Below, piece by piece: positions 1-64,000 of a stretch of 64,000 bases of DNA. Origin of the DNA: Paenibacillus woosongensis (lineage in GTDB: Bacteria; Bacillota; Bacilli; Paenibacillales; Paenibacillaceae); NCBI RefSeq assembly GCF_030122845.1, contig NZ_CP126084.1, positions 3,596,001 to 3,660,000 of the forward strand, in the 5' to 3' direction. Position 1 is the stretch's first letter, and every line of letters begins with the position of its first letter. The notes under the pieces are model-generated. The model had not been told where the DNA came from. It made no database searches and saw nothing but the letters and a program-made list of their open reading frames with translations. Position numbers and translations under genes: made by a program.

Positions 1-1200
1 GCCTTCCCAATAAATATCCGCGATGATCCCGGCCAGCACGCCGGCGGTTCGCTCCAGTTCCTCCCGGGTGTTGTCGATCCCGCCAATTTCGATTAGTACG
101 CTTTGCGGCGAAAGCGACTGATTGTATTCCCCGTTCCCTTGGGAAGAAGTCTTGCCCCATATCCCCCTGGATATTCCGGGATAGGACTTCTCAAGACGCT
201 CGTGGATCGAGCTGGCAAAAGCCTCGTTTTTCCGCCAATTTTCGTTCCCATGTCCGATAATGAAATAAACCTGCGCGTAAGACACCCCGTCGATCGTCGT
301 TGTCGTTTTATCATGCCGCTGCGAATCCCGGTGGATATCGATAAAATATTGCAGCTGCCCGTTTTGGGACATGGCTTCCTTGACGGTCTGCCTCGAGTAT
401 TTATAAGAGTAGTTATAACTGTAATTTTGCACGGTTGCCGCGTAGTTCTCATAAGCATGGAGCGTAGCCACGCCCTTGCGTTCCAGCGCCTTGGCCAGTG
501 CGTCTCCGACCAGGCCTACGTTCATCATCTCTTTAGATGAACTCGGATTGGTTGAATCTATGCCAAGAACCGGGTTAAACGATTCCTGCGGGTGTGAATG
601 ATAGACCATGACGATATTTTTATGGCCTGGCTGAATCGGCGGCTCGTCCTCCCCCTTACCGTCCGCTTCAGGGGCTGACGGCTGAACCGGCTCCGCATCG
701 GGCTCCTGACCGTGATCGGGCTCGGGATGATCCGGGCTGCTCCCGTCCGCGCCTACCCCTGGCCGATAATCCTCCGGTGCCTGCACCGTCTTATTCCCCG
801 ACCCTGTGCGCAGCAGTATCGGACTATCTGCGCCGAGGCCTGGGACTTCGCGGGCTACCAGGCTCTTGGGATCGGACGGATTCACATCCGTCAGCAGCTG
901 GACTACGAAGTTTGTCATCTGTTTACCCGAAAATGAGCTCATTTCTTTTTCTGGCACCATATGAGGCAATTCCATGCCCACCATACTGATAAAAAACCGG
1001 CTTGATAACGAAGAAGCCAGTCCTTTCATGGATGAGACCGGAGAAGTATTCAGCTGTTTTTCCGCAATTCCCCCTACGCCAAGCAGCAGGAAGAAAATGA
1101 CCGATAACACCGACAGCAGCAGAAATGTCTGTCCCATAGCAAGCATGCGCATCAGATTGTGTCGCATTAGGCCGACATTCCAAGTTCTAAACCATCTCAT
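1..1200 (-). CDS. spoIIP: Stage II sporulation protein P (SpoIIP), C-terminus cut by window edge
   Basis: SpoIIP is a membrane-anchored peptidoglycan amidase/endopeptidase that works with SpoIID and SpoIIM during engulfment. The reading frame is open for 400 codons up to base 1, so only the last residues are missing. A hydrophobic segment at about residues 23-45 anchors it. A Pro/Glu-rich linker (about 140-192) precedes the catalytic domain, which begins with MVYHSHPQESF (metal-ligand candidates H201 and H203) and continues with the DIHRDS motif near residue 290. The ATG at 1200 follows AAAGGAGGG at good spacing. It lies downstream of gpr in the same direction, the usual Bacillales order. Confidence 0.93.
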   Translation of the reverse strand, partial: MRWFRTWNVGLMRHNLMRMLAMGQTFLLLSVLSVIFFLLLGVGGIAEKQLNTSPVSSMKGLASSLSSRFFISMVGMELPHMVPEKEMSSFSGKQMTNFVVQLLTDVNPSDPKSLVAREVPGLGADSPILLRTGSGNKTVQAPEDYRPGVGADGSSPDHPEPDHGQEPDAEPVQPSAPEADGKGEDEPPIQPGHKNIVMVYHSHPQESFNPVLGIDSTNPSSSKEMMNVGLVGDALAKALERKGVATLHAYENYAATVQNYSYNYSYKYSRQTVKEAMSQNGQLQYFIDIHRDSQRHDKTTTTIDGVSYAQVYFIIGHGNENWRKNEAFASSIHERLEKSYPGISRGIWGKTSSQGNGEYNQSLSPQSVLIEIGGIDNTREELERTAGVLAGIIADIYWEG

Positions 1201-1372
1201 TTTGTGAAGCCCTCCTTTAGCCGAAACCACTTTCTATACTCCAAATCTATGAACCTATCCCGGCAAGTAGAACCCTTACTCTCACAAAAAAATAAAGTCC
1301 GCTAGATTGCGAACTTCATAGGATCGATTAGAACCGGACACTAAAGGAAACCCCATTTGAAAGGAACCGGCC

Positions 1373-1394
1373 ATCCGCCCATGAACGGGCGGAT
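1373..1394 (-). terminator. Weak hairpin between gpr and spoIIP
   Basis: A perfect 8-bp inverted repeat, ATCCGCCC/GGGCGGAT with a 6-nt loop, lies downstream of the gpr stop codon. It has only a short, interrupted T tract on the minus strand, so it may attenuate rather than stop transcription. The rest of 1201-1443 shows no gene. Confidence 0.35.
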
Positions 1395-1443
1395 TTCGAT
1401 CCGTCTTCCAAATGAAGCATCTCCCTTTACGGCGTATCAGCTT

Positions 1444-2457
1444 TTAATGAGTATGTGCAGCGACATTATCCTTGTCAACGGCCTGATGCAAGGAAATATT
1501 CAGTCCGGTGGCAATAACGTTGGCGATGTCCTCGATAAACTCATCAATTTCCTTTGGCGTCACAATGAGATCATGGCCCAAAGGTTCAAGCACCTCTTTG
1601 ACTAATCCCAATCGCTCGCCTTCGTTAAGCTCTGTCAGCAGCCCCATGATCCGCTTGGTGTTGCTCTGTTCGCTTCCATTCTCTGCGTTGAAATGGGACA
1701 TCATCATATCGAGCGCGTTATTGACGATCGTCGACGCATAGCATACGGTTGGAACCCCAATCGCAATGCAGGGAACGCCGAGAATTTCCTTCGTCAGCCC
1801 TTTGCGTTTATTGCCGATGCCCGAGCCCGGATGAATGCCGATATCGGCGATTTGAATCGTCGTGTTGACCCGCTCCAGGGAACGGGAAGCCAGCGCATCA
1901 ATGGCGATGATCACGTCGGGTTTCGTACGGTCGACGATCCCTTGTACGACTTCGCTGGATTCAATTCCCGTGATGCCCAGCACGCCCGGAGCGATCGCAC
2001 TGACCTCGCGGTACCCTGGGGCCACCTGGTCTGGCGTCAGCTCGAAATAATGCCGGGTCACGATGACATTCTCCACAACCAGTGGTCCGAGCGCGTCGGG
2101 CGTAACGTTCCAGTTGCCCAGCCCCACAATGAGGATCGTAGCACCGGGGCCGATACCGATTTTACTCAAAAAGACGATGAATTCCTTGGCAAAAGCGGCG
2201 GACACCCTTTCCTGCAGCTCGCTGTCATGACTGCGCAGACCGGGAACCTCCAGGGTAACGTAATGGCCGACCAGCCGGCCGATTTGGCGTGAAGCCCGCT
2301 CGTCCTTCACGTCCAGACGAGTGATTTTAATCCCGTTTTGCTCTTCAACTTCTTCATGAATCCCGGTCACCGGCCCGCCGTGAACCGACTCCGCAAGCTC
2401 TTTAGACTCTACTGCCAAATCCGTACGAACCGAATATTTCCGTAAATCCAGATTCAT
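1444..2457 (-). CDS. gpr: Germination protease GPR
   Basis: GPR is the forespore endopeptidase that starts breakdown of small acid-soluble spore proteins at germination. It is made as a zymogen and autoprocessed. The 337-residue length is close to the family. The conserved core GLGNWNVTPDALGP (about 112-125) contains D121, and AIDALASRS contains D187; these align with the two catalytic-region aspartates described for the Bacillus megaterium enzyme with a constant offset of six. The N-terminal RTDLAVES stretch (about 11-18) sits in the propeptide region. The ATG at 2457 has a GGGAGG ribosome binding site. It is divergent from rpsT and followed by spoIIP. Confidence 0.96.
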   Translation of the reverse strand: MNLDLRKYSVRTDLAVESKELAESVHGGPVTGIHEEVEEQNGIKITRLDVKDERASRQIGRLVGHYVTLEVPGLRSHDSELQERVSAAFAKEFIVFLSKIGIGPGATILIVGLGNWNVTPDALGPLVVENVIVTRHYFELTPDQVAPGYREVSAIAPGVLGITGIESSEVVQGIVDRTKPDVIIAIDALASRSLERVNTTIQIADIGIHPGSGIGNKRKGLTKEILGVPCIAIGVPTVCYASTIVNNALDMMMSHFNAENGSEQSNTKRIMGLLTELNEGERLGLVKEVLEPLGHDLIVTPKEIDEFIEDIANVIATGLNISLHQAVDKDNVAAHTH

Positions 2458-2491
2458 CTGAGGAAGACCTCCCTTTTACGTTATCATCTTA

Positions 2492-2520
2492 TATTGTGCG
2501 GGAGGATATAGACATTATGC
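2492..2520 (-). promoter_or_regulatory. Candidate forespore (sigma-G/F type) promoter for gpr
   Basis: Read on the minus strand, GCATAA (2515-2520) and CACAATA (2492-2498) are separated by 16 bases, resembling the sigma-G/sigma-F pattern of GYATRA and CATAMTA. It sits about 35 bases upstream of the gpr start. The family's forespore expression supports the call; the match itself is imperfect. Confidence 0.45.
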
Positions 2521-2545
2521 AGGTCTTTTCTTTACAATGAATTTA

Positions 2546-2574
2546 TTGCATTTTGCCTTACTGCGTGATAAAAT
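2546..2574 (+). promoter_or_regulatory. Sigma-A promoter for rpsT
   Basis: TTGCAT (2546-2551) and TAAAAT (2569-2574) are separated by exactly 17 bases and lie about 50 bases upstream of the rpsT start codon. Confidence 0.65.
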
Positions 2575-2628
2575 ATTTTAAGTTGTGAATCATCTGGGAT
2601 GATATTTGCTTTACAGGAGGTGAATGCA

Positions 2629-2901
2629 ATGCCAAACATTAAATCCGCTATCAAACGCGTAAAAACTAACGACAAACGCCGTGCTTTGAACGCTTCGCAA
2701 AAGTCCGCTTTGCGTACTGCTGTTAAAGCTGCCGACACTGCGCTGGCCAACAATGAAGTAGAAGTAGCTAAAACAGCTTTCGCTGCAGCTGCTAAGAAAT
2801 TGGACAAAGCCGTTACTAAAGGCTTGATCCACAAGAACGCTGCTGCCCGCAAGAAATCCCGCTTGGCTAAAAAATTGAACGCCCTTACGTCCCAAGCGTA
2901 A
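2629..2901 (+). CDS. rpsT: 30S ribosomal protein S20
   Basis: S20 binds 16S rRNA in the small subunit. The 90-residue, Lys/Ala-rich protein begins [18 protein letters not shown], a family hallmark, and keeps the basic C-terminal helix ([17 protein letters not shown]). The ATG at 2629 is chosen because ACAGGAGGTGA lies directly upstream; an earlier in-frame ATG at 2599 has no ribosome binding site. It is flanked by its own promoter and a strong terminator, so it is probably monocistronic. Confidence 0.97.
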
Positions 2902-2927
2902 GCGCCGTTATTTATAAACTTAAGCTC

Positions 2928-2961
2928 AAAAAGACCTGAACATCACTGTTCAGGTCTTTTT
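2928..2961. terminator. Bidirectional terminator between rpsT and holA
   Basis: A 15-bp perfect stem (2928-2942 with 2947-2961) with a TCAC tetraloop starts with five A and ends with five T. It can therefore serve rpsT on the plus strand and the convergent holA on the minus strand. Confidence 0.9.
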
Positions 2962-3004
2962 GGTACTGCTTTATAAGATAAGATGGTTCCCAACATTTGC
3001 TCCA

Positions 3005-4024
3005 TTATGCACCCAGACGCAGCAAAAACAGCTCGATCCCGAGCACCTTGTCGATCCCCCCGCTCTTCATTTGGTGATCCAGCTGCGCTAGCTCGGACAA
3101 TACCTGGCGCAGCTTGGCCGTCTCAAACCTCCGGGCCTGCTCGCCGGCGATTTTCACCGCATAAGGATGGAGCCCCAGCTGCGAAGCCATTTGCTGCTGG
3201 GAATAGCTCTGCCGCCCGAGTTCTTTTACCTGCAGCATAATCCGAAATTGACGGGCAATGAGCGCCGCGATTTTGATCGGTTCCTCACGCTGCTTCAGCA
3301 GCTCATAAAAGATGTCCAGCGCCTGCTCGAGCTTGAGACCCGCAATGCATTCCACCATGGCGAATACGTTTTGCTCCGTCGTACGCGCTACCAGCTGCGC
3401 TATGGCGGACTCATCGATAACGCCGCCGTTCCCCGCATACAGACACAGCTTGTCCAGTTCTACGGCCAATGCAGCCATTTGCACGCCACTGGCTGCGATT
3501 AGCGCATCAGCCGTCTCCCGGCTCATGGCGCAGCCTCGCTTCTCCGCCTGCTTGACCGCCCATGCCGCCAGTTCTCCGCTGCCCATTGGCATAAACGAGA
3601 GCACCGTACCCGCCGCCTTGATCGCCTTGACGATCTTCTTGCGCTCATCGAGCTTCTCGCCTTGAACGACGAAGACAAGCACGCTGTGCTCGGCTGGATT
3701 CGCCATGTATGCTGTTAAAGAATCCAGCCTGTGCTCCACCTTGCCCCCGTCCTTACCCGCCGTGAATACAGAAGCGTCCTTGACCACGATCAGCTTCCGT
3801 GGTACCAGAAACGGCAAAGTCTCCGCTTCTTCGATGACCGCTTCAATCGGCGTTTCGCTCAAATCAAAGGCAGCCATAGCAAAATCGCGCTGCTCCTCAT
3901 CGACGACATGCTTCTCAAGCAAAGCGATGAATTCGTTGATTTGGTATTTTTCCGTCCCATAACATACATATAAAGGGGAGACTCGCCCCTGTTTTATATC
4001 CTTGATCGCCGTTTTGATATCCAC
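3005..4024 (-). CDS. holA: DNA polymerase III subunit delta
   Basis: The delta subunit opens the sliding clamp within the clamp-loader complex. The 339-residue protein has the typical start (DIKTAIKDIKQGRVSPLYVCYGTE truncated to its first part here: DIKTAIKDIKQ) and the RKLIVVKDAS segment of the AAA+-like fold. Its C-terminal helical collar ends KVLGIELFLLRLGA. It initiates at a GTG (4024) preceded by GAGAGGGGAAG. It is convergent with rpsT, the common Bacillales arrangement downstream of comEC. Confidence 0.93.
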   Translation of the reverse strand: MDIKTAIKDIKQGRVSPLYVCYGTEKYQINEFIALLEKHVVDEEQRDFAMAAFDLSETPIEAVIEEAETLPFLVPRKLIVVKDASVFTAGKDGGKVEHRLDSLTAYMANPAEHSVLVFVVQGEKLDERKKIVKAIKAAGTVLSFMPMGSGELAAWAVKQAEKRGCAMSRETADALIAASGVQMAALAVELDKLCLYAGNGGVIDESAIAQLVARTTEQNVFAMVECIAGLKLEQALDIFYELLKQREEPIKIAALIARQFRIMLQVKELGRQSYSQQQMASQLGLHPYAVKIAGEQARRFETAKLRQVLSELAQLDHQMKSGGIDKVLGIELFLLRLGA

Positions 4025-4190
4025 TCGGCTTCCCCTCTCATCTCACCAATAGTCCCTGGCAGGCAATATTTCTATATTCGCTCCTGCCATTTATGCATTC
4101 GTAATACTATGATACTGTGAAATCCAGGTTTCGTCCAAACGCATTTGCCGAACCCCGGACTTACAGGGGCGTTTCCGCCGGCATAGACAA

Positions 4191-4230
4191 ACAAAGGGAC
4201 CTCCACCGTCAGGCGAACAGGTCCCTTTGT
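4191..4230 (-). terminator. Terminator downstream of the anti-sigma gene
   Basis: A perfect 12-bp stem (ACAAAGGGACCT with AGGTCCCTTTGT, 16-nt loop) is followed on the minus strand by a T-rich stretch. It lies in the gene-free stretch 4025-4367, where nothing else could be recognised. Confidence 0.6.
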
Positions 4231-4367
4231 CCCGAAGCATCTATATAAACGCGGGCTGAAAAGCTCTAGAAACTTTCCCGCCGGCGGTCATACGACGTTC
4301 AGGGCTGATTCTTTTTATGTCTCTTATATTTATAACCTATTCCATATCTCTTCAAATCGTGCTGCTC

Positions 4368-5597
4368 TTATTTATTTTGGGAAGAATTTTCCGCATCCGC
4401 CGCTTTAACCTGTACGGTATGCTTTACAACGCTGCCGTCCACATCCGTCTCATAGGTAAACCTCGTGCCGTCGCCGGACCATTCGCCTTTAAGCCATGTG
4501 CCGCTAACCTGTTCTTCCTTCACGAGGACGTACTCCTCAGCATTAACCTGGTAAATGGACAGATGATTCCCCATCAGGACAGCCTGGTACGCTCCATCGG
4601 GAGAACCCCATTCTTCCGGTATAGCAGCAATGCCGTATGAAGTAGCCGGAGCTTGCCGATCTGGCGAAGACCCCTGCATGTCAGGTGCCATTGGAGCCAT
4701 TTCCATCCGCTGATCTGCCACATCCCCATGATTCGCAGGACTGCCTGCAGCCGGCGCTCCTTCGTCCGGATCCCCCTCGGCTGCTCCGTTATGCTGTACA
4801 GAGCGACTGTCAGGGCCGCCCGAATAATCAGCCGTCGGACGACCGGCATCCCCGCCGAATCCCATATTTGCATCTGTGTTGGCTCCGGAGGAAGCATCCT
4901 TATTTCCCCCATCGTTCTTCAAATCGGCTCTCTTCTCTGGAGCTTCTGCTCCTGGCGAAGAAGGCTGACCGTCACGGGTAAGGGAGTCCGCGTCTCCCGC
5001 ACTGTCCGGGCTTGCTTTTTGAGCTGCATCTGGATTCTCGGCCGCTTCTGGGGATGCTTGGTTCTCGGCTTCCTCCGAGCTCTGCGCCGCAAACGGATCG
5101 GCTGAAAACGGTTGATTCAAGGATTCCGCGCTATGGTTAGCCGTCGATACATCCGCGTTGGGAATCGTTCGCGGCTCATATTGCGTGATGAAAATACCCA
5201 ATATGACCGCCGCTGCAACCGTGCCGAAAATTCCCGTCCGGAATCTGCGGCTGCGCTGCGCCGCCTTGCTATCGCTTCTGCTGCGCAGGCTGCTCGGGCT
5301 GGCCGCCACCGACGCGGCTACCGATCCGAGAATGCCATCGTCCTCCACCGCGCTCCCCTCTTCAAGGCGGGCCCGGTCAATCTCGTCCAACTGCGGCATG
5401 ATCCGGTCAACAAGGCTAAAGCGCGGGGTTACATCCGGAAGCTCGCTAAGTTTCGCCGACAACTCGTTCAGAAGCTCAAATTCCTCGGCACAATCACTGC
5501 ATTCACGAATATGCTCGAATAGCAAAGAGGTTTCCTCGTCATTTAAATCATGGTCGATATACCGGTGCATCCATTCCACCACCTCCGCACACTTCAT
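4368..5597 (-). CDS. Membrane-spanning zinc-binding anti-sigma factor
   Basis: This is likely the cognate anti-sigma factor of the ECF sigma factor encoded just upstream, whose stop it overlaps by 4 bases. The N-terminus carries C3 and the ZAS-type signature H29-x3-C33-x2-C36 (zf-HC2 fold), which holds the sigma factor in the cytoplasm. A single membrane segment lies near residues 120-142. A long Ser/Ala/Asp/Gly-rich linker (about 145-310) follows, then a compact folded domain (about 315-409) outside the membrane. At 409 residues it is much longer than minimal anti-sigma factors. The signal it senses cannot be read from sequence. Confidence 0.85.
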   Translation of the reverse strand: MKCAEVVEWMHRYIDHDLNDEETSLLFEHIRECSDCAEEFELLNELSAKLSELPDVTPRFSLVDRIMPQLDEIDRARLEEGSAVEDDGILGSVAASVAASPSSLRSRSDSKAAQRSRRFRTGIFGTVAAAVILGIFITQYEPRTIPNADVSTANHSAESLNQPFSADPFAAQSSEEAENQASPEAAENPDAAQKASPDSAGDADSLTRDGQPSSPGAEAPEKRADLKNDGGNKDASSGANTDANMGFGGDAGRPTADYSGGPDSRSVQHNGAAEGDPDEGAPAAGSPANHGDVADQRMEMAPMAPDMQGSSPDRQAPATSYGIAAIPEEWGSPDGAYQAVLMGNHLSIYQVNAEEYVLVKEEQVSGTWLKGEWSGDGTRFTYETDVDGSVVKHTVQVKAADAENSSQNK

Positions 5598-6142
5598 CCT
5601 GATACACCACCTTTCTGATAATCTTGGAGTAAATGCTGAAGCTGCTGCCTTGCCCTGAATAAATACGATTTCACCGTATTCAGCGGCAAATTCAAGCTAT
5701 CAGCGATTTCGTTATACGAAAAATCCTGCAAATACCGCAGCACCACAACGGAACGATGGTGCTCGGGAAGCTGATCGATCGCTTCGCGGATATCCTGCGC
5801 AATATAACCGGACATCACTTCACGCTCGACATTATCCTTGCCTTCGAACACGATCTCGTGCTCTTCGATCGATACCGTTGGTTTTTTTCTGCGAAACTTG
5901 TCGATGCAGATATTTGTCACAATCCGCTGCACCCAGGTTTTGAATTGGGCCTTTTCCTCATAAGTATCGATTTTCGTATAAATCCGGATCAGCGCTTCCT
6001 GGGCTGCGTCATGCGCATCCTGTTCATCATTTAAAATATAATAGGCTGTGCGGTATACTTGATTTTCTATTTCTCGCAATAGGGTGATTAGAGCGTCGCG
6101 ATCGCCCGTTTGAGCGGCTCTGATGAGTTCCTGCTCCACCAC
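5594..6142 (-). CDS. ECF-type RNA polymerase sigma factor
   Basis: This is a group IV sigma factor of 182 residues with only regions 2 and 4. Region 2 contains the core-binding helix (YYILNDEQDAHDAAQEALI), and region 4 the HTH that reads the -35 element (FSYNEIADSLNLPLNTVKSYLFRARQQL). It starts at a GTG (6142); a second in-frame GTG follows immediately. Translational coupling to the anti-sigma gene by an ATGA overlap marks a sigma/anti-sigma pair. A matching ECF promoter lies upstream, suggesting autoregulation. Confidence 0.9.
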   Translation of the reverse strand: MVEQELIRAAQTGDRDALITLLREIENQVYRTAYYILNDEQDAHDAAQEALIRIYTKIDTYEEKAQFKTWVQRIVTNICIDKFRRKKPTVSIEEHEIVFEGKDNVEREVMSGYIAQDIREAIDQLPEHHRSVVVLRYLQDFSYNEIADSLNLPLNTVKSYLFRARQQLQHLLQDYQKGGVSG

Positions 6143-6171
6143 AAAGGCTCCCCCTTCCTTGCAACCTTACA

Positions 6172-6198
6172 GACGATATCGACAGGCGATATGTTGCA
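6172..6198 (-). promoter_or_regulatory. Candidate autoregulated ECF promoter
   Basis: On the minus strand TGCAAC (6193-6198) is followed after 17 bases by CGTC (6172-6175). This fits the AAC / CGTC pattern of Bacillus ECF promoters. It lies 30 bases upstream of the sigma gene start. Confidence 0.5.
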
Positions 6199-6299
6199 AT
6201 GTTGTTACTATTTTTGTTAGAAATTTTTAGTAGTAAAGTCTTACGTTATCCTATAAAAGCCTGAATCTCACCTAAGAATACCAGAAAAAGCGAAGCCCG

Positions 6300-8951
6300 T
6301 CACCACGGGGAAACCAACTTGTACCGCACGCGAATACGGCCATTTTCCACTTCCATTTGCACCTCGCCGTGTTGATCCGTGCGGTAAATCCGGCTGCTCG
6401 AAGAGGCGATCCGTTCTAAGACGGACGGATGCGGGTGACCGTAGCTGTTCGAAGCCCCGGCCGATATGACAGTCGCTGCAGGACGCCAGTATTCGAGCCA
6501 TTCCGCGGATGTCGATGTTTTACTGCCGTGGTGGGCGATTTTCATTACGTCTATAAATGTAGAAGGTATACGGTTTGCTAGAATGCTAGTTTGGCTCTCC
6601 CCGGCAAGCTCCTCCAGAACCCGATACTCCGCCGCTTCGTCCATGTCTCCCGTAAACAGAAACGTCGCGCCAGTCATCTGCAGTATAAAGACGATCGATT
6701 CATGATTCTGCTTCTTACTGTAGAGAATCTGCCCCTGAGGCGATGCATCCGGTTCGGGTGACAAGATCCGCAGCTCGGTCGCTGCATCAAGCTTTAGGCC
6801 CATTCCTTGCCTGGCGGCATAAATCGGTATTCCCTTATGAAGCGCCGTATCCATCAGCTTGGCGATCGTGCTTGAATCGCTAAGCGATCCATTGATCAGC
6901 AGCGCATCCACCGGAAACTGTTCGAGCACCGCCTGCAAACCTCCAGCATGATCCTGATCGCCATGCGTTAGAATGACCGCATCCAGCCGGTTGATCCCGC
7001 GTTTTTTCAACAAAGGAACGACGGTCTTGGCCCCTACTTCAAAGGGCTCGCGACGATTTCGCCAAGCCTCCTCCGGTTTGCGGAACGAAACGGTGCCTCC
7101 CCCGTCCACAAGAATATTCCGGCCTTCCGGCGTAGTAATCAAAGCGCAATCCCCTTGTCCCACATCGATAAACTGGACATGTCCTTTGCCCTTCATATTC
7201 ATAGGCTGATATCCTAAATATAATTGGACGAGCAACAAGCCAGCAAGCCCTCCTTGCAGCAGCTGTTCAGGGCGGAGCTTGGCCACGTTCAGCCACTTAC
7301 CGCCGCGGCGGCTTTTCCAAGCCCGCTGCTTCGCTAGTGGATCGAGCGGCTGCGTGTCATCGCTTCCTTCCAAGTCAGCCTGACGGACAATGCGGCTGCG
7401 GTGCCTAAAGTACAGCAGCAAATAACAAACGGCATAGAATATGGCCATCCACGTTAACGAAGGAGATTTCCAGTAAGTCATGAATCCGCTGCGAGCATTC
7501 AGCCATTCCGTCACGATGAACGTTGCCGTGTTCAGGAGCCTGACCGGATAAGCGATCCATTCCCCAAGAGGCAGCCATAATGCGCTTAGCAGCAGGGCCG
7601 CCGTGCCGCCGGGCAGAGCGATCATCCCGATGATCGGGACAAGCAGCATATTAGCTGCCAAAGATAGAAGCGAAAATTGGTTGAAATAATAAATAGTCAG
7701 CGGAAAGGAGACGAGTTGCGCAGCGACCGTTATCGCGGCGGCTCCGGCAGCCTTGGCGGGCAGCCACCGCAGATAGGGCATGAGCAAGGGAACGAATACG
7801 ATCAACCCCGCCGTCACGATAAAAGAGAGCTGAAAGCTCACATTCAGCATGTAGTAAGGTTCCCATAGCAGCATCAATAGAGCGGCCGCGGACAGGACAT
7901 TCAGTCCGTCCTTCAGGAAGCCGCGCCGTAATAAATAGATCCCGATCATCGTCATTAATCCCGAGCGGATCACGGAGGGGGAAAATCCCGTAATCAGCAC
8001 ATACACGGGGATGAATAAGAACACGATCCGGTAGGCACTTTCTCTGGTCACCCGGCACAGGCGCAGCACTCCGAAAATCAAGCTTACATTAATCGCGACA
8101 TGACTGCCGGATATAGCCAGAATGTGCGTCAGTCCAAGCTGGGAGAACTGCGCGTACTTCTCGGGCTCCAGCTCGCTGGCCAGGCCGATCAATAGTCCTT
8201 TCATATAACCCGCCTGCCAGTCCGGGAACAGTCGCTCGATGCGTTCGCCAAGCACCCCTCGGGCAGCGTCAACCTTCCCGAGCAGCATAGACGGGCTGAT
8301 CTTGGCGTCCGCCTCTACCTTCACGGAGGAAATGCCAGTCGCTTTGAGAAGCCAATGGACCCTTTGCGTCCGCAAATACTCGCGATAGTCGAAGCCGCCA
8401 AAATTACGGGCCTCGTTCGGCCTCTCCAATGTGCCTTCCAGCTCAAGCCGCTGGCCTCTTCGCCACCCGCTTGCGGCCGCAGCTTCCTCTATAGATGCCA
8501 GCCGCAGCTGCACGATCAGGTTCTCACCGCCCGCGTCCTCAGATCTCACAGCTGATTGCTGACCCGTAAAGGATACCGAATCCAGGCGAAGCGTAAAATC
8601 CGCGCGATCTCCATCCACTTCCACCGGAGTAAGAAGCGTTCCCTGAACCAGCACCTGTGTCTGTCCTGATTCGGAGACCGTCACGGAACCTCCACCGCCT
8701 GCAGCGATCCATGCAGAGAGCCTGCTTTCATTTTTCCCGTCATGGTACGACCAATAAGCAGCCCCAAGCGAGAACATCAGTCCGTAAATAAGCAGCTTTT
8801 TCCACGGGCAGCCGGAAATCCAGCCCAGCAAGGGAAGGACAAGCCATATCCCCGCCCAAAACAGCCAAAAAGCTGAGCCATCGTGCAAATAGGCCAGAGC
8901 GCTGCCGACGATCCAGCTGCATACCGCCATTACTAAAGGCCTGTGGCGCAT
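6300..8951 (-). CDS. comEC: ComEC/Rec2 competence DNA channel
   Basis: ComEC is the inner-membrane channel that carries single-stranded DNA into the cell during transformation. The protein has about 883 residues. An N-terminal DUF4131-type region is followed by the multi-spanning Competence domain (with LAISGSHVAIN near residue 280). A C-terminal metallo-beta-lactamase-like domain starts near 595 (FIDVGQGDCALIT, THGDQDHAGG, KIAHHGS). The ATG at 8951 sits 8 bases after AGAGGAG; the GTG immediately before it (8954) is an alternative start. The motifs for both the channel and the nuclease-like domain look intact. Confidence 0.95.
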   Translation of the reverse strand: MRHRPLVMAVCSWIVGSALAYLHDGSAFWLFWAGIWLVLPLLGWISGCPWKKLLIYGLMFSLGAAYWSYHDGKNESRLSAWIAAGGGGSVTVSESGQTQVLVQGTLLTPVEVDGDRADFTLRLDSVSFTGQQSAVRSEDAGGENLIVQLRLASIEEAAAASGWRRGQRLELEGTLERPNEARNFGGFDYREYLRTQRVHWLLKATGISSVKVEADAKISPSMLLGKVDAARGVLGERIERLFPDWQAGYMKGLLIGLASELEPEKYAQFSQLGLTHILAISGSHVAINVSLIFGVLRLCRVTRESAYRIVFLFIPVYVLITGFSPSVIRSGLMTMIGIYLLRRGFLKDGLNVLSAAALLMLLWEPYYMLNVSFQLSFIVTAGLIVFVPLLMPYLRWLPAKAAGAAAITVAAQLVSFPLTIYYFNQFSLLSLAANMLLVPIIGMIALPGGTAALLLSALWLPLGEWIAYPVRLLNTATFIVTEWLNARSGFMTYWKSPSLTWMAIFYAVCYLLLYFRHRSRIVRQADLEGSDDTQPLDPLAKQRAWKSRRGGKWLNVAKLRPEQLLQGGLAGLLLVQLYLGYQPMNMKGKGHVQFIDVGQGDCALITTPEGRNILVDGGGTVSFRKPEEAWRNRREPFEVGAKTVVPLLKKRGINRLDAVILTHGDQDHAGGLQAVLEQFPVDALLINGSLSDSSTIAKLMDTALHKGIPIYAARQGMGLKLDAATELRILSPEPDASPQGQILYSKKQNHESIVFILQMTGATFLFTGDMDEAAEYRVLEELAGESQTSILANRIPSTFIDVMKIAHHGSKTSTSAEWLEYWRPAATVISAGASNSYGHPHPSVLERIASSSSRIYRTDQHGEVQMEVENGRIRVRYKLVSPW

Positions 8952-9009
8952 CACCCGAACTCCTCTCTAAAAAATGACTTAATCCGAACCTTGCAGGTTC
9001 CCCAATGCA

Positions 9010-9049
9010 AAAAAAAGAACCCCAATCTGCCGCAGCAGACGAGGTTCTT
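9010..9049 (-). terminator. Terminator between comEB and comEC
   Basis: On the minus strand AAGAACC...GGTTCTT, with an inner TCTGC/GCAGA stem, is followed by a run of eight T. It lies just downstream of the comEB stop, so comEC needs readthrough or its own promoter. Confidence 0.8.
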
Positions 9050-9090
9050 CCTTCATCTCTAATGCTCTTATGCTCTTATGTTTCTATGGC

Positions 9091-9609
9091 CTAATCCTCA
9101 ACCCGTCCATCCGTTTCCTTCGGAGGCTGATACGATTCCAGGCGCCGGAAGGTAATCCCCTTCTGGGCCATCATCGCCGAAACCTTGCCCGTGTCCTTCG
9201 GATAAGGACGGTGATAAATAATTTCCGTGATCCCGCTGTTCGCCAGCATATTGGCGCACGTCCAGCACGGCTCGTCGGTCACATAGACGCTGGAGCCCTC
9301 CCGGTCGATCCGGTCCGTGAACAGCAGCAGGTTCTGCTCCGCATGGATCGTGCGGACGCAGCGCTGCTTCTTGACCATTTGCTCTTCGCCGTCCACCGTC
9401 ACCATTTCGTATTCCTCGGCAATCATGCAGCCCGCTTCCGAGCAGTCAGGCACGCCCGACGGGGCGCCGTTATAGGCCGTTCCGAGCAGCTTCTTCCCCT
9501 GGACAAGCACGGCGCCCACATGCCGCCGGTTGCAGCGCGATCTCGTGGATACCATATATGCGATATCCATAAAATACGTATCCCAATCTTTGCGTGTATC
9601 TGGACTCAT
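9091..9609 (-). CDS. comEB: ComE operon protein 2, dCMP deaminase family
   Basis: This is a zinc-dependent cytidine/deoxycytidylate deaminase-fold protein encoded within the comE locus. The 172-residue sequence has the catalytic signature H89-A-E91 (TIHAEQN) and the second metal motif P-C115-W-T-C118. Its role in transformation is unclear, and dCMP deamination is the family activity. It lies 15 bases downstream of comEA in the same direction. Confidence 0.94.
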   Translation of the reverse strand: MSPDTRKDWDTYFMDIAYMVSTRSRCNRRHVGAVLVQGKKLLGTAYNGAPSGVPDCSEAGCMIAEEYEMVTVDGEEQMVKKQRCVRTIHAEQNLLLFTDRIDREGSSVYVTDEPCWTCANMLANSGITEIIYHRPYPKDTGKVSAMMAQKGITFRRLESYQPPKETDGRVED

Positions 9610-9624
9610 GCTTTAATTCTCCTC

Positions 9625-10227
9625 TTACAGTTTGATATAAGGCTTCAATTTCTGGAACACTTTCTCCCCGATGCCCTTCACCTTCTTCAAATCACTCAAG
9701 GAATTAAAAGAGCCGTGTTGATTCCGGTAGTCTATGATCGCCTGCGCCTTCTTCTCGCCAATGCCCGGAATGGTTTGAAGCTGCGAACTGTTCGCCGTGT
9801 TTATGCTCACCAGCCCGTCCTGCGGCGAAGGCTCGGCAGACGGCTGCAGCGGTACTGCGGCTGCGCTGCTGTCAGATGCCAGCGGCACGGCAGGGGCGGC
9901 GCTTTGCTCCAGCACGCCCGCCTGCCCGGCTCCATCCGGGCCAGGATTCGGGCTACCCGCCGAATCCGGTACGGCAACACTGCTGCCCGCAGCCAGGTTG
10001 CCCTGGCCTGCCGCGGCCTGAGCCGGGGCTCCCTCTGCTTGTGCCGCAGCCGCCGAAGCTCCCCCCTGCCCGCTATCGCCGGCCATCGCGGCAGCAACCT
10101 CGCGGTTTACCGGTACCCAGCCTTCAATGCCGGCAGGACGGCTCCCGCCAACGGCAAACAGCATCAGACCGGCCCCGAGCACAGCCGATACGACCGCTGT
10201 CATTACGTACTCCCGTTTCAATTTCAT
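9625..10227 (-). CDS. comEA: ComEA competence DNA receptor
   Basis: ComEA binds double-stranded DNA at the outer face of the membrane. A basic start and single membrane segment (about 8-27) are followed by an Ala/Gly/Ser/Pro-rich tether (about 40-135). A C-terminal helix-hairpin-helix domain closes the protein (INTANSSQLQTIPGIGEKKA, then KVKGIGEKVFQKLKPYI). The annotated ATG keeps the basic N-terminus, although a second ATG eight codons later has the better-spaced GGGAG. It is divergent from comER, as in other Bacillales. Confidence 0.93.
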   Translation of the reverse strand: MKLKREYVMTAVVSAVLGAGLMLFAVGGSRPAGIEGWVPVNREVAAAMAGDSGQGGASAAAAQAEGAPAQAAAGQGNLAAGSSVAVPDSAGSPNPGPDGAGQAGVLEQSAAPAVPLASDSSAAAVPLQPSAEPSPQDGLVSINTANSSQLQTIPGIGEKKAQAIIDYRNQHGSFNSLSDLKKVKGIGEKVFQKLKPYIKL

Positions 10228-10338
10228 CGCTCCAATCTCAAAAAGAATCTGTCCAAAATGTCATGAAGATCCCATCAAGATGCATATATATTTAAACGAC
10301 GAATATTTTTGTGCTTAAGCACGAAAGGGGGAAACAGG

Positions 10339-11232
10339 ATGAAAGTCGCTTTCATCGGAACGGGATCGATGGGAAGCCTGCTCATTGAGGCTTTCCTGCG
10401 TTCCGGTGCACTGTACCCGCATAACCTGCATGTCAGCAACCGCAGCAAGACCAAAGCGGAAATGCTGGCTTTGCGGCATCCCGGCCTTAACGTCGCGGCC
10501 AGCAATGCCGAGGCTGCCCAAGGAAGCGATATCGTATTTATTTGCGTAAAGCCCCATCACTTCCCGGAGGTTATCGCGGAAATTCGCAGTGTACTCCTCA
10601 AGACGCAACTGCTCATCTCCATTACAAGCCCTGTGCTGATCTCCGTGCTGGAAGAGCAGGTCCCTGCCAAAATCGCCAAAATCATCCCCAGCATCACTCA
10701 TTCCGTACATAGCGGCGCCTCGCTCTGCATTTATGGGGAGCGGGTTCAGCCGGAGGACCGCCTGCTGCTGGAGCAGCTCATGTCCTCGATTAGCAGGCCG
10801 ACCCCAATCAAAGAGTCGGAGACGAGAATCGCCTCCGACATATCAAGCTGCGGCCCTGCCTTCGTGAGCTTCATTGTACAGCAGTGGGCCAAAGCGGCAG
10901 CGCAAATGACCGGTATCAGCATGCCGGAAGCGCTAATCCTCAGCGCGGAAATGCTGCTCGGTACAGGCCGGCTCTTAACGGAAGGCGGCCTGACCCCAGA
11001 GCAACTGCAGCGCCGCGTTGCCGTTCCCGGCGGCGTGACTGCCGAGGGACTGGCTATATTGGAGGAGCGCCTTCAGGGCGTATTCCTAAGTCTGATTGAG
11101 GCGACGCAGCGGAAGCACGAGGCCGATCTGGCCAAGCTGGCCGCTCTTTTCGACGCTGTCAAACCTGCCGCAAACAGTTCTGTCAGCCCTGACCATGACG
11201 ATTTAGAGTCAGACAGACCTGAAATGCTCTAG
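10339..11232 (+). CDS. comER: ComER, late competence protein (ProC-like reductase family)
   Basis: The protein belongs to the pyrroline-5-carboxylate reductase fold, with an N-terminal Rossmann motif ([18 protein letters not shown]) and the C-terminal dimerisation helices containing [12 protein letters not shown]. The position divergent from comEA makes it ComER rather than biosynthetic ProC. In some Bacillus it affects sporulation and biofilm; no enzymatic role can be read here. The ATG at 10339 follows AAAGGGGG; an upstream in-frame start at 10309 lacks a ribosome binding site. Its stop overlaps the convergent leuS stop by 4 bases. Confidence 0.88.
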
Positions 11233-13670
11233 CCGACCACGATATTGACGAGCTTGCCCGGAACCGCGATAACTTTGCGAACAGCCTTTCCTTCAATAGC
11301 CTGTTTCACGTTCGGCAAAGCCATACTGTGTTCCTGCATCGCTGCCTGATCAAGATCCTTGGCTACTTTGGTGCGGTCCACGATTTTGCCGTTCACCTGC
11401 ACGACGATTTCCACCTCGGAATCGACCGTCCAAGCCTCGTCATATACCGGCCATGGCTCATAAGTGACGCTCTCGTTATGGCCAAGGCGCTCCCACAGCT
11501 CTTCCGCCAAATGCGGAGCCAGCGGGGACAGCATTTGCACGAAATTCGCCGCAGCGGCTTTCGGAATAACGTCGGTTTTATAGGCCTCATTTACGAAGAT
11601 CATCAGCTGGCTGATCGCCGTATTGAAGCGCAGTGCCTCGAAATCTTCAGTCACTTTCTTGATCGTCTTATGCCAAGTGCGTTTGAAATCTTCCGCGCCT
11701 TCGCCATCGTTGATTTTCGCGTTCAGGCTGCCATCCTCGGCGACGAACAGGCGCCAGATCCGGGACAGGAACCGATGCGTTCCTTCTACTCCGCTTGTAT
11801 TCCATGGCTTGGTCGCCTCCAGCGGACCCATGAACATCTCATAGACGCGCAGCGTATCGGCACCGTATTCGTTCACGATCACGTCCGGGTTGATGACGTT
11901 GCCGCGGGACTTACTCATCTTCTCGTTGTTCGTACCGAGAATCATTCCTTGGTTGACCAGCTTGTGGAACGGCTCCTTCGTAGACACAACGCCTAGGTCA
12001 TATAGAACCTTGTGCCAGAAACGGGCGTAGAGCAAATGAAGCACCGCGTGCTCGGCTCCGCCGATGTACAGGTCAACCGGCAGCCACTCTTCCTGCTTCT
12101 CCTTGGAGCACAGCTCCTTATCATTGTGCGGATCAATGTACCGCAAATAATACCAGCAGCTTCCTGCCCATTGCGGCATCGTATTTGTCTCGCGGCGCGC
12201 TGGAAGGCCCGTCTCTGGATCTGTTGTATTTACCCACTCCGTCACGTTAGCGAGCGGCGACTCTCCCGTACCGGAAGGCTCGATATGATCAACCTCCGGC
12301 AGAAGCACCGGCAGTTGATCTTCCGGCACCGGCTTCATCGTGCCGTCCTCGAGATGCAGGATCGGAATCGGCTCCCCCCAATAGCGCTGGCGGCTGAACA
12401 GCCAATCGCGCAGGCGGTAGCTTACTTTTCCGCGGCCTTTGCCGTTCTCCTCCAGCCAAGCGATCATCTTCTTAATCGCTTCTTCGTTGCGCAGACCGTT
12501 CAGGAAATCGGAATTGACGTGCGCGCCATCCCCTGCATAGGCTCCTTCCGCGATATTTCCGCCCTCCACAACCTCGATAATCGGCAGACCGAACTGCTTT
12601 GCGAATTCATAGTCGCGCTCGTCGTGTCCAGGAACGGCCATAATCGCGCCTGTTCCATAACCGGCCAGCACGTAATCCGCGATCCATACCGGCAGTTTCT
12701 CGCCGTTCACCGGATTGATCGCATAGGCTCCGGTAAAGACGCCGGTTTTTTCTTTCGCCAAATCCGTACGCTCCAGATCGCTCTTGCGGGCAGCCTGCTC
12801 CCGGTAGTCTGACACTGCGGCGCGCTGGGCTTCTGTCGTAATTTTCTCCACCAGCTCATGCTCTGGCGCAAGCACGGCATAGCTCGCTCCAAACAAAGTG
12901 TCTGGACGTGTCGTGAACACCCTCAGTGTCTCATCGCTTCCCTCGATCTGGAATACGACCTCAGCCCCTTCGGACTTGCCGATCCAGTTGCGCTGCATAT
13001 CCTTGATGCTCTCCGACCAGTCGAGCTCCTCCAGATCCTCCAGCAGACGCTCGGCATATTCGGTAATCTTCAATACCCATTGGCGCATCGGCTTGCGGAT
13101 AACAGGGTGACCCCCGCGTTCGCTCTTGCCGTCGATAACCTCTTCGTTCGCCAGGACGGTTCCAAGTGCCGGACACCAGTTGACAGGCACCTCGGCCACG
13201 TAGGCAAGGCCTTTCTTATAGAGCTGGATGAAGATCCATTGTGTCCATTTATAATATTCCGGATCCGTCGTGCTGATCTCCCGGTCCCAATCATAGGAGA
13301 AGCCCAGCGACTTGATCTGGCGCCGGAAATTATTGATGTTCTTAACCGTAATATCACGGGGATGCTCGCCCGTATCCAGGGCATGCTGCTCCGCAGGCAG
13401 GCCGAATGCGTCCCAGCCCATCGGGTGAAGCACGTTATAGCCGCGCATCCGCTTGTACCGCGAGACGATATCCGTCGCCGTATATCCCTCCGGATGGCCT
13501 ACGTGAAGGCCTGCCCCCGATGGATAGGGGAACATATCCAGCGCATAAAATTTCGGTTTGCCCGGCTCCTCCGTAGTTTTGAATGTTTGATGCTCATCCC
13601 AGTATGCCTGCCACTTCGGCTCAATCGCCTGGGCACGGTATACATCGTGAGATTGATTGTTATTGCTCAT
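11229..13670 (-). CDS. leuS: Leucyl-tRNA synthetase
   Basis: LeuS charges tRNA-Leu in the cytoplasm. The 813-residue class I synthetase has the HIGH-type motif in [18 protein letters not shown], an inserted editing domain ([29 protein letters not shown]) and the KMSKS loop ([11 protein letters not shown]). The C-terminal anticodon-binding domain ends VNIVVG. The ATG at 13670 follows GAAGGGAG. Expression is controlled by an upstream T-box. Confidence 0.98.
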
Positions 13671-13741
13671 GATCTTAAACTCCCTTCAGTGAATAAAAAC
13701 GCCGATTGACGTATTTTCTAATAGCAGACAGGCCATCAAAA

Positions 13742-14046
13742 GAAAAACCTCCCGACCCATAGCGTATCATCGCTAGGGACGAGAGGAGTATTCCCGTGGT
13801 ACCACCCTAGTTAGCTTCCGGCATGCTTTGCCATCCGCTCCCTTTGCACCCTTAACGCGGGCAAGACGATGATGTTTCCGGGATGGCAAGCACCTGCCAT
13901 ACGAGGCGCAGAATCCCATTGCATCATAACTCCGAGGCGAGTTCATTTGCATTCTCCAACCGGCTTGCACCATGCACCGGCTCTCTGGGTGGCAGAATTC
14001 AAACTATTATTCCTCTTCAAAGTTCCTGTATATCCATTTTTAATTA
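13742..14046 (-). promoter_or_regulatory. Leucine T-box leader of leuS
   Basis: The minus strand shows a complete T-box. Stem I carries the AGAGAGCCGGTG and GCAAGCCGGTTGG conserved elements, and a specifier CTC (Leu) is at 13939-13941 in the GAACTCGCC context. The T-box sequence AGGGTGGTACCACGGG is at 13793-13808. The intrinsic terminator ends in five T at 13743-13747. Uncharged tRNA-Leu is expected to favour the antiterminator and allow leuS transcription. Confidence 0.95.
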
Positions 14047-14052
14047 CCAACC

Positions 14053-14081
14053 ATTATATAAAACTGCATCCCCATCGTCAA
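14053..14081 (-). promoter_or_regulatory. Sigma-A promoter of the T-box/leuS unit
   Basis: On the minus strand TTGACG (14076-14081) and a consensus TATAAT (14053-14058) are separated by 17 bases. They lie just beyond the stop codon of the upstream permease gene. Confidence 0.85.
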
Positions 14082-14094
14082 TGGGAACGGCTCG

Positions 14095-14898
14095 TTAATT
14101 TCCAGCGCTCTCATACCGCCGCAAGCCGATCCGCAGCAGGAGCAGGGCAAGGCCCCAGCAGTACAGGGCCACAAGCGGGCTGAACCAGCCAAGGTAGCTC
14201 CAGGTCGCTTTGCCGAACAGGGCAGCAGCCGGAACAAAGCTGACGAACGCGAAAGGAACAACGATGGAAATAAAGAGCTGTAATCCCAACGAGAAAATCG
14301 TCATCGGATATTTCGCAAATTCACTCAGATTATGAATCATGATCGGGAACGCATTGCCGCTATTGCGAATCCAGAACGCCGAGCAATTGGCAGCCAGGTT
14401 GATCGCTACTCGGATGATCATCGCTGCCCCAAGCAGGACGACGGCCATGCCGGCCGTAGCCGGGCTCCAGGCAATCTCGATTTGCGACAAGGCCATCCCC
14501 ATAATCGTTCCGCCAATTACAATATTGCCCAACCCGTTGATGCCGATTCCTGTACAGAAAATTTGCAGCACGACCGGCATCGGCCGCACCAAATAACGAT
14601 CTAGCTCGCCCATATTGACCAGTCGCAGCATACGCCAGGTTCCTTCAAAGAATAAGGAGCCCATGCCTTCAGAAACATAAACCGCCGCATACATGAAGGC
14701 CACCTCCCAAAATTGCCAGCCCTGAATGTCCGGAATCCGTGAGAAAACAACCCACAGGAACAGGAACCCGGTAATTTGAGTCATGGCGGCGGCGCCGATC
14801 ATGACATAGAAGTCTGCGGAATACTCCATCATGGCCTTTAACTGCTGACTGAATAATCTCCAGTATAAAAATAAAATTCTTCGCGGTGACCTGTTCAT
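14095..14898 (-). CDS. ABC-2 family transporter permease (DUF990-like), second subunit
   Basis: This is a polytopic membrane protein of about 267 residues of the ABC2_membrane_6/DUF990 group, with about six hydrophobic segments and the family-like LDRYLVRPMPVVLQ stretch. With the next two genes upstream it forms an exporter-type ABC system. The ATG at 14898 is chosen because it lies just after the stop of the preceding permease; longer in-frame starts (to 15042) would overlap that gene deeply. The substrate is unknown. Confidence 0.82.
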   Translation of the reverse strand: MNRSPRRILFLYWRLFSQQLKAMMEYSADFYVMIGAAAMTQITGFLFLWVVFSRIPDIQGWQFWEVAFMYAAVYVSEGMGSLFFEGTWRMLRLVNMGELDRYLVRPMPVVLQIFCTGIGINGLGNIVIGGTIMGMALSQIEIAWSPATAGMAVVLLGAAMIIRVAINLAANCSAFWIRNSGNAFPIMIHNLSEFAKYPMTIFSLGLQLFISIVVPFAFVSFVPAAALFGKATWSYLGWFSPLVALYCWGLALLLLRIGLRRYESAGN

Positions 14899-14905
14899 TC
14901 TATAT

Positions 14906-15703
14906 CTAGCCCCCATGAATCGTAATTTGCCGTACGGCCCACGACCACATCCATCTGCCAAGCAGCCATAGAAGCACGACCCACACCCATTGGATCGCAA
15001 TAAGCTGCAGCGACTCTGCAGTCCCCGCCATGCCGAGACCAATCGTTACCGGTGTATTTACGATGCCTTGAAACGGAAGCAGCATCGCTACTGTCTGCAG
15101 CCAGGAAGGGAAAAAAGCCAGCGGCACCAAGGCCCCTGACAGCAGATTGGTGATCGCCATTCTCATCCAGATGATTCCAAACCCGCTCGTCGTCCAGAAG
15201 CACAGCAGCGCTGTAACATAGACGACGCCGAATTTCACTAGGATCGATGACAGTAAGCTGATCAGGAACAGCACGCTGGCCAAGCCGCCGTGCAGTAAAG
15301 AAGCCCCTACTGTAAAAATAGCCATGAAGCTGACCAGCACAAGGCTTAATATGCCTTCCAGCACGCATGCGCCCAGCGACTCCGCAAGCCGTGCCTTCTG
15401 AAAATGCAGCGGCCGCAGCAAATCCATCATGACGCTCCCGTCCAGAATCTTATTCGTAATTCCCGACTCCGAATAATACGACAGCATCGAGTTAACGAAG
15501 AAGGTAATCAGCAGGTAGGCTTGCATCATCGGCCAGGTGAATCCGGATAACTCAGACCGCCCGTCATAAACTGCCTGCCAAAGACAATACATCGCGACGA
15601 GCCCGATGAAATTGGCAACGAAATTCAGTATGAATGAGAGTCTATATGCCAGCGTGTTCTGCATCGAGCATAGCGCAAGGGTGTAATATTTTTTGAAGCC
15701 CAT
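14906..15703 (-). CDS. ABC-2 family transporter permease (DUF990-like), first subunit
   Basis: The 265-residue polytopic membrane protein (MGFKKYYTLALCSMQNTLAY at the start) has about six hydrophobic segments. It carries the segment DGSVMMDLLRPLHF that parallels LDRYLVRPMP in the downstream paralogue, so the two permeases probably form a heterodimer. It starts right after the ATPase gene stop, indicating tight co-translation. Confidence 0.83.
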   Translation of the reverse strand: MGFKKYYTLALCSMQNTLAYRLSFILNFVANFIGLVAMYCLWQAVYDGRSELSGFTWPMMQAYLLITFFVNSMLSYYSESGITNKILDGSVMMDLLRPLHFQKARLAESLGACVLEGILSLVLVSFMAIFTVGASLLHGGLASVLFLISLLSSILVKFGVVYVTALLCFWTTSGFGIIWMRMAITNLLSGALVPLAFFPSWLQTVAMLLPFQGIVNTPVTIGLGMAGTAESLQLIAIQWVWVVLLWLLGRWMWSWAVRQITIHGG

Positions 15704-16753
15704 TCAAGCTGTCCCCCTTGCTGTTCCGGATAATGCAGAAGCATCCATTTTCCCCTCATATACACTGCGGATAATGTACTCGAGGCTGGGCTCGTCGATC
15801 CGGAAATCGATAACCTCCCCCTGGTTCATCACACGTTTTACAATTTCACTAGCCGTACATTGGAACCGGTCAAAACGAATCGAAAGCGCAAGCGCATCCC
15901 TCGGCTGTCCTGCGCCTGCTTCTATAGAAACCCCGGGCATGTCCGCAAACAGGATGTCTGGCTCGGCAATCGGCGAACTCAGCGCCATATGTATAGTTCT
16001 ATCCCTGGCGAACATGTCTTTAACTTTCTGCATCGCCCCGTCGTAAATGATCCGCCCATGGTCGATGATGACCAATCGCTCGCATAAATCCTCAATATCC
16101 CCTAAGTCATGCGTTGTGAGCAGCATCGTCGTTCCTTTCGTCCGGTTCATTTCTTTAATAAAGCCGCGAATTCTTTGCTTGACTGCAATGTCGAGGCCGA
16201 TCGTAGGCTCATCCAAATAAACGATTGCGGGGTTATGCAGCAGAGCGGCAGCCAAGTCGGCCCGCATTCGTTGGCCCAGCGAGAGCTTGCGGGCGGATAA
16301 ATGGAGGAAGGCATCCATTTCAAGAAGCTCTGTAAACGCATCCAAATTCCGTTTGAATATATCTGCAGGAACCTGATAAATATCCTTTAGCAGTGCAAGG
16401 GATTCCCGAACCGGAATATCCCACCACAGTTGTGTGCGCTGCCCGAATACCGCCCCGATGTTTCCCGCATTCTCCATTCTTTGTTTATAGGGGATCAAGC
16501 CGTTGACCCGAACTTCTCCCCCCGTTGGAACAAGTACGCCGCTGAGCATTTTTATTGTCGTCGACTTGCCTGCCCCATTGGGCCCGACATAAGCAACCGT
16601 CTCTCCTTCCTCGATCGTGAGATCAATGCCTTCTACTGCATACTTATCTTTATAGCGCGGGTACAATAGATGCTTTACCGCCCCGGCAAGACCGGGGTCT
16701 TTCATCGCCTGCCGGAATACTTTCTGCAGACCTTTCACTTCAATTAAACTCAA
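15704..16753 (-). CDS. ABC transporter ATP-binding protein
   Basis: This 349-residue ATPase energises the two permeases encoded just downstream. Walker A is GPNGAGKST (57-65), the signature is KLSLGQRMR, Walker B is AIVYLDEPTIGLD, and the switch histidine is in LLTTHDLGDIE. A C-terminal extension of about 100 residues follows the nucleotide-binding domain, as in Nat/DRA-type exporters. It starts at a TTG preceded by GGGAGTGGG. The three genes form one operon of unknown substrate. Confidence 0.88.
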   Translation of the reverse strand: MSLIEVKGLQKVFRQAMKDPGLAGAVKHLLYPRYKDKYAVEGIDLTIEEGETVAYVGPNGAGKSTTIKMLSGVLVPTGGEVRVNGLIPYKQRMENAGNIGAVFGQRTQLWWDIPVRESLALLKDIYQVPADIFKRNLDAFTELLEMDAFLHLSARKLSLGQRMRADLAAALLHNPAIVYLDEPTIGLDIAVKQRIRGFIKEMNRTKGTTMLLTTHDLGDIEDLCERLVIIDHGRIIYDGAMQKVKDMFARDRTIHMALSSPIAEPDILFADMPGVSIEAGAGQPRDALALSIRFDRFQCTASEIVKRVMNQGEVIDFRIDEPSLEYIIRSVYEGKMDASALSGTARGTA

Positions 16754-16934
16754 AAGCCCACTCCCTCTCCGCCGATATGAAACGCTCTAGGTCTAGAATA
16801 ACTCATATCACCATAATGCAGAGAGCATTTTTTTCCAACCCAAATAATTTTATGTTTTTTACCCTATATTTTTGATATTCAATTCAAATCTGCTCTGTCA
16901 CTTTATTTGCGCCCGAAGATACTCATAAAAACGC

Positions 16935-16963
16935 TTGCAAAGTAAACGTAAACAGACTAATAT
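16935..16963 (+). promoter_or_regulatory. Promoter of the kdu operon with a CcpA-like (cre) site in the spacer
   Basis: TTGCAA (16935-16940) and TAATAT (16958-16963) have a 17-base spacer. Within it lies AGTAAACGTAAACA (16941-16954), which resembles the cre consensus, so carbon catabolite repression by occlusion is plausible. A DeoR-type operator cannot be pinpointed. Confidence 0.6.
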
Positions 16964-17016
16964 GAACCTATATGAACGTTTTAAACATAAACGAACGAAA
17001 GAGGAGGCTTTTTTTC

Positions 17017-17850
17017 ATGGAAAGACGTTACGCATCTCACCCCAATGAAGTGAAGAAGTTTGACACGGACCGGCTTCGTCAGGAATTCCATATCCCGACC
17101 CTGTTTACACCCGACAAGCTGGAGCTCGTCCTCACTCATGAGGATCGCCTGATTATCGGCGGGGCTGCTCCCGTAAAAGAAGACGTCAAGCTGGACACCG
17201 ATCTGAAGGAGCTTGGCGTATCGTTCTTCCTGGAGCGCCGCGAGCTTGGAGCGATCAACGTAGGCGGACCTGGAACGATCATCGTCGACGGCACCGAATA
17301 TGAGCTGAATACGAAAGACTGCCTTTATGTCGGAATGGGCTCGAAAGAGGTTATTTTCCGGAGCAAAGACGCAGCTAAGCCAGCTAAATTCTATCTGAAT
17401 TCGGCGCCTGCCCACAAAGAGTATCCGATTGCGAAGACAACGCTGGGCGAGGCTGACTCCAGCGAGCTTGGTTCGATTCAGAACTCCAACGACCGGACGA
17501 TCCACCGCTTCATCCACGCAGACGGCATTCAGAGCTCCCAGCTGGTTATGGGTATGACACAGCTCAAAACAGGAAATATGTGGAATACGATGCCAGCGCA
17601 CGTTCACCCGCGCCGGATGGAAGCTTATATGTACTTCGACCTTCCTGAGGATGCGGTCGTCATCCATCTGATGGGAGAGCCTACAGAAACACGCCATATC
17701 GTCATGCGGAACGAACAGGCGGTCATCTCCCCCAGCTGGTCGATCCATAGCGGCGTAGGAACGAGCAATTATACATTCATCTGGGGCATGGCCGGCGACA
17801 ACAAAATCTACAGCGATATGGACGCCGTAGCCATGAAGGATTTAAGATAG
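17017..17850 (+). CDS. kduI: 5-dehydro-4-deoxy-D-glucuronate isomerase KduI
   Basis: KduI converts 5-keto-4-deoxyuronate, from unsaturated pectin or glycosaminoglycan oligomers, to 2,5-diketo-3-deoxygluconate. The 277-residue length matches the family. The start MERRYASHPNEVKKFDTDRL and the cupin metal site around MPAHVHPRRMEAYMYF are characteristic. The ATG at 17017 follows GAGGAGG; an upstream in-frame ATG at 16972 overlaps the promoter region and is rejected. It is the first gene of an operon with a DeoR regulator and kduD. Confidence 0.96.
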   Translation: MERRYASHPNEVKKFDTDRLRQEFHIPTLFTPDKLELVLTHEDRLIIGGAAPVKEDVKLDTDLKELGVSFFLERRELGAINVGGPGTIIVDGTEYELNTKDCLYVGMGSKEVIFRSKDAAKPAKFYLNSAPAHKEYPIAKTTLGEADSSELGSIQNSNDRTIHRFIHADGIQSSQLVMGMTQLKTGNMWNTMPAHVHPRRMEAYMYFDLPEDAVVIHLMGEPTETRHIVMRNEQAVISPSWSIHSGVGTSNYTFIWGMAGDNKIYSDMDAVAMKDLR

Positions 17851-17883
17851 AGAGATAAATATTTACGGAAGAGTTGAGATGGT

Positions 17884-18654
17884 ATGAGTCCGATTAGACG
17901 GCATGAGAGAATCATGGAAGTTCTGCTGACGAACAAAGAGGTGACGGTTGCGGAGTTAAGCGACAAGCTGGGGGTAACTGGCAAGACGATTCGCGAGGAT
18001 TTGACCCGGCTCGAGGAGCAGGGTTTGATCGTTCGCGTTCATGGCGGCGCCATTCTGGCGCAAAGCGATCAATTCGGCATCCTCCCTTCCAAGGAACCGC
18101 TCGCGAAACATGCGGATGAGAAGGCCGATATTGCCCTTAGAGCGTTGCAGCACATCGAACCTAACGACATCATTGCGCTGGACGGGGGGAGCACGACACT
18201 GGAGATTGCCCGCCGTCTTAGCAACGAGCCGTTAACCGTCATTACGAACGATGTCTATATCATCAGCGAACTGGCCGCGAAGGACAATATACGTCTCGTC
18301 GTCCCCGGCGGCTACCGGGTTCGCAACATGCTGGCCGGGCCGGAAGCGACTTCGTATATTCAGCAGTTGAACATTCAAAAAGCTTTTATTTCGGCGACAG
18401 GCATTCACCCGGAGCATGGGTTATCGATTTACACCGGAGACCTGATCGGCTTCAAACGGGCTTTAATCGAAACCGCCCGTGAAGTCATCGCCGTCATTAA
18501 CCATCATAAATTCGGGCAAACCGCGCTGCGGACGTTCGCCTCCCTCAATGAGCTGACCTGCATCATTACCGACAGCGGACTCCCGGCCGAGGTTGCCCGC
18601 CAGTACAGCAGCGCGGGAGTAACGATTGAGTGCGGAAACAATAAGAACTTCTAA
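17884..18654 (+). CDS. DeoR/GlpR-family transcriptional regulator
   Basis: The 256-residue regulator has an N-terminal winged HTH (RRHERIMEVLLTNKEVTVAE through the recognition helix TGKTIREDLTRLEEQ, about 4-57). A C-terminal sugar-phosphate sensor domain of the DeoR type follows, with the motif DGGSTTLEIARRL. Being sandwiched between kduI and kduD it probably controls this operon in response to a phosphorylated hexuronate intermediate. A KdgR-type regulator would be the more familiar partner of kdu genes. Confidence 0.88.
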   Translation: MSPIRRHERIMEVLLTNKEVTVAELSDKLGVTGKTIREDLTRLEEQGLIVRVHGGAILAQSDQFGILPSKEPLAKHADEKADIALRALQHIEPNDIIALDGGSTTLEIARRLSNEPLTVITNDVYIISELAAKDNIRLVVPGGYRVRNMLAGPEATSYIQQLNIQKAFISATGIHPEHGLSIYTGDLIGFKRALIETAREVIAVINHHKFGQTALRTFASLNELTCIITDSGLPAEVARQYSSAGVTIECGNNKNF

Positions 18655-18679
18655 TCATTTATGAAGGAGAGTCCAACCC

Positions 18680-19432
18680 ATGAAATTGTTCGATTTAACA
18701 GGCAAAACCGCTCTGGTAACAGGTACTACCGGCGGATTGGGACAGGGCATCGCCATCGGGCTTGCCGAAGCTGGAGCGGATGTCGTCTGTGTATCCCTTG
18801 GCCGCAGCGAAGAGACCGTGAATCAAATTAAAGGCCTTGGAAGAAAAGCGACCGTCGTTCAAGTCGATTTAAGCGATCACAGCAAATTGGAGGCAACCTT
18901 TAACGAGGCGCTCAAGCTGACAGGCCAGATTGATATCCTGGTAAACAACGCCGGTATTATACGCCGCACACCGGCTAAAGACCATAGCGCGAAGGATTGG
19001 TCCGATGTCCTTGACCTGAACCTCAATACAGTATTTCTGTTGTCGCAGCTTGCAGGGCGCCATATGCTGGAGAGAGGCAGAGGCAAAATCATCAACATCT
19101 GTTCGATGCTCTCCTATCAAGGCGGCATCAACGTTCCAGGGTATACGGCCAGCAAGCATGCCGTTGCCGGCCTGACCAAAGCCTTTGCCAACGAATGGGC
19201 TAGCGGCGGCGTGCAGGTTAATGGCATCGCTCCGGGTTATATGGTTACGGATAATACCGCGCAAATTCGCGCGGATGAGAACCGCTACGCTTCAATTACG
19301 GACCGGATTCCTGCCGGGCGCTGGGGAACGCCGGAAGACCTTAAAGGCCCGGCGGTATTCCTCGCCTCCTCGGCATCCGACTATTTGAACGGCCATGTTC
19401 TCTGCGTAGACGGAGGCTGGTTGGCCAGATAA
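18680..19432 (+). CDS. kduD: 2-dehydro-3-deoxy-D-gluconate 5-dehydrogenase KduD
   Basis: KduD is an NAD(P)H-dependent short-chain dehydrogenase that reduces 2,5-diketo-3-deoxygluconate to KDG. The 250 residues include the cofactor motif TGTTGGLGQG (about 14-23), the NNAG motif and the active-site YTASK. The C-terminal DYLNGHVLCVDGGWLAR is typical of the family. The ATG at 18680 follows AAGGAGA. It completes the kduI-regulator-kduD unit, followed by a strong terminator. Confidence 0.95.
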   Translation: MKLFDLTGKTALVTGTTGGLGQGIAIGLAEAGADVVCVSLGRSEETVNQIKGLGRKATVVQVDLSDHSKLEATFNEALKLTGQIDILVNNAGIIRRTPAKDHSAKDWSDVLDLNLNTVFLLSQLAGRHMLERGRGKIINICSMLSYQGGINVPGYTASKHAVAGLTKAFANEWASGGVQVNGIAPGYMVTDNTAQIRADENRYASITDRIPAGRWGTPEDLKGPAVFLASSASDYLNGHVLCVDGGWLAR

Positions 19433-19463
19433 TTCATTTCAGTTCCAACAGGCTTTACTAAAT

Positions 19464-19507
19464 AAGAGACATAAAGACTTGGATAAACGTCTTTATGTCT
19501 CTTTTTT
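19464..19507 (+). terminator. Terminator of the kdu operon
   Basis: A perfect 15-bp stem (19464-19478 with 19489-19503) with a 10-nt loop runs into six T. Confidence 0.92.
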
Positions 19508-19516
19508 CCATCTGCA

Positions 19517-20120
19517 TTATTCAGCCAAAAACTTAATGCTGCGGGCATGCTCATTGATATGAAAATGCCCCTCTTCGGCCTGAAGTATCGTCTGCCCGTT
19601 TATTTGTAACCGAATAAATGTCACCCCATCGACAGCTCTGTCCTGATCGAATCCGTAAATCCGGTTCGGCATGGCGTTATCCCCTGTATAGCTGACATTG
19701 CGAAATGTAATATTCTCAATGCGTGTGCCCGGCTCAGGATTATAATCGGGATTATGCACCACCCGAATATCGAACGTTGCGGACAGTATTCTTATCGCCC
19801 GCATTGATTGCCATTGCTCCCCAATCGTTTTCTTGGGGCTCATGATGTTCAAGAATATCCAAATTCTCGAACACGATATCTTCGATCGTATCCCCCTCCT
19901 TTTCGTAATCGCCATGCGTGCCAATCATTATCGGGTGCGCCACATCGGCCCATAATACCGAATTGCGGACCTTTACGCGGCTTGTGCCTCCACGATAATC
20001 CCAGCGGGTTCCGTATATGGCAATACAGTCATCCGAGGTACGAAGGAACACATCGTCGATCTCAACATCCGAGCTGGCCATCATATCGATGCCATCCGAC
20101 CAGCCTCTAAGTATCGCTAT
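19517..20120 (-). pseudogene. GH28-type (polygalacturonase-like) hydrolase remnant
   Basis: Two overlapping minus-strand frames give one broken right-handed beta-helix protein. The upstream part reads RGWSDGIDMMASSDVEIDDV, then RTSDDCIAIYG and IMIGTHGDYEKEG. A frameshift near 19775, at NVR before IRVVHNPDY, moves into the second frame, which ends FHINEHARSIKFLAE. The DGID and SDDC motifs are those of GH28-like catalytic cores. The N-terminal half is absent, replaced at about 20120 by a sensor-kinase fragment. It is not expected to be functional. Confidence 0.82.
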
Positions 20121-20143
20121 ACAACACCGTCTTCAAAAATGAA

Positions 20144-20436
20144 TCAACCGGAATGTTCGTTGACATTGTAAGTCTGGTTTTGACTCGAACTCTCGACATA
20201 CCCCTCATTCCTTCCGGTGTACATCAGCTTGGATACCTCGTTGTATTGGTTAAATGATTGTAGCTCATATACAAAACCATCTGCTGCAAATTGCCGATCG
20301 TATAGCGCTCTACATATCCGGTGAATGTATTCACCGAAAACAAGCTCAGGGCAAACAGCGGAATAAGCCCGACTAGAATAAAGGACGCTGAAAATTTAAC
20401 GAAAATGCTAGTAAACTTGCGGCCCCATAAACGCAT
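20144..20436 (-). pseudogene. Truncated YesM-type sensor histidine kinase remnant
   Basis: The fragment begins MRLWGRKFTSIFVKFSASF, has one membrane segment (FILVGLIPLFALSLFSVNTF) and the start of an extracellular sensor domain. It then shifts frame near 20255 (continuing NEVSKLMYTGRNEGYVESSS) and stops at 20144. The second membrane segment, HAMP and kinase domains are missing. Its end lies about 25 bases from the GH28 remnant in the same direction, consistent with one large deletion. Confidence 0.75.
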
Positions 20437-20607
20437 ATGCAGTTCTCCTATTCGACTTTTGCGGATTGCTTGTACTCCTGCGGCAGCTTGCCGTACATTT
20501 TCCATGATATAGAAGATTGCCGTTAAATCCACTTTAACATCATGCTTCACAGCCGGAATGCAGTTTTTTAAGAGCAATGTGCAGTTTCTTTAGTTTGACC
20601 GTGCATA

Positions 20608-21459
20608 TCATTGCGGCTTTCCGCTTCTCGGCGTCCCTCCGGTCAGCTTGCGGTAGGCCTTGAAGAAGCTCGAATAGCCGTTAAATCCAGACATGAAGCA
20701 GGCCTGGGTGGGCGTAAAGCCCTGCATCATCAGTTGATCGGCCAAATGGATTCTTTTATAGGTAATATATTGATTAATCGTAAATCCGGTCGTTTCCTTG
20801 AAAATACGGCATAAATGATATTTCGTGACGAAAAATCTCTCCGACAGCGCATCCAGCGTAAGCTGCTCCTCCAAATTCGCATTAATATATTCCAATACGG
20901 CCCTGACCTTGTCATCCCCCCGCTTGCTGCTGCTCGGCAAATCCGCTTTAGCCAGATCATTGATTGCTGATAAAATCTGCACAATGATGCATTTCGCGAC
21001 CATCTCATGCTCGGTGCTCCTCTGCTCCAATGCCTGCCGCAGCTTACCGAACAATTCAAGCAGCCCGCTTGCTCTAACAATCTCTGCGCTTAACTGATTA
21101 TCCTCCCCCAGCTTGCGGAATTTGATCGTACGGAAGAAATCGATACCGCCAGCCATAAAGGGAGGCAGAAAATTGGCATCCATACTTAAAACGATCCGCT
21201 CATACGGCAGGTTTTCAGCAATATTAACGACATGAAGCTCATTCGAATTCATCATCAGGATCGAGTAGGGCTCCAAGTCGTATTTGCTGCCCTCAATCGT
21301 AAAGCTGCCTGCACCGTTGATAAACATAAATATTTCGTAGCCCTTCTCATAATGGAGTTTATAATCCAGCGGATTGGGCTGCTCGTCTCTGGCATGGTGA
21401 TAAAAAAATGAGCTGTCCGCAGCCGCATAATGAAATTTTCGTTGCTGATCTGCTGTCAT
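20608..21459 (-). CDS. AraC-family transcriptional regulator
   Basis: The 283-residue protein has an N-terminal cupin-like sensor region (KGYEIFMFINGAGSFTIEG, PYSILMMNSNELHVV). The C-terminal double HTH includes LTLDALSERFFVTKYHLCRI, and the second helix pair ends FNGYSSFFKAYRKLTGGTP. The ATG at 21459 is chosen because AGGTGA lies 5 bases upstream; a GTG three codons earlier lies inside that site. It is divergent from the isomerase/dehydrogenase cluster and is the likely regulator of it. A low-GC spot without genes (20437-20607) separates it from the kinase remnant. Confidence 0.88.
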   Translation of the reverse strand: MTADQQRKFHYAAADSSFFYHHARDEQPNPLDYKLHYEKGYEIFMFINGAGSFTIEGSKYDLEPYSILMMNSNELHVVNIAENLPYERIVLSMDANFLPPFMAGGIDFFRTIKFRKLGEDNQLSAEIVRASGLLELFGKLRQALEQRSTEHEMVAKCIIVQILSAINDLAKADLPSSSKRGDDKVRAVLEYINANLEEQLTLDALSERFFVTKYHLCRIFKETTGFTINQYITYKRIHLADQLMMQGFTPTQACFMSGFNGYSSFFKAYRKLTGGTPRSGKPQ

Positions 21460-21581
21460 CGAAATCACCTCACCCTAAACATATAGCAAGATTGGCATAG
21501 TTTCAAACAATTATCGGGAAGAACTTAGAAAATATTAATGATAAATTGAAATGGAAATCTCCAAGAAGAGGTGAGATCAGA

Positions 21582-22430
21582 ATGGCCAAATTTATGATTT
21601 CAGGCTTTGCTGATGAAATCGATGCGGATTTTGAGACGCAATTGAAGGGATTACAGGCACTCGGCATCGATTTTATCGAAGTAAGAGGCGTGAACGGAAA
21701 GAACATCTCCATCCTGTCACGCGAAGAAATCGCAGAAGTCAAACATAGACTTGCTCATTACGGGATCAAGGTTTCCTCCATCGGTTCGCCCATCGGCAAA
21801 ATCAGCATTTCGGACGACTTTGGGGCTCATCTGGATATGGCCAAAAGAGTTTTTGAAACCGCTAACACATTGAATAGTCCATTTGTGCGCATTTTCAGCT
21901 TCTATATGCCGGAGGGCAGCGATCCTGCCCTGTACCGGAACGAAGTCACCGAGCGGGTCGGCGCTATTCTGAAGGCCGCTGAGGGTAGCGGATTAACGAT
22001 CCTCCACGAGAATGAAAAAGATATCTACGGCGACACTCCCGAGCGCTGCCTTGATCTGATGGAGGCCTGCCGGTCGCCGCATTTCGCCAGCGCCTTCGAT
22101 CCAGCCAACTTTGTGCAATGCGGCTGTGAGGTATACCCGGCAGCCTTCGAACTGCTGGAGCCTTATATCCGGTATGTGCACATCAAGGATGCACTCTACG
22201 ATGGCAGCAATGTTCCCGCAGGCATGGGAAACGGGCGGGTCGAGGATGTGCTGAGAAGCTTGAAGGCCAGCGGATATGAAGGCTTCCTGTCGCTGGAGCC
22301 GCATTTGGGCAGTTTTCAAGGCTTGGCCGAGCTGGAACAAGCTCCGCTGACCGATACGCTAGAAGCTGGCGGGCTTCACACCTTCAGATTAGCTCATTCA
22401 TCCTTAATATCGATTCTAAACAATATTTAA
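21582..22430 (+). CDS. Sugar phosphate isomerase/epimerase (AP endonuclease family 2, TIM barrel)
   Basis: The 282-residue xylose-isomerase-like TIM barrel starts MAKFMISGFADEIDADF. Metal-ligand candidates are in LLHENEKDIYGDTP-type context (ILHENEKDIYG), in DPANFVQCG and in YVHIKDALYDG, with the closing FLSLEPHLGSF. The ATG at 21582 follows AGAGGTGAG. It is the first gene of a four-gene operon of alternating TIM-barrel and Gfo/Idh/MocA genes. Such pairs often act on oxidised or unusual sugars (inositol-like, keto-sugars); the real substrate is unknown. Confidence 0.85.
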   Translation: MAKFMISGFADEIDADFETQLKGLQALGIDFIEVRGVNGKNISILSREEIAEVKHRLAHYGIKVSSIGSPIGKISISDDFGAHLDMAKRVFETANTLNSPFVRIFSFYMPEGSDPALYRNEVTERVGAILKAAEGSGLTILHENEKDIYGDTPERCLDLMEACRSPHFASAFDPANFVQCGCEVYPAAFELLEPYIRYVHIKDALYDGSNVPAGMGNGRVEDVLRSLKASGYEGFLSLEPHLGSFQGLAELEQAPLTDTLEAGGLHTFRLAHSSLISILNNI

Positions 22431-22444
22431 AGGAGGATATTCTC

Positions 22445-23608
22445 ATGGAAAATGTACGCCTCGGCATCATCGGCATCGGCAATATGGGCATGTCCCACAG
22501 CTTGCGGATTCATCAGGAGCACAAGGTACCCGGCATGACGCTTGGCGCAGTATGCGATATTAACCCGGAGCGCAGGGCATGGGCGCAGGATAATCTGCCG
22601 GGAGTGGCCGTCTTCGAACATGCAACAGAAATGTACGATAGCGGTCTGATCGATGCCGTTTTAGTCGCCGTCCCTCATTATGATCATCCTTCGCTTGCGA
22701 TGGAGGCCTTCGCCTGCGGCCTGCATGTGCTTATCGAGAAGCCAGCCGGCGTATACACGAAGCAGGTGCTGGAGATGAACGCGGCCGCGAAACAGTCGGA
22801 CAAAGTTTTCGGCATCATGTACAATCAGCGGACGAATCCCGTGTACCAGAAAGTGAGGGAACTTGTGCAAAGCGGCGAATTGGGCGAGCTTAAGCGAGTC
22901 GTCTGGATCATTACGGACTGGTACCGTCCGCAGGCCTATCATGATTCCGGCTCCTGGCGCTCCACCTGGGAAGGCGAGGGCGGCGGCACGCTAATCAACC
23001 AGAACCCGCATAACCTGGATTTGCTCCAGTGGATGCTCGGCATGCCCCGCAGAATCCGCTCCTTCTGCAGCTTCGGCAAATATTACGACATCGAGGTGGA
23101 GGACGATGTGACCGCTTATTTGGAATATCCAAACGGAGCAACGGGCGTCTATATCACGTCAACGGGCGAGGCACCAGGCACAAACCGGCTGGAGATTTCC
23201 GGGGATATGGGTAAAATCGTCGTCGAGAACAATCGCATCACGTTTGACCGGAACCGCATTTCGGAACGGGAGCACAATCGGATGAACTTGGACCCGTTCC
23301 GAAAGCCGGAATGCTGGCGCTGTGAAATACCCGTCTCGGCGAACGGCGGTGAACAGCACATCGGCATTTTTAAAAACTTCGCAAAGGCGGTTCTGCAGGG
23401 GGAAAAGCTGCTGGCACCGGGGGAGGATGGCATTCACGGCCTGCTCATTTCCAATGCGATCCATTATTCAACCTGGACGGATGACTGGGCAGAGCTTGAC
23501 CGCTTTGATCACGAGCATTTCTATGAGCTGCTGCAGGAGAAGATCAAGAGCTCCACGGTGAGAAAGAACGTCATCCAAAAGGTCGTCGACGTGTCGGGAA
23601 CACACTAG
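22445..23608 (+). CDS. Gfo/Idh/MocA family oxidoreductase (first copy)
   Basis: The 387-residue NAD(P)-dependent sugar dehydrogenase has the Rossmann start RLGIIGIGNMGMSHS and the EKPAG motif of the family. A conserved substrate-site stretch (WEGEGGGTLINQNPHNLDLL) carries the likely catalytic His. An AAAGGAGGATA ribosome binding site precedes the ATG. The operon position between two TIM-barrel proteins suggests sequential oxidation and isomerisation of one substrate. Confidence 0.87.
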   Translation: MENVRLGIIGIGNMGMSHSLRIHQEHKVPGMTLGAVCDINPERRAWAQDNLPGVAVFEHATEMYDSGLIDAVLVAVPHYDHPSLAMEAFACGLHVLIEKPAGVYTKQVLEMNAAAKQSDKVFGIMYNQRTNPVYQKVRELVQSGELGELKRVVWIITDWYRPQAYHDSGSWRSTWEGEGGGTLINQNPHNLDLLQWMLGMPRRIRSFCSFGKYYDIEVEDDVTAYLEYPNGATGVYITSTGEAPGTNRLEISGDMGKIVVENNRITFDRNRISEREHNRMNLDPFRKPECWRCEIPVSANGGEQHIGIFKNFAKAVLQGEKLLAPGEDGIHGLLISNAIHYSTWTDDWAELDRFDHEHFYELLQEKIKSSTVRKNVIQKVVDVSGTH

Positions 23609-23642
23609 CCTTGACGCCAATGAATAAAAGGAGGTTGCGTAA

Positions 23643-24404
23643 ATGACGAAAATTCTAGGTGCGCAATTATATACAGTTCGGAATTTTGCCGGAACGCCAA
23701 ATGAGCTTGATGAGACGCTGCAAAAAATTAAAAAAATGGGCTATACGACGATTCAGTTATCCGCGATTTGGCATATCCCTGTCGATGAGCTGGCGGCGAT
23801 CGCCCGCGGCCATGGTTTGAAAGTTGTGGTCACGCACATCCCTTATGACCGATTCATCAACGATCTGGATGGCGTGATCCATGATCATCATACGCTGGGC
23901 TGCGGGCTGGCGGGGCTGGGCGGATTGCCTGCCGAGTATCATAGCGCCGAGGGCTACATCGCCTTCGCCAAGAAATTCTCGGCGATCGCCGATGAATTGG
24001 CGCAAAACGGGCTGAAGTTCAGCTACCATAACCATCATTGGGAATTTCAAAGCTATAACGGAAAACTCGGCATGGATGTGCTCATTGAACAGACAAATCC
24101 GGAAAACTTCCTATTTACGCTGGACTCTTACTGGGTACAGGTGGGCGGCGGCGATCCTAGCGCCTGGATCCGCAGGCTGAAGAACCGAATCGAGGCCATC
24201 CACCTGAAGGATCTGACGATCATCGATTCGCAGCAGATCATGACAGAGATTATGGAAGGCAACCTGAATTGGCCGGAAATTCTACAAGCGTGCGAGGATG
24301 CTGGAGTCAAGTGGTATTTGATCGAACGGGATGACGGGCCGACGGACGCGTTCGAAAGCTTGAAAATCAGCTATAACAATTTGCAAAAGTTCGGGTTCTC
24401 CTGA
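23643..24404 (+). CDS. Sugar phosphate isomerase/epimerase (second TIM-barrel copy)
   Basis: The 253-residue TIM barrel begins TKILGAQLYTVRNFAGTP. It has the FSYHNHHWEFQSY metal and substrate region, the TLDSYWVQVGGGDP segment and the ending YLIERDDGPTDAFESLKIS. It is only distantly similar to the barrel encoded two genes upstream, so the two probably catalyse different steps. AAAGGAGGTTG precedes its ATG. Its stop is separated by one base from the next start. Confidence 0.86.
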   Translation: MTKILGAQLYTVRNFAGTPNELDETLQKIKKMGYTTIQLSAIWHIPVDELAAIARGHGLKVVVTHIPYDRFINDLDGVIHDHHTLGCGLAGLGGLPAEYHSAEGYIAFAKKFSAIADELAQNGLKFSYHNHHWEFQSYNGKLGMDVLIEQTNPENFLFTLDSYWVQVGGGDPSAWIRRLKNRIEAIHLKDLTIIDSQQIMTEIMEGNLNWPEILQACEDAGVKWYLIERDDGPTDAFESLKISYNNLQKFGFS

Positions 24405-24405
24405 G

Positions 24406-25440
24406 ATGAACCGGTTGAATGCCGTCATTGTCGGCTGCGGCGCAATCGGCCCGATTCATGCTGCAGCGGTCAGGCAATCGCAGGCCTCCGAGCTGTTCGG
24501 CGCATGCGATATTGTGAAGGAGCGCGCCGAGACGCTATCTGGCAAGGAGGATTGCCGGGTATACACTGATTTTAAGCAGGTCTTGTCCGACCCGGCGGTT
24601 CACAGCCTGCATATATGCACCCCGCATCATTTGCATGCAGAAATGGCCATTCAGGCGGCCGAGGCCGGAAAGCATATCGTGCTGGAAAAACCCGTGGCCA
24701 TGAACGTCGCTGAAGCACGCAAGGTAGCGGATGCTGTGAAAGCTTCCGGTGTGGCCTGCTGCGCGATTCTGCAAAATCGATTGAACCCGTCCATCGAGAA
24801 AGCGAAGGAACTGATTGCGGAGGGAGCGCTTGGACGAATGCTCGGCATTAAAGGGTTCCTGACCTGGAGGCGAACAGCGGACTACTACCGGTCCGGCTCC
24901 TGGCGCGGGAAATGGGCCACCGAAGGCGGCGGCCTCTTGATCAATCAAGCTGTGCATATGCTGGATTTACTGTACTATCTCGGAGGCGAGATTGAGGCGG
25001 TTCAAGGAAATATCGACACGCGAATATTGCAGGACATTATTGAGGTCGAGGATACCGCCGAAGCTACTTTATATTACAAGGACGGCAAGGCCGGAATGTT
25101 CTATGCTACGAACGGGCATTCCGAGAACAGCCCCTTTTTTATTGAAATGCATATGGAGAAAGGCTTGCTGCGCTACATGGATCATCAGCTTATGCTGGTC
25201 AGCGGCGGGAATGTTCAATGGCTCGAAAGCGATGTATTCAGCACGAATCAACAGCCAGCCGTCGGCAAATCCTATTGGGGGCAAGGCCATGCCAGGCTGA
25301 TCGACCAATTCTATCGAAAGCTTGCCTACGGCGATGGCAGCTACGTCCCGCTGCAGGAAACCGCCTATTCCATGGGCTTGCTTGATGCCATTTATGCTTC
25401 TTCAAGGCATCGTTGCAGGCAAACCGTAGAGCTGTTTTAG
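24406..25440 (+). CDS. Gfo/Idh/MocA family oxidoreductase (second copy)
   Basis: The 344-residue dehydrogenase has the N-terminal motif AVIVGCGAIGPIHAAAV, EKPVAMN for cofactor binding and the substrate motif WATEGGGLLINQAVHMLDLL. The start codon nearly abuts the preceding stop, indicating translational coupling. It differs clearly from the upstream copy, so this is not a recent duplication. It ends the operon before a terminator. Confidence 0.87.
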   Translation: MNRLNAVIVGCGAIGPIHAAAVRQSQASELFGACDIVKERAETLSGKEDCRVYTDFKQVLSDPAVHSLHICTPHHLHAEMAIQAAEAGKHIVLEKPVAMNVAEARKVADAVKASGVACCAILQNRLNPSIEKAKELIAEGALGRMLGIKGFLTWRRTADYYRSGSWRGKWATEGGGLLINQAVHMLDLLYYLGGEIEAVQGNIDTRILQDIIEVEDTAEATLYYKDGKAGMFYATNGHSENSPFFIEMHMEKGLLRYMDHQLMLVSGGNVQWLESDVFSTNQQPAVGKSYWGQGHARLIDQFYRKLAYGDGSYVPLQETAYSMGLLDAIYASSRHRCRQTVELF

Positions 25441-25443
25441 CAC

Positions 25444-25495
25444 GAAAAAGCTGCTCCTCGTCTATAAAGTTTGTATAGACTTAGGGCAGCTTTTT
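25444..25495. terminator. Terminator between the dehydrogenase operon and the GH43 pseudogene
   Basis: AAAAAGCTGC...GCAGCTTTTT encloses an inner GTCTATA/TATAGAC stem. It has A and T runs on both sides, so it can act in both directions. Confidence 0.85.
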
Positions 25496-25506
25496 ACTCT
25501 AGCATC

Positions 25507-26543
25507 CTATTTTTTGCCGGACTCGGATAATGCAAATAAAGCCAGCTTGGCGTAGAAATCCTCCAGCCAGACTACTCCTTGCCCGTATAACGCAAGTAAT
25601 CGAAATCCGCATGCCGCTGCGTTCCCGACAAATCTTGAGCACATAACCGGTTCCAGCCCTCCGCCGATACAACAGCGCCTTCCGGCTCATCATAATTGCC
25701 TTGATCTGATAATGTCAGCGCCACATGCTTGCCAATCGCTTCATCATGACTGACCCGCAAATAGAAATGATCGCGGTCATCGTAGTATATGGTTAATCCG
25801 GCCATCTGATTGAAATGCTCCGGCTCGAACTCGACGCAGGTCTCCACCTCGCATACAAAGTGCTCCAGCCGTCTTGCCACCATACTCTGCCTGAACCAGG
25901 AGTATAACAATTCGCGGCCGCGCATCCGCAAATACCCTGGACGCTCTGTGAGACTAAGCCATTCTTCGTCCGCGGGAACTCTGAGCGTATGATACTGGAT
26001 GCCGAGCTCTGCTTCCTCGAAATGATCCGTCTCGGGAAGCGGAGGGAATGGATGAAGCGGAAGATCGGGGAGCTCTACCTCGAGCTGCGGCAAACGTCCG
26101 CCTCCGGCGATCCGCAGCCAGCCGTCCTCCGTCCATTCCAGCTTCTGCATGCCTGTCTCCCGGGCCAAGCGGGCACAGCCTGCGTCCCGGCAGAGTGCGT
26201 GCGCAAATGAAGGACATATACCATTCTCCATTTTGCGTCTCAACAACCGCGGCATGCCCGGCCTTTTGCAGCGGATAATCCGGATCGTTCACCGTTGTGA
26301 TGAGCGGGTATTCCGGGGCATACTCGTAAAGCCCTTCGATACGGCGGGAACGTATCCAGCTGAGACACGCGGCTTAGCGGACGCGTCAAAGGCCGCCAAT
26401 GCGCCAGATCTTTGGAGTGATGAATTTGCACGCCCGGAAACCACTCGAAGGTAGAGGTGGCAAGATAGTAATTATCCCCCCACGCGAATCATCGATGCGT
26501 CCGGATTAAATCCCCTGATCACAGGATTGATGATGCTCGTCAT
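25507..26543 (-). pseudogene. GH43 beta-xylosidase/arabinofuranosidase, broken
   Basis: Starting at an ATG (26543) after AAAGGAG, the N-terminus reads [18 protein letters not shown], then a frameshift. Another frame gives [20 protein letters not shown]. The next recognisable part ([20 protein letters not shown]) belongs about 200 residues further on in the family, so most of the beta-propeller is deleted. Further shifts lead into the C-terminal beta-sandwich domain (ERPGYLRMRGRELLYSWFRQ, FNQMAGLTIYYDDRDHFYLR). A last shift precedes the true end FYAKLALFALSESGKK. It lies downstream of the FGGY kinase in the same direction, once part of that operon. Confidence 0.88.
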
Positions 26544-26645
26544 TTGCTTGCTCCTTTCAATGAGACCGAATTGATCCATTAAGCTGCTCTTCATGTCACT
26601 TGATTTCACTGTATCATGGAGCATTGGGCGGAGGTATGCTGCTTT

Positions 26646-28220
26646 TTAAGAGCATGGTATGCTTTTTTTAGAACTGGCTTCAGAAGCTTCGGCAGTAGGC
26701 GAATGGCCAGCTGTGACACTGTCTTGCAGCACGACGCCGATCGCCCTTTTCCATCCCTCGTAATTTTGCGCCCGCTGCTTCTGATCCATCGAAGGCATGT
26801 ATATCTCGTAATCTCGCGTTGGCTTGGAAATATCACTGAGCGAATCCCAGATTCCTATGCCAAGCCCGCCCATATAAGCCGAGCCCAAGGCCGACAATTC
26901 GGCTACATCCGACTTGGATACCCCGCAGCCCAGCATGTCCGCCTGAAATTGCATGAGCATGGCATTATCGGAAGCTCCCCCGTCGGCACGGAGCATCTTA
27001 AGAGGGATTCCTGCCCCCTCTTCAATAAGCTCTATGGCGTCCCGAACCTGGTAAGCAATACTTTCGAGCGCGGCGCGAATAATATGGGGTCTGCCCGTCC
27101 CCCGGCTCATCCCGGATATCATCGCCCTGGCCTGCGGCTCCCAGTATGGCGCACCCAGCCCGACAAAGGCCGGAACGAGGTAAACGCCTTCATTATGATG
27201 CGACTGAAGCAGCAGCTCCTCCAGCTCGGCAAAAGTATGGAACAAGCCCAAGTTATCGCGAACCCACTTGATCGTGTCCCCCGATGTACGAATGACGGCT
27301 TCCAGGGCGTAGGTTACTTTCCCGCCGATGCTCCAGCCGATCGCGAGCACCAGGCCATTCTCTGCGGCGACCGGCTTCTCGCCGATATTCATCAGCACGG
27401 ATGTCCCCGTGCCATAGGTCGCTTTGGCCATGCCTGTCTCGAAGCAGTGCTGTCCGAACAGAGCAGCCTGCGAATCGCCGATAATCCCGGCAATCGGTAT
27501 CGGGTAGGACAACAGCTGTGAATCCCTCGCATTCGTTACCCCGAATACCGCATCGGATGACTTCACTTCAGGCAAAAGCTCGATCGGCACGCCGAACAGC
27601 TCGCACAGCTCGGCATCCCAGCGCAGCTCGTGGATGTTGAACAGCGACGTTCGGCTCGCATTCGTGTAATCCGTGGCATGAACCGCTCCGCCGCTCAGCT
27701 TCCAGAGCAGCCAGCTGTCCATCGTGCCTGCCAGCAAACGTCCCTCTTCCAGCAGGCGGTCGATATAAGGCACCTGCTCCAGCATCCAGCGCCATTTTGC
27801 CGCCGAGAAATAAGGATCAAGCATCAGCCCTGTCTTCGCTCTTACGATTTCTTCATAACCCGCTGCCTTTAACGCCTCACAGCGTTCTGCCGTGCGCTGG
27901 CATTGCCAGACAATGGCATTGCATACCGGAAGCCCCGTAGCCCGATCCCACATCACCGCCGTTTCGCGTTGATTCGTCAGGGTGAGGGCTGCAAGCCGGC
28001 TCGGTCCGATGCCAGCCTGCTGAAGCACGGCCTCGGAAGCGCGCAGCACATTTTCGTAAATTTCCATAGGATCATGCTCCACCCACCCGGGGGAGGGGTA
28101 ATACTGCTTATGCTCCACCGAGCTTTTGGCAATGATTGCCCCCGCGGAGTCAATGATGAGCGCCTTCGTTCCCGATGTACTCTGATCTATAGTAAGCAAA
28201 AATCCTTGTTTGTTCGTCAT
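26646..28220 (-). CDS. FGGY-family carbohydrate kinase (glycerol kinase-like)
   Basis: The 524-residue sugar/polyol kinase has the N-terminal phosphate-binding motif TIDQSTSGTKALIID. It also has NQRETAVMWDRATG, TNASRTSLFNI, the FGGY signature region GIIGDSQAALFGQHCF and the adenine-site segment LRADGGASDNAMLMQFQADM. It resembles glycerol kinases most. However, it lies last in an operon with an isomerase-like protein and a transketolase, so a ketopentose or ketotetrose substrate is more plausible. The C-terminal tail of about 20 residues is low complexity. Confidence 0.88.
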   Translation of the reverse strand: MTNKQGFLLTIDQSTSGTKALIIDSAGAIIAKSSVEHKQYYPSPGWVEHDPMEIYENVLRASEAVLQQAGIGPSRLAALTLTNQRETAVMWDRATGLPVCNAIVWQCQRTAERCEALKAAGYEEIVRAKTGLMLDPYFSAAKWRWMLEQVPYIDRLLEEGRLLAGTMDSWLLWKLSGGAVHATDYTNASRTSLFNIHELRWDAELCELFGVPIELLPEVKSSDAVFGVTNARDSQLLSYPIPIAGIIGDSQAALFGQHCFETGMAKATYGTGTSVLMNIGEKPVAAENGLVLAIGWSIGGKVTYALEAVIRTSGDTIKWVRDNLGLFHTFAELEELLLQSHHNEGVYLVPAFVGLGAPYWEPQARAMISGMSRGTGRPHIIRAALESIAYQVRDAIELIEEGAGIPLKMLRADGGASDNAMLMQFQADMLGCGVSKSDVAELSALGSAYMGGLGIGIWDSLSDISKPTRDYEIYMPSMDQKQRAQNYEGWKRAIGVVLQDSVTAGHSPTAEASEASSKKSIPCS

Positions 28221-28232
28221 CGCCCTTGGCTC

Positions 28233-29171
28233 CTATTGTCCCAGCATGTCCAGCGCCAAGTTCTTGATGTTCTCCGCACTGATCCCGTAATATTCAAAGA
28301 CTTCCTTCGTTTTTCCGGCAATCGCCGGTTCATCCGGAATGCCCACCAGGCGAAGCGGCACCGGATGATGCTGCACGACAACCTCCGCTACCGCAGCCCC
28401 AAGGCCGCCGTGTACGCTATGCTCTTCCACCGTAATAATACGGCCTGTCTCCCTCGCTGCCTTAATGATCGCCTCTTCATCCAGCGGCTTGATCGTATGC
28501 ATATTGATCACCCGACAGGAAACCCCGGCTTCCTTTAGCTTCACTTCGGCATCCAGCGCAACTCGTACCGTTTCCCCCGCGGCAATCAGCGTAATGTCCG
28601 AGCCGTCGCGCATCGTAACAGCTTTGCCGATGACAAAGTCATAATCCGCGGATTCGTAAACATCCTCTACCGGATTTCGCCCGATGCGAACATAGACGCC
28701 GCCCTCATAATTCACCAGCGCCTCGGTCATCCGTTTCGTCTCATGACGGTCCGCCGGAAGAATGACCGCGAGGCCGGGGATCGCCCGCGTTACCGCCAAA
28801 TCCTGCACGGAATGGTGGGACATCCCGAGCGCCCCGTAGCTAATCCCGCCGCTGATTCCGATCAGCTTCACATTCGTTGCCGAATAAGCCACGTCCACTT
28901 TAATCTGCTCGATGCTTCGCATCGAGAGGAAGCAGGCGGGGGAAGTAACGAACGGCTTTTTCCCGCTGTGAGCCAGCCCCGCCGATATGCCGACGATGTT
29001 CTGCTCCGCGATGCCGACCTCTACGAATTGCTCTGGACAGGCCTGCGCGAACGGTCCCATTGCCGCCGAGCCCCTGGAATCGCTGGCCAGCACCATAATG
29101 TCGCGATCGCTCTGCGCCAGCTCCAGCAGCGTATCGCAAATGACTTGACGATTAGCAATTTTGTTCCCCAT
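28233..29171 (-). CDS. Transketolase, C-terminal subunit
   Basis: The 312-residue protein covers the pyrimidine-binding and C-terminal domains of transketolase (Transket_pyr plus Transketolase_C). It has MVLASDSRGSA, FVEVGIAEQNIVGISAGLA carrying the conserved TPP-activating Glu, and GVYVRIGRNPVEDVY. It follows its partner subunit with a 2-base gap, so both are co-translated. It is a split enzyme rather than a fragment. Confidence 0.92.
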   Translation of the reverse strand: MGNKIANRQVICDTLLELAQSDRDIMVLASDSRGSAAMGPFAQACPEQFVEVGIAEQNIVGISAGLAHSGKKPFVTSPACFLSMRSIEQIKVDVAYSATNVKLIGISGGISYGALGMSHHSVQDLAVTRAIPGLAVILPADRHETKRMTEALVNYEGGVYVRIGRNPVEDVYESADYDFVIGKAVTMRDGSDITLIAAGETVRVALDAEVKLKEAGVSCRVINMHTIKPLDEEAIIKAARETGRIITVEEHSVHGGLGAAVAEVVVQHHPVPLRLVGIPDEPAIAGKTKEVFEYYGISAENIKNLALDMLGQ

Positions 29172-29173
29172 TG

Positions 29174-30025
29174 TTATCGAACCTGCCCTTCCTGTTGATA
29201 GCCGGCCAGAACCGCGGACAACTCGGCCAATGCCTGCGCAAGCTCCTCATCGCTTGGCACGTGGTGATGCCAATGCGGCACATTTTCGGCAAAGGAAATG
29301 CCTTTCGCCTTCACCGTATTGGCTATAATGAGCGTTGGCTTCCCTGGAACGGTCGGAGCTGCCTCCAATGTATCCACGAGCTGCTCCATATCATTGCCGT
29401 CGATTGAAATGACGTTCCAGCCAAATGCCGCCCATTTCTCGTCCAGCGGATCGAGGCCCATAACCTCTTCCGTTGAGCCGCTGATTTGCAGCCCATTGCG
29501 GTCAATGATGCCAACCAAATTATCGAGCTTGTAATGAGCCCCCGCCATTGCCGCTTCCCAAACGGAGCCTTCCGCCTGCTCCCCGTCGCCCATCAGGCAG
29601 AATACCCGGTAGCCGCGTCCATCACGCTTGGAGGCCAGCGCCATGCCCACCGAGATCGCCAGGCCATGCCCCAGGGCTCCCGTATTCATCTCGATTCCCG
29701 GCACTTTATTGTTCGGATGACCGATTAACCGCGTTCCAAACTGCGAGAACGTCTCTAATTCTTCTTTTGGGAAAAATCCTCTATCCGCCAAAATACACCA
29801 CAAGGATTCTACCGCATGACCTTTGCTCGCTATAAAACGATCGCGACCCTCCCATTTCGGACGAGCCGGGTCGAGGTTCATGACTCGATAATAAAGTGCC
29901 GTCAAAATATCAGCGTTGCTTAGCGATCCGCCGGTATGTCCCGCCTTGGCTCCATGAATCATCCGGAGCAGATCCATGCGTATTTGCGCCGCCTTCGCTT
30001 TCAATTCAATAATTTCCATCTTCAC
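29174..30025 (-). CDS. Transketolase, N-terminal (TPP-binding) subunit
   Basis: The 283-residue protein carries the thiamine-diphosphate domain. It has GHTGGSLSNADILTALYY, ASKGHAVESLW and the TPP/metal motif GDGEQAEGSVWEAAMAGAHY followed by IIDRNGLQ. It starts at a GTG five bases after AAGGAGG; an ATG two codons later is possible. With the downstream subunit it makes a complete transketolase, transferring two-carbon units between sugar phosphates. Placement with an isomerase and kinase points to a dedicated catabolic route. Confidence 0.92.
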   Translation of the reverse strand: MKMEIIELKAKAAQIRMDLLRMIHGAKAGHTGGSLSNADILTALYYRVMNLDPARPKWEGRDRFIASKGHAVESLWCILADRGFFPKEELETFSQFGTRLIGHPNNKVPGIEMNTGALGHGLAISVGMALASKRDGRGYRVFCLMGDGEQAEGSVWEAAMAGAHYKLDNLVGIIDRNGLQISGSTEEVMGLDPLDEKWAAFGWNVISIDGNDMEQLVDTLEAAPTVPGKPTLIIANTVKAKGISFAENVPHWHHHVPSDEELAQALAELSAVLAGYQQEGQVR

Positions 30026-30050
30026 CGCCGCCTCCTTGTTTCATGATGTT

Positions 30051-31484
30051 TTATAAATTCGAACCGCGCAGCCAGGCTTGAATTTGCTGTTCTGTCGGAT
30101 CGACGGGATCCGCCGTCAAGCCGGGAATATAGTTGCAGGCCTCATATAAAGCCGGGATAACGTTGGCATGTATACCTACCGAATGATGCACATAAGGGCC
30201 TTTGACCAGCTTTTCTTCCCATAATGGCCAATCGTTCACTTCTACCCACACGTAGGAACCGCGCGTATATGGCCCCTGAATACCGCGGGCCTTGCCGAGG
30301 AACAGCTGATATTCCCCATGATCCCCATCGAATCTGGCCAGCGTCATGCCGCCGCCTTTGATTTCGCCTTCATGCGTCCCCGGGGCATGATCATCAAACA
30401 GGAAATGCCGGGACAGCTTCGGCCGCTCCTCCACAGACAGCGATACCGGAAAATTGCCGCAATGGAACAATAGCTCACCGTTCTCATTCTCTGGATGACG
30501 AATTGTCAGGTCAGCAAAAAAAGTCGGCAGCTGATTCATCGCTGCAGCCTGCACCATCACCGAGGTGATGGCCCCATGGATATCCGTCTCGCAAGTCACC
30601 GGAATTTGCTCGTCAGTCAGAATGGCATTGGCCAGGCAAGGCATGATGCCCATGGCTTCCTGCAAGGCAGACCAACATTGAATAGCAATCGCCGAGCATC
30701 CGTTCTGCACCGCGTACTGCTTCATCGCCACCTTCAAAGCAGCAATCCGCCGAACGTCTTCCTCGGTCACCTCCGACCAATCCAGCTTCGCTTTAATATA
30801 ATCGATCGCCTCTGCCAGCTCGGAGCTGCTGCCTTTCTCGATCTGCTTTGAAGCTCTTTGAATGTCGATCAAAGTGATCGGATGAAGCTCGATGCCGAAC
30901 CGTTCCAGCAATTCGCCTTCATTGCATATCATCGTCCAGAACGATGTTGGTCTAGGGCCAATCTGCAAAATTCGCAGATTGCGGAACTGCTTCACCACGT
31001 TCGCAGCGGCTACGAAATTCGTAAACCCCCGCTCAAATACCGGAGAATCGACCCGGCTGTTCGTCACATACGTAAACGGCACATTAAAACGACGCAGAAC
31101 CTTTCCTGTCGCAAACAGCCCGCACTGCGTATCACGCAGGCGCATGCCGTCCTCCAGCGGCGCTTCGTCGCGCGGCCCCCACAGCAGCACTGGCTTGCCC
31201 AGCGCTTTGCCTACCCTCGCCACCGTATCCTCCGTCCCGAAATTACAATGCGGAAAAAAGACGGCATCGACATTTTCGCGCTTGAACCGCTCTACAATTC
31301 TGTCCGCAGCGATATGATCGTCGTACAGCAGCCCTTCTTCATTGATTCCCTCCAGATCGACGAGCTCTAGATCCATTCCGAAACTTTGGATTTTTTCCTT
31401 AATCATTACTTTGTACTTGAACGCATCCTCCGCACTGAACGTAAAACGACGTGTAGGGGCATATCCCAATTTCAATTTCTTCAT
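30051..31484 (-). CDS. L-fucose/L-arabinose isomerase-fold protein
   Basis: The 477-residue protein matches the L-fucose/arabinose isomerase-like family: an N-terminal domain (LKLGYAPTRRFTFSAEDAF), the middle segment NGCSAIAIQCWSALQEAMG, and MPCLANAILTDEQIPVTCET with metal-ligand candidates. The ATG at 31484 follows GAGGAG by 8 bases; a GTG three codons upstream is less well placed. As first gene of an operon with a transketolase and an FGGY kinase it probably makes the ketose that the kinase phosphorylates. The sugar is not known. Confidence 0.82.
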   Translation of the reverse strand: MKKLKLGYAPTRRFTFSAEDAFKYKVMIKEKIQSFGMDLELVDLEGINEEGLLYDDHIAADRIVERFKRENVDAVFFPHCNFGTEDTVARVGKALGKPVLLWGPRDEAPLEDGMRLRDTQCGLFATGKVLRRFNVPFTYVTNSRVDSPVFERGFTNFVAAANVVKQFRNLRILQIGPRPTSFWTMICNEGELLERFGIELHPITLIDIQRASKQIEKGSSSELAEAIDYIKAKLDWSEVTEEDVRRIAALKVAMKQYAVQNGCSAIAIQCWSALQEAMGIMPCLANAILTDEQIPVTCETDIHGAITSVMVQAAAMNQLPTFFADLTIRHPENENGELLFHCGNFPVSLSVEERPKLSRHFLFDDHAPGTHEGEIKGGGMTLARFDGDHGEYQLFLGKARGIQGPYTRGSYVWVEVNDWPLWEEKLVKGPYVHHSVGIHANVIPALYEACNYIPGLTADPVDPTEQQIQAWLRGSNL

Positions 31485-31510
31485 CCGGCTCACTCCTCAG
31501 GTATTGTCAA

Positions 31511-31733
31511 ACTAAACAAACTAAACAATTTTCAATTCTTTGACTAAACAAAAATAGATAAAGTTTAGTCGTTTTCCATCGCTATGAGTTAAAATTACCA
31601 CCAGTTTAGGAATTAGTCAACGATATTCACTGAGTTTTAGTTGATTTTAAGTTTATTTAACTAAACATTTAAGTTTACAACTATGCTCACCTTGATAATT
31701 TTTTTAGAGATGTGTAAACTAAACCTACTAAAC
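31511..31733. repeat. Array of ACTAAAC motifs in a divergent regulatory region
   Basis: Six copies of ACTAAAC start at 31511, 31520, 31543, 31660, 31718 and 31727, and one inverted copy GTTTAGT is at 31563. Two tandem pairs, each with a 9-base period, lie about 27-30 bases before the two divergent start codons. The 31543/31563 pair is an inverted repeat with a 13-base gap. These are probably operators for the LacI regulator encoded alongside. Confidence 0.7.
31692..31720 (+). promoter_or_regulatory. Promoter of the LacI-family gene
   Basis: TTGATA (31692-31697) and TAAACT (31715-31720) have a 17-base spacer. The -10 element overlaps the ACTAAAC repeat at 31718, which would allow autorepression. 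Confidence 0.55.
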
Positions 31734-31763
31734 AATTGATTGGGAATGGAGAGATTCTGAACT

Positions 31764-32801
31764 GTGAGAATGGAGGATATCGCCAAAATCGCCGGGGTTT
31801 CCAAAGCGGCCGTATCATTTGCGCTAAGCGGAAAGCCGGGCATCAGCGCGGAAACCCGCGAGCGGATATTGCAAATCGCCAAAGAGCACGGATATTCCCC
31901 TAAATCCAAATCGGCAGCGCCCGAGCAGACGCTCAAAACGTTACTCTTTTTGGCATTCGCCAATTCCGGCATCGTGCTTGAACAATATTATCAACAGCCC
32001 TTTTTTCGCGAGCTGATTCAATACATCGAGGAACGATGCCGGAGCTACGGTTATTCGCTCATGTTCTCTTCGGTAGAGCCGGAGCATTATGTCGAGGAAA
32101 TCAAAACTATCGTGGAGGAAAAAAGAAGCGACGGCGTCATTCTGCTTGGAACGAACCTGAGTCAAGTACAAATAGCGGCAATAGCGAATGAGTTGACTGC
32201 TCCGCTCGTCGTGCTCGATACCTGCTACGAGACGCTTCCGGTTCACTTCATCGAAATCAATAATGTCATGGGCGCTTATCAGGCAGGCGTTCATCTGGCC
32301 GAGTTAGGACATCACAATATCGGCTACATTGCCTCCAACGTGAGAATCCATAATTTCGAAGACCGCAAGCGGGGTTTCCTCGCCGCTCTTCGGGATCACC
32401 AACTGAAGGTGGCCGAGGACGGCTTCTTTGCCGTAGCCCCCACGATCCTATCCTCCCAGGATGAATTAAAAAGTCAGCTGTCCGCCTACCTGGCCTCTGG
32501 AAAGCCTATGCCGACAGCCTTGTTCTGCGAGTGTGACTATATTGCTATCAGCGCCATCAAGACGTTAGGCGAGCTCAACTATCGGATTCCGGAGGACGTG
32601 TCGGTCGTCGGATTCGATAATATCTCGGAAGCGCGGATCGTCTCGCCGGAGCTGTCCACCGTCCATGTCGAGAAGGAACGGATGGCTCAACTCGCCGTCG
32701 ACCTCATGATTCAATCGATCGAATCCCCCCAGCCCGTGAAGACGAAGGTCAAGGTAGATACCCAATTTATTCCGCGCGGGTCCTCGAGCCAAAATGAATA
32801 G
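31764..32801 (+). CDS. LacI-family transcriptional regulator
   Basis: The 345-residue repressor has the N-terminal LacI HTH and hinge (DIAKIAGVSKAAVSFALSGK, about 5-24). A periplasmic-binding-protein-like sensor domain follows (ERRSDGVILLGTNL-type core, GHHNIGYIASNV, VSVVGFDNISEARIVSPELS). It starts at a GTG ten bases after GGAGAG; an ATG two codons later is an alternative. It is divergent from the isomerase-transketolase-kinase operon, its probable target. Confidence 0.9.
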   Translation: MRMEDIAKIAGVSKAAVSFALSGKPGISAETRERILQIAKEHGYSPKSKSAAPEQTLKTLLFLAFANSGIVLEQYYQQPFFRELIQYIEERCRSYGYSLMFSSVEPEHYVEEIKTIVEEKRSDGVILLGTNLSQVQIAAIANELTAPLVVLDTCYETLPVHFIEINNVMGAYQAGVHLAELGHHNIGYIASNVRIHNFEDRKRGFLAALRDHQLKVAEDGFFAVAPTILSSQDELKSQLSAYLASGKPMPTALFCECDYIAISAIKTLGELNYRIPEDVSVVGFDNISEARIVSPELSTVHVEKERMAQLAVDLMIQSIESPQPVKTKVKVDTQFIPRGSSSQNE

Positions 32802-32876
32802 CATCGGATAGCCGGGTATCTCTCCTAACAGGGTGTCCCGCACAGGAACATAAAACTTGAAGGCGAACTACAACAG

Positions 32877-32903
32877 AAAGGACGGCCAATGGCCGTCCTT
32901 TTA
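32877..32903 (+). terminator. Terminator of the LacI-family gene
   Basis: A perfect 11-bp stem AAAGGACGGCC/GGCCGTCCTTT with a 3-nt loop ends in four T. The rest of the 32802-33208 interval holds only the hydrolase remnant and the leader of the next gene. Confidence 0.75.
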
Positions 32904-32972
32904 GACTTAACATTTACCCGCTTAAACCATATTGCTGCCGATAAACATCTCTGCATAGCTTCAACATTTTAA

Positions 32973-33102
32973 CTACCACAAATAAAGATCGTTGCCCTTC
33001 AGCTTGAATATCGCTTCCATGAAGTAAAAATCACCGTAAATAATCGCATGATGATGTGTATCGCTATGATAGGCGGTCATGGAGGGGAGCGGCGGACTTT
33101 CC
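32973..33102 (-). pseudogene. C-terminal remnant of a GH88/GH105 unsaturated rhamnogalacturonyl hydrolase
   Basis: Read on the minus strand, an open frame of about 42 codons ends HAIIYGDFYFMEAIFKLKGN followed by DLYLW and a stop. This matches the very conserved C-terminus of YteR/YesR-type hydrolases. A stop codon upstream (at about 33103) and lack of a start show that only the last tenth of the gene survives. Confidence 0.75.
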
Positions 33103-33208
33103 TAATCGGGCGGTATCTACTACAATAGAACTAGACATATTTAAATAACATAATCCTTAATCGCATAATATATGTATAAATAAAAAATGGTGGAGGCTAT
33201 ATTCTCAA

Positions 33209-34111
33209 ATGAAGCTAAATCTTACGGCACAATCGCTGCCTGTATATGAGGCATTATCCAGCGCAGTCCGGCTGAACATCATGAACCTGCTGGCTGAGCG
33301 GCCGATGAATATTAAGGAGCTTGCTGAAGCGCTCGGGCTAAGCAGCGCCATCATGACGATGCACGTACGCAAGCTTGAAGGTGCGGGGCTGGTGTCCAGC
33401 GAAATGGCTCCCGGGCGGAACGGTTTGCAGAAAATTTGCTCGCTTGCCGTCGACAGCATCGAAATCGTCATCCCCCGCAAGAAGAAAGACGAATTAAAAT
33501 GCCATCGTACGGAAATTCCGGTCGGACATTACTCGGACTTCATGATCGAGCCGACATGCGGCCTCGCTACGGTTGATCATATTATCGGCAGCTTTGATGA
33601 CCCAAGGCATTTCTGGGATCAGGAACGGATCAATGCCGGCGTGCTCTGGTTCGGCAAAGGCTTCATCGAATATAAAATCCCGAATTTCCTGCTGTCGAGC
33701 CAACGGCCGGAGGAGCTGGTCATTACGATGGAAATTGCCTCCGAAGCGCCCGATACGAACAACAACTGGCCTTCCGACATTACCTTCACCTTTAACGGAG
33801 TCAATCTGGGCTACTGGACAAGCCCCGGCGATTATGGCGACAGCCGCGGCAAATATACGCCGAGCTGGTGGCATAACAAAACGAATCAATACGGCCTGCT
33901 AAAAAAACTGCGCATTACCCGTGAGGGTACGTTCATGGACGGCCTCAAATTGTCCGATATCACCTTGGATGATGTCGGTATTCTGGACAAGCAGTGGACC
34001 TTCAAATTATCCGTGGAAGACGACGCCGTTCACGTCGGAGGCCTTACTTTATTCGGCAAAGGCTTCGGCAACTACAACGATCATTTACTGTTCGAGCTCT
34101 ATTACAGCTGA
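33209..34111 (+). CDS. ArsR-like winged-helix regulator with large C-terminal domain
   Basis: The 300-residue protein starts with an ArsR-type winged HTH (about 10-75; SAVRLNIMNLLAERPMNIKE, GLSSAIMTMHVRKLEGAGLV). About 210 residues of beta-rich sequence follow with many aromatic residues (FWDQERINAGVLWFGKGFIE, SWWHNKTNQYG), more like a carbohydrate-binding or sensing domain than a standard ArsR metal site; no Cys metal cluster is present. It lies next to GH51 and is probably its regulator, which is inference from position. GGTGGAGG precedes the ATG. Confidence 0.75.
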   Translation: MKLNLTAQSLPVYEALSSAVRLNIMNLLAERPMNIKELAEALGLSSAIMTMHVRKLEGAGLVSSEMAPGRNGLQKICSLAVDSIEIVIPRKKKDELKCHRTEIPVGHYSDFMIEPTCGLATVDHIIGSFDDPRHFWDQERINAGVLWFGKGFIEYKIPNFLLSSQRPEELVITMEIASEAPDTNNNWPSDITFTFNGVNLGYWTSPGDYGDSRGKYTPSWWHNKTNQYGLLKKLRITREGTFMDGLKLSDITLDDVGILDKQWTFKLSVEDDAVHVGGLTLFGKGFGNYNDHLLFELYYS

Positions 34112-34145
34112 TATACAGAAAATTTCTGAAACGACGTCTGCCGCA

Positions 34146-34198
34146 AACCAATGACAAAAGAAGCCTGAAATATCTTCAGGCTTCTTTTGTCATTGGTT
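34146..34198. terminator. Long perfect-stem bidirectional terminator
   Basis: A 24-bp uninterrupted inverted repeat (34146-34169 with 34175-34198, 5-nt loop) separates the convergent regulator gene and the DUF6171/GH51 unit. Internal AAAAG/CTTTT tracts give T-rich stem ends in both directions. Confidence 0.8.
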
Positions 34199-34202
34199 AC
34201 AG

Positions 34203-34484
34203 CTACACTGCTTCCTCATGATAGGCTCCCCACCGGCTTTGACCCGGCAAGGCGCATTCCCGCACCTTCAGCTTGGCTACAACGGGAATGATACAGCCGC
34301 AGACGAGGCAGGTCGTTCCGTCCTGCAGCTTGGGACAGGAGCGGCATAACTCCAGCCGCTGCTCATAAATTTCATCCGGAACGCAGCGTTCCGGTGCAAA
34401 GGCGGAGGAGGCCAGAATGCGCTGAATCTGCTCCTCCGTTACTTTATACTCCTCCCGGCAGCCTTTACAGGATGACGTCGCCAT
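34203..34484 (-). CDS. Small Cys-rich protein (DUF6171-like)
   Basis: The 93-residue protein has three CxxC-type clusters (SCKGC, ELCRSCPKL, TCLVCGCIIPV) plus a late Cys, and so probably binds zinc or another metal. It fits the DUF6171 family of unknown function as I know it. It starts 5 bases after the GH51 stop in the same direction, so it is probably co-transcribed. No functional link to arabinose release is evident. Confidence 0.75.
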   Translation of the reverse strand: MATSSCKGCREEYKVTEEQIQRILASSAFAPERCVPDEIYEQRLELCRSCPKLQDGTTCLVCGCIIPVVAKLKVRECALPGQSRWGAYHEEAV

Positions 34485-34489
34485 ATCGC

Positions 34490-35986
34490 TTAAGCCTTGG
34501 GAGTCAATGCCAGCACGGCAACAGACATCGGCGGCAGCTCAGCTGTCACCACTCCGCCCTCTACCGTAAAGCTATGGAATGCCTGCGGTGCTACTGTATC
34601 CGGGGCTGCGAACGTATTGTGAGCGTCTATCGTATCCCCCGCCAGCACCGTTCCTGTTACCTCGAAGGATTGCCCGCCCCAGCCGCGTACATCTACCGGA
34701 ACAACCGCCTTCTCGGCATGGTTCGTGTTGCAGAGACTGATATGAACCACTCCGTCGGCATTGATCGAGGCCGAGCCAGTCACGGCCGGAATCTCCCGTC
34801 CATCGTAGCTGTATGCTCCGCCGTCCACCTCAAGATCGATCCGTTCAGCATCCTGGTGAACCTTGAACATATCGAACACATGATATGTAGGCGTAAGCAC
34901 CATTTTCTCCCCTTCGGTCAGGATTACCGACTGGAGCACGTTCACCGTCTGGGCGATATTCGCCATGCGAACGCGTTCGTTATGTTTATGGAAAATATTG
35001 AACGTCAAACCGGCTACCAGTGCATCACGAATTGTATTTTGCTGATACAGGAAGCCCGGATTCGTGCCCGGCTCAACGTTGTACCAGGTTCCCCATTCGT
35101 CGACGATCAGCCCTACGCGCTTCTCAGGATCATATTTATCCATGATGACGCTATGCTTCGTAATGAGTTCATCCATCCGCAGCGCCTTCTCCAGTGTTTT
35201 GAACCACTCGCTCGTCTCAAAGCCCGTAGCTGGTCCTTTATCCTCCCAGGTATCCCCCGGCACCGTATAGTAGTGCAGCGTGAGTGAGTCCATGAACCGC
35301 GAAGCTTCCCGCATCAGAACCTCTGTCCAGTTATAATCGTCTACGTTTGGCCCGCAGGCGATCCGGTGGATTTTATTATCGTCATAGTTACGGACGTATG
35401 TCTGATAACGGCGATAGAGATCCGCGTAGTATTCCGGACGCATATTTCCGCCGCAGCCCCAGTTCTCGTTGCCGACGCCGAAGTACGTTACCTTCCAAGG
35501 TTCCTGGCGGCCGTTGGCCTGACGCAGCTCGGACATCGGCGATACGCCGCCAAAGGTTAAATACTCCACCCATTCGGACATTTCCTGGACGGTACCGCTC
35601 CCCACATTTCCGTTAATGTATGGCTCGCACCCGAGCATATCGCACAGCATCATGAACTCATGAGTACCGAAATGGTTGTTCTCGACTACACCGCCCCAGT
35701 GCGTGTTGATCATTCTTTTGCGTTCTTCCCTAGGGCCGATGCCGTCCTTCCAATGATATTCATCGGCAAAACAGCCGCCCGGCCAGCGGAGCACCGGAAT
35801 GTTAATCTGCTTAAGCGCTTGCACGACATCATTTCTAATACCGTTCGTATTCGGAATCGGGGAATCCTCGCCCACCCAAATCCCTTCATAGATACAACGG
35901 CCCAAATGCTCGGAGAAATGACCGTAAATATTGCGGTTAATAGTGCCTCTACGGAGGTCGACATTCAAAATTGCCCGGTTTGCCAT
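34490..35986 (-). CDS. abfA: Alpha-L-arabinofuranosidase, GH51
   Basis: This intracellular enzyme releases terminal alpha-L-arabinofuranosyl residues from arabino-oligosaccharides. At 498 residues without a signal peptide it matches the family. The catalytic acid/base E174 is in [11 protein letters not shown] and the nucleophile E297 in [10 protein letters not shown]. The N-terminal [20 protein letters not shown] and [18 protein letters not shown] are hallmark motifs. It has its own strong promoter. Nearby GH127 and GH43 genes point to plant arabinan and extensin side chains. Confidence 0.95.
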
Positions 35987-36004
35987 GGAAACAACCGCCT
36001 TTCA

Positions 36005-36030
36005 ATTAATAATTATATTAATCAATTAAT
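36005..36030. promoter_or_regulatory. ATTAAT-repeat candidate operator in the abfA leader
   Basis: Three ATTAAT hexamers start at 36005, 36017 and 36025; the first two flank AATTAT. They lie between the predicted transcription start and the abfA start codon, a repressor-type position. Confidence 0.45.
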
Positions 36031-36042
36031 GCTTACACAAAC

Positions 36043-36072
36043 ATTATAGGCATGTTCTGATTCTTTCGTCAA
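36043..36072 (-). promoter_or_regulatory. Sigma-A promoter of abfA
   Basis: On the minus strand TTGACG (36067-36072) and a consensus TATAAT (36043-36048) are separated by 18 bases, about 60 bases upstream of the start codon. Confidence 0.8.
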
Positions 36073-36122
36073 CCGGTTGTATAATCAAAATCGGCAGGCG
36101 GGCTCGCTCGCGCTGTATCCAC

Positions 36123-36417
36123 CTGAACTAACTGGATTTCATGCGTACACGGGTACACGGCTCCTAATAAAAGGGGAGTCTTGCGCCCTTAAATTACTGG
36201 TTTATGAGCAGGTGGTCAGGATCAGGTAACTAGATGTATTTCATACAGTTAGTTCATCGGTTTTGGCCGTGTTAGCGGGAACTAACTGCAAAACCTACAT
36301 TTAGTTTTAGGCTATTTCGACGATTTAGCTCCAATCAGGCCAACTAGCTGCATGTTTTGCATTTAGCGTATGTTTTCTTAATAAAAGTGCTTATCTAACT
36401 GTATAAAATACATCTCG
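36123..36417. repeat. Cluster of degenerate AACTAACTG...CAGTTAGTT intergenic repeats
   Basis: Five related modules occur in an otherwise gene-free stretch (35987-36827). The clearest is an inverted repeat AACTAGATGTAT / ATACAGTTAGTT at 36228-36254. Related copies are at 36280-36306, 36342-36366 and 36395-36417, with a half-copy near 36125. Spacing is 50-60 bases. Small reading frames here have no ribosome binding site or recognisable product. The tract 36420-36770 shows nothing further that I can support. Confidence 0.55.
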
Positions 36418-36773
36418 CTTTTACAGACAATGGCCCAATTTGTGAGGGATTTATTTAGTGATATATACCATGGTTGGGACAGAGATCCCATATTTAAGGG
36501 GCCGAGCCATTTACACATAACATTGCCGCCTTCCACCATCCCAGCCCATAATTTTGATTCCAATCCAGTTCATTGGTCATCCCGCACCCCGCCCGCGTCA
36601 GACTCCCCTAATTAAAGTCCAGCAAACACAGCTAGGCTAGTTTAGTCAGCAAATACTAAACGGCCCAAAATGGCTAGTTATCCCCTACTTAAACCGGGTT
36701 TATTGGTCGATTTAACGCAGCTGCATTAGAATGAATGTTACCCTTCGTTTAATGTCCTTCTCCCCATATAAAA

Positions 36774-36818
36774 AAGCGATTTTAGGGCCGGGCTGATCTC
36801 AGCTCCCTAAAATCGCTT
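36774..36818 (-). terminator. Terminator of the GH127 gene
   Basis: A 14-bp stem (AAGCGATTTTAGGG with CCCTAAAATCGCTT) is followed on the minus strand by TTTTTATATG, ten bases beyond the stop codon. Confidence 0.85.
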
Positions 36819-36827
36819 AAAGCTTAA

Positions 36828-39116
36828 CTATTCATCCTCGATCGGTCTCATCGTCCGAAGTACACCGTATATTCCGTTCAAGTCGCCTTCGGGAACGAAC
36901 TTGAATTCTATTTCCCGCTGTCCCTGAACAAGCTCGGACGGGATCGGGTACTGCTTCGTGAAAAATTCCCGTTTGCGCTCTAACGGCGTTCTCTCTTTGG
37001 CCAGCAGCGTACCGTTAGCGTAAATATTCATGACGCGGTTATGGTTGATGGAGAAATACGTGACCTGGAGCAGGTTGCCGGCTTCCGGATCAACGGCAAG
37101 CTTATAGCTGAACCAGCCGCCCCCCGCATGCGCTAGCCGTCCGTTGAGGCCGTCCCATGCGCCGCCAAAGGTCTCCTCTCCCTTAATCCCATGCTCCAGC
37201 TCGTATTGATCGTTGCCGACCTGCACGCTGTCGATGGTCGCTTCTTTGATCAGCTGCTCCCGGCGCCCCCGCTCTAAATGCTGCTTCAATTCGTCCGAAT
37301 CTGCAGCTACGATGTTCCAGTAGATACCGTATCGCTCGCGATGTTGCTTGTAATGCGGCGTAAATAAGAGGCGATCGTCTTCGTCCGTGTTTCGCAGCTC
37401 GAATACGAGCTCATGGCCTCGTTTTACAAGATGGTTCTCCATATTGCTCAACCATTCCTCCGGCGTCATTTCCTTGGGAATAATGAAGTCTTTCACGAGC
37501 ATTTTACGGGTTGGCACGCTCACCATGATCCCGGTTGCCGCCTGCGTCATATCTTCCGTACCCAGCCCTGCGCTCAGCACGACAGGACCGTATTGAAAGC
37601 CGACGGCATTCTCGTTGTCCGGCAGCCTGGAGACGAGCACCTTCATCGGCAGTGTCATCGTCAGCACGTCGCCATCCCCCCAGTCCCGGTCGATCACGAT
37701 ATACTGCTGCTCAGAATTCCACTGCACCGCTAACCCATTCAGCTTCACCTCCATTTGGCCCGCTACCCAATACGGAATCCGCAAACGCAAATCCAGCCGC
37801 TTCCTGCGGCCATTCTCGATCTCAAAGGCGAACGAAACCTCCTCGGACTCCGGGAGTTCTGCATGCTGGATCAGCTTGACCCCTTGCTCGGCCCAATCCA
37901 GCTTGGAGCTGAAATATTGATTAACATACAGCGTGTTTCCGCTATGAAAATAAATACTGTCATTCAGCTTCGTGAAGCTCTCCATCCCCGTGCCTGTGCA
38001 GCACCAGAAATGCTCGAAGGGAGAGCTGTATATTTTGAAATACCCGGTCGCCATCGGCTGAAAATACATCGTCATTCCCGTCTCCGGATTTTGCGAGGAC
38101 AAAATCGCATTCACATAATTCCGCTCGTAGAAATCGCTGTATTTCACATCGCCTGTCAGCTTGAACAGCTCGCGCGTCAGCTTAAGCATGTTATAGCTGT
38201 TGCAGGTCTCGCAGGTAACATCAGAACGCTTGCTGTTCAGAATGTCCGGCTCTCCGAAGTGCTCGCACTCGCTGTTGCCGCCGGTTATATAACTGTGATG
38301 ATACACCACCATGTCCCAGAAATTTTGTGCAGCCTCCAGGTAGAAGCGCTCACTATCGCCCAAAACGAGATATCGGTTCAGCGCACCCAGAAACTTCGGA
38401 ATCGTCGTATTGGCATGCTTGCCGCACAGAATGTCCTGTCCCTGCTGGATCGCTTCGAATAACGGAAGCTCGTCGAATTTATGGGCCGCCTCCAGATGCT
38501 TCTCATCCCCGGAAATTTTATATAGATCGTATAAACAATCGTTCATGCCCCCATATTCTACGGCAAGCACAGTAGCTTGAAGTTCGTCGCTCCAGCGGGA
38601 CGTTCGCGAGGCCACCCAATCCCCCAGCTTGATGACCGTATCGTAAGCGGTACGAGATCCCGTAGCGTGATATACAGCGATCAGCCCGGCGATAATTTTG
38701 TGCATCGTATACCAGGGCACCCAGGCCGGCTGCCGCTGCTCGATGTTGTCGATCAGCTGCTCGGGGAACGCCGACAAATACCCGCTCTCGAATTGGCATT
38801 CCGCCAGCTCGGACATCATATATTCCAGCTTCTGCAGCAGGGCTGCGTCCTTCGTATTCTCATAGGCTTGCGAACAGGCCGTCAGGAAATGGCCCAGCGT
38901 ATGGCCGCGAATTTCGGTGTCTTCCCAGCCGGGATATTTCTGCGCCTTAGGCTGCAAGCCCCGGTTCTCGCGGAAGCCAGCCAGCAGCCGGTCTACATCA
39001 TAGCTATGCAAATATTGCAGCTCTTTCGTAAAGGCGTTAACATGATAGTCCCCAGTCAATACGACCTGCTCCAGCCGAAAATCCTCAAGTGCATTGCCCC
39101 GTATGATCGTCTTCAT
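36828..39116 (-). CDS. Beta-L-arabinofuranosidase, GH127 (DUF1680)
   Basis: The 762-residue enzyme of the GH127 family uses a zinc-bound cysteine nucleophile. The (alpha/alpha)6 barrel carries E303 and C305 in TCETCNSYNML, and the vicinal C372-C373 in HFWCCTGTGMESFTK, corresponding to the metal and nucleophile residues of the characterised bifidobacterial enzyme. Conserved GHTLGHFLTA and WVPWYTMHKI regions are present. No signal peptide is seen, so the substrate is imported oligosaccharide. The C-terminal 150 residues are beta-rich. Confidence 0.93.
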   Translation of the reverse strand: MKTIIRGNALEDFRLEQVVLTGDYHVNAFTKELQYLHSYDVDRLLAGFRENRGLQPKAQKYPGWEDTEIRGHTLGHFLTACSQAYENTKDAALLQKLEYMMSELAECQFESGYLSAFPEQLIDNIEQRQPAWVPWYTMHKIIAGLIAVYHATGSRTAYDTVIKLGDWVASRTSRWSDELQATVLAVEYGGMNDCLYDLYKISGDEKHLEAAHKFDELPLFEAIQQGQDILCGKHANTTIPKFLGALNRYLVLGDSERFYLEAAQNFWDMVVYHHSYITGGNSECEHFGEPDILNSKRSDVTCETCNSYNMLKLTRELFKLTGDVKYSDFYERNYVNAILSSQNPETGMTMYFQPMATGYFKIYSSPFEHFWCCTGTGMESFTKLNDSIYFHSGNTLYVNQYFSSKLDWAEQGVKLIQHAELPESEEVSFAFEIENGRRKRLDLRLRIPYWVAGQMEVKLNGLAVQWNSEQQYIVIDRDWGDGDVLTMTLPMKVLVSRLPDNENAVGFQYGPVVLSAGLGTEDMTQAATGIMVSVPTRKMLVKDFIIPKEMTPEEWLSNMENHLVKRGHELVFELRNTDEDDRLLFTPHYKQHRERYGIYWNIVAADSDELKQHLERGRREQLIKEATIDSVQVGNDQYELEHGIKGEETFGGAWDGLNGRLAHAGGGWFSYKLAVDPEAGNLLQVTYFSINHNRVMNIYANGTLLAKERTPLERKREFFTKQYPIPSELVQGQREIEFKFVPEGDLNGIYGVLRTMRPIEDE

Positions 39117-39145
39117 CTTCTAACCCTCTCTCGCCTCAAAATAAC

Positions 39146-39164
39146 CGCTAATTTCAGATTAGCG
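39146..39164. promoter_or_regulatory. Inverted repeat upstream of GH127
   Basis: CGCTAAT and ATTAGCG form a perfect 7-bp inverted repeat with a 5-base spacer, 30 bases before the GH127 start codon. It is a possible operator or leader hairpin. Confidence 0.35.
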
Positions 39165-39200
39165 ATTGAGGATGGGCTGGAAAATAGCAAAACGTTCGAA

Positions 39201-39339
39201 TCCATGTAAAAAGGTCAGATTTTTATTTTTTGCTGTAGGAATACTCCATGGGAAATGATATCGTAACAATAGAGGACGATTGCTTTCTAATCGTTCAATT
39301 CCACTGAAACAGCTTTACGATCAGTGTTAAAAGGTCAGA
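39201..39339 (+). repeat. Two direct repeats, candidate AraC-type binding sites
   Basis: Two 19-base sites, at 39201-39219 and 39321-39339, match at 16 of 19 positions and share AAAAGGTCAGA. They lie exactly 120 bases apart in the interval between GH127 and the divergent AraC gene. Confidence 0.5.
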
Positions 39340-39359
39340 AGTAGAGGAGGAACTCCCGC

Positions 39360-40205
39360 ATGAACGGCTATCTGTTTCATGTAGACCAACCGCTGCATAT
39401 GACGATGACAGGCAAGTTCGCTTCCCCTTCGCCGGATTGGATTCATTTGAGCCGGGTGCTGATGGATTACGAATTGTTCGTGCAGACGAAGGGAGTGTTA
39501 TATATCGCGGATGAGGAGGAGCAGTACGTGCTGGAGGAGGGCGACTTCCTGCTGATGCCTCCCCGCGCCAGGCAGTATGGGTATCGCGCCTCCGATTGCA
39601 GTTTCTATTGGCTGCATTTTATTCCGTCTGGCGGTGGAGCCGATGTCCAGGTCATGGATACGACCCAGCATGTACATCAGGCCGGAAGCATCGTTATTCC
39701 CCGCAAAGGAACACTGCGCAGCGCAGATAAAATGATCGTCCTGATGAAACAACTGCAGGATGCCGTCCGCAACTACCGCGAACAGACGCTGAGCAACTAC
39801 ATGACGACGACGATTCTCTGCGAGCTGTACAACCAGCTGTTTCACCCGAATCGCAAGATAAAGCAGCATCAGCTCTATAATGACATCGTCGACTATATCC
39901 AATGGCATCGTTACGAGCCGCTTAAGGTTTCCCAAATCGCCGATCATTTCGGCTACAACGTGAAATATTTGTCTCACCTGTTCTCCAGTATCGCCGGAGT
40001 ATCATTGAAGCAGTTTATTTTGCAGCAAAAAATCGCAGCCGCCTCCTTCCTGCTTACGGACACGAACCAAACCATTAACGAAATTGCAATGCAGCTGAGC
40101 TATCACGACAGCCATCACTTTATGAAATCCTTCAAGCAAATGACAGGCCTAACCCCGACGGAATACCGGAACGCGTACGCGAACCGGCTGTTGTTTTATG
40201 AGTGA
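39360..40205 (+). CDS. AraC-family transcriptional regulator
   Basis: The 281-residue protein has an N-terminal cupin sensor (LYIADEEEQYVLEEGDFLLM, RARQYGYRASDCSFYWLHF). The C-terminal double HTH includes YEPLKVSQIADHFGYNVKYL, and the second half ends SYHDSHHFMKSFKQMTGLTP. The ATG follows AGAGGAGG. It is divergent from GH127 and probably activates it in response to an arabino-sugar, with direct-repeat candidate sites in between. Confidence 0.88.
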   Translation: MNGYLFHVDQPLHMTMTGKFASPSPDWIHLSRVLMDYELFVQTKGVLYIADEEEQYVLEEGDFLLMPPRARQYGYRASDCSFYWLHFIPSGGGADVQVMDTTQHVHQAGSIVIPRKGTLRSADKMIVLMKQLQDAVRNYREQTLSNYMTTTILCELYNQLFHPNRKIKQHQLYNDIVDYIQWHRYEPLKVSQIADHFGYNVKYLSHLFSSIAGVSLKQFILQQKIAAASFLLTDTNQTINEIAMQLSYHDSHHFMKSFKQMTGLTPTEYRNAYANRLLFYE

Positions 40206-40264
40206 GGATTTTAAAGGGAATTAAATAAGTACTGATCCAGACTATGTAATAGAGTGTTATATGC

Positions 40265-40306
40265 AAAAAGCTGACTAACGGCATTTCCCCGCTTAGCCAG
40301 CTTTTT
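40265..40306. terminator. Bidirectional terminator between AraC gene and the signalling locus
   Basis: AAAAAGCTGACTAACGG pairs with CCGCTTAGCCAGCTTTTT apart from a few mismatches. A and T runs at both ends allow it to end both the AraC transcript and the convergent receptor-propeptide transcript. Confidence 0.8.
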
Positions 40307-40331
40307 ATATGTAGCCTCAGTACAAATCAAA

Positions 40332-40448
40332 CTAGTAACCAATTCCGTGTTCTAATGTCTTTATAGGCTTGGAGTAACTTGCACTCTCTCCTAAGAGTCC
40401 TGACCCAAAACTAACAACTAGAAATAAAACCATAATCCACTTCTTCAT
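40332..40448 (-). CDS. Putative quorum-sensing propeptide (Alo/AimP-like), 38 aa
   Basis: This short gene starts at the ATG at 40448 inside the 3' end of the receptor gene, in the other frame (38-base overlap), and stops at 40332. The product begins MKKWIMVLFLVVSF: a basic start and hydrophobic export segment with a small-residue region (GSGLLGESAS) near residues 15-24. The polar C-terminal part ends KTLEHGIGY. AAGGA lies 11 bases before the ATG. Length, layout and position just after an HTH-TPR receptor are those of RRNPP propeptides. The end EHGIGY has the x-H-G-x-G-x pattern of the Paenibacillus Alo13 hexapeptide as I recall it. Expression and processing are inference. Confidence 0.75.
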   Translation of the reverse strand: MKKWIMVLFLVVSFGSGLLGESASYSKPIKTLEHGIGY

Positions 40449-41808
40449 TCTTTAACACATCCTTCATTAATTTCTTGAATTCCCCGATTTGCTCGTCTGT
40501 AGCAAATGCCCTGTACATCTCAAATATTGGAAGTAATTTCATGAAGTATTCACGATTGTTTAAATCAATAGCATATTTAATGCTAGATATTGTTTTCTCC
40601 AATCCCTCTTTAAAATCCTTTTTTCTAAAATAATATAATGATAAATGGTAACTTAACCTTAAATATCTGTTTCTAGTTACTACATTATTATAATAATTAC
40701 CAAGTTGTTCAGATAACTCTATATCTATATTGAACTGTTCAAAAACATCATCTATAAAAAAACCATGTATATTCGAAGCTTCAACAATAACCCTCAATGC
40801 AGGTAGTATTTCATAAGGATGCTTTTTTACTGATTCAATATACTCAGGAATAATGGATTGATCTCCAAGTAATACCTTTAAGTTATATGTATTCAACTTA
40901 GCAAATAACTTAAACTTCTCCACCTCTTTCTTTCCTAGCTCGTCAAGACCAACAAACCAGCTTAAATCAGCATAACAGTCTATATATTTCTGAATTTCTT
41001 CGTATCTTTTTTGAAATTGTAGTGAAACGCCCTTAATTAAATAACCTTGTCCATAATATGAAACTAAATGTCTCTCAGCTCTATAATGAAATGTCTTGGA
41101 TTGACGATATGTTCTCTCATAATGCTCATATACCGTCCTCGCAAGATTAATTAACTCATCAGCATATATTTCAGTCAATTCCCATTTTTGCATTGTAAAA
41201 TAAACATTCGTTAAATGTAGAAGTCCATCAAGCAGATAATCCTCAGGTAAACGATTCAGGTACAACTCAAATCGCGTAGCGGCAATCAAATTAGCTTCCG
41301 TATCATCCCCCAAAGATAACCGAAACAACCTATAATGGCTGATGGCCAACCGCTCGGAATGCTGATACTTCTCACTCTCAATCACAACATTGTAAAATAA
41401 GCGGGATTCCTCGCGCAGCCCTTTCTCGTAAAGCTCCTCGCCAATTTCAAAAATCATCGGGATATAGCTCAAATTTTCTACGATGCGATCAAGCACCTCT
41501 TGAATGCATTCGGTCTGTCCCACTTCGGCGCAACGGAGCAGAAAGGCCTTGACTCTTCTGCGGTTCGGTTGATCCGAATCCACGCATTCATTGACGTATA
41601 ACGGATAATAGTGCCCTTCCGGCTGTTCCAGGGCTTCCGTTATTAAATCCAGTTGCCGGATGGCAATCGGCTTGGGAGGGTTACCGTTGAGAATGGCGCT
41701 GAGTGTCCCGCGATTTATTCCCGAGCGGCTGGCAAAGCTGCTCAAAGAGTAGCCTCTGCGCTCAAGCTCTTGTTCGATAACAGAACGGATCGTGGGTTCA
41801 TTCGTCAT
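40411..41808 (-). CDS. HTH-TPR regulator, probable RRNPP (AimR/AloR-like) pheromone receptor
   Basis: The 465-residue protein has an N-terminal XRE-type HTH (about 18-60; SLSSFASRSGINRGTLSAIL, then NGNPPKPIAIRQLDLITEAL). A linker with FLLRCAEVGQTECIQEVLDR precedes a long all-helical TPR-like region to the end. This is the architecture of RRNPP receptors that bind re-imported peptides; the HTH and linker look like the AimR-like AloR group of Paenibacillus. The ATG at 41808 follows GAAGGAGG. The C-terminal two thirds are much AT-richer than the N-terminus. A propeptide gene overlaps its 3' end. The target genes are unknown. Confidence 0.8.
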   Translation of the reverse strand: MTNEPTIRSVIEQELERRGYSLSSFASRSGINRGTLSAILNGNPPKPIAIRQLDLITEALEQPEGHYYPLYVNECVDSDQPNRRRVKAFLLRCAEVGQTECIQEVLDRIVENLSYIPMIFEIGEELYEKGLREESRLFYNVVIESEKYQHSERLAISHYRLFRLSLGDDTEANLIAATRFELYLNRLPEDYLLDGLLHLTNVYFTMQKWELTEIYADELINLARTVYEHYERTYRQSKTFHYRAERHLVSYYGQGYLIKGVSLQFQKRYEEIQKYIDCYADLSWFVGLDELGKKEVEKFKLFAKLNTYNLKVLLGDQSIIPEYIESVKKHPYEILPALRVIVEASNIHGFFIDDVFEQFNIDIELSEQLGNYYNNVVTRNRYLRLSYHLSLYYFRKKDFKEGLEKTISSIKYAIDLNNREYFMKLLPIFEMYRAFATDEQIGEFKKLMKDVLKNEEVDYGFISSC

Positions 41809-41849
41809 TCAGGCTCCTCCTTCCTATGTATCAGCTTACAATTACAAAA

Positions 41850-41863
41850 AATATAGCTATATT
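41850..41863. promoter_or_regulatory. Perfect palindrome in the receptor leader, candidate operator
   Basis: AATATAGCTATATT is a 14-base perfect palindrome located between the predicted transcription start (about 41881) and the receptor start codon. It could serve autoregulation by the dimeric HTH protein. Confidence 0.4.
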
Positions 41864-41887
41864 ATTTAATCTCCTATATTTTTACAC

Positions 41888-41916
41888 ATTATACGAAAAT
41901 ATGAACTGGTGGTCAA
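41888..41916 (-). promoter_or_regulatory. Sigma-A promoter of the receptor-propeptide unit
   Basis: On the minus strand TTGACC (41911-41916) and a consensus TATAAT (41888-41893) are separated by 17 bases. Confidence 0.85.
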
Positions 41917-41962
41917 TTAAATTTTTTATTTGTTTCATATTTTATTGAAATTCTTTTAATTG

Positions 41963-42009
41963 AAAAAAGCCGTTCCAGCAATCATCAGCCTGATCATTGC
42001 CGGAACAGC
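41963..42009 (-). terminator. Terminator of the M20-MFS-M20 operon
   Basis: An almost perfect 19-bp stem (GCTGTTCCGGCAATGATCA with TGATGATTGCTGGAACGGC) with a 3-nt loop is followed on the minus strand by six T. Confidence 0.9.
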
Positions 42010-42039
42010 CCCATAGGTTGTGGTTAGGCTCTCTGCCTA

Positions 42040-43224
42040 TTACGTCAGACCATAATATCCGCACACAACTTCACCGACGGATTTGGCTGCCACGAGCAAA
42101 GCCTCTTCGTCGATATCGAACTTCGGATGGTGGTTGAAATAGACCTCGTCCGTATTTTTAGGCTTACAGCCAATGTAGAAGAAGCAGCCCGGGATTTTCT
42201 CCAAATAATAAGCGAAATCCTCCGATCCGGACAGCATATCCGCCTCCGAAACGGCGGTCAGATAATCACCTACGCCCCGGTTCAGATACTTGACTACATT
42301 GGCGGTAACTTCTGGATCATTGTAGAGCGGAGAATAATCCGCCGTATAAGTCAGCTCGGCCGTTATGCCGAACATGGCCTCGATCCCCTTCACAATCCGG
42401 TGAACTTCCTTGTCGATCAGCTGCTGTGTTTCTTTGGTCATATAACGGACATCGCCTTCCAGTACAACCGAATCCTTAATCACATTAAAGCTCCCTTTGC
42501 CGTCAAAAGAGCCGATCGTAACGACCCCTGTCTCGAACGGATTCAACCGGCGGCTCACAATCGTCTGGGCTGCAGTAACGAAATGACTGGCTGCCACAAT
42601 GGCATCATTCGCCAAATGCGGGGAAGAGCCGTGACCGCCTTTACCATGAACGATCATTTTGAAGTAGCTTCTCCCCGCCATCGCATAACCGCTGCGATAA
42701 CTTACTGTTCCTGCTGGCGAGGTTGGAAACAAGTGTATGCCGAAGATTTGATCCACATCGTCCAGCAGTCCCGATTCAACAATGGACTTGGCTCCTCCCG
42801 GAGGAGTTTCCTCCGCATGCTGGTGAATAATCTTGATCGTTCCTGGAATATCCTTCTTCAACTGAATCAGACAATCGGCGAGCACCATCAGATAGGCGGT
42901 ATGACCGTCATGGCCGCAGGCATGCATCACACCCGGATTCTTGGAAGCAAACGGCAGCCCCGTCTGCTCCATAATTGGCAGAGCATCGAAATCGGCGCGA
43001 AGCGCAATCGTCTTGCCGGGCTTCCCCCCGCGTATCGTTACGATCATTCCGTAGCCATCCCAACCCCTCTGAATTTCTACATCTTTGCCTTGATAGAAAT
43101 CGGCTATATATTCCGAAGTCGCTTGTTCATGAAAAGACAGCTCGGGATGCGCATGCAAATGCCTTCGTATATCAATGATTTCTGCCTTTCGGGACTCAAG
43201 CATGCTAAGTAATTGATTACGCAT
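42040..43224 (-). CDS. M20-family amidohydrolase (second copy)
   Basis: The 394-residue metal-dependent amidohydrolase belongs to the IAA-amino-acid hydrolase/HipO type (M20D). Metal-site motifs are HACGHDGHTAY, HQHAEETPPGGA and GSEDFAYYLEK; the dimerisation domain carries GKGGHGSSPHLANDAI. Such enzymes cleave N-acyl-amino acids. It is a clear paralogue of the gene at 44689-45876, and both flank one transporter, suggesting uptake or efflux and hydrolysis of related amides. There is no signal peptide. Confidence 0.9.
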   Translation of the reverse strand: MRNQLLSMLESRKAEIIDIRRHLHAHPELSFHEQATSEYIADFYQGKDVEIQRGWDGYGMIVTIRGGKPGKTIALRADFDALPIMEQTGLPFASKNPGVMHACGHDGHTAYLMVLADCLIQLKKDIPGTIKIIHQHAEETPPGGAKSIVESGLLDDVDQIFGIHLFPTSPAGTVSYRSGYAMAGRSYFKMIVHGKGGHGSSPHLANDAIVAASHFVTAAQTIVSRRLNPFETGVVTIGSFDGKGSFNVIKDSVVLEGDVRYMTKETQQLIDKEVHRIVKGIEAMFGITAELTYTADYSPLYNDPEVTANVVKYLNRGVGDYLTAVSEADMLSGSEDFAYYLEKIPGCFFYIGCKPKNTDEVYFNHHPKFDIDEEALLVAAKSVGEVVCGYYGLT

Positions 43225-43269
43225 ATATACGTCCCCCGTTTGTTTATTTATTCATAATGAATTCATCAA

Positions 43270-44688
43270 TTACACTTTTTGCGGTTTAATTATTCTCTGC
43301 TTCTTCTGCTCCTCTGACCTCATGCCGCCGGGGATCATGGCCAAAACAGCGAATATGGACAATACGCAGAAAGCGACATTAACAAGCAAACCTGTAGATG
43401 CCGCCAATTCTAAGTTGCCAGCAGCTGCGATGGCTCCGTACACAGCTGCGGAAATCGCCACGCCAAAGGCCCCGCCCAGAGAGCTGGCCATCTTGTAGAT
43501 GCCCGACGCGATCCCAACCTTATCGGAAGGCGCATTGGTTACAGCTGTATCCGTCGAAGGCGTGGCATACATGCCAAGGCCGATCCCGAATAGTGCAAAA
43601 CCGACAAACACCACGATGGAATAGAGGAATCCTTGTATAAATGTACAAGCAGCCAAGGCGATCCCGACCCCTGTGATCAGCGTGCCAATCAGCATCGGTG
43701 TGCGAGCGCCAATTCTTTGCAAAATCTTCTCCCCGACCCGAATCATGGCCAATACACTGACCAAATATCCGAGGGATAACATCCCGGTAGTAAAAGCAGT
43801 AAAACCCCGGCCGACTTGAATATACGTATTGGTGACAACAAGCGTACCAGCGACCGCGTTCAACAGGAAATTGGAGATCGTTGCACCGGAGTAGGCTTTA
43901 TTCTTAAACAGTGAGAAATCGAAAAAGCCTTTGCCAGCTTTATGCGTTTCAATCCTAAAGAAAATATAGGAGAACAGCAGGAAGCCAAACATTAAAGCTA
44001 TCGTGATCACGCTAGTCCATCCGAACGAAGCACCCTGAGTAATGATCAGGTTCAAAGAGACCATGGCAACGATGAAGGCAAGCAGACCACTAGTGTCGAA
44101 TTTGGAGCTGCCGCTTTGTTCAAACTTGCTCTCAGGGGTCCCTCTCATGAGGAAGATCCCAATTATGGCAATCACAATCGAGAAAATGAAAATCCAACGC
44201 CATCCCAAATAGGTAGCAATTGCACCCCCAGCAAACGAACATACACCCGATCCGCCCCAAGAGCCGATCGACCAATAGCTTAGCGCCCGCTGGCGATCCG
44301 GCCCCTCATAGTAGGCTTTTACGATAGCCATCGTAGCTGGCATAATACATGCGCCAGACATCCCTTGGATGATACGGCCAATAATTAACAGAATGGAGCC
44401 TTGAGCAAATACAAGGCATAAAGAGCCAATGATGCTAAGCACCATTCCGATGTTAGTCAGCTTCATGCGCCCATACTTGTCCGCCAGCCCTCCGGCAACC
44501 ACGATAAAAATCCCGGAGAACAAAGCCGTCAAGCTGATAGCGATATTGATAAGATCGAGGGAGATCCCGAGATCATCCTGTACGGCAGGCACAACATTAA
44601 CCATGGATTGAGCAAACAGCCAAAATGTTAGCACGCCGAATACAATCCCGAGGATTAGCTTATTTGTGCCGTGATATGGAGTGTCCAT
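43270..44688 (-). CDS. MFS transporter (DHA2-like)
   Basis: The 472-residue polytopic protein has about 14 hydrophobic segments, motif A in GGLADKYGRMKLT, and the segment IIGRIIQGMSGACIMPATMA typical of the drug:H+ antiporter-2 group. It starts immediately after the upstream amidohydrolase stop (adjacent bases), so it is translationally coupled. Its place between two M20 amidohydrolases suggests it moves their substrate or product; family resemblance to exporters leaves the direction open. Confidence 0.87.
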   Translation of the reverse strand: MDTPYHGTNKLILGIVFGVLTFWLFAQSMVNVVPAVQDDLGISLDLINIAISLTALFSGIFIVVAGGLADKYGRMKLTNIGMVLSIIGSLCLVFAQGSILLIIGRIIQGMSGACIMPATMAIVKAYYEGPDRQRALSYWSIGSWGGSGVCSFAGGAIATYLGWRWIFIFSIVIAIIGIFLMRGTPESKFEQSGSSKFDTSGLLAFIVAMVSLNLIITQGASFGWTSVITIALMFGFLLFSYIFFRIETHKAGKGFFDFSLFKNKAYSGATISNFLLNAVAGTLVVTNTYIQVGRGFTAFTTGMLSLGYLVSVLAMIRVGEKILQRIGARTPMLIGTLITGVGIALAACTFIQGFLYSIVVFVGFALFGIGLGMYATPSTDTAVTNAPSDKVGIASGIYKMASSLGGAFGVAISAAVYGAIAAAGNLELAASTGLLVNVAFCVLSIFAVLAMIPGGMRSEEQKKQRIIKPQKV

Positions 44689-45876
44689 TTATTTGTCGTC
44701 CTCTCTTAGGTAGTCTATAACTACAGCGCCCATCGCTTCTGCGGCAATAAGCATACAGTCCTCGTTAATATCGAATTTAGGATGGTGATGTGGATAGTAT
44801 TTGCCGTCAGCCGGCATCGCTCCCACATAGAAGAATACGCTTGGGCGTTCCTTAGCATAATAAGCAAAATCCTCCGATGGCGGCTGCGGCTCGCAGCGTT
44901 CAACCCCCGTTACTCCAGGTATGGAACTGTTCTTTAACGACTCCGCTACAAATTCCGTCAACTTCGGATCATTGTACAGCACCGGATAATCATTCAGATA
45001 ATTCAGTTCATACGTAATTCCGAACGTCTCCTGCAACCCCTCCAGCTTATGGCGAATTTCCCGCTCAACCAGTTCTCTCGTTTCTTCCGTCATCACCCGC
45101 ACATCGCCTTCCAGTTCAACGGAATCTTTAATGACATTGAAACTTCCCTTGCCATCAAAGGAACCAATTGTAATTGATGCTACATCAAACGGGTTCAAGC
45201 GGCGGCTAATGATCGTCTGTACAGCCTGAACAAAATAACTGCCAGCGACGATTGCGTCATTTGCCAAATGAGGCGAGGACCCATGTCCGCCTTTGCCATT
45301 TATTTTTACTTTGAAGTAGGCCCGGCCGGTTTGTATGTTCCCTTCGCGATAATAGATTTTGCCCGTCTCCATCGTGGACATGACATGGATGCCGAACACA
45401 TGATCGACGCCATCCAGGCAGCCGTCCTTGATCATTTGTACAGCTCCGCCTGGAGGCTTCTCTTCTGCATGCTGATGCAGAATAACCACCTTCCCCCGAA
45501 GCTGATCCTTCATTTCGATCAAAGTTTCGCCCAGAATCAGCATGTAGGCGGTATGTCCATCATGGCCGCAGGCATGCATAACGCCCGGGTTCTCCGAGGC
45601 GAATGGAAGGCCTGTCTCCTCCATAATCGGAAGCGCATCAAAATCGGCGCGAATAGCTGCGGTCTTCCCAGGCTTCCCGCTATCGATCGTAACGACGACG
45701 CCATTTCCGCCAACATGGTTACGCACTGTACAATCCTTATCGGCATAAAAATCAGCGATATACTTCGCTGTATTCTCTTCATGAAAAGATGGCTCAGGAT
45801 GGGCATGCAAATAACGCCTGATCTCGATGATCCGCCCTTCCTTTTCGCGCAATCTTTGAAACAGTTGCTCCTTCAA
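44689..45876 (-). CDS. M20-family amidohydrolase (first copy)
   Basis: The 395-residue M20D peptidase-fold amidohydrolase has HACGHDGHTAYML, HQHAEEKPPGGA, GKGGHGSSPHLANDAI and SEDFAYYAKERP. It is first gene of the operon; GAGGCATT-type ribosome binding sequence precedes the ATG. Near-identical blocks with the third gene show an old duplication, with divergence around substrate-facing loops (VGGNGVVVTIDSGKPG against GWDGYGMIVTIRGGKPG). Confidence 0.9.
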   Translation of the reverse strand: MKEQLFQRLREKEGRIIEIRRYLHAHPEPSFHEENTAKYIADFYADKDCTVRNHVGGNGVVVTIDSGKPGKTAAIRADFDALPIMEETGLPFASENPGVMHACGHDGHTAYMLILGETLIEMKDQLRGKVVILHQHAEEKPPGGAVQMIKDGCLDGVDHVFGIHVMSTMETGKIYYREGNIQTGRAYFKVKINGKGGHGSSPHLANDAIVAGSYFVQAVQTIISRRLNPFDVASITIGSFDGKGSFNVIKDSVELEGDVRVMTEETRELVEREIRHKLEGLQETFGITYELNYLNDYPVLYNDPKLTEFVAESLKNSSIPGVTGVERCEPQPPSEDFAYYAKERPSVFFYVGAMPADGKYYPHHHPKFDINEDCMLIAAEAMGAVVIDYLREDDK

Positions 45877-45971
45877 TTTAAATGCCTCCTTAATTTACCT
45901 TGCCAGGAAGTGTAGACATGCTTATATTTCCTGATTGTTGTCACATTCATACATGCAGCGTATAACGACAA

Positions 45972-46001
45972 ACAGAGCCTTCCCCGGCGGGAAGACTCTG
46001 T
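45972..46001 (-). terminator. Terminator downstream of RNase J
   Basis: The hairpin ACAGAGCCTTCCC/GGGAAGACTCTGT has one mismatch and a short loop. It is followed on the minus strand by TTTGTCG, 20 bases after the RNase J stop. Confidence 0.6.
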
Positions 46002-46022
46002 GTATGAAGTAAAGTTAAACTT

Positions 46023-47747
46023 TTAAACTTCTAGAATAGAAGGCATAATATGCGGTGCTCGGCCTACTTCTTTCATGAAAAATCTGCGCATGATCCGGTG
46101 CGTCGACCGAACCCAGTCGGAGCGATTATACGCCTGGCGCTCTCCCTGCTTCGACAGGTTCCGCTTGAGCGACATTTCCGCACGCCGCAGCAGCGGACGG
46201 GCATCCTGCATGTAGACGAAGCCGCGGGTCACGATATCCGGTCCGGCAAGAATTTGCCCCGTCTCGGCGTCAATGGTCATAACGACGATGACGATGCCCT
46301 CTCTAGCCAATTCGCCCCGCTCTTCCACGAGCTCGTCCTCATAGGTTCTCATCTCTCCATTGCTAATAAAGACGTCACCCGACGGAATAGACCGGCCTTT
46401 CTTGGCGCGGTTGCGATAGACGGACAGCGTATCTCCCACATTCATCACGAAGATGCGGTCTTCCGGCAGCCCCGTCTGCATCGCCAGCTTGCGATGAGCG
46501 AGCAGCATGCGGTATTCCCCGTGAATCGGAATAAAATACTTCGGGCGGATCATGCTGAGCATAAGCTTTAAATCCTCCCGGTTGCCGTGGCCCGAAGTAT
46601 GGATATCGATAATGGAGCCGTAAATAACATTGGCGCCTGCCCGCATGAGCATATCGATGCTGCGGTTAATATTCTGCTCATTGCCCGGGATCGGCGAAGA
46701 GGAGAAAATAACCGAGTCCCCCGGGTAAATCTGTACGGAGCGGTGCGCCCCGGAAGCGATCCGGCTCAGCGCGGCGTTAGGTTCGCCCTGGCTGCCTGTA
46801 CAAACGATCAATACCCGGTTATCCTCATAACGGTCAATATGCTTCACGTCGATAAGCATGCCGTCGGGCACGCGGATATATCCGAGCTCCTGCCCGATTG
46901 TAAATACCTTCTCCATACTGCGGCCAATGACGGCGATTTTGCGGTCGCACTGCATCGCGGCCTCCACCACCTGCTGCAGGCGGTGCACGTTGGAAGCAAA
47001 CGTTGCGAACAAGATGCGTCCCTCGCATTGCTTGAACGATTCAAGAATCGCATTGCCAACCTTGCGTTCGGAAGGAGTAAAGCCTTCCCGTTCGCTATTC
47101 GTGCTGTCAGCCAGCAGCGCCAGAACGCCCTCGCTCCCGACGCTCGCCATCTTGGACAGATCGGCGGGCTTGTCCTCCGGCGTGAAATCAAATTTGAAAT
47201 CCCCGGTATGTACAACCGGGCCGTATGGCGTGTCTACGACGACCCCGAAGGCGTCGGGAATGCTGTGCGTCGTTCTGAAGAAATGAACGGCAAGATGCTG
47301 GAACGCATACCTGTCATTCTCATGGAACACATGCAGCTCGGCTTGCCCGAGCAGACGGTATTCCTCCAGCTTGGCCCGAACGAGGCCAATCGTCAGCGGA
47401 CCGCCGTAAATCGGGATTTGCAGCTGCCGGAGCAGAAACGGTATGGCTCCGATGTGATCCTCATGTCCATGTGTAATAAACAGGCCTTTGATTTTGTGCT
47501 TGTTCGCAACCAGATAACTCATGTCGGGAATGATATAATCGATTCCAGATAGGCGCGAGTCGGGGAACTTCAAACCCGCATCAATGATAATGAGTTCATT
47601 TTTGTACTCCACGGCGTACATATTTTTACCGATCTCACCAAGGCCGCCAAGCGCGAAAATTCGAACCGGCGGGGGAGACGATTTAGGACGGCGCTGTGAC
47701 TTCGCTGTCTTAGCAGTCTTCGCGGTTTTGCTAGCTTCTTCATTCAT
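46023..47747 (-). CDS. Ribonuclease J
   Basis: This metallo-beta-lactamase/beta-CASP ribonuclease has 5' exonuclease and endonuclease roles in mRNA turnover. Motifs are FALGGLGEIGKNMYAVE, the metal motif THGHEDHIGA, RTTHSIPDAFGV, and CTGSQGEPNAALSRIASG of the beta-CASP domain. The first 28 residues are a basic tail with three KTA repeats not needed for the fold. Firmicutes often have two or more RNase J paralogues, and I cannot assign rnjA or rnjB from sequence alone. Confidence 0.93.
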   Translation of the reverse strand: MNEEASKTAKTAKTAKSQRRPKSSPPPVRIFALGGLGEIGKNMYAVEYKNELIIIDAGLKFPDSRLSGIDYIIPDMSYLVANKHKIKGLFITHGHEDHIGAIPFLLRQLQIPIYGGPLTIGLVRAKLEEYRLLGQAELHVFHENDRYAFQHLAVHFFRTTHSIPDAFGVVVDTPYGPVVHTGDFKFDFTPEDKPADLSKMASVGSEGVLALLADSTNSEREGFTPSERKVGNAILESFKQCEGRILFATFASNVHRLQQVVEAAMQCDRKIAVIGRSMEKVFTIGQELGYIRVPDGMLIDVKHIDRYEDNRVLIVCTGSQGEPNAALSRIASGAHRSVQIYPGDSVIFSSSPIPGNEQNINRSIDMLMRAGANVIYGSIIDIHTSGHGNREDLKLMLSMIRPKYFIPIHGEYRMLLAHRKLAMQTGLPEDRIFVMNVGDTLSVYRNRAKKGRSIPSGDVFISNGEMRTYEDELVEERGELAREGIVIVVMTIDAETGQILAGPDIVTRGFVYMQDARPLLRRAEMSLKRNLSKQGERQAYNRSDWVRSTHRIMRRFFMKEVGRAPHIMPSILEV

Positions 47748-47841
47748 TATGTGCTTAATTCCTCTCTTGCAAAATACCGGTCACCAGAAGGGCCGGACTT
47801 TTTATGATAGTATTGTATGGCTCTCTATGTTTCGATGCTCT

Positions 47842-48030
47842 CTATAACTTTTCACCATGCTTCAACCGTTCAATCAGATCAAACAGATCGCTCCTCTTGA
47901 CCCTCCAATGTCTGCCGATTTTAAAAGCCGGAATGACTCCCTCGTTCACCATCTTATAGGTTGTAACTTCACTAAGCTGCAAATAATTCGCAACCTGAGC
48001 TATCGTCATGATCTCGATTTCCGAATCCAT
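47842..48030 (-). CDS. Excisionase-family (MerR-like) helix-turn-helix protein
   Basis: The 62-residue protein consists of one winged HTH of the excisionase type: MTIAQVANYLQLSEVTTYKM, NEGVIPAFKIGRHWRVKRSD. The ATG at 48030 is chosen because AGAGGAGA lies 9 bases upstream; a longer in-frame start at 48069 lacks a site. No integrase or phage gene is nearby, so it is probably a stand-alone regulator, as often found in Bacillales. Targets are unknown. Confidence 0.78.
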   Translation of the reverse strand: MDSEIEIMTIAQVANYLQLSEVTTYKMVNEGVIPAFKIGRHWRVKRSDLFDLIERLKHGEKL

Positions 48031-48110
48031 AGAAATAATCTCCTCTATAGAACATTGGTTTGTATTCAATTATACTCAATTATACTCATAATAACTAATT
48101 ATTTTTCCAA

Positions 48111-48153
48111 AACACAAAGCTGGCGCAGTTCAATCCTGCGCCAGCTTTGTGTT
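48111..48153 (-). terminator. Terminator of the GH2 gene and long sugar operon
   Basis: A perfect 18-bp stem (48111-48128 with 48136-48153) with a 7-nt loop is followed on the minus strand by TTTTGGAAAAATAATT, 40 bases past the GH2 stop. Confidence 0.85.
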
Positions 48154-48192
48154 CAACCGCTTTATTCCATTCGTTTTAACCTAACTAATATA

Positions 48193-49983
48193 TCAGTTCC
48201 GGCTTGCGCCCATAATGATTTGCCTAATTTGCTCCAGCGGGGCCTTAGGTTGCCTGTTGTACGTCAGAAGCCCGTTGATCTCCTGCTCTACGTCCGTAAG
48301 CTGGGTATAACAGAATCCTTGTACGACCGGGGAGGCGTACATCGGATCGACGACGTCCTTCAGCCGCTGTAAATAATCCTCTTCATTATCCGCGCCGGAA
48401 TACCCCCAGCCTTCCCACTCGCTCGCCTTGAAGGCAATTCCGCCAAACTCCGTCACAAGGATGGGCTGGCCGGCATAGGCTGCTCCGCCGACGAAAATAC
48501 GGCGATTCGCCGGCATGGCTTCTATTGTGGATTCTACTGTTTCGTATCGGGCCTCCAGCACCTCGCGGCGGCTCTCATAATCGTGAATGGTCACCAGATC
48601 CGTCGTCATATGCTCCCATCCGTCGTTATATACGACAGGACGCGTCTGATCGAGCGATTTCGTTAAATGGTACATGGCCAGACCGTGCTGCTGCTGCTTG
48701 GCATCAATCTGCACGTTCGGAACACCCCAGCTCTCATTCAGCGGCACCCATGTCACGATGCAGGGGTGATTGTAATCCCGCTGAATCACCTCCTGCCACT
48801 CGCTGGTAAACTGCCGCACGTAATTTTCGGAGTAGGCGTAAGCATTCGCGGCTTCACCCCAGACGAGCATGCCGATCCGGTCACACCAGTACAGGAAGCG
48901 CGGATCCTCCACCTTCTGGTGCTTGCGCACGCCGTTGAAGCCCATCTCTTTGGCCAGCTCCACATCCCGCTTCAAATCCTCATCACTCGGAGCCGTAAGG
49001 ATGCCCTGCTCAAAATATCCCTGATCAAGCACAAGCCGCTGATAATACGGACGGTTGTTCAGGCACAGGCGTCCATTTTCAATAGATACCTTGCGCATCC
49101 CGAAATAGCTGTCCACCTCATCCAGCAAGCGGCCATCGCCGACCAGCTTGAAGGAAATATCGTACAGGTTCGGATGCTCCGGAGACCACAGGCGGCCCAG
49201 TCCATGCTCGGCAAAATCATGGAGATGGATGCTGCGGTGCTCCTCCGGGCGAAGCACCCGGTATCGGTCGGCAGCAATCCGCTCTCCTTGAAAAGACACC
49301 GTCACTTCAAGCTCCAGGTCTTGCATGCCACCCTGCACGCCTTCCACGAAAGTATGCAGCTGAATTTCATTCCGGTCGATATCGGGAGTCATGGCCACCC
49401 GCTTCAGATAAGCCTGATCTACCGGCTCGAGCCACACCGTCTGCCAAATTCCCGTAGTCCGCGTATAGAAAATACTCGCCGAATTTTCCAGCCAGTATTG
49501 TTTGCCACGAGGCAGGGTAATGTCCCGGCTGAAGTCTTCTGCGCGGACCGTGATCGTCTGGCCACCCGGAACAAGCAAATCCGTGATATCGGCCTGAAAC
49601 GGCGTATGCCCGCCTTCATGGACAGCAGCCAGTTGCCCGTTAATCCATACTTTGGCCAGGTAATCGACTGCACCGAAATGAAGCATGATCCGCTTTCCGT
49701 TCCACGCCTCCGGCAGATCGAAGCTTTTGCGGTACCATACCACATCGTGGAACTCCGGGTTTCCGATGCCGCTCAGCTTGCTCTGAAATACAAAGGGAAC
49801 TGTAATCGAATGCGGGTATGGAGCCGGGCCATCATTCCCGTACCATTTCTCCTTCTCCCCGATTCGGTCATCATCGAAGGCGAACCCCCACTCCCCGTTC
49901 AAATTGAGCCAATCCGCACGAACAAATTGCGGTCTTGGATATTCCTCTCGCGGAATCGATTTATTGTTCTGGATATTAGTCAC
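48193..49983 (-). CDS. Glycoside hydrolase family 2 (beta-galactosidase/beta-glucuronidase-like)
   Basis: The 596-residue GH2 enzyme has an N-terminal jelly roll (about 20-190; FDLPEAWNGKRIMLHFGAVD), an immunoglobulin-like domain (about 190-295) and a TIM barrel. Acid/base E417 is in WVPLNESWGVP and the nucleophile E512 in ILVTEFGGIAF. There is no signal peptide, so it acts on imported oligosaccharide. The GTG start follows AGGAGGTAAAG. It is last gene of the sensor/transporter/arabinosidase cluster. Galactose or arabinopyranose specificity is possible but cannot be fixed. Confidence 0.9.
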   Translation of the reverse strand: MTNIQNNKSIPREEYPRPQFVRADWLNLNGEWGFAFDDDRIGEKEKWYGNDGPAPYPHSITVPFVFQSKLSGIGNPEFHDVVWYRKSFDLPEAWNGKRIMLHFGAVDYLAKVWINGQLAAVHEGGHTPFQADITDLLVPGGQTITVRAEDFSRDITLPRGKQYWLENSASIFYTRTTGIWQTVWLEPVDQAYLKRVAMTPDIDRNEIQLHTFVEGVQGGMQDLELEVTVSFQGERIAADRYRVLRPEEHRSIHLHDFAEHGLGRLWSPEHPNLYDISFKLVGDGRLLDEVDSYFGMRKVSIENGRLCLNNRPYYQRLVLDQGYFEQGILTAPSDEDLKRDVELAKEMGFNGVRKHQKVEDPRFLYWCDRIGMLVWGEAANAYAYSENYVRQFTSEWQEVIQRDYNHPCIVTWVPLNESWGVPNVQIDAKQQQHGLAMYHLTKSLDQTRPVVYNDGWEHMTTDLVTIHDYESRREVLEARYETVESTIEAMPANRRIFVGGAAYAGQPILVTEFGGIAFKASEWEGWGYSGADNEEDYLQRLKDVVDPMYASPVVQGFCYTQLTDVEQEINGLLTYNRQPKAPLEQIRQIIMGASRN

Positions 49984-50025
49984 TGATCTTTACCTCCTGT
50001 TTGTGTCAAGTCATATTCATCGCAT

Positions 50026-51660
50026 TTACGCCTGGCCGCCGCTAGGATGCTCCGGCTCTTTGCGAAACTCGCTGCGGTAATCCTTCGGGGAGAGCTTCGC
50101 CTCCCGTTTGAACACGCGGTAAAAATGGCGCAAATTCGGAAACCCGGTTTCCTCAGCAATCGCCGCGATTTTATCATCGCTGTCCATCAGCCGCCGCTTG
50201 GCCTCTTCCATGCGAATCGCTGTCAGCCGCTCCACGAAGGTGGTACCGGTGCGCTGCTTGAACAGCGAGCTGAAATAAGCCGGGTTCAGATGCACCTGCC
50301 CCGCCACCTCGTTCAAAGTAATCTGCTTATGGAAATTGGACTCGAGGTACTGCAGCGCCTGCTCCACTGGGTCGTGCCAGGTTTCCAGCCTGGAATCGGC
50401 AATGCAGCGGGACAGGGCTGTCAGGAGCGTCCGGCACTCCATGATGAACTCTTCGCTCGACGTAATCGAGCATATATCGAATATGAGGCTGCGGATATCC
50501 CGCTCGCCCAGCCATGCCTTAGTTAAATTCAGCTTCTCGGCCGACTCGTAGAAATGGATCAGAAGCTTGCATATTTTCTGGTAGACGAGCTCGGGGCTCT
50601 TCGCTTGCCGGCACAGCCTGCCGATCTCCGCTTCCGCTCGGCTGGCCGCTTCTTCTACCCGTCCTTCCAGAACGGCGCGCTCCATCGCTCCCCAGGATTC
50701 GGGATCTTCCTCAAGGCATAAATCATGATCCCGACGGATCGTATCATACTGCAGCACCTTGTCGCCGCCGACGATCAGCCGGTAAAGCAGGCTGATTTCA
50801 GCATCACGGTAAGAATTCGAGATGGAATCGACCCCTTCAGCGACTCGGCCAACGCCGATCGTTACGGTGAGATTCGATAAGGAGGTGATCTGCCTGCGGA
50901 TCGAATCGGCCAGCTCGATCAAGCCGCGGCTGTCCTTGCTGCTCAAATTGACAATGGCTGCGACCTCGGAATCAGAAAGCACGAGGCTATAGCCTTTCAT
51001 CATCCGTTTGTTGACTATTTCCTGCACGAATTGACGGATATAGAGCTGGAACAGCGAGGGATCGGCTTTGAAATACCGCTCTGAGCCTATAGAACCCTTA
51101 TCGAGCTTGATCAGAAAGCAGCAATAATAAGGCTGATCAAAATCAACGCCAATTTTGCGCAGCAGATCCACATGATGCTGCTGCACCATGCCGCGCATTA
51201 ACCCCGCAATAACGGACTCGCTTACATGGCGGCGGATAAGCTCGTTCTCCTCCTGATCAAATTTCGGAGCCGCTGCCTTCCCCCGTTTTGCCGTCTCCTC
51301 CTTCAGCTTGCCGAGAATCCGTCCGAGCTCGCTTCGCTCCACCGGCTTCATTAAATAATCCTTGGCGCCATATCTCATCGATTGAAGCGCGTAAGTAAAA
51401 TCTTCGTAGCCGCTGACCACGACGCATTCCGTTTGCGGAAACCGCTCCTTCACGACGCGCTGCAAGGCGATGCCATCCATCCGCGGCATGCGGATATCGG
51501 TTAAAATGACATCGGGATGCAGCACCTCCGCGCGGTCGAGGGCCTCATAACCGTCCGAGGCATCGCCGACGACCTCCCATTCCGGATCCAAGGACGTAAT
51601 CATGGCCCGCAGGCCCTTGCGAAATATCTTCTCATCATCGACGATCAGAATTTTGGGCAT
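50026..51660 (-). CDS. YesN-type response regulator with AraC DNA-binding domain
   Basis: The 544-residue regulator has an N-terminal receiver (ILIVDDEKIF, phospho-acceptor D55 in ILTDIRMPRMDG, KPVERSE). A long central region follows, then a C-terminal AraC double HTH (ITLNEVAGQVHLNPAYFSSL, EETGFPNLRHFYRVFKRE). The ATG at 51660 follows AAGGAGGAG; an in-frame start at 51726 lies inside the kinase gene and is rejected. It is partner of the sensor kinase upstream and likely activates this sugar cluster. Confidence 0.93.
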   Translation of the reverse strand: MPKILIVDDEKIFRKGLRAMITSLDPEWEVVGDASDGYEALDRAEVLHPDVILTDIRMPRMDGIALQRVVKERFPQTECVVVSGYEDFTYALQSMRYGAKDYLMKPVERSELGRILGKLKEETAKRGKAAAPKFDQEENELIRRHVSESVIAGLMRGMVQQHHVDLLRKIGVDFDQPYYCCFLIKLDKGSIGSERYFKADPSLFQLYIRQFVQEIVNKRMMKGYSLVLSDSEVAAIVNLSSKDSRGLIELADSIRRQITSLSNLTVTIGVGRVAEGVDSISNSYRDAEISLLYRLIVGGDKVLQYDTIRRDHDLCLEEDPESWGAMERAVLEGRVEEAASRAEAEIGRLCRQAKSPELVYQKICKLLIHFYESAEKLNLTKAWLGERDIRSLIFDICSITSSEEFIMECRTLLTALSRCIADSRLETWHDPVEQALQYLESNFHKQITLNEVAGQVHLNPAYFSSLFKQRTGTTFVERLTAIRMEEAKRRLMDSDDKIAAIAEETGFPNLRHFYRVFKREAKLSPKDYRSEFRKEPEHPSGGQA

Positions 51661-51682
51661 AAGATTCTCCTCCTTGGTTAAG

Positions 51683-53518
51683 TCATGATGTGGAGTGGAA
51701 CACAACCGGTTTGCAATCCTCCTCACGGGTCGGCATATGCTTAGCGGGAACCGTCAAAGTGACGCGTACCCCGCGGTAAGGCATGCTATCGATCGTAAGG
51801 CCGTATCTCTCGCCGTAACTAAGCACAAGGCGCCGATGCACGTTAAGAAGTCCGTTGCCCGTGGCTCCGCCAAGATTTCGAGAGTAGGCCAGCTTGTGCC
51901 GAATCTGCTCAAGCTGCGCGGTCGTTAGGCCGATTCCGTCGTCCTCCACGGTCAGCCGCAGCAGGCCGTCCTGAATGCCCCCGGTCAGGGAGATCCGTCC
52001 TTCGCCTACACCCTTGTCAAGTCCATGCTTGAAGGAATTTTCGACGATCGGCTGGATCATGAGGGGAATGGCTTCACAGTCCATCGCCGCCTCCTCGATA
52101 TCCAGAGTGAAATGCAGCCGCTCATCGTAACGCAGCTTCTGAATCGCCATATACCGGCGGATATGCTCGATCTCGTCCTTGAGAACGACCCCTGACTGGT
52201 GGGCATTCAAGGAATACCTCAGTATGCGGCTCAGATTGGTTGTCATCGTTGTAATTTCCTTGCTGCCTTCCAGCTCTGCGTACATACTGATCGATCCGAG
52301 CGTATTGTACAGAAAATGAGGATTGATCTTGCTCTGCAGCGCAGCAATTTGCGCATCCTTCTCCCGAATCTCGGTTTCATAGAGCAAATAGCCGAGCTCG
52401 CTTAGGCGGGAGACCATTTTATTAAAAGCACTGCCTAGCTGGCCTACCTCATCCCACTGATTCACGGGAAACGCTACTTCAAGCTGGCCCTTCTCCACCT
52501 TTTTCATCAAGCGGCTCAGTTTGCGGATGGGGAGCGTAATCCGGTACGCCGTAAATACGGAGAACAGCATCGCCGAACCGACGCAGATGATCCCCATAAT
52601 CGTGATGGAATTGCGAACCTGCAAACTGTCCTGCATCAATTCCGAAACAGGAACAGCCCCGACGGTGGTCCACTGCGTCAGTTCAGACGTAGCATAAGAG
52701 ACCAGCATCCGTTCGCCGCCCGATTCCAGATGGGTTACACCTTCCCCGCGGAAGGAAGCCGCGGCTCCGTCAGCTCCTGGAATGACAGAGCCTTTGCGAA
52801 TGACGAGATCGCCCTTGGCATTCGTAATATAAAGAGATTCTCTCCGACCAAGCTGTACCTGTGCCAAAATTTTCTCCACTACTGCCGGATCGACGTCAAG
52901 CACGATGTAGCCGAGCGTCCGCCCGCTGTCGAAGCTGCGCAGCTCCCTCACAATGGAGAACACCTCGTAGACCGAACCACTCGTCGGCTTAAGCTCGTGC
53001 GTCGTCAGAAAGATCGGCTCTCCAAAATGGCCCTGCGCCTCCTTCAGCCACTCCGCATCTTCATCCAGCTTATAGCTTGTAACGTACTGGCTCTCCGGCA
53101 TAACGACATAGGATGCCCCTTTAGAGCCGTAGAGCGAGACGCCCATAATATCGATTCGTCCATTCAGGAACACCTTGGACACGAAATTGTTCAGCAGACT
53201 GATTTCTTCCAGGCTTAAGGACGCCCCCGGCTTTCTTTCCGAGGCCAAATAATCGAGGATATCCTGGTACTGGTAGGGCATCAGCGAGAGCCGGTTCAAC
53301 TCCTCCATATAAGTGTCGATGTTGAGCGTGATCTGCTTCATCGTCTGCAGCTGAGATTCGCCGACATTCGCTTCCATCGTTCCCCGAAAGCTAGTGAACG
53401 CATAGACGCCAAGCGCCCCGAGCGGGATTACGATCAGAACGGAGTTAATGAGGATCAATTTCTGCGCCAGCTTCAAATTTCTCAGCCATTGTATTCCTCG
53501 TCGCAATTTCGTCATCAT
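51683..53518 (-). CDS. YesM-type sensor histidine kinase
   Basis: The 611-residue membrane kinase has a TM1 at about 20-42, an extracellular Cache-like domain, a TM2 near 300, then HAMP. The His_kinase motif is in LQSKINPHFLYNTLGSISMY, with an HATPase (QPIVENSFKHGLDKGVGEG, LTVEDDGIGLT). It is encoded 22 bases before its response regulator. It probably senses extracellular oligosaccharide, perhaps through the solute-binding protein encoded upstream. Confidence 0.93.
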   Translation of the reverse strand: MMTKLRRGIQWLRNLKLAQKLILINSVLIVIPLGALGVYAFTSFRGTMEANVGESQLQTMKQITLNIDTYMEELNRLSLMPYQYQDILDYLASERKPGASLSLEEISLLNNFVSKVFLNGRIDIMGVSLYGSKGASYVVMPESQYVTSYKLDEDAEWLKEAQGHFGEPIFLTTHELKPTSGSVYEVFSIVRELRSFDSGRTLGYIVLDVDPAVVEKILAQVQLGRRESLYITNAKGDLVIRKGSVIPGADGAAASFRGEGVTHLESGGERMLVSYATSELTQWTTVGAVPVSELMQDSLQVRNSITIMGIICVGSAMLFSVFTAYRITLPIRKLSRLMKKVEKGQLEVAFPVNQWDEVGQLGSAFNKMVSRLSELGYLLYETEIREKDAQIAALQSKINPHFLYNTLGSISMYAELEGSKEITTMTTNLSRILRYSLNAHQSGVVLKDEIEHIRRYMAIQKLRYDERLHFTLDIEEAAMDCEAIPLMIQPIVENSFKHGLDKGVGEGRISLTGGIQDGLLRLTVEDDGIGLTTAQLEQIRHKLAYSRNLGGATGNGLLNVHRRLVLSYGERYGLTIDSMPYRGVRVTLTVPAKHMPTREEDCKPVVFHSTS

Positions 53519-53527
53519 AGCTGTCCC

Positions 53528-54841
53528 TCACTTGCGCAAATCCGCATTGATTTTCTTCACAGCCGCGTCCAGTGCTTCCTCCGGCGTCTGGTAACCATAA
53601 ATCATTCTTTCGAATTCATTGATGATCCGTTCATTGATGCTCCATTGTTTGGCGTTTCTCGGCCAGTAAGCGACGTAGTTGGCCGTAGCGGCATAATCGC
53701 TCCGGTATTCGAGCTGGTTGAATACCTCTGAACTTGTAAGCTCGGTCATGCTGGGAACATGCCCGGCCTTCGCCCACATATCCCCATGGCTCACGATCCA
53801 GTTCGCGAAGGTCAGTATCGCCTCCCTTTTCACCTCCGTCATCCCCCGCTTCTTGGGTATGGACAGATTGTGGGAGTCGCCCCAGACTGCGGGGCGATCA
53901 TACAATGTGGGCATGGGAACAACCCCGAAATGAAGTCCCGCCGCCTTCTCGAAGGCGCCTGTTCCCCACATCCCCGTAATCAGAACCGCCGCTTTGCCGT
54001 CATAGAACAACTGGAAAGCATCGTTGATGTTGGGCGGGATCAGCTTATCCTTATATAGGCTGTTCACGAAGCTAAGCGCCTCCAAAGAAGCGGTATTGTT
54101 GAATACGGCCTCCATGCCGTCTTCGCTGTAGAACTGTCCAGCGTCCATCATTTGGTTATAGAGGCTCCACCATAGCCAAACAGAATCGATGCGCGTGCTG
54201 GGCTGGGCCAGCGGAGCGATATCGGGCGGAACCGTCCGCCGAATTTGCTCTAGGAAAGACTTGAACCCTTCCGCTCCTGTGGAAATAACAGGCCTTCCCG
54301 CCTCATCCAGCACCCCGGCCTTGGATAGCCAGTCCTTGTTGTAATACATGACCAGGGCATGCGTGTCGAGCGGTACTCCGTAATAATCCTCCTCATATAA
54401 TACCGAACGGAGTATATTCGGATTAAAGCGTTTCCAATCGATGCCGATGTTTTTAGCCTCCGCTGTCAGCTTCTCCACGTAGCCGTTCTGGACGAACTGG
54501 GGCATGATCGTCGAATGGACGATAGCGACGTCTGGTGCATTGCCTGACAATACGGCGGTTTTCAGGCGAGAATAATAATCGTCTAGACGCGAATTTTTCT
54601 GGACAACCTGGATTTCCGGGTGCTCCTCGTTGAACTGCTCCACCATCTCGGTCATGAATTGGTTATCCCCGCCGCTAAAGGGGGTCCAGTATTCCAGACG
54701 CACGACATGAGGCGGCTTCGAAACCTGTGCTGCTCCCGAGTTCTGTCCCGTGCATCCAGGCAGCAGGAGCAAAAATGCGGCTAATGACATGAATCCGAAC
54801 GTTGCTCTGCTGTGGTATTGATTCCAGCGATGTCTCTTCAT
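53528..54841 (-). CDS. Extracellular solute-binding lipoprotein (second SBP)
   Basis: The 437-residue family 1 sugar-binding protein has a lipobox (LLLLPGC, modified Cys near residue 32) and the start VVRLEYWTPFSGGDNQFMTE. The ATG at 54841 sits 7 bases after AGGAGA; a GTG at 54862 is less well supported. It directly precedes the sensor kinase (9-base gap), apart from the permeases. A role as ligand-presenting sensor partner of the kinase is plausible, with transport as the alternative. Confidence 0.88.
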   Translation of the reverse strand: MKRHRWNQYHSRATFGFMSLAAFLLLLPGCTGQNSGAAQVSKPPHVVRLEYWTPFSGGDNQFMTEMVEQFNEEHPEIQVVQKNSRLDDYYSRLKTAVLSGNAPDVAIVHSTIMPQFVQNGYVEKLTAEAKNIGIDWKRFNPNILRSVLYEEDYYGVPLDTHALVMYYNKDWLSKAGVLDEAGRPVISTGAEGFKSFLEQIRRTVPPDIAPLAQPSTRIDSVWLWWSLYNQMMDAGQFYSEDGMEAVFNNTASLEALSFVNSLYKDKLIPPNINDAFQLFYDGKAAVLITGMWGTGAFEKAAGLHFGVVPMPTLYDRPAVWGDSHNLSIPKKRGMTEVKREAILTFANWIVSHGDMWAKAGHVPSMTELTSSEVFNQLEYRSDYAATANYVAYWPRNAKQWSINERIINEFERMIYGYQTPEEALDAAVKKINADLRK

Positions 54842-54875
54842 ATTCTCGTCTCCTAACGACACAGAAAGTTACAAT

Positions 54876-56651
54876 CTAGTCAGCGATAATATCCATATAA
54901 TCAAGGCTCAGGTCTCCCGAAGCCCCTTTGATCATAATTTCATTATCACCTCTCTGCAGCTTTCCTTCAAACACAACTTCTGTAAAAACATTGCGTCCCG
55001 TGGCGGGAACAGCCAGCTTTGCACCTTTGCTTCCATTGATCTCCAGCTCAAGGCTTCTTTCCTCGTCGCCCGGGTTGGAAACACCGAAAATCATGCTATA
55101 TTTACCCGCTTTAGGGACATGTACCGACCGGAATGCCGCTGAGGAGTCTGCCTCATTCGTCAGCTTCAGCACGCCTTCGCCGGAGGCCGACAGGTCCGCG
55201 CCTACTGTCTCTTCAAGACCAGAGGATGCCGTCTCCGCCTCATATCTTGGTATTTCGATCGCTTGAATTCCGCCGAGAATGTCGGTCGCAACACCGTCTT
55301 CACCCATCCGCAGATCCAGCTCGCCGCCTCCCGTTTCCAGCCGAACGCGCCCGTAAGCATAACCAACCTCATCCTGCGCAGTAGCTGGCAATTGTATCGA
55401 CCCCGCTTTGGTATCATTCACCCATACCTCAAGCGTTCGGGTGGCGCCCGTCTCGTTCCTATAGTGGACTAACAACGGCATCTCCGCTGGAACGGCTGCC
55501 GCTAATTTTCCGAAGCTGAGGTGGTCTCCGTCTCGATTGGCATGCTTGGCCAGATAAACCCCCGACCCCGATGGCAGCGGGATCGCCGTTTCCAAGGACA
55601 GCGGCTTTCCGAACTCCGGCAGCCCCTGCTCGTTCCATGTAATGCGCTGCGCCCGGGCTTTGCGGTTGTTCCAGCCATCGGTAGGGCTGGTCGTGCCGTG
55701 GTAGACGATCCAATCCTCCGTGCCATCCGGCGATTTAACAAAAGAATTATGCCCCGGGCCATACACGCCGGCTTCCTCGTCCATCGTCATGAGCGGCCCG
55801 GCAGCTCTCTCCCAATCCTGCGGCTGAAGCGGGTCGCCGCCCTCCTTGAGCGCCAGCAGGCCAAGGCTGTAGAACGGCGTCCAGCTCCCTGCTCCGGAAT
55901 AGACGATAAAGACACGGCCATCCCGGTATAGAATCGCTTGCCCTTCCTGAATGTAAGGCGGCCCTCCGGCCTTTTCCCATTCCTGATCCGGTGAGGACAG
56001 CAACACCCTCGGTCCGCTGATCGTCAAAGGATCGCTCATCGGCGCTATATAGGTGTTCTGCCGGATGTTTACGTCCCCTTCCCAGCCAGACCAGACGAAA
56101 TACAGTTTCCCCCCATGCTCCATCGCCAGGCCGTCGATCGCCCATTTATTCGTCTCGTCCGTAATTTGCCCTTTGAACTCGTACTCGCCAAGCGGGTCGT
56201 CACCGGCCGCTTCCAGCGCGTACATCCGGTGATTCTCGTTCTGTCCGTCATCCGCCGCGAAATAGATATACCATTTGCCGCGAATATATTGAATTTCCGG
56301 AGCCCAGAGGTTGGCTGAATACATCGTATCAATCGGCGGGTACCAGACCACCTTCTTCTCGGCCTGCCTGAAATCAATCGTCCGGGATTTCATAACCATG
56401 ACGTCTGTTCCATGATGAGTGAACGTCATGTAGTAATATCCATCTTTGTATACAACGCTCGGATCGGGGGTATCCATATCGATCAACGGATTTTTGAATG
56501 TACCCCCATGGCCGTTGTATGGAACGTCAGCTCTGCCGCTGTTCGTCTGCTTCATCCCAATCACTCCTACTATAACAATGACGGCTATGCCAAGAAGCAA
56601 GCCAGCCGCATACATCAGCCTGCGTTTGCGCAATATTTGCCTGTCTCTCAC
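54876..56651 (-). CDS. Membrane-anchored GH43 arabinanase/xylosidase-type hydrolase
   Basis: A basic N-terminus and one hydrophobic anchor (AAGLLLGIAVIVIVGVIG) precede the five-bladed GH43 propeller. Catalytic candidates are Asp in DTPDPSVVYKDGYYY, Asp in WAIDGLAMEHGG and Glu in YIQEGQAILYRDG. The last 150 residues form a beta-sandwich (YEAETASSGLEETVGADLSA to the end) like a CBM35/CBM6 module. A GTG at 56651 after GAGGTGAGG is preferred to the ATG at 56681, which has no ribosome binding site. It would trim arabino- or xylo-oligosaccharides at the cell surface for the adjacent transporter. Confidence 0.85.
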   Translation of the reverse strand: MRDRQILRKRRLMYAAGLLLGIAVIVIVGVIGMKQTNSGRADVPYNGHGGTFKNPLIDMDTPDPSVVYKDGYYYMTFTHHGTDVMVMKSRTIDFRQAEKKVVWYPPIDTMYSANLWAPEIQYIRGKWYIYFAADDGQNENHRMYALEAAGDDPLGEYEFKGQITDETNKWAIDGLAMEHGGKLYFVWSGWEGDVNIRQNTYIAPMSDPLTISGPRVLLSSPDQEWEKAGGPPYIQEGQAILYRDGRVFIVYSGAGSWTPFYSLGLLALKEGGDPLQPQDWERAAGPLMTMDEEAGVYGPGHNSFVKSPDGTEDWIVYHGTTSPTDGWNNRKARAQRITWNEQGLPEFGKPLSLETAIPLPSGSGVYLAKHANRDGDHLSFGKLAAAVPAEMPLLVHYRNETGATRTLEVWVNDTKAGSIQLPATAQDEVGYAYGRVRLETGGGELDLRMGEDGVATDILGGIQAIEIPRYEAETASSGLEETVGADLSASGEGVLKLTNEADSSAAFRSVHVPKAGKYSMIFGVSNPGDEERSLELEINGSKGAKLAVPATGRNVFTEVVFEGKLQRGDNEIMIKGASGDLSLDYMDIIAD

Positions 56652-56702
56652 AAGCCTCACCTCATGACTAGCTATGAACATGCTATTAATATGTTGATTT
56701 AA

Positions 56703-57542
56703 TCATTTGATTGCAGATTGCGTAATGGCCTTAACAAAGGAACGCTGACCGATAATGAAAATCACCACAACCGGAATGGCCGCCGCCGCCGTCATTGCCA
56801 TCAGCTTGCCGTAGGATTGGGTATAGCTGCCCTGGGCCATCATGGCGATCCCTGCCGTAATGGTCCGCATCTCCGGTGAAGTGGTAGCATAAAGCGGCCA
56901 AACGAAATCATTGTAAATTCCCATAAATGTAAAAATAAGCAGCGTAACCATAATCGATACCGAGGACGGCAGCATGATGCTGGTATACAGCTTCCACTTG
57001 TTCGCCCCGTCGATCCGGGCGGCTTCCTCGATGTCCTTCGGGAAAGAAATAAAGAACTGATACAGCAAAAATACACCAAAAGCTCCCGCAGTATAAGGAA
57101 GAATAAGCGCAGCGTACGTATTGATCAGCCCAAGCGCGTTAAACTCCATATACATCGGCAAAAACGTCAGCACGCCCGGAATCATCAGCGATGCGATGAA
57201 CATCGACAGCAGCGTTCTGCGCAGCGGAAGATCCTTCAATCTGGCCAAGGCGAACGCCGCCATGGAAGCGATGAGCAGGACGATCGCCGTTCCCGCGATG
57301 CCGACCATCAGCGAGTTCGTGATCCATTTCAGGATCGGAACGTTCATCAATTCTCCGCTAAACCCTTTGATATAGTTGTCGAAAGTCGGCTTCAGCGGAA
57401 TAAAGTTCATTTTCCCGGACAATGCTTCAAAATCGTTCTTAAAGGACGTCGATATCATCCATACGAGCGGCAGCAGGAAAACGACGGCAATGACCGAAGC
57501 GAGAAGAACAAGCAGCAGCGTTTTGATCCGTTTCATGCTCAT
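56703..57542 (-). CDS. Carbohydrate ABC transporter permease (MalG-like)
   Basis: The 279-residue inner-membrane protein has six hydrophobic segments. The EAA loop that docks the ATPase is PKDIEEAARIDGANKWKLYT. It overlaps the upstream permease stop by 4 bases. The ATPase is not encoded here; a shared MsmX-type ATPase encoded elsewhere is usual for such systems. Confidence 0.94.
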   Translation of the reverse strand: MSMKRIKTLLLVLLASVIAVVFLLPLVWMISTSFKNDFEALSGKMNFIPLKPTFDNYIKGFSGELMNVPILKWITNSLMVGIAGTAIVLLIASMAAFALARLKDLPLRRTLLSMFIASLMIPGVLTFLPMYMEFNALGLINTYAALILPYTAGAFGVFLLYQFFISFPKDIEEAARIDGANKWKLYTSIMLPSSVSIMVTLLIFTFMGIYNDFVWPLYATTSPEMRTITAGIAMMAQGSYTQSYGKLMAMTAAAAIPVVVIFIIGQRSFVKAITQSAIK

Positions 57543-58438
57543 GACTCTTCCCCCTTATTTCCGTAAGTCAGTTTAAATTGCACAACCGAGATGATCATGA
57601 TGAGCAGTGCCATCAAAATCGCCATCGCCGAGGCGGAGCCGATCTCCTTGCGGATAAACGCCTGATCGAGCACGTTAATGAGCAGCACCTTCGTGCTGTC
57701 CCCCGGGCCCCCGCGGGTAAGCAGGAACGGCTGGGCGAAGACGTTAAACGAAGCGATCGTGGATGTAATCATTACGAACAGCATGACCGGTTTGATGGAT
57801 GGAAGCGTAATGTGGATAAATTTATCCCAGGCATTCGCTCCGTCCAGCGAGGCAGCCTCATAGAAATCTTCCGGCACCTGGTTCAGGGCATTAATAAAAA
57901 TAATCATGTTGAAGCCGATCGTCCACCACAAGGTCGTCGTAATGAGCGACACCCAGGCCCACGGCTGGTCGGTCAGCCACGGAATGGCCGGGATGTTCAG
58001 CTTCATTAGCAGGCTGTTCAGAAACCCGGAATTCGTGTCGAAAATCATCAGCCAAATCACGGACATGACCGATGCGGATAGCGCATACGGTAAAAAGTAG
58101 AACGTGCGGAACATGCCGCGGATTTTACTTGGAAGATGCTGGATAAGCATCGCAAGCGCGAGCCCGACCACGATCAGCAGCGGTACGGAATAGATGACGA
58201 ACTGAATCGTATTCCACAGCCCGTTGAAGAACAGACTGTTCAAATAGGTGCCCGGCGTAAAGATCGTTATATAATGCTTCAACCCTACAAAATCATGTTC
58301 TGGCGATAGAAGCTCAAAGTTATGCAGGCTGATATACACGCCGTAAAGTATTGGAAACAATAAGAAAGCGGCAAAACAAATGAAATAAGGCAGCACGAAC
58401 AAAGATGATGTTAATTTGGAGTGCCAGCTTTTTACCAT
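57539..58438 (-). CDS. Carbohydrate ABC transporter permease (MalF-like)
   Basis: The 299-residue inner-membrane protein has six hydrophobic segments and the EAA loop VPEDFYEAASLDGANAWDKF. The ATG at 58438 follows GGGAGGG; the 33-codon longer frame lacks a membrane-protein-like start and is rejected. It pairs with the MalG-like permease and the solute-binding protein encoded upstream. Confidence 0.94.
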   Translation of the reverse strand: MVKSWHSKLTSSLFVLPYFICFAAFLLFPILYGVYISLHNFELLSPEHDFVGLKHYITIFTPGTYLNSLFFNGLWNTIQFVIYSVPLLIVVGLALAMLIQHLPSKIRGMFRTFYFLPYALSASVMSVIWLMIFDTNSGFLNSLLMKLNIPAIPWLTDQPWAWVSLITTTLWWTIGFNMIIFINALNQVPEDFYEAASLDGANAWDKFIHITLPSIKPVMLFVMITSTIASFNVFAQPFLLTRGGPGDSTKVLLINVLDQAFIRKEIGSASAMAILMALLIMIISVVQFKLTYGNKGEES

Positions 58439-58554
58439 AGATTTATCCCTCCCGCCCTGGGGGCTTTGCTTCATTTGCCTGGAAAATCGAAGGAGACGAG
58501 AGAGCAGCTGCCGCCTATTTCCCGTCTCCTTCTGCATTCATTTACTTCGGGCCG

Positions 58555-59856
58555 TTAATTTTTCATCGCTTGCCGCGATTTCGCGACAGCATCGTCCATT
58601 GCTTTTTGCGGATCCTTCTTGCCTAACAGCGCGTTGTTCAGCTCGCCCCATATCGGCTCGGAGATCGTTCCCCAGTTGAGTACGTTTGGTGCGAATTGCA
58701 CATCCGCGAAGCCGGCAGCAATGCTGCTCTGAACTTCCAGCTGCTTGAACTCCTCGCTCTCGATCATTTTCTTCGAGGCCAGCGCTTGACCGGACTCCGC
58801 CCATTCCATCGAGTGCTCCGCCATGTATTTCAGGAAATCGCCGATACCGGCCAGCTTCGCTTCGTCAGTCATTGCTTTTGGAATTACGAAGCCATGGGAG
58901 CCGGCAAAAGCAGCACGTTTCTCTTTACCGATTTGCGGAATCGGAGCCACGCCATAATTCAAGCCTGCTTCATCAAACTGCGACTTCATCCAAGGGCCGT
59001 TGAATTGAATCGCGTTCTTGCCTTGCAGGAACAAAGTATTCTCTCCGTCCTGCTGAACATTGCCCGGGGAATAACCTTGATCGACCAGGCTGCGCATCCA
59101 GGATACCATTTCTACCGCTTCAGGAGAGTTGTAGGCTACATCGCTGCCATCCCAGAGCTCGCCCCCATTTTGCCAGACCAAGGATGGGAAAATAAACTGC
59201 TGCGGCCACAACGTTGGAAGTACGTAACCGTAAACGCCTTTGTCTTTATCGGTCAATTTGGCAACAGCATCCTCAAACTCGGCACGGTTGGTCGGCGGGC
59301 CGCTAACACCCGCTTGCTCGAACAAATCTTTGTTGTAGTACATGACGACCGGATGGATATCAAGCGGAATGGAATACCATTTGCCGTCGATCGTTGAATA
59401 TTCGACCGGAGCTTCGGCGTAATCGTCTTTGCTGATTCCGGACGCGGAAGCGATATCATCCAGCGGCTGCAATTGATCTTTGTTTACGTACGTCGGCACA
59501 TTATCCACGTGCATGATCATAAGGTCCGGACGCTCTTTGGATGTGCTGAGCGCAACGTCAAGCTGCTTGTAGTACTCTCCGTTCGGCTGAATGACGAAAT
59601 TGACCTTGTATTGATCTTGGGAAGAGTTATATTTGTCTACAATCTTCTTCATGAACGGGCCATCCGCACCGGAAAATGGGCTCCAGAACAAAATACTGGT
59701 CGTCTCCTGCTTCTTCCCGCCGGAAGACTCCCCGCCGCCGTTCACCGCAGCAGAGTTGCCTCCGCCACTCGAATCCTTGGCGCCGCAAGCCGCCAGCCCG
59801 ATGACCAGTAATAATGACAGCAGCAGTAAAGCCGGTTTTCTTACCTTTTTCCCCAT
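58555..59856 (-). CDS. Extracellular sugar-binding lipoprotein (transport SBP)
   Basis: The 433-residue family 1 solute-binding protein has a clear lipobox (VIGLAAC, Cys near residue 24). A Gly/Ser linker leads into SILFWSPFSGADGPFMKKIV, a start closely parallel to the second SBP of this cluster. First gene of the transporter operon, it delivers oligosaccharide to the two permeases. The upstream interval 59857-60413 also holds the divergent leader of the next gene; I could not find a convincing promoter for this gene. Confidence 0.93.
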   Translation of the reverse strand: MGKKVRKPALLLLSLLLVIGLAACGAKDSSGGGNSAAVNGGGESSGGKKQETTSILFWSPFSGADGPFMKKIVDKYNSSQDQYKVNFVIQPNGEYYKQLDVALSTSKERPDLMIMHVDNVPTYVNKDQLQPLDDIASASGISKDDYAEAPVEYSTIDGKWYSIPLDIHPVVMYYNKDLFEQAGVSGPPTNRAEFEDAVAKLTDKDKGVYGYVLPTLWPQQFIFPSLVWQNGGELWDGSDVAYNSPEAVEMVSWMRSLVDQGYSPGNVQQDGENTLFLQGKNAIQFNGPWMKSQFDEAGLNYGVAPIPQIGKEKRAAFAGSHGFVIPKAMTDEAKLAGIGDFLKYMAEHSMEWAESGQALASKKMIESEEFKQLEVQSSIAAGFADVQFAPNVLNWGTISEPIWGELNNALLGKKDPQKAMDDAVAKSRQAMKN

Positions 59857-60043
59857 CTTGTTAACCCCCTAAAATGTCTTAGTTGCTTGATTTCATCTTA
59901 TCGGGGATCAAAATCCAAAAACATGTCATATCTTTAGGTCGTAGGGTCAATTTTTTAGGAATGCAAAAAGCGTGACTCGCGTCGGAGTCTATCAAAAAAA
60001 TCTATGAAATTCTCTAGTTTTCGACATGCAAACTAATTTTGAT

Positions 60044-60073
60044 TTGACGAATATTGGCAATTTATAGTATGTT
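60044..60073 (+). promoter_or_regulatory. Candidate promoter of the GH18-GH5 gene
   Basis: TTGACG (60044-60049) and TATGTT (60068-60073) are separated by 18 bases. This would give a leader of about 330 bases. Confidence 0.45.
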
Positions 60074-60079
60074 AAATTT

Positions 60080-60413
60080 ACAAAAATAGATATATATAAT
60101 CAATTCAGTGAATATTAAGGAGAAATGGGTATTTTATACTATTACCTCATTCACAAATTGATATCTATCAGTGAAAGGATGATAAGCGATACTAGTCGCA
60201 TTTCTGGTAGAAAGGAGGGCTCGATAGCGTTTGGTTAATAGGGTCCGATCCCCAACCGGTTATCACGGTATGAGCGAAGCTTTGCTGTAAGTCTCACCTA
60301 ATCATAATTTACAAATTGACGAATGAACTTGTGAGGCTGCTGCAGGGATATTTCGCATTTATTTGATTTTGCCTTATTCAACTTATCAATCTATCAGCAG
60401 AGGAGAAATTTTA
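60080..60413 (+). other. Long 5' leader with several hairpins
   Basis: The leader has four small inverted repeats in 100 bases: GCGA/TCGC (60186-60199), TTTCT-GGT-AGAAA (60201-60213), GGTTAATAGGG/CCCCAACC (about 60233-60257) and ACCG/CGGT just after. No known riboswitch consensus (c-di-GMP, SAM, TPP, purine, M-box) could be matched. AGAGGAGA at its end is the ribosome binding site of the next gene. Confidence 0.35.
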
Positions 60414-63400
60414 ATGAATGTTAATAGAGTGCATTCCAAACCAGCTAGAGGAAAAATAGCTTGGATTGTATTTCTTTGCTTGACTATCGTCGCTTCAGCA
60501 CTGGGCTTGTCTGCCCCTGCGCCGCATGCCATTGCCGCAGAATCCAATCTAGCATTGGGAAAAACCGCGGTGGCGAGCTCTATTGAAAATGAAGATTTCA
60601 TAGCAGCCAACGCTGTCGACGGATCGGCAACAACGAGATGGGCAAGCCTTCAGGGGACCGATCCTTCCTGGATTTACGTTGATCTGGGCTCAGCTCAGAG
60701 CATCAGCAAAATTCGATTGAATTGGGAGGCGGCCTACGCCAAAAGCTACACCATTCAAATCTCAAATGACAGCGGCGCCCCTTCCAGTTGGACCGATGTA
60801 TATTCAACGGTTAACGGGGTCGGCGGAGTTGAAGAAATCGATTTGTCCGTCCAGGACGCGAGATATGTGCGGGTTTATGGTACTGAAAGAGGTACGGAGT
60901 ATGGATACTCGCTTTATGACTTTGAAGTGTACGGTCCTTCTGATGCCGGAGCAGCGATTATCAATGCAAGCTCGTACCCGGCATGGAGTGCGGATATTGC
61001 CTATACAGCCGGACAACGGGTCGAATACGGCGGAATAACATATGAAGCAAAATGGTGGACGCTAGGAGATCCTCCTAATCTATCGGGAGAGTGGGATGTA
61101 TGGAAAGTAATCGGTCCTGCAGTTCCCGGAGATGACGGCGGTAACAGCGGGACACCGGATACGATCGCACCTACTGCGCCAAGCGGCCTGGCCGCAGGCA
61201 ATGTAACACAAACCAGCGTAAGACTGACATGGAACGCTTCGACGGACAATGTCGGCGTAACCGGCTACACCGTCTATCTGAATGGAAGTCAGGCTGCGGC
61301 CGTGACAAATACGAGCGCTGACATCAGCGGTCTGACTGCCGGAACCAGCTACTCCTTCACAGTTGTAGCAAAGGATGAGGCCGGCAATCAATCTCCTGCA
61401 AGCAGCGCGCTTCTAGTAACTACGTCCGCGGCAAATACGCCGCCAGTGCCAACACAGCAGTCCAACAAAATCATCGCCTATATGGCGAGCTGGGTAACCT
61501 GGAATGCAAACGACGTAAAGCCTGAGCAATTAACGCATATCAATTATGCTTTCTCCCTGGTTTCGGGCGGCAAGGCGACGCTTACGAATCAGGATGCCAA
61601 CAACCTGAGAACTCTCGTTGGATTGAAATCTAAAAATCCTTCGCTTAAAGTGCTCGTGTCTGTAGGCGGCTGGGGAGCCGACGGTTTCTCCGATGCGGCA
61701 TTGACGGATGCTTCGCGCACAACGTTTGCCGACAGCATCGTTCAATTGATCAAAACACATCAATTGGATGGTGTAGATCTGGATTGGGAGTATCCAACGA
61801 ATTCTTCGGCAGGAATTAAGGCGCGGCCTGAAGACAAGCAAAATTTCACGCTAATGCTCTCCAAAATTCGTGAGAAGCTGGATGCGCAAGGTAAAATAGA
61901 CGGCAAAACCTACCTGCTGACCATCGCCGCAGGAGCCAGCAATGGTTATTTGAACGGTGTTGAGATCGGCAAAATCACCCCTCTGCTGGATTGGATCAAT
62001 CTGATGACCTATGACTTCCATGGAAGCTGGGACAAAACGACAGGCCATCATACCAATCTGTACAACAGAGACAATAGTGTCGACGCCGCAGTGAAGCTAT
62101 TCAAGAATAACGGTGTACCCGCAAGCAAGCTGGTCATTGGAGGCGCTTTTTACGGACGCGGCTGGAACGGCGTCAGAAATTCCAACAACGGCCTGGATCA
62201 ACCGGTCACAGGCGGAGGCTTCGACCCCGATTACAATACGATTGTCAGCCAGTACCTGAACAAGAACGGATACACGAGATACTGGGACAATAATGCACAA
62301 GCGCCGTATCTGTTTAATGGCAGCAGTTTCATCACTTATGACGATCCTCAATCATTGAAGCTGAAGGTGCAATATCTTAAAAATAACAACCTTGGCGGCA
62401 TCATGTTCTGGGAATACAGCAATGACAGAAGCGGAGAGCTGCTTGGGGCGATTTATTCGGAAATGACGAACGGAGCCGGAAACGGAGGCGAAAACGGCAA
62501 CGTAAATCCGGGCGAAAATAACGGCACTATCCCGACAGGGATTGGTCCCGACGGATTTTTGAAAACGAGCGGCACCGTCATCAGAGATCGTTCGGGAACA
62601 GGCAATATCGTGAATTTGCGGGGAACGAATCTCGGCGGCTGGATGCTGCAGGAAGGCTGGATGTCGCCGCTGGGCGTTAAGGACGAGTGGACGCTGCGCG
62701 AGACACTGACGAACCGTTTTGGCGCCGATACAGCGGAAAGCCTAATCGCGACGTACCAGAATGCCTGGCTGACGACGAAGGATTTGGACAATATCAAAAG
62801 CATGGGTATGAACGTTGTCCGAGTGCCGATTCTTTATTTGGAGCTGATGGACAAATACGGCAACTGGAAGAAGGATCCGTGGAGCAAGCTGGATTGGCTT
62901 GTCAAAGAAGCAGGTGATCGGGGCATTTATGTGCTGCTCGATCTTCACGGCACCTTCGGCGCCCAGAATACGTTCGATAATTCCGGTGAAGTCAACTCGG
63001 ATCCGCAACTGTGGAAGAATCCCGTATATCAGGACCGCACGGTCAGGCTATGGGAGGGGATTGCCGCCCACTACAAAGGGAATCCGACGATAGCGGGATA
63101 CGATTTGCTGAACGAGCCGGACAGAGTCAGCAAACAACAATTAAACGCATATTATGACCGTCTCTATAAAGCAATTCGCGCCATTGATCCGGATCACACC
63201 ATCTATATGGAGGCGGCCTGGAGCTGGAATCAGCTCGATGCACCTTCAACGTATGGATGGACCAACGTCGTTTATGAAATGCATTATTATGCTATGGCCG
63301 GGAGCGAGGCTTCCAACTGGAACGCGCAAAACAATCTAGTCAACAATGCACTCCAGGGAATTCGCGAACATCAGAGAAATTGGAACGTTCCAGTATTTGT

Positions 63401-64000
63401 AGGTGAATTCTGTTTGTTCGATTTCAACGACCTTTGGGAGAAATTCCTGGCGGGCATGAACGAATCCAATGTATCCTGGACCAACTGGACGTACAAGGTC
63501 AGCTCCAATTACGGAAACTGGGGTTATTTCAACAACAATCCAAGCCCGGTTCCTAATATTAACACCGATAGTGCAAGTACAATCGCCTCGAAATGGAGCA
63601 AATTCAATACGGAAAACTTCAGAGCCAACACGACGCTGCAAAATCTGGTGAAAAAATATACCACTGGAACCACGCCGCCTCCAGCTCCGAACGGATATTC
63701 CTATCTCGTATCGCAAGCCAACCAGCAAATCGTCTCTGCAGAAAATTACGGAAACGATCCGCTGGTGGCCAACCGGGCGAGCGCAGGGGATTGGGAGTTG
63801 TTTGAGATCATTACGAACAGCGACGGCACATTATCGTTCAAATCAAAGGTGAACGGTAAATATGTAACTGCGGATCTGAACATCAGCGGCAAGCTGATCG
63901 CTCGCAGCGACACCATTCAGCAGTGGGAGAAGTTCAAGAAAGTTGATTTGCCTGATGGAACAATCGCCTTACAGGCACTGGCCAACAATAAGTATGTGAC
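60414..64000 (+). CDS. Secreted multidomain chitinase-glucanase (CBM32-CBM5-FN3-GH18-GH5-beta-trefoil), C-terminus cut by window edge
   Basis: At least 1195 codons are open to the window end. A signal peptide of about 42 residues is followed by an F5/8C (CBM32-like) domain (about 43-178; NLALGKTAVASS, DGSATTRWAS). A CBM5/12 chitin-binding module follows (about 182-228; YTAGQRVEYGGITYEAKWWT) and a fibronectin III domain (about 245-345). The GH18 domain (about 352-685) has catalytic DGVDLDWEYP with E459. The GH5 domain (about 711-1090) has acid/base E901 in DLLNEPD and nucleophile E998 in FVGEFCLFD. A fascin/ricin-like trefoil starts near 1094. Both active sites look intact, so one exported protein should attack chitin and beta-glucan. 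The ATG follows AGAGGAGA. Confidence 0.92.
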   Translation, partial: MNVNRVHSKPARGKIAWIVFLCLTIVASALGLSAPAPHAIAAESNLALGKTAVASSIENEDFIAANAVDGSATTRWASLQGTDPSWIYVDLGSAQSISKIRLNWEAAYAKSYTIQISNDSGAPSSWTDVYSTVNGVGGVEEIDLSVQDARYVRVYGTERGTEYGYSLYDFEVYGPSDAGAAIINASSYPAWSADIAYTAGQRVEYGGITYEAKWWTLGDPPNLSGEWDVWKVIGPAVPGDDGGNSGTPDTIAPTAPSGLAAGNVTQTSVRLTWNASTDNVGVTGYTVYLNGSQAAAVTNTSADISGLTAGTSYSFTVVAKDEAGNQSPASSALLVTTSAANTPPVPTQQSNKIIAYMASWVTWNANDVKPEQLTHINYAFSLVSGGKATLTNQDANNLRTLVGLKSKNPSLKVLVSVGGWGADGFSDAALTDASRTTFADSIVQLIKTHQLDGVDLDWEYPTNSSAGIKARPEDKQNFTLMLSKIREKLDAQGKIDGKTYLLTIAAGASNGYLNGVEIGKITPLLDWINLMTYDFHGSWDKTTGHHTNLYNRDNSVDAAVKLFKNNGVPASKLVIGGAFYGRGWNGVRNSNNGLDQPVTGGGFDPDYNTIVSQYLNKNGYTRYWDNNAQAPYLFNGSSFITYDDPQSLKLKVQYLKNNNLGGIMFWEYSNDRSGELLGAIYSEMTNGAGNGGENGNVNPGENNGTIPTGIGPDGFLKTSGTVIRDRSGTGNIVNLRGTNLGGWMLQEGWMSPLGVKDEWTLRETLTNRFGADTAESLIATYQNAWLTTKDLDNIKSMGMNVVRVPILYLELMDKYGNWKKDPWSKLDWLVKEAGDRGIYVLLDLHGTFGAQNTFDNSGEVNSDPQLWKNPVYQDRTVRLWEGIAAHYKGNPTIAGYDLLNEPDRVSKQQLNAYYDRLYKAIRAIDPDHTIYMEAAWSWNQLDAPSTYGWTNVVYEMHYYAMAGSEASNWNAQNNLVNNALQGIREHQRNWNVPVFVGEFCLFDFNDLWEKFLAGMNESNVSWTNWTYKVSSNYGNWGYFNNNPSPVPNINTDSASTIASKWSKFNTENFRANTTLQNLVKKYTTGTTPPPAPNGYSYLVSQANQQIVSAENYGNDPLVANRASAGDWELFEIITNSDGTLSFKSKVNGKYVTADLNISGKLIARSDTIQQWEKFKKVDLPDGTIALQALANNKYV

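Follow-up and report, generated by a model that had tools for sequence, protein, structure and literature searches.

A stretch of 64,000 nucleotides of Paenibacillus woosongensis DNA (hereafter the window) carries a receptor gene and a small overlapping gene that very probably (about 87%, in our estimate) constitute an Alo-type quorum-sensing system of the RRNPP superfamily. The genes, their family, the selection acting on the small frame, the conserved promoter sequence and geometry and the divergence of the C-terminal half of the receptor were read from the sequence, and the working of the system is modelled mostly on Alo13. In this model, aloR and aloP would be transcribed together from a promoter upstream of aloR, and aloP would be translated from a start within the end of aloR. 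With its basic, hydrophobic N-terminus the 38-aa product would be exported; cleavage would then release a C-terminal peptide, most probably EHGIGY, for re-import by an oligopeptide permease. Binding of the peptide by the TPR-like C-terminal half of AloR would change the control of DNA by AloR and, by analogy with the account of Alo13 in PMC7425212, would switch AloR off. An importer of the kind used in the RRNPP superfamily may be provided by four SBP_bac_5 (oligopeptide-binding) genes found in the genome.

An earlier sequence-only reading had described an HTH-TPR receptor gene overlapped over 38 bases by a 38-codon frame, whose product starts with basic residues, continues with a hydrophobic segment and ends in EHGIGY; the ORFs and their coordinates bear this out (Table 1). 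The ribosome binding site that it assigned to the small gene is present but weak. Among 13 other distinct orthologues, GGAGG occurs within 20 bases upstream of the aloP start in 8 and G-rich runs in 5. At 38 aa, the product lies within the 32-50 aa sought for a short ORF with a hydrophobic N-terminus downstream of or overlapping the receptor gene. No family matching the propeptide was found in Pfam, NCBIfam and PHROG scans, and inspection of the 38-aa sequence revealed no clear cleavage site. We take EHGIGY as the most likely mature signal from the processing of AloP13 and the constraint on the tail described below.

Table 1. Features of the aloR/aloP locus (positions in the window)
Feature	Position	Strand	Basis
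aloR-type receptor	40411..41808	-	ORF, 465 aa; HTH at the N-terminus followed by TPR-like repeats, all helical
HTH region, receptor residues ~10-60	41629..41781	-	HTH_3 match, profile hits, model helices
aloP-type propeptide gene	40332..40448	-	ORF, 38 aa, product MKKWIMVLFLVVSFGSGLLGESASYSKPIKTLEHGIGY
Overlap of aloR 3' end and aloP 5' end, 38 nt, different frames	40411..40448	-	ORF coordinates
EHGIGY codons, presumed mature signal	40335..40352	-	Inferred from AloP13 processing (SHGRGG) and tail constraint
Weak ribosome binding site AAGGA, 11 nt upstream of aloP ATG	40460..40464	-	Sequence
aloR promoter TTGACC-17-TATAAT	41888..41916	-	11/12 consensus matches; conserved in aligned loci
Conserved block TATAATGTGTAAAAATATAGGAGA, candidate operator or leader element	41870..41893	-	Alignment; function inferred
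Terminator-like hairpin downstream of aloP	40264..40307	-	-23 kcal/mol for 40258-40312, z -5.26

The receptor shares 46% identity with AloR13 of P. polymyxa over residues 1-456 of 465. In PMC10075063, in the parts available, a receptor cluster counts as known when it matches 80% or more of a reference AloR at 30% identity or more, and the window receptor exceeds this threshold. The peptide of AloR13, SHGRGG, was tested experimentally (Voichek 2020; PMC7425212), and the sequence-only reading had given it correctly. A pattern search for SHGRGG matched 56 of 394 genomes, mostly by chance; when 30 matches were read as loci, an Alo-type receptor stood immediately upstream of the peptide in 4, one of them in the P. 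polymyxa type strain. Since the AloP13 pro-peptide SYFHNITIGNGSQITVSSHGRGG, as printed in PMC7425212, is the end of an ORF at the P. polymyxa type-strain locus, the receptor at that locus is AloR13, and its neighbour in the type strain is presumably the AloR14 of the same paper. Pfam, NCBIfam and PHROG scans gave nothing that names the window receptor except weak HTH-type matches. Its N-terminal HTH is indicated by an HTH_3 score of 22.3 bits in Pfam, marginally below the 23-bit cut-off, by a profile search of the PDB that matched HTH regulatory proteins (E 1.4e-4) and by the helices of the model. Because searches of PDB sequences, with the single sequence and with a profile, returned no RRNPP receptor (AimR, Rap, NprR or PlcR), the family assignment rests on the comparison with AloR13.

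An AF2 model of the receptor built from 13 sequences (pLDDT 87.8, pTM 0.81) is helical throughout, with the C-terminal TPR-like domain expected of an AloR (Z up to 16.7). In VIA-align, it was matched with NprR (Z 16.3, rmsd 6.4, 296 residues aligned), RapI (Z 15.8, rmsd 4.2, 260 aligned) and phi3T Rap (Z 14.8, rmsd 6.1, 281 aligned), the top row being an uncharacterised TPR protein (Z 16.7) and unrelated TPR proteins being interspersed with the RRNPP rows. With Foldseek against the PDB, LGN was the only match under E 0.001, and AimR chains came at ranks 33 and 40 (E 0.017 and 0.024). A fold search of a viral library gave one strong match, S5MC02, which carries no name. The modelled fold agrees with that of an RRNPP receptor and is no proof of it; fold searches do not tell TPR proteins apart.

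In a tree of 44 receptors (drawn with midpoint rooting), the clade of the window comprises 13 rows with support 100/100. It falls within a 99/95 branch together with AloR13, the neighbour of AloR13, Brevibacillus plasmid receptors, a Brevibacillus phage receptor and four receptors of the genus, and the other P. polymyxa AloRs lie outside this branch. A scan of named genomes for the receptor retrieved P. woosongensis 12CR55 (79%), the nearest named locus, and a distant MAG (29%); the host thus shares with P. polymyxa the Paenibacillaceae, the family in which AloR/AloP pairs are expected. The identity with AloR13 and the 99/95 branch support the earlier proposal that the pair consists of an RRNPP-type receptor and a propeptide gene of the AloR/AloP group. 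To call it a distinct member of that group was an overstatement: the receptor sits inside the Alo family, near AloR13, and the pair is not a new kind of system.

What is new, judging by the receptor comparisons, is a separate orthologous Alo group. A receptor homologue at E 1e-60 or better was found in all 40 genus genomes, the window's own included, and one at 55% identity or more in 15 of the 40, again counting its own; this is the reach of the group. The pair had been called probably undescribed, which may hold for the group as an orthologue group, but not for the Alo family, already known from Paenibacillus. The group is not named in the passages and listings of the Alo literature covered; it may be entered in the species tables that supplement PMC7425212 and PMC10075063. 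A literature search for five hexapeptides returned SHGRGG alone, in the available text of PMC7425212. The pair would add to the known systems a conserved Alo group that we have not seen described for P. polymyxa in the sources consulted.

The small frame is retained in all 16 locus records of the group (receptor identity 55-100%), that is in 15/15 loci, that of the window among them. As L005 and L009 lie on one contig and the aloP of L009 is that of L007, the 16 records represent 15 loci and 14 distinct aloP sequences. Throughout this group (the window as L001, together with L005 and L007-L020), the frame encodes 37-38 aa and its start position is constant. The aloP start lies 35 nt upstream of the receptor stop codon in 12 of the 14 distinct orthologues, giving the 38-nt overlap, and 5 nt upstream in the other two (L007 and L008), giving an overlap of 8 nt. 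In L007, L008 and L009, the receptor is about 10 codons shorter, so that the overlap has shrunk to 8 nt with the aloP start and frame unchanged. The small frame is kept at this 8-nt overlap, and therefore the overlap does not hold it open. The conserved frame that had been proposed as a check was in this way recovered in every relative of the group. Among 19 more distant receptor loci, a propeptide-like ORF was found in 8 (L003, L004, L006, L021-L023 and, less surely, L025 and L034), beginning 151-208 nt past the receptor stop in L021-L023, with no overlap; a convincing one was absent from the remaining 11.

The pN/pS values come from counts pooled over pairs, without significance testing and with pS near saturation (0.64-0.68), so that the ratios are rough ones: in the non-overlapping part, the aloP frame gave 0.51 for the 14 distinct sequences and 0.41 for the five closest, against 1.13-1.58 for the two other frames. 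These two frames are interrupted by stops in 11/14 and 6/14 sequences, and the aloP frame in none. Selection acting only in the receptor frame had been named as a result that would speak against the small gene; in the non-overlapping part, pN/pS fell below 1 in the aloP frame alone. On this evidence the small frame is a real gene, with purifying selection confined to its own frame. Within it the linker is loosely constrained (0.75, and 0.90 in the far nine sequences), and the last seven codons reach 0.14 in the far nine and 0.41 in the close five.

This constrained C-terminal tail bears on the rival explanation that survives best, in which the small gene encodes a membrane-active or regulatory small protein (type I toxin-like, or a leader peptide) rather than a signal precursor. 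The product is indeed short, with a basic start and a hydrophobic core, and its secretion is only predicted. However, in addition to the constraint on the tail, similar ORFs follow many Alo receptors, and fragments of nine AloP peptides were detected in the medium of P. polymyxa according to the part of PMC7425212 available, so that we regard this explanation as improbable.

The tails themselves differ between relatives. Six close genomes carry five tails, EHGIGY in the window, EHGGGY in two genomes, EHGAGT, DHGGGF and EHGWN, and the nine other loci carry ENGVGG (eight) or TNGVGG (one). The receptors of the close genomes with differing tails are 81-92% identical over their N-half. We compared the N-half (residues 1-230) and the C-half (231-454) over the 105 receptor pairs of the 15 loci. 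At an N-half identity of at least 0.80, the C-half identity was 0.656-0.741 for the 14 pairs with different tails and 0.790-1.000 for the 16 pairs with the same tail; the pairs are non-independent, the same-tail ones all but one come from one clade, and the contrast mostly compares two clades. It fades below 0.80: for 12 same-tail pairs with N-half identities of 0.75-0.80, the C-half identity was 0.671-0.799, at most 0.721 in 11 of them. The greater C-half divergence between receptors with differing tails would fit a peptide and a binding pocket changing together. As the mean dN/dS of the receptor is low (0.14, window and 12 relatives), we do not claim positive selection. The putative radiation of the signal across close genomes is interesting in itself, and the six close genomes, alike in the N-half and differing in their signals, offer natural chimeras in which receptor-peptide specificity could be tested.

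The receptor might also answer another peptide, encoded by a different aloP in its own genome or in neighbours, the overlapping gene then having some other partner. The genome holds three further AloR paralogues, two of which (L003 and L004) have propeptide-like ORFs with the tails LIHGLGG and FLQHGA, and cross-regulation among Alo systems has been reported (PMC7425212, parts available). Against this stand the pairing of receptor and propeptide in every one of the locus records and a C-half divergence that tracks the tail where the N-half is at least 0.80 identical, and we give this arrangement marginally less credit than the preceding one. An origin of the small ORF by chance, across and past the receptor 3' end, can be practically dismissed: simulation of this locus yielded an ORF like it (30-60 aa, with a basic start and a hydrophobic segment, beginning at most 100 nt from the receptor stop) in 1.3% of 5000 versions, yet its presence in all 16 records, the selection in its frame alone and its persistence at the 8-nt overlap contradict such a reading. 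Counting the window, L003 and L004, the genome may possess three Alo signals. The third paralogous AloR (G000:C1:451868-453112, L002), behind which no propeptide ORF was found, is followed by a Spo0E-family gene at 453341-453469.

Promoter, neighbourhood and dN/dS comparisons covered the window and 12 relatives, leaving aside L009 and L015. As the promoter scan overall returned 9 sites against 6.5 in shuffles, we put weight on conservation: TATAAT is found in 13/13 aligned loci and TTGACC in 12/13 (TGGACC in L083), and GTGTAAAAATA follows the -10 box in 12/13. The 24 bases of the conserved block, at the aloR -10 box and downstream of it, hardly vary among the 13 aligned loci, although the flanks diverge. 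At up to 3 mismatches, the block has a single site in the genome, at aloR itself, and in the 130 bases upstream of 28 other Alo receptors nothing close was found (best 8/24 mismatches). The hairpin after aloP is not among the sites of a simple terminator scan, and no unusual RNA fold was detected in the aloR/aloP overlap region (z -0.26).

The gene following aloP is convergent and AraC-type; this name and those of the other neighbours come from reading of the sequence only. In the window and four close loci, the next two genes, AraC-type and GH127-like, are common to all, and a GH51-like gene accompanies them in at least three of these four loci; a sugar-kinase-like gene occurs in several far loci. 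Upstream of aloR, eight far-clade loci (L081-L088) have an RNase J-like gene, within about 110-135 bases in seven of them and at about 2 kb, with another ORF between, in L086; in the window (46023-47747), three genes (peptidase-like, transporter-like and peptidase-like) stand between the RNase J-like gene and aloR. No conserved downstream target gene was found in the window and the 12 relatives. Nor is there a Spo0E-like gene downstream of aloP, the nearest of the five Spo0E-family matches in the genome being about 100 kb away; such a gene is a feature of some Alo members only and does not define them. Since a hairpin and a convergent gene follow aloP, the target of AloR is most likely its own expression or unlinked genes.

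A wider history can be sketched only tentatively, and we are inclined to doubt it as a whole. An ancient Alo channel, passed on vertically and originally next to an RNase J-like gene, may have kept ENGVGG or TNGVGG in one branch of the genus, while five signals may have radiated among six sister genomes with the receptor C-half changing in step. This would make a natural series of pherotype changes, with an output at the promoter of AloR itself and at unlinked genes, and not at Spo0E.

The closest known system is AloR13/AloP13 of P. polymyxa ATCC 842, whose receptor is homologous over its full length (46%) and whose AloP likewise overlaps the aloR 3' end and has a basic start, a hydrophobic segment and an HG-containing C-terminus. 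It differs by an overlap of 50 nt (start at -47) instead of 38 nt, by the tail SHGRGG instead of EHGIGY and by a spo0E-like gene downstream, where the window has the convergent AraC-type gene. Plasmid receptors of Brevibacillus laterosporus LMG 15441 match 97% of the receptor at identities of 41% (pBRLA33) and 39% (pBRLA07) and similarly have overlapping propeptide frames, with the tails EHGVGG and GHGMGG. Unlike here, these AloR-type receptors are plasmid-borne, and a Spo0E-family gene lies downstream on pBRLA07; for this strain, the available part of PMC10075063 reports one plasmid-borne AloR-AloP system. With AimR/AimP of Bacillus phages, Rap, NprR and PlcR, the pair shares the layout, the presumed mechanism and the helical-repeat fold, and the available text of PMC12700828 assigns AloR and AimR to one structural clan. 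In contrast with the AimR phage systems, the locus lies on a 5.29-Mb contig, and no phage genes were recognised among the neighbours read.

The sequence-only reading had presented the propeptide gene as hidden in the receptor's 3' end. This says too much: short ORFs overlapping the aloR 3' end were among those searched for in 2020, as the available part of PMC7425212 states. A further 40 loci were read as well, 30 of them in four related genomes and 10 on viral contigs. We accepted 22 propeptide-like ORFs and dropped that of L111 (downstream, without the usual tail); 17 loci had no ORF, some of these loci being truncated where the stretch ends. The start lies inside the receptor gene in 22/22 accepted pairs, and a start exactly at -35 (38-base overlap) is possible in 15/22, orthologues from the four related genomes making these pairs non-independent. 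The annotated overlap is 35 bases in a plasmid pair of the P. polymyxa type strain. An aloP that overlaps the end of aloR is thus a common layout in the loci read and not a special one, and translating every frame near the stop codon of the receptor can recover such overlapping aloP genes. Tails containing HG are found repeatedly (SHGRGG, EHGVGG, IHGLGG), although several paralogues have others (DQQGGA, VTIGGF).

Some of the loci read have particular arrangements. In the P. polymyxa type strain, one receptor (L121) is followed by two tandem propeptide-like ORFs with the tails DQHGGA and ATHGGA. The Brevibacillus phage SecTim467 (KT151957.1, L068) encodes an AloR-type receptor with a gene annotated Spo0E just upstream, and the annotated ORF overlapping the end of this receptor has no hydrophobic start. 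Finally, on the Paenibacillus larvae plasmid pPLP3 (L070), the annotation splits an AloR-like gene into two ORFs; downstream lies a propeptide-like frame with the tail EHGADD, and a Spo0E-family gene is nearby.
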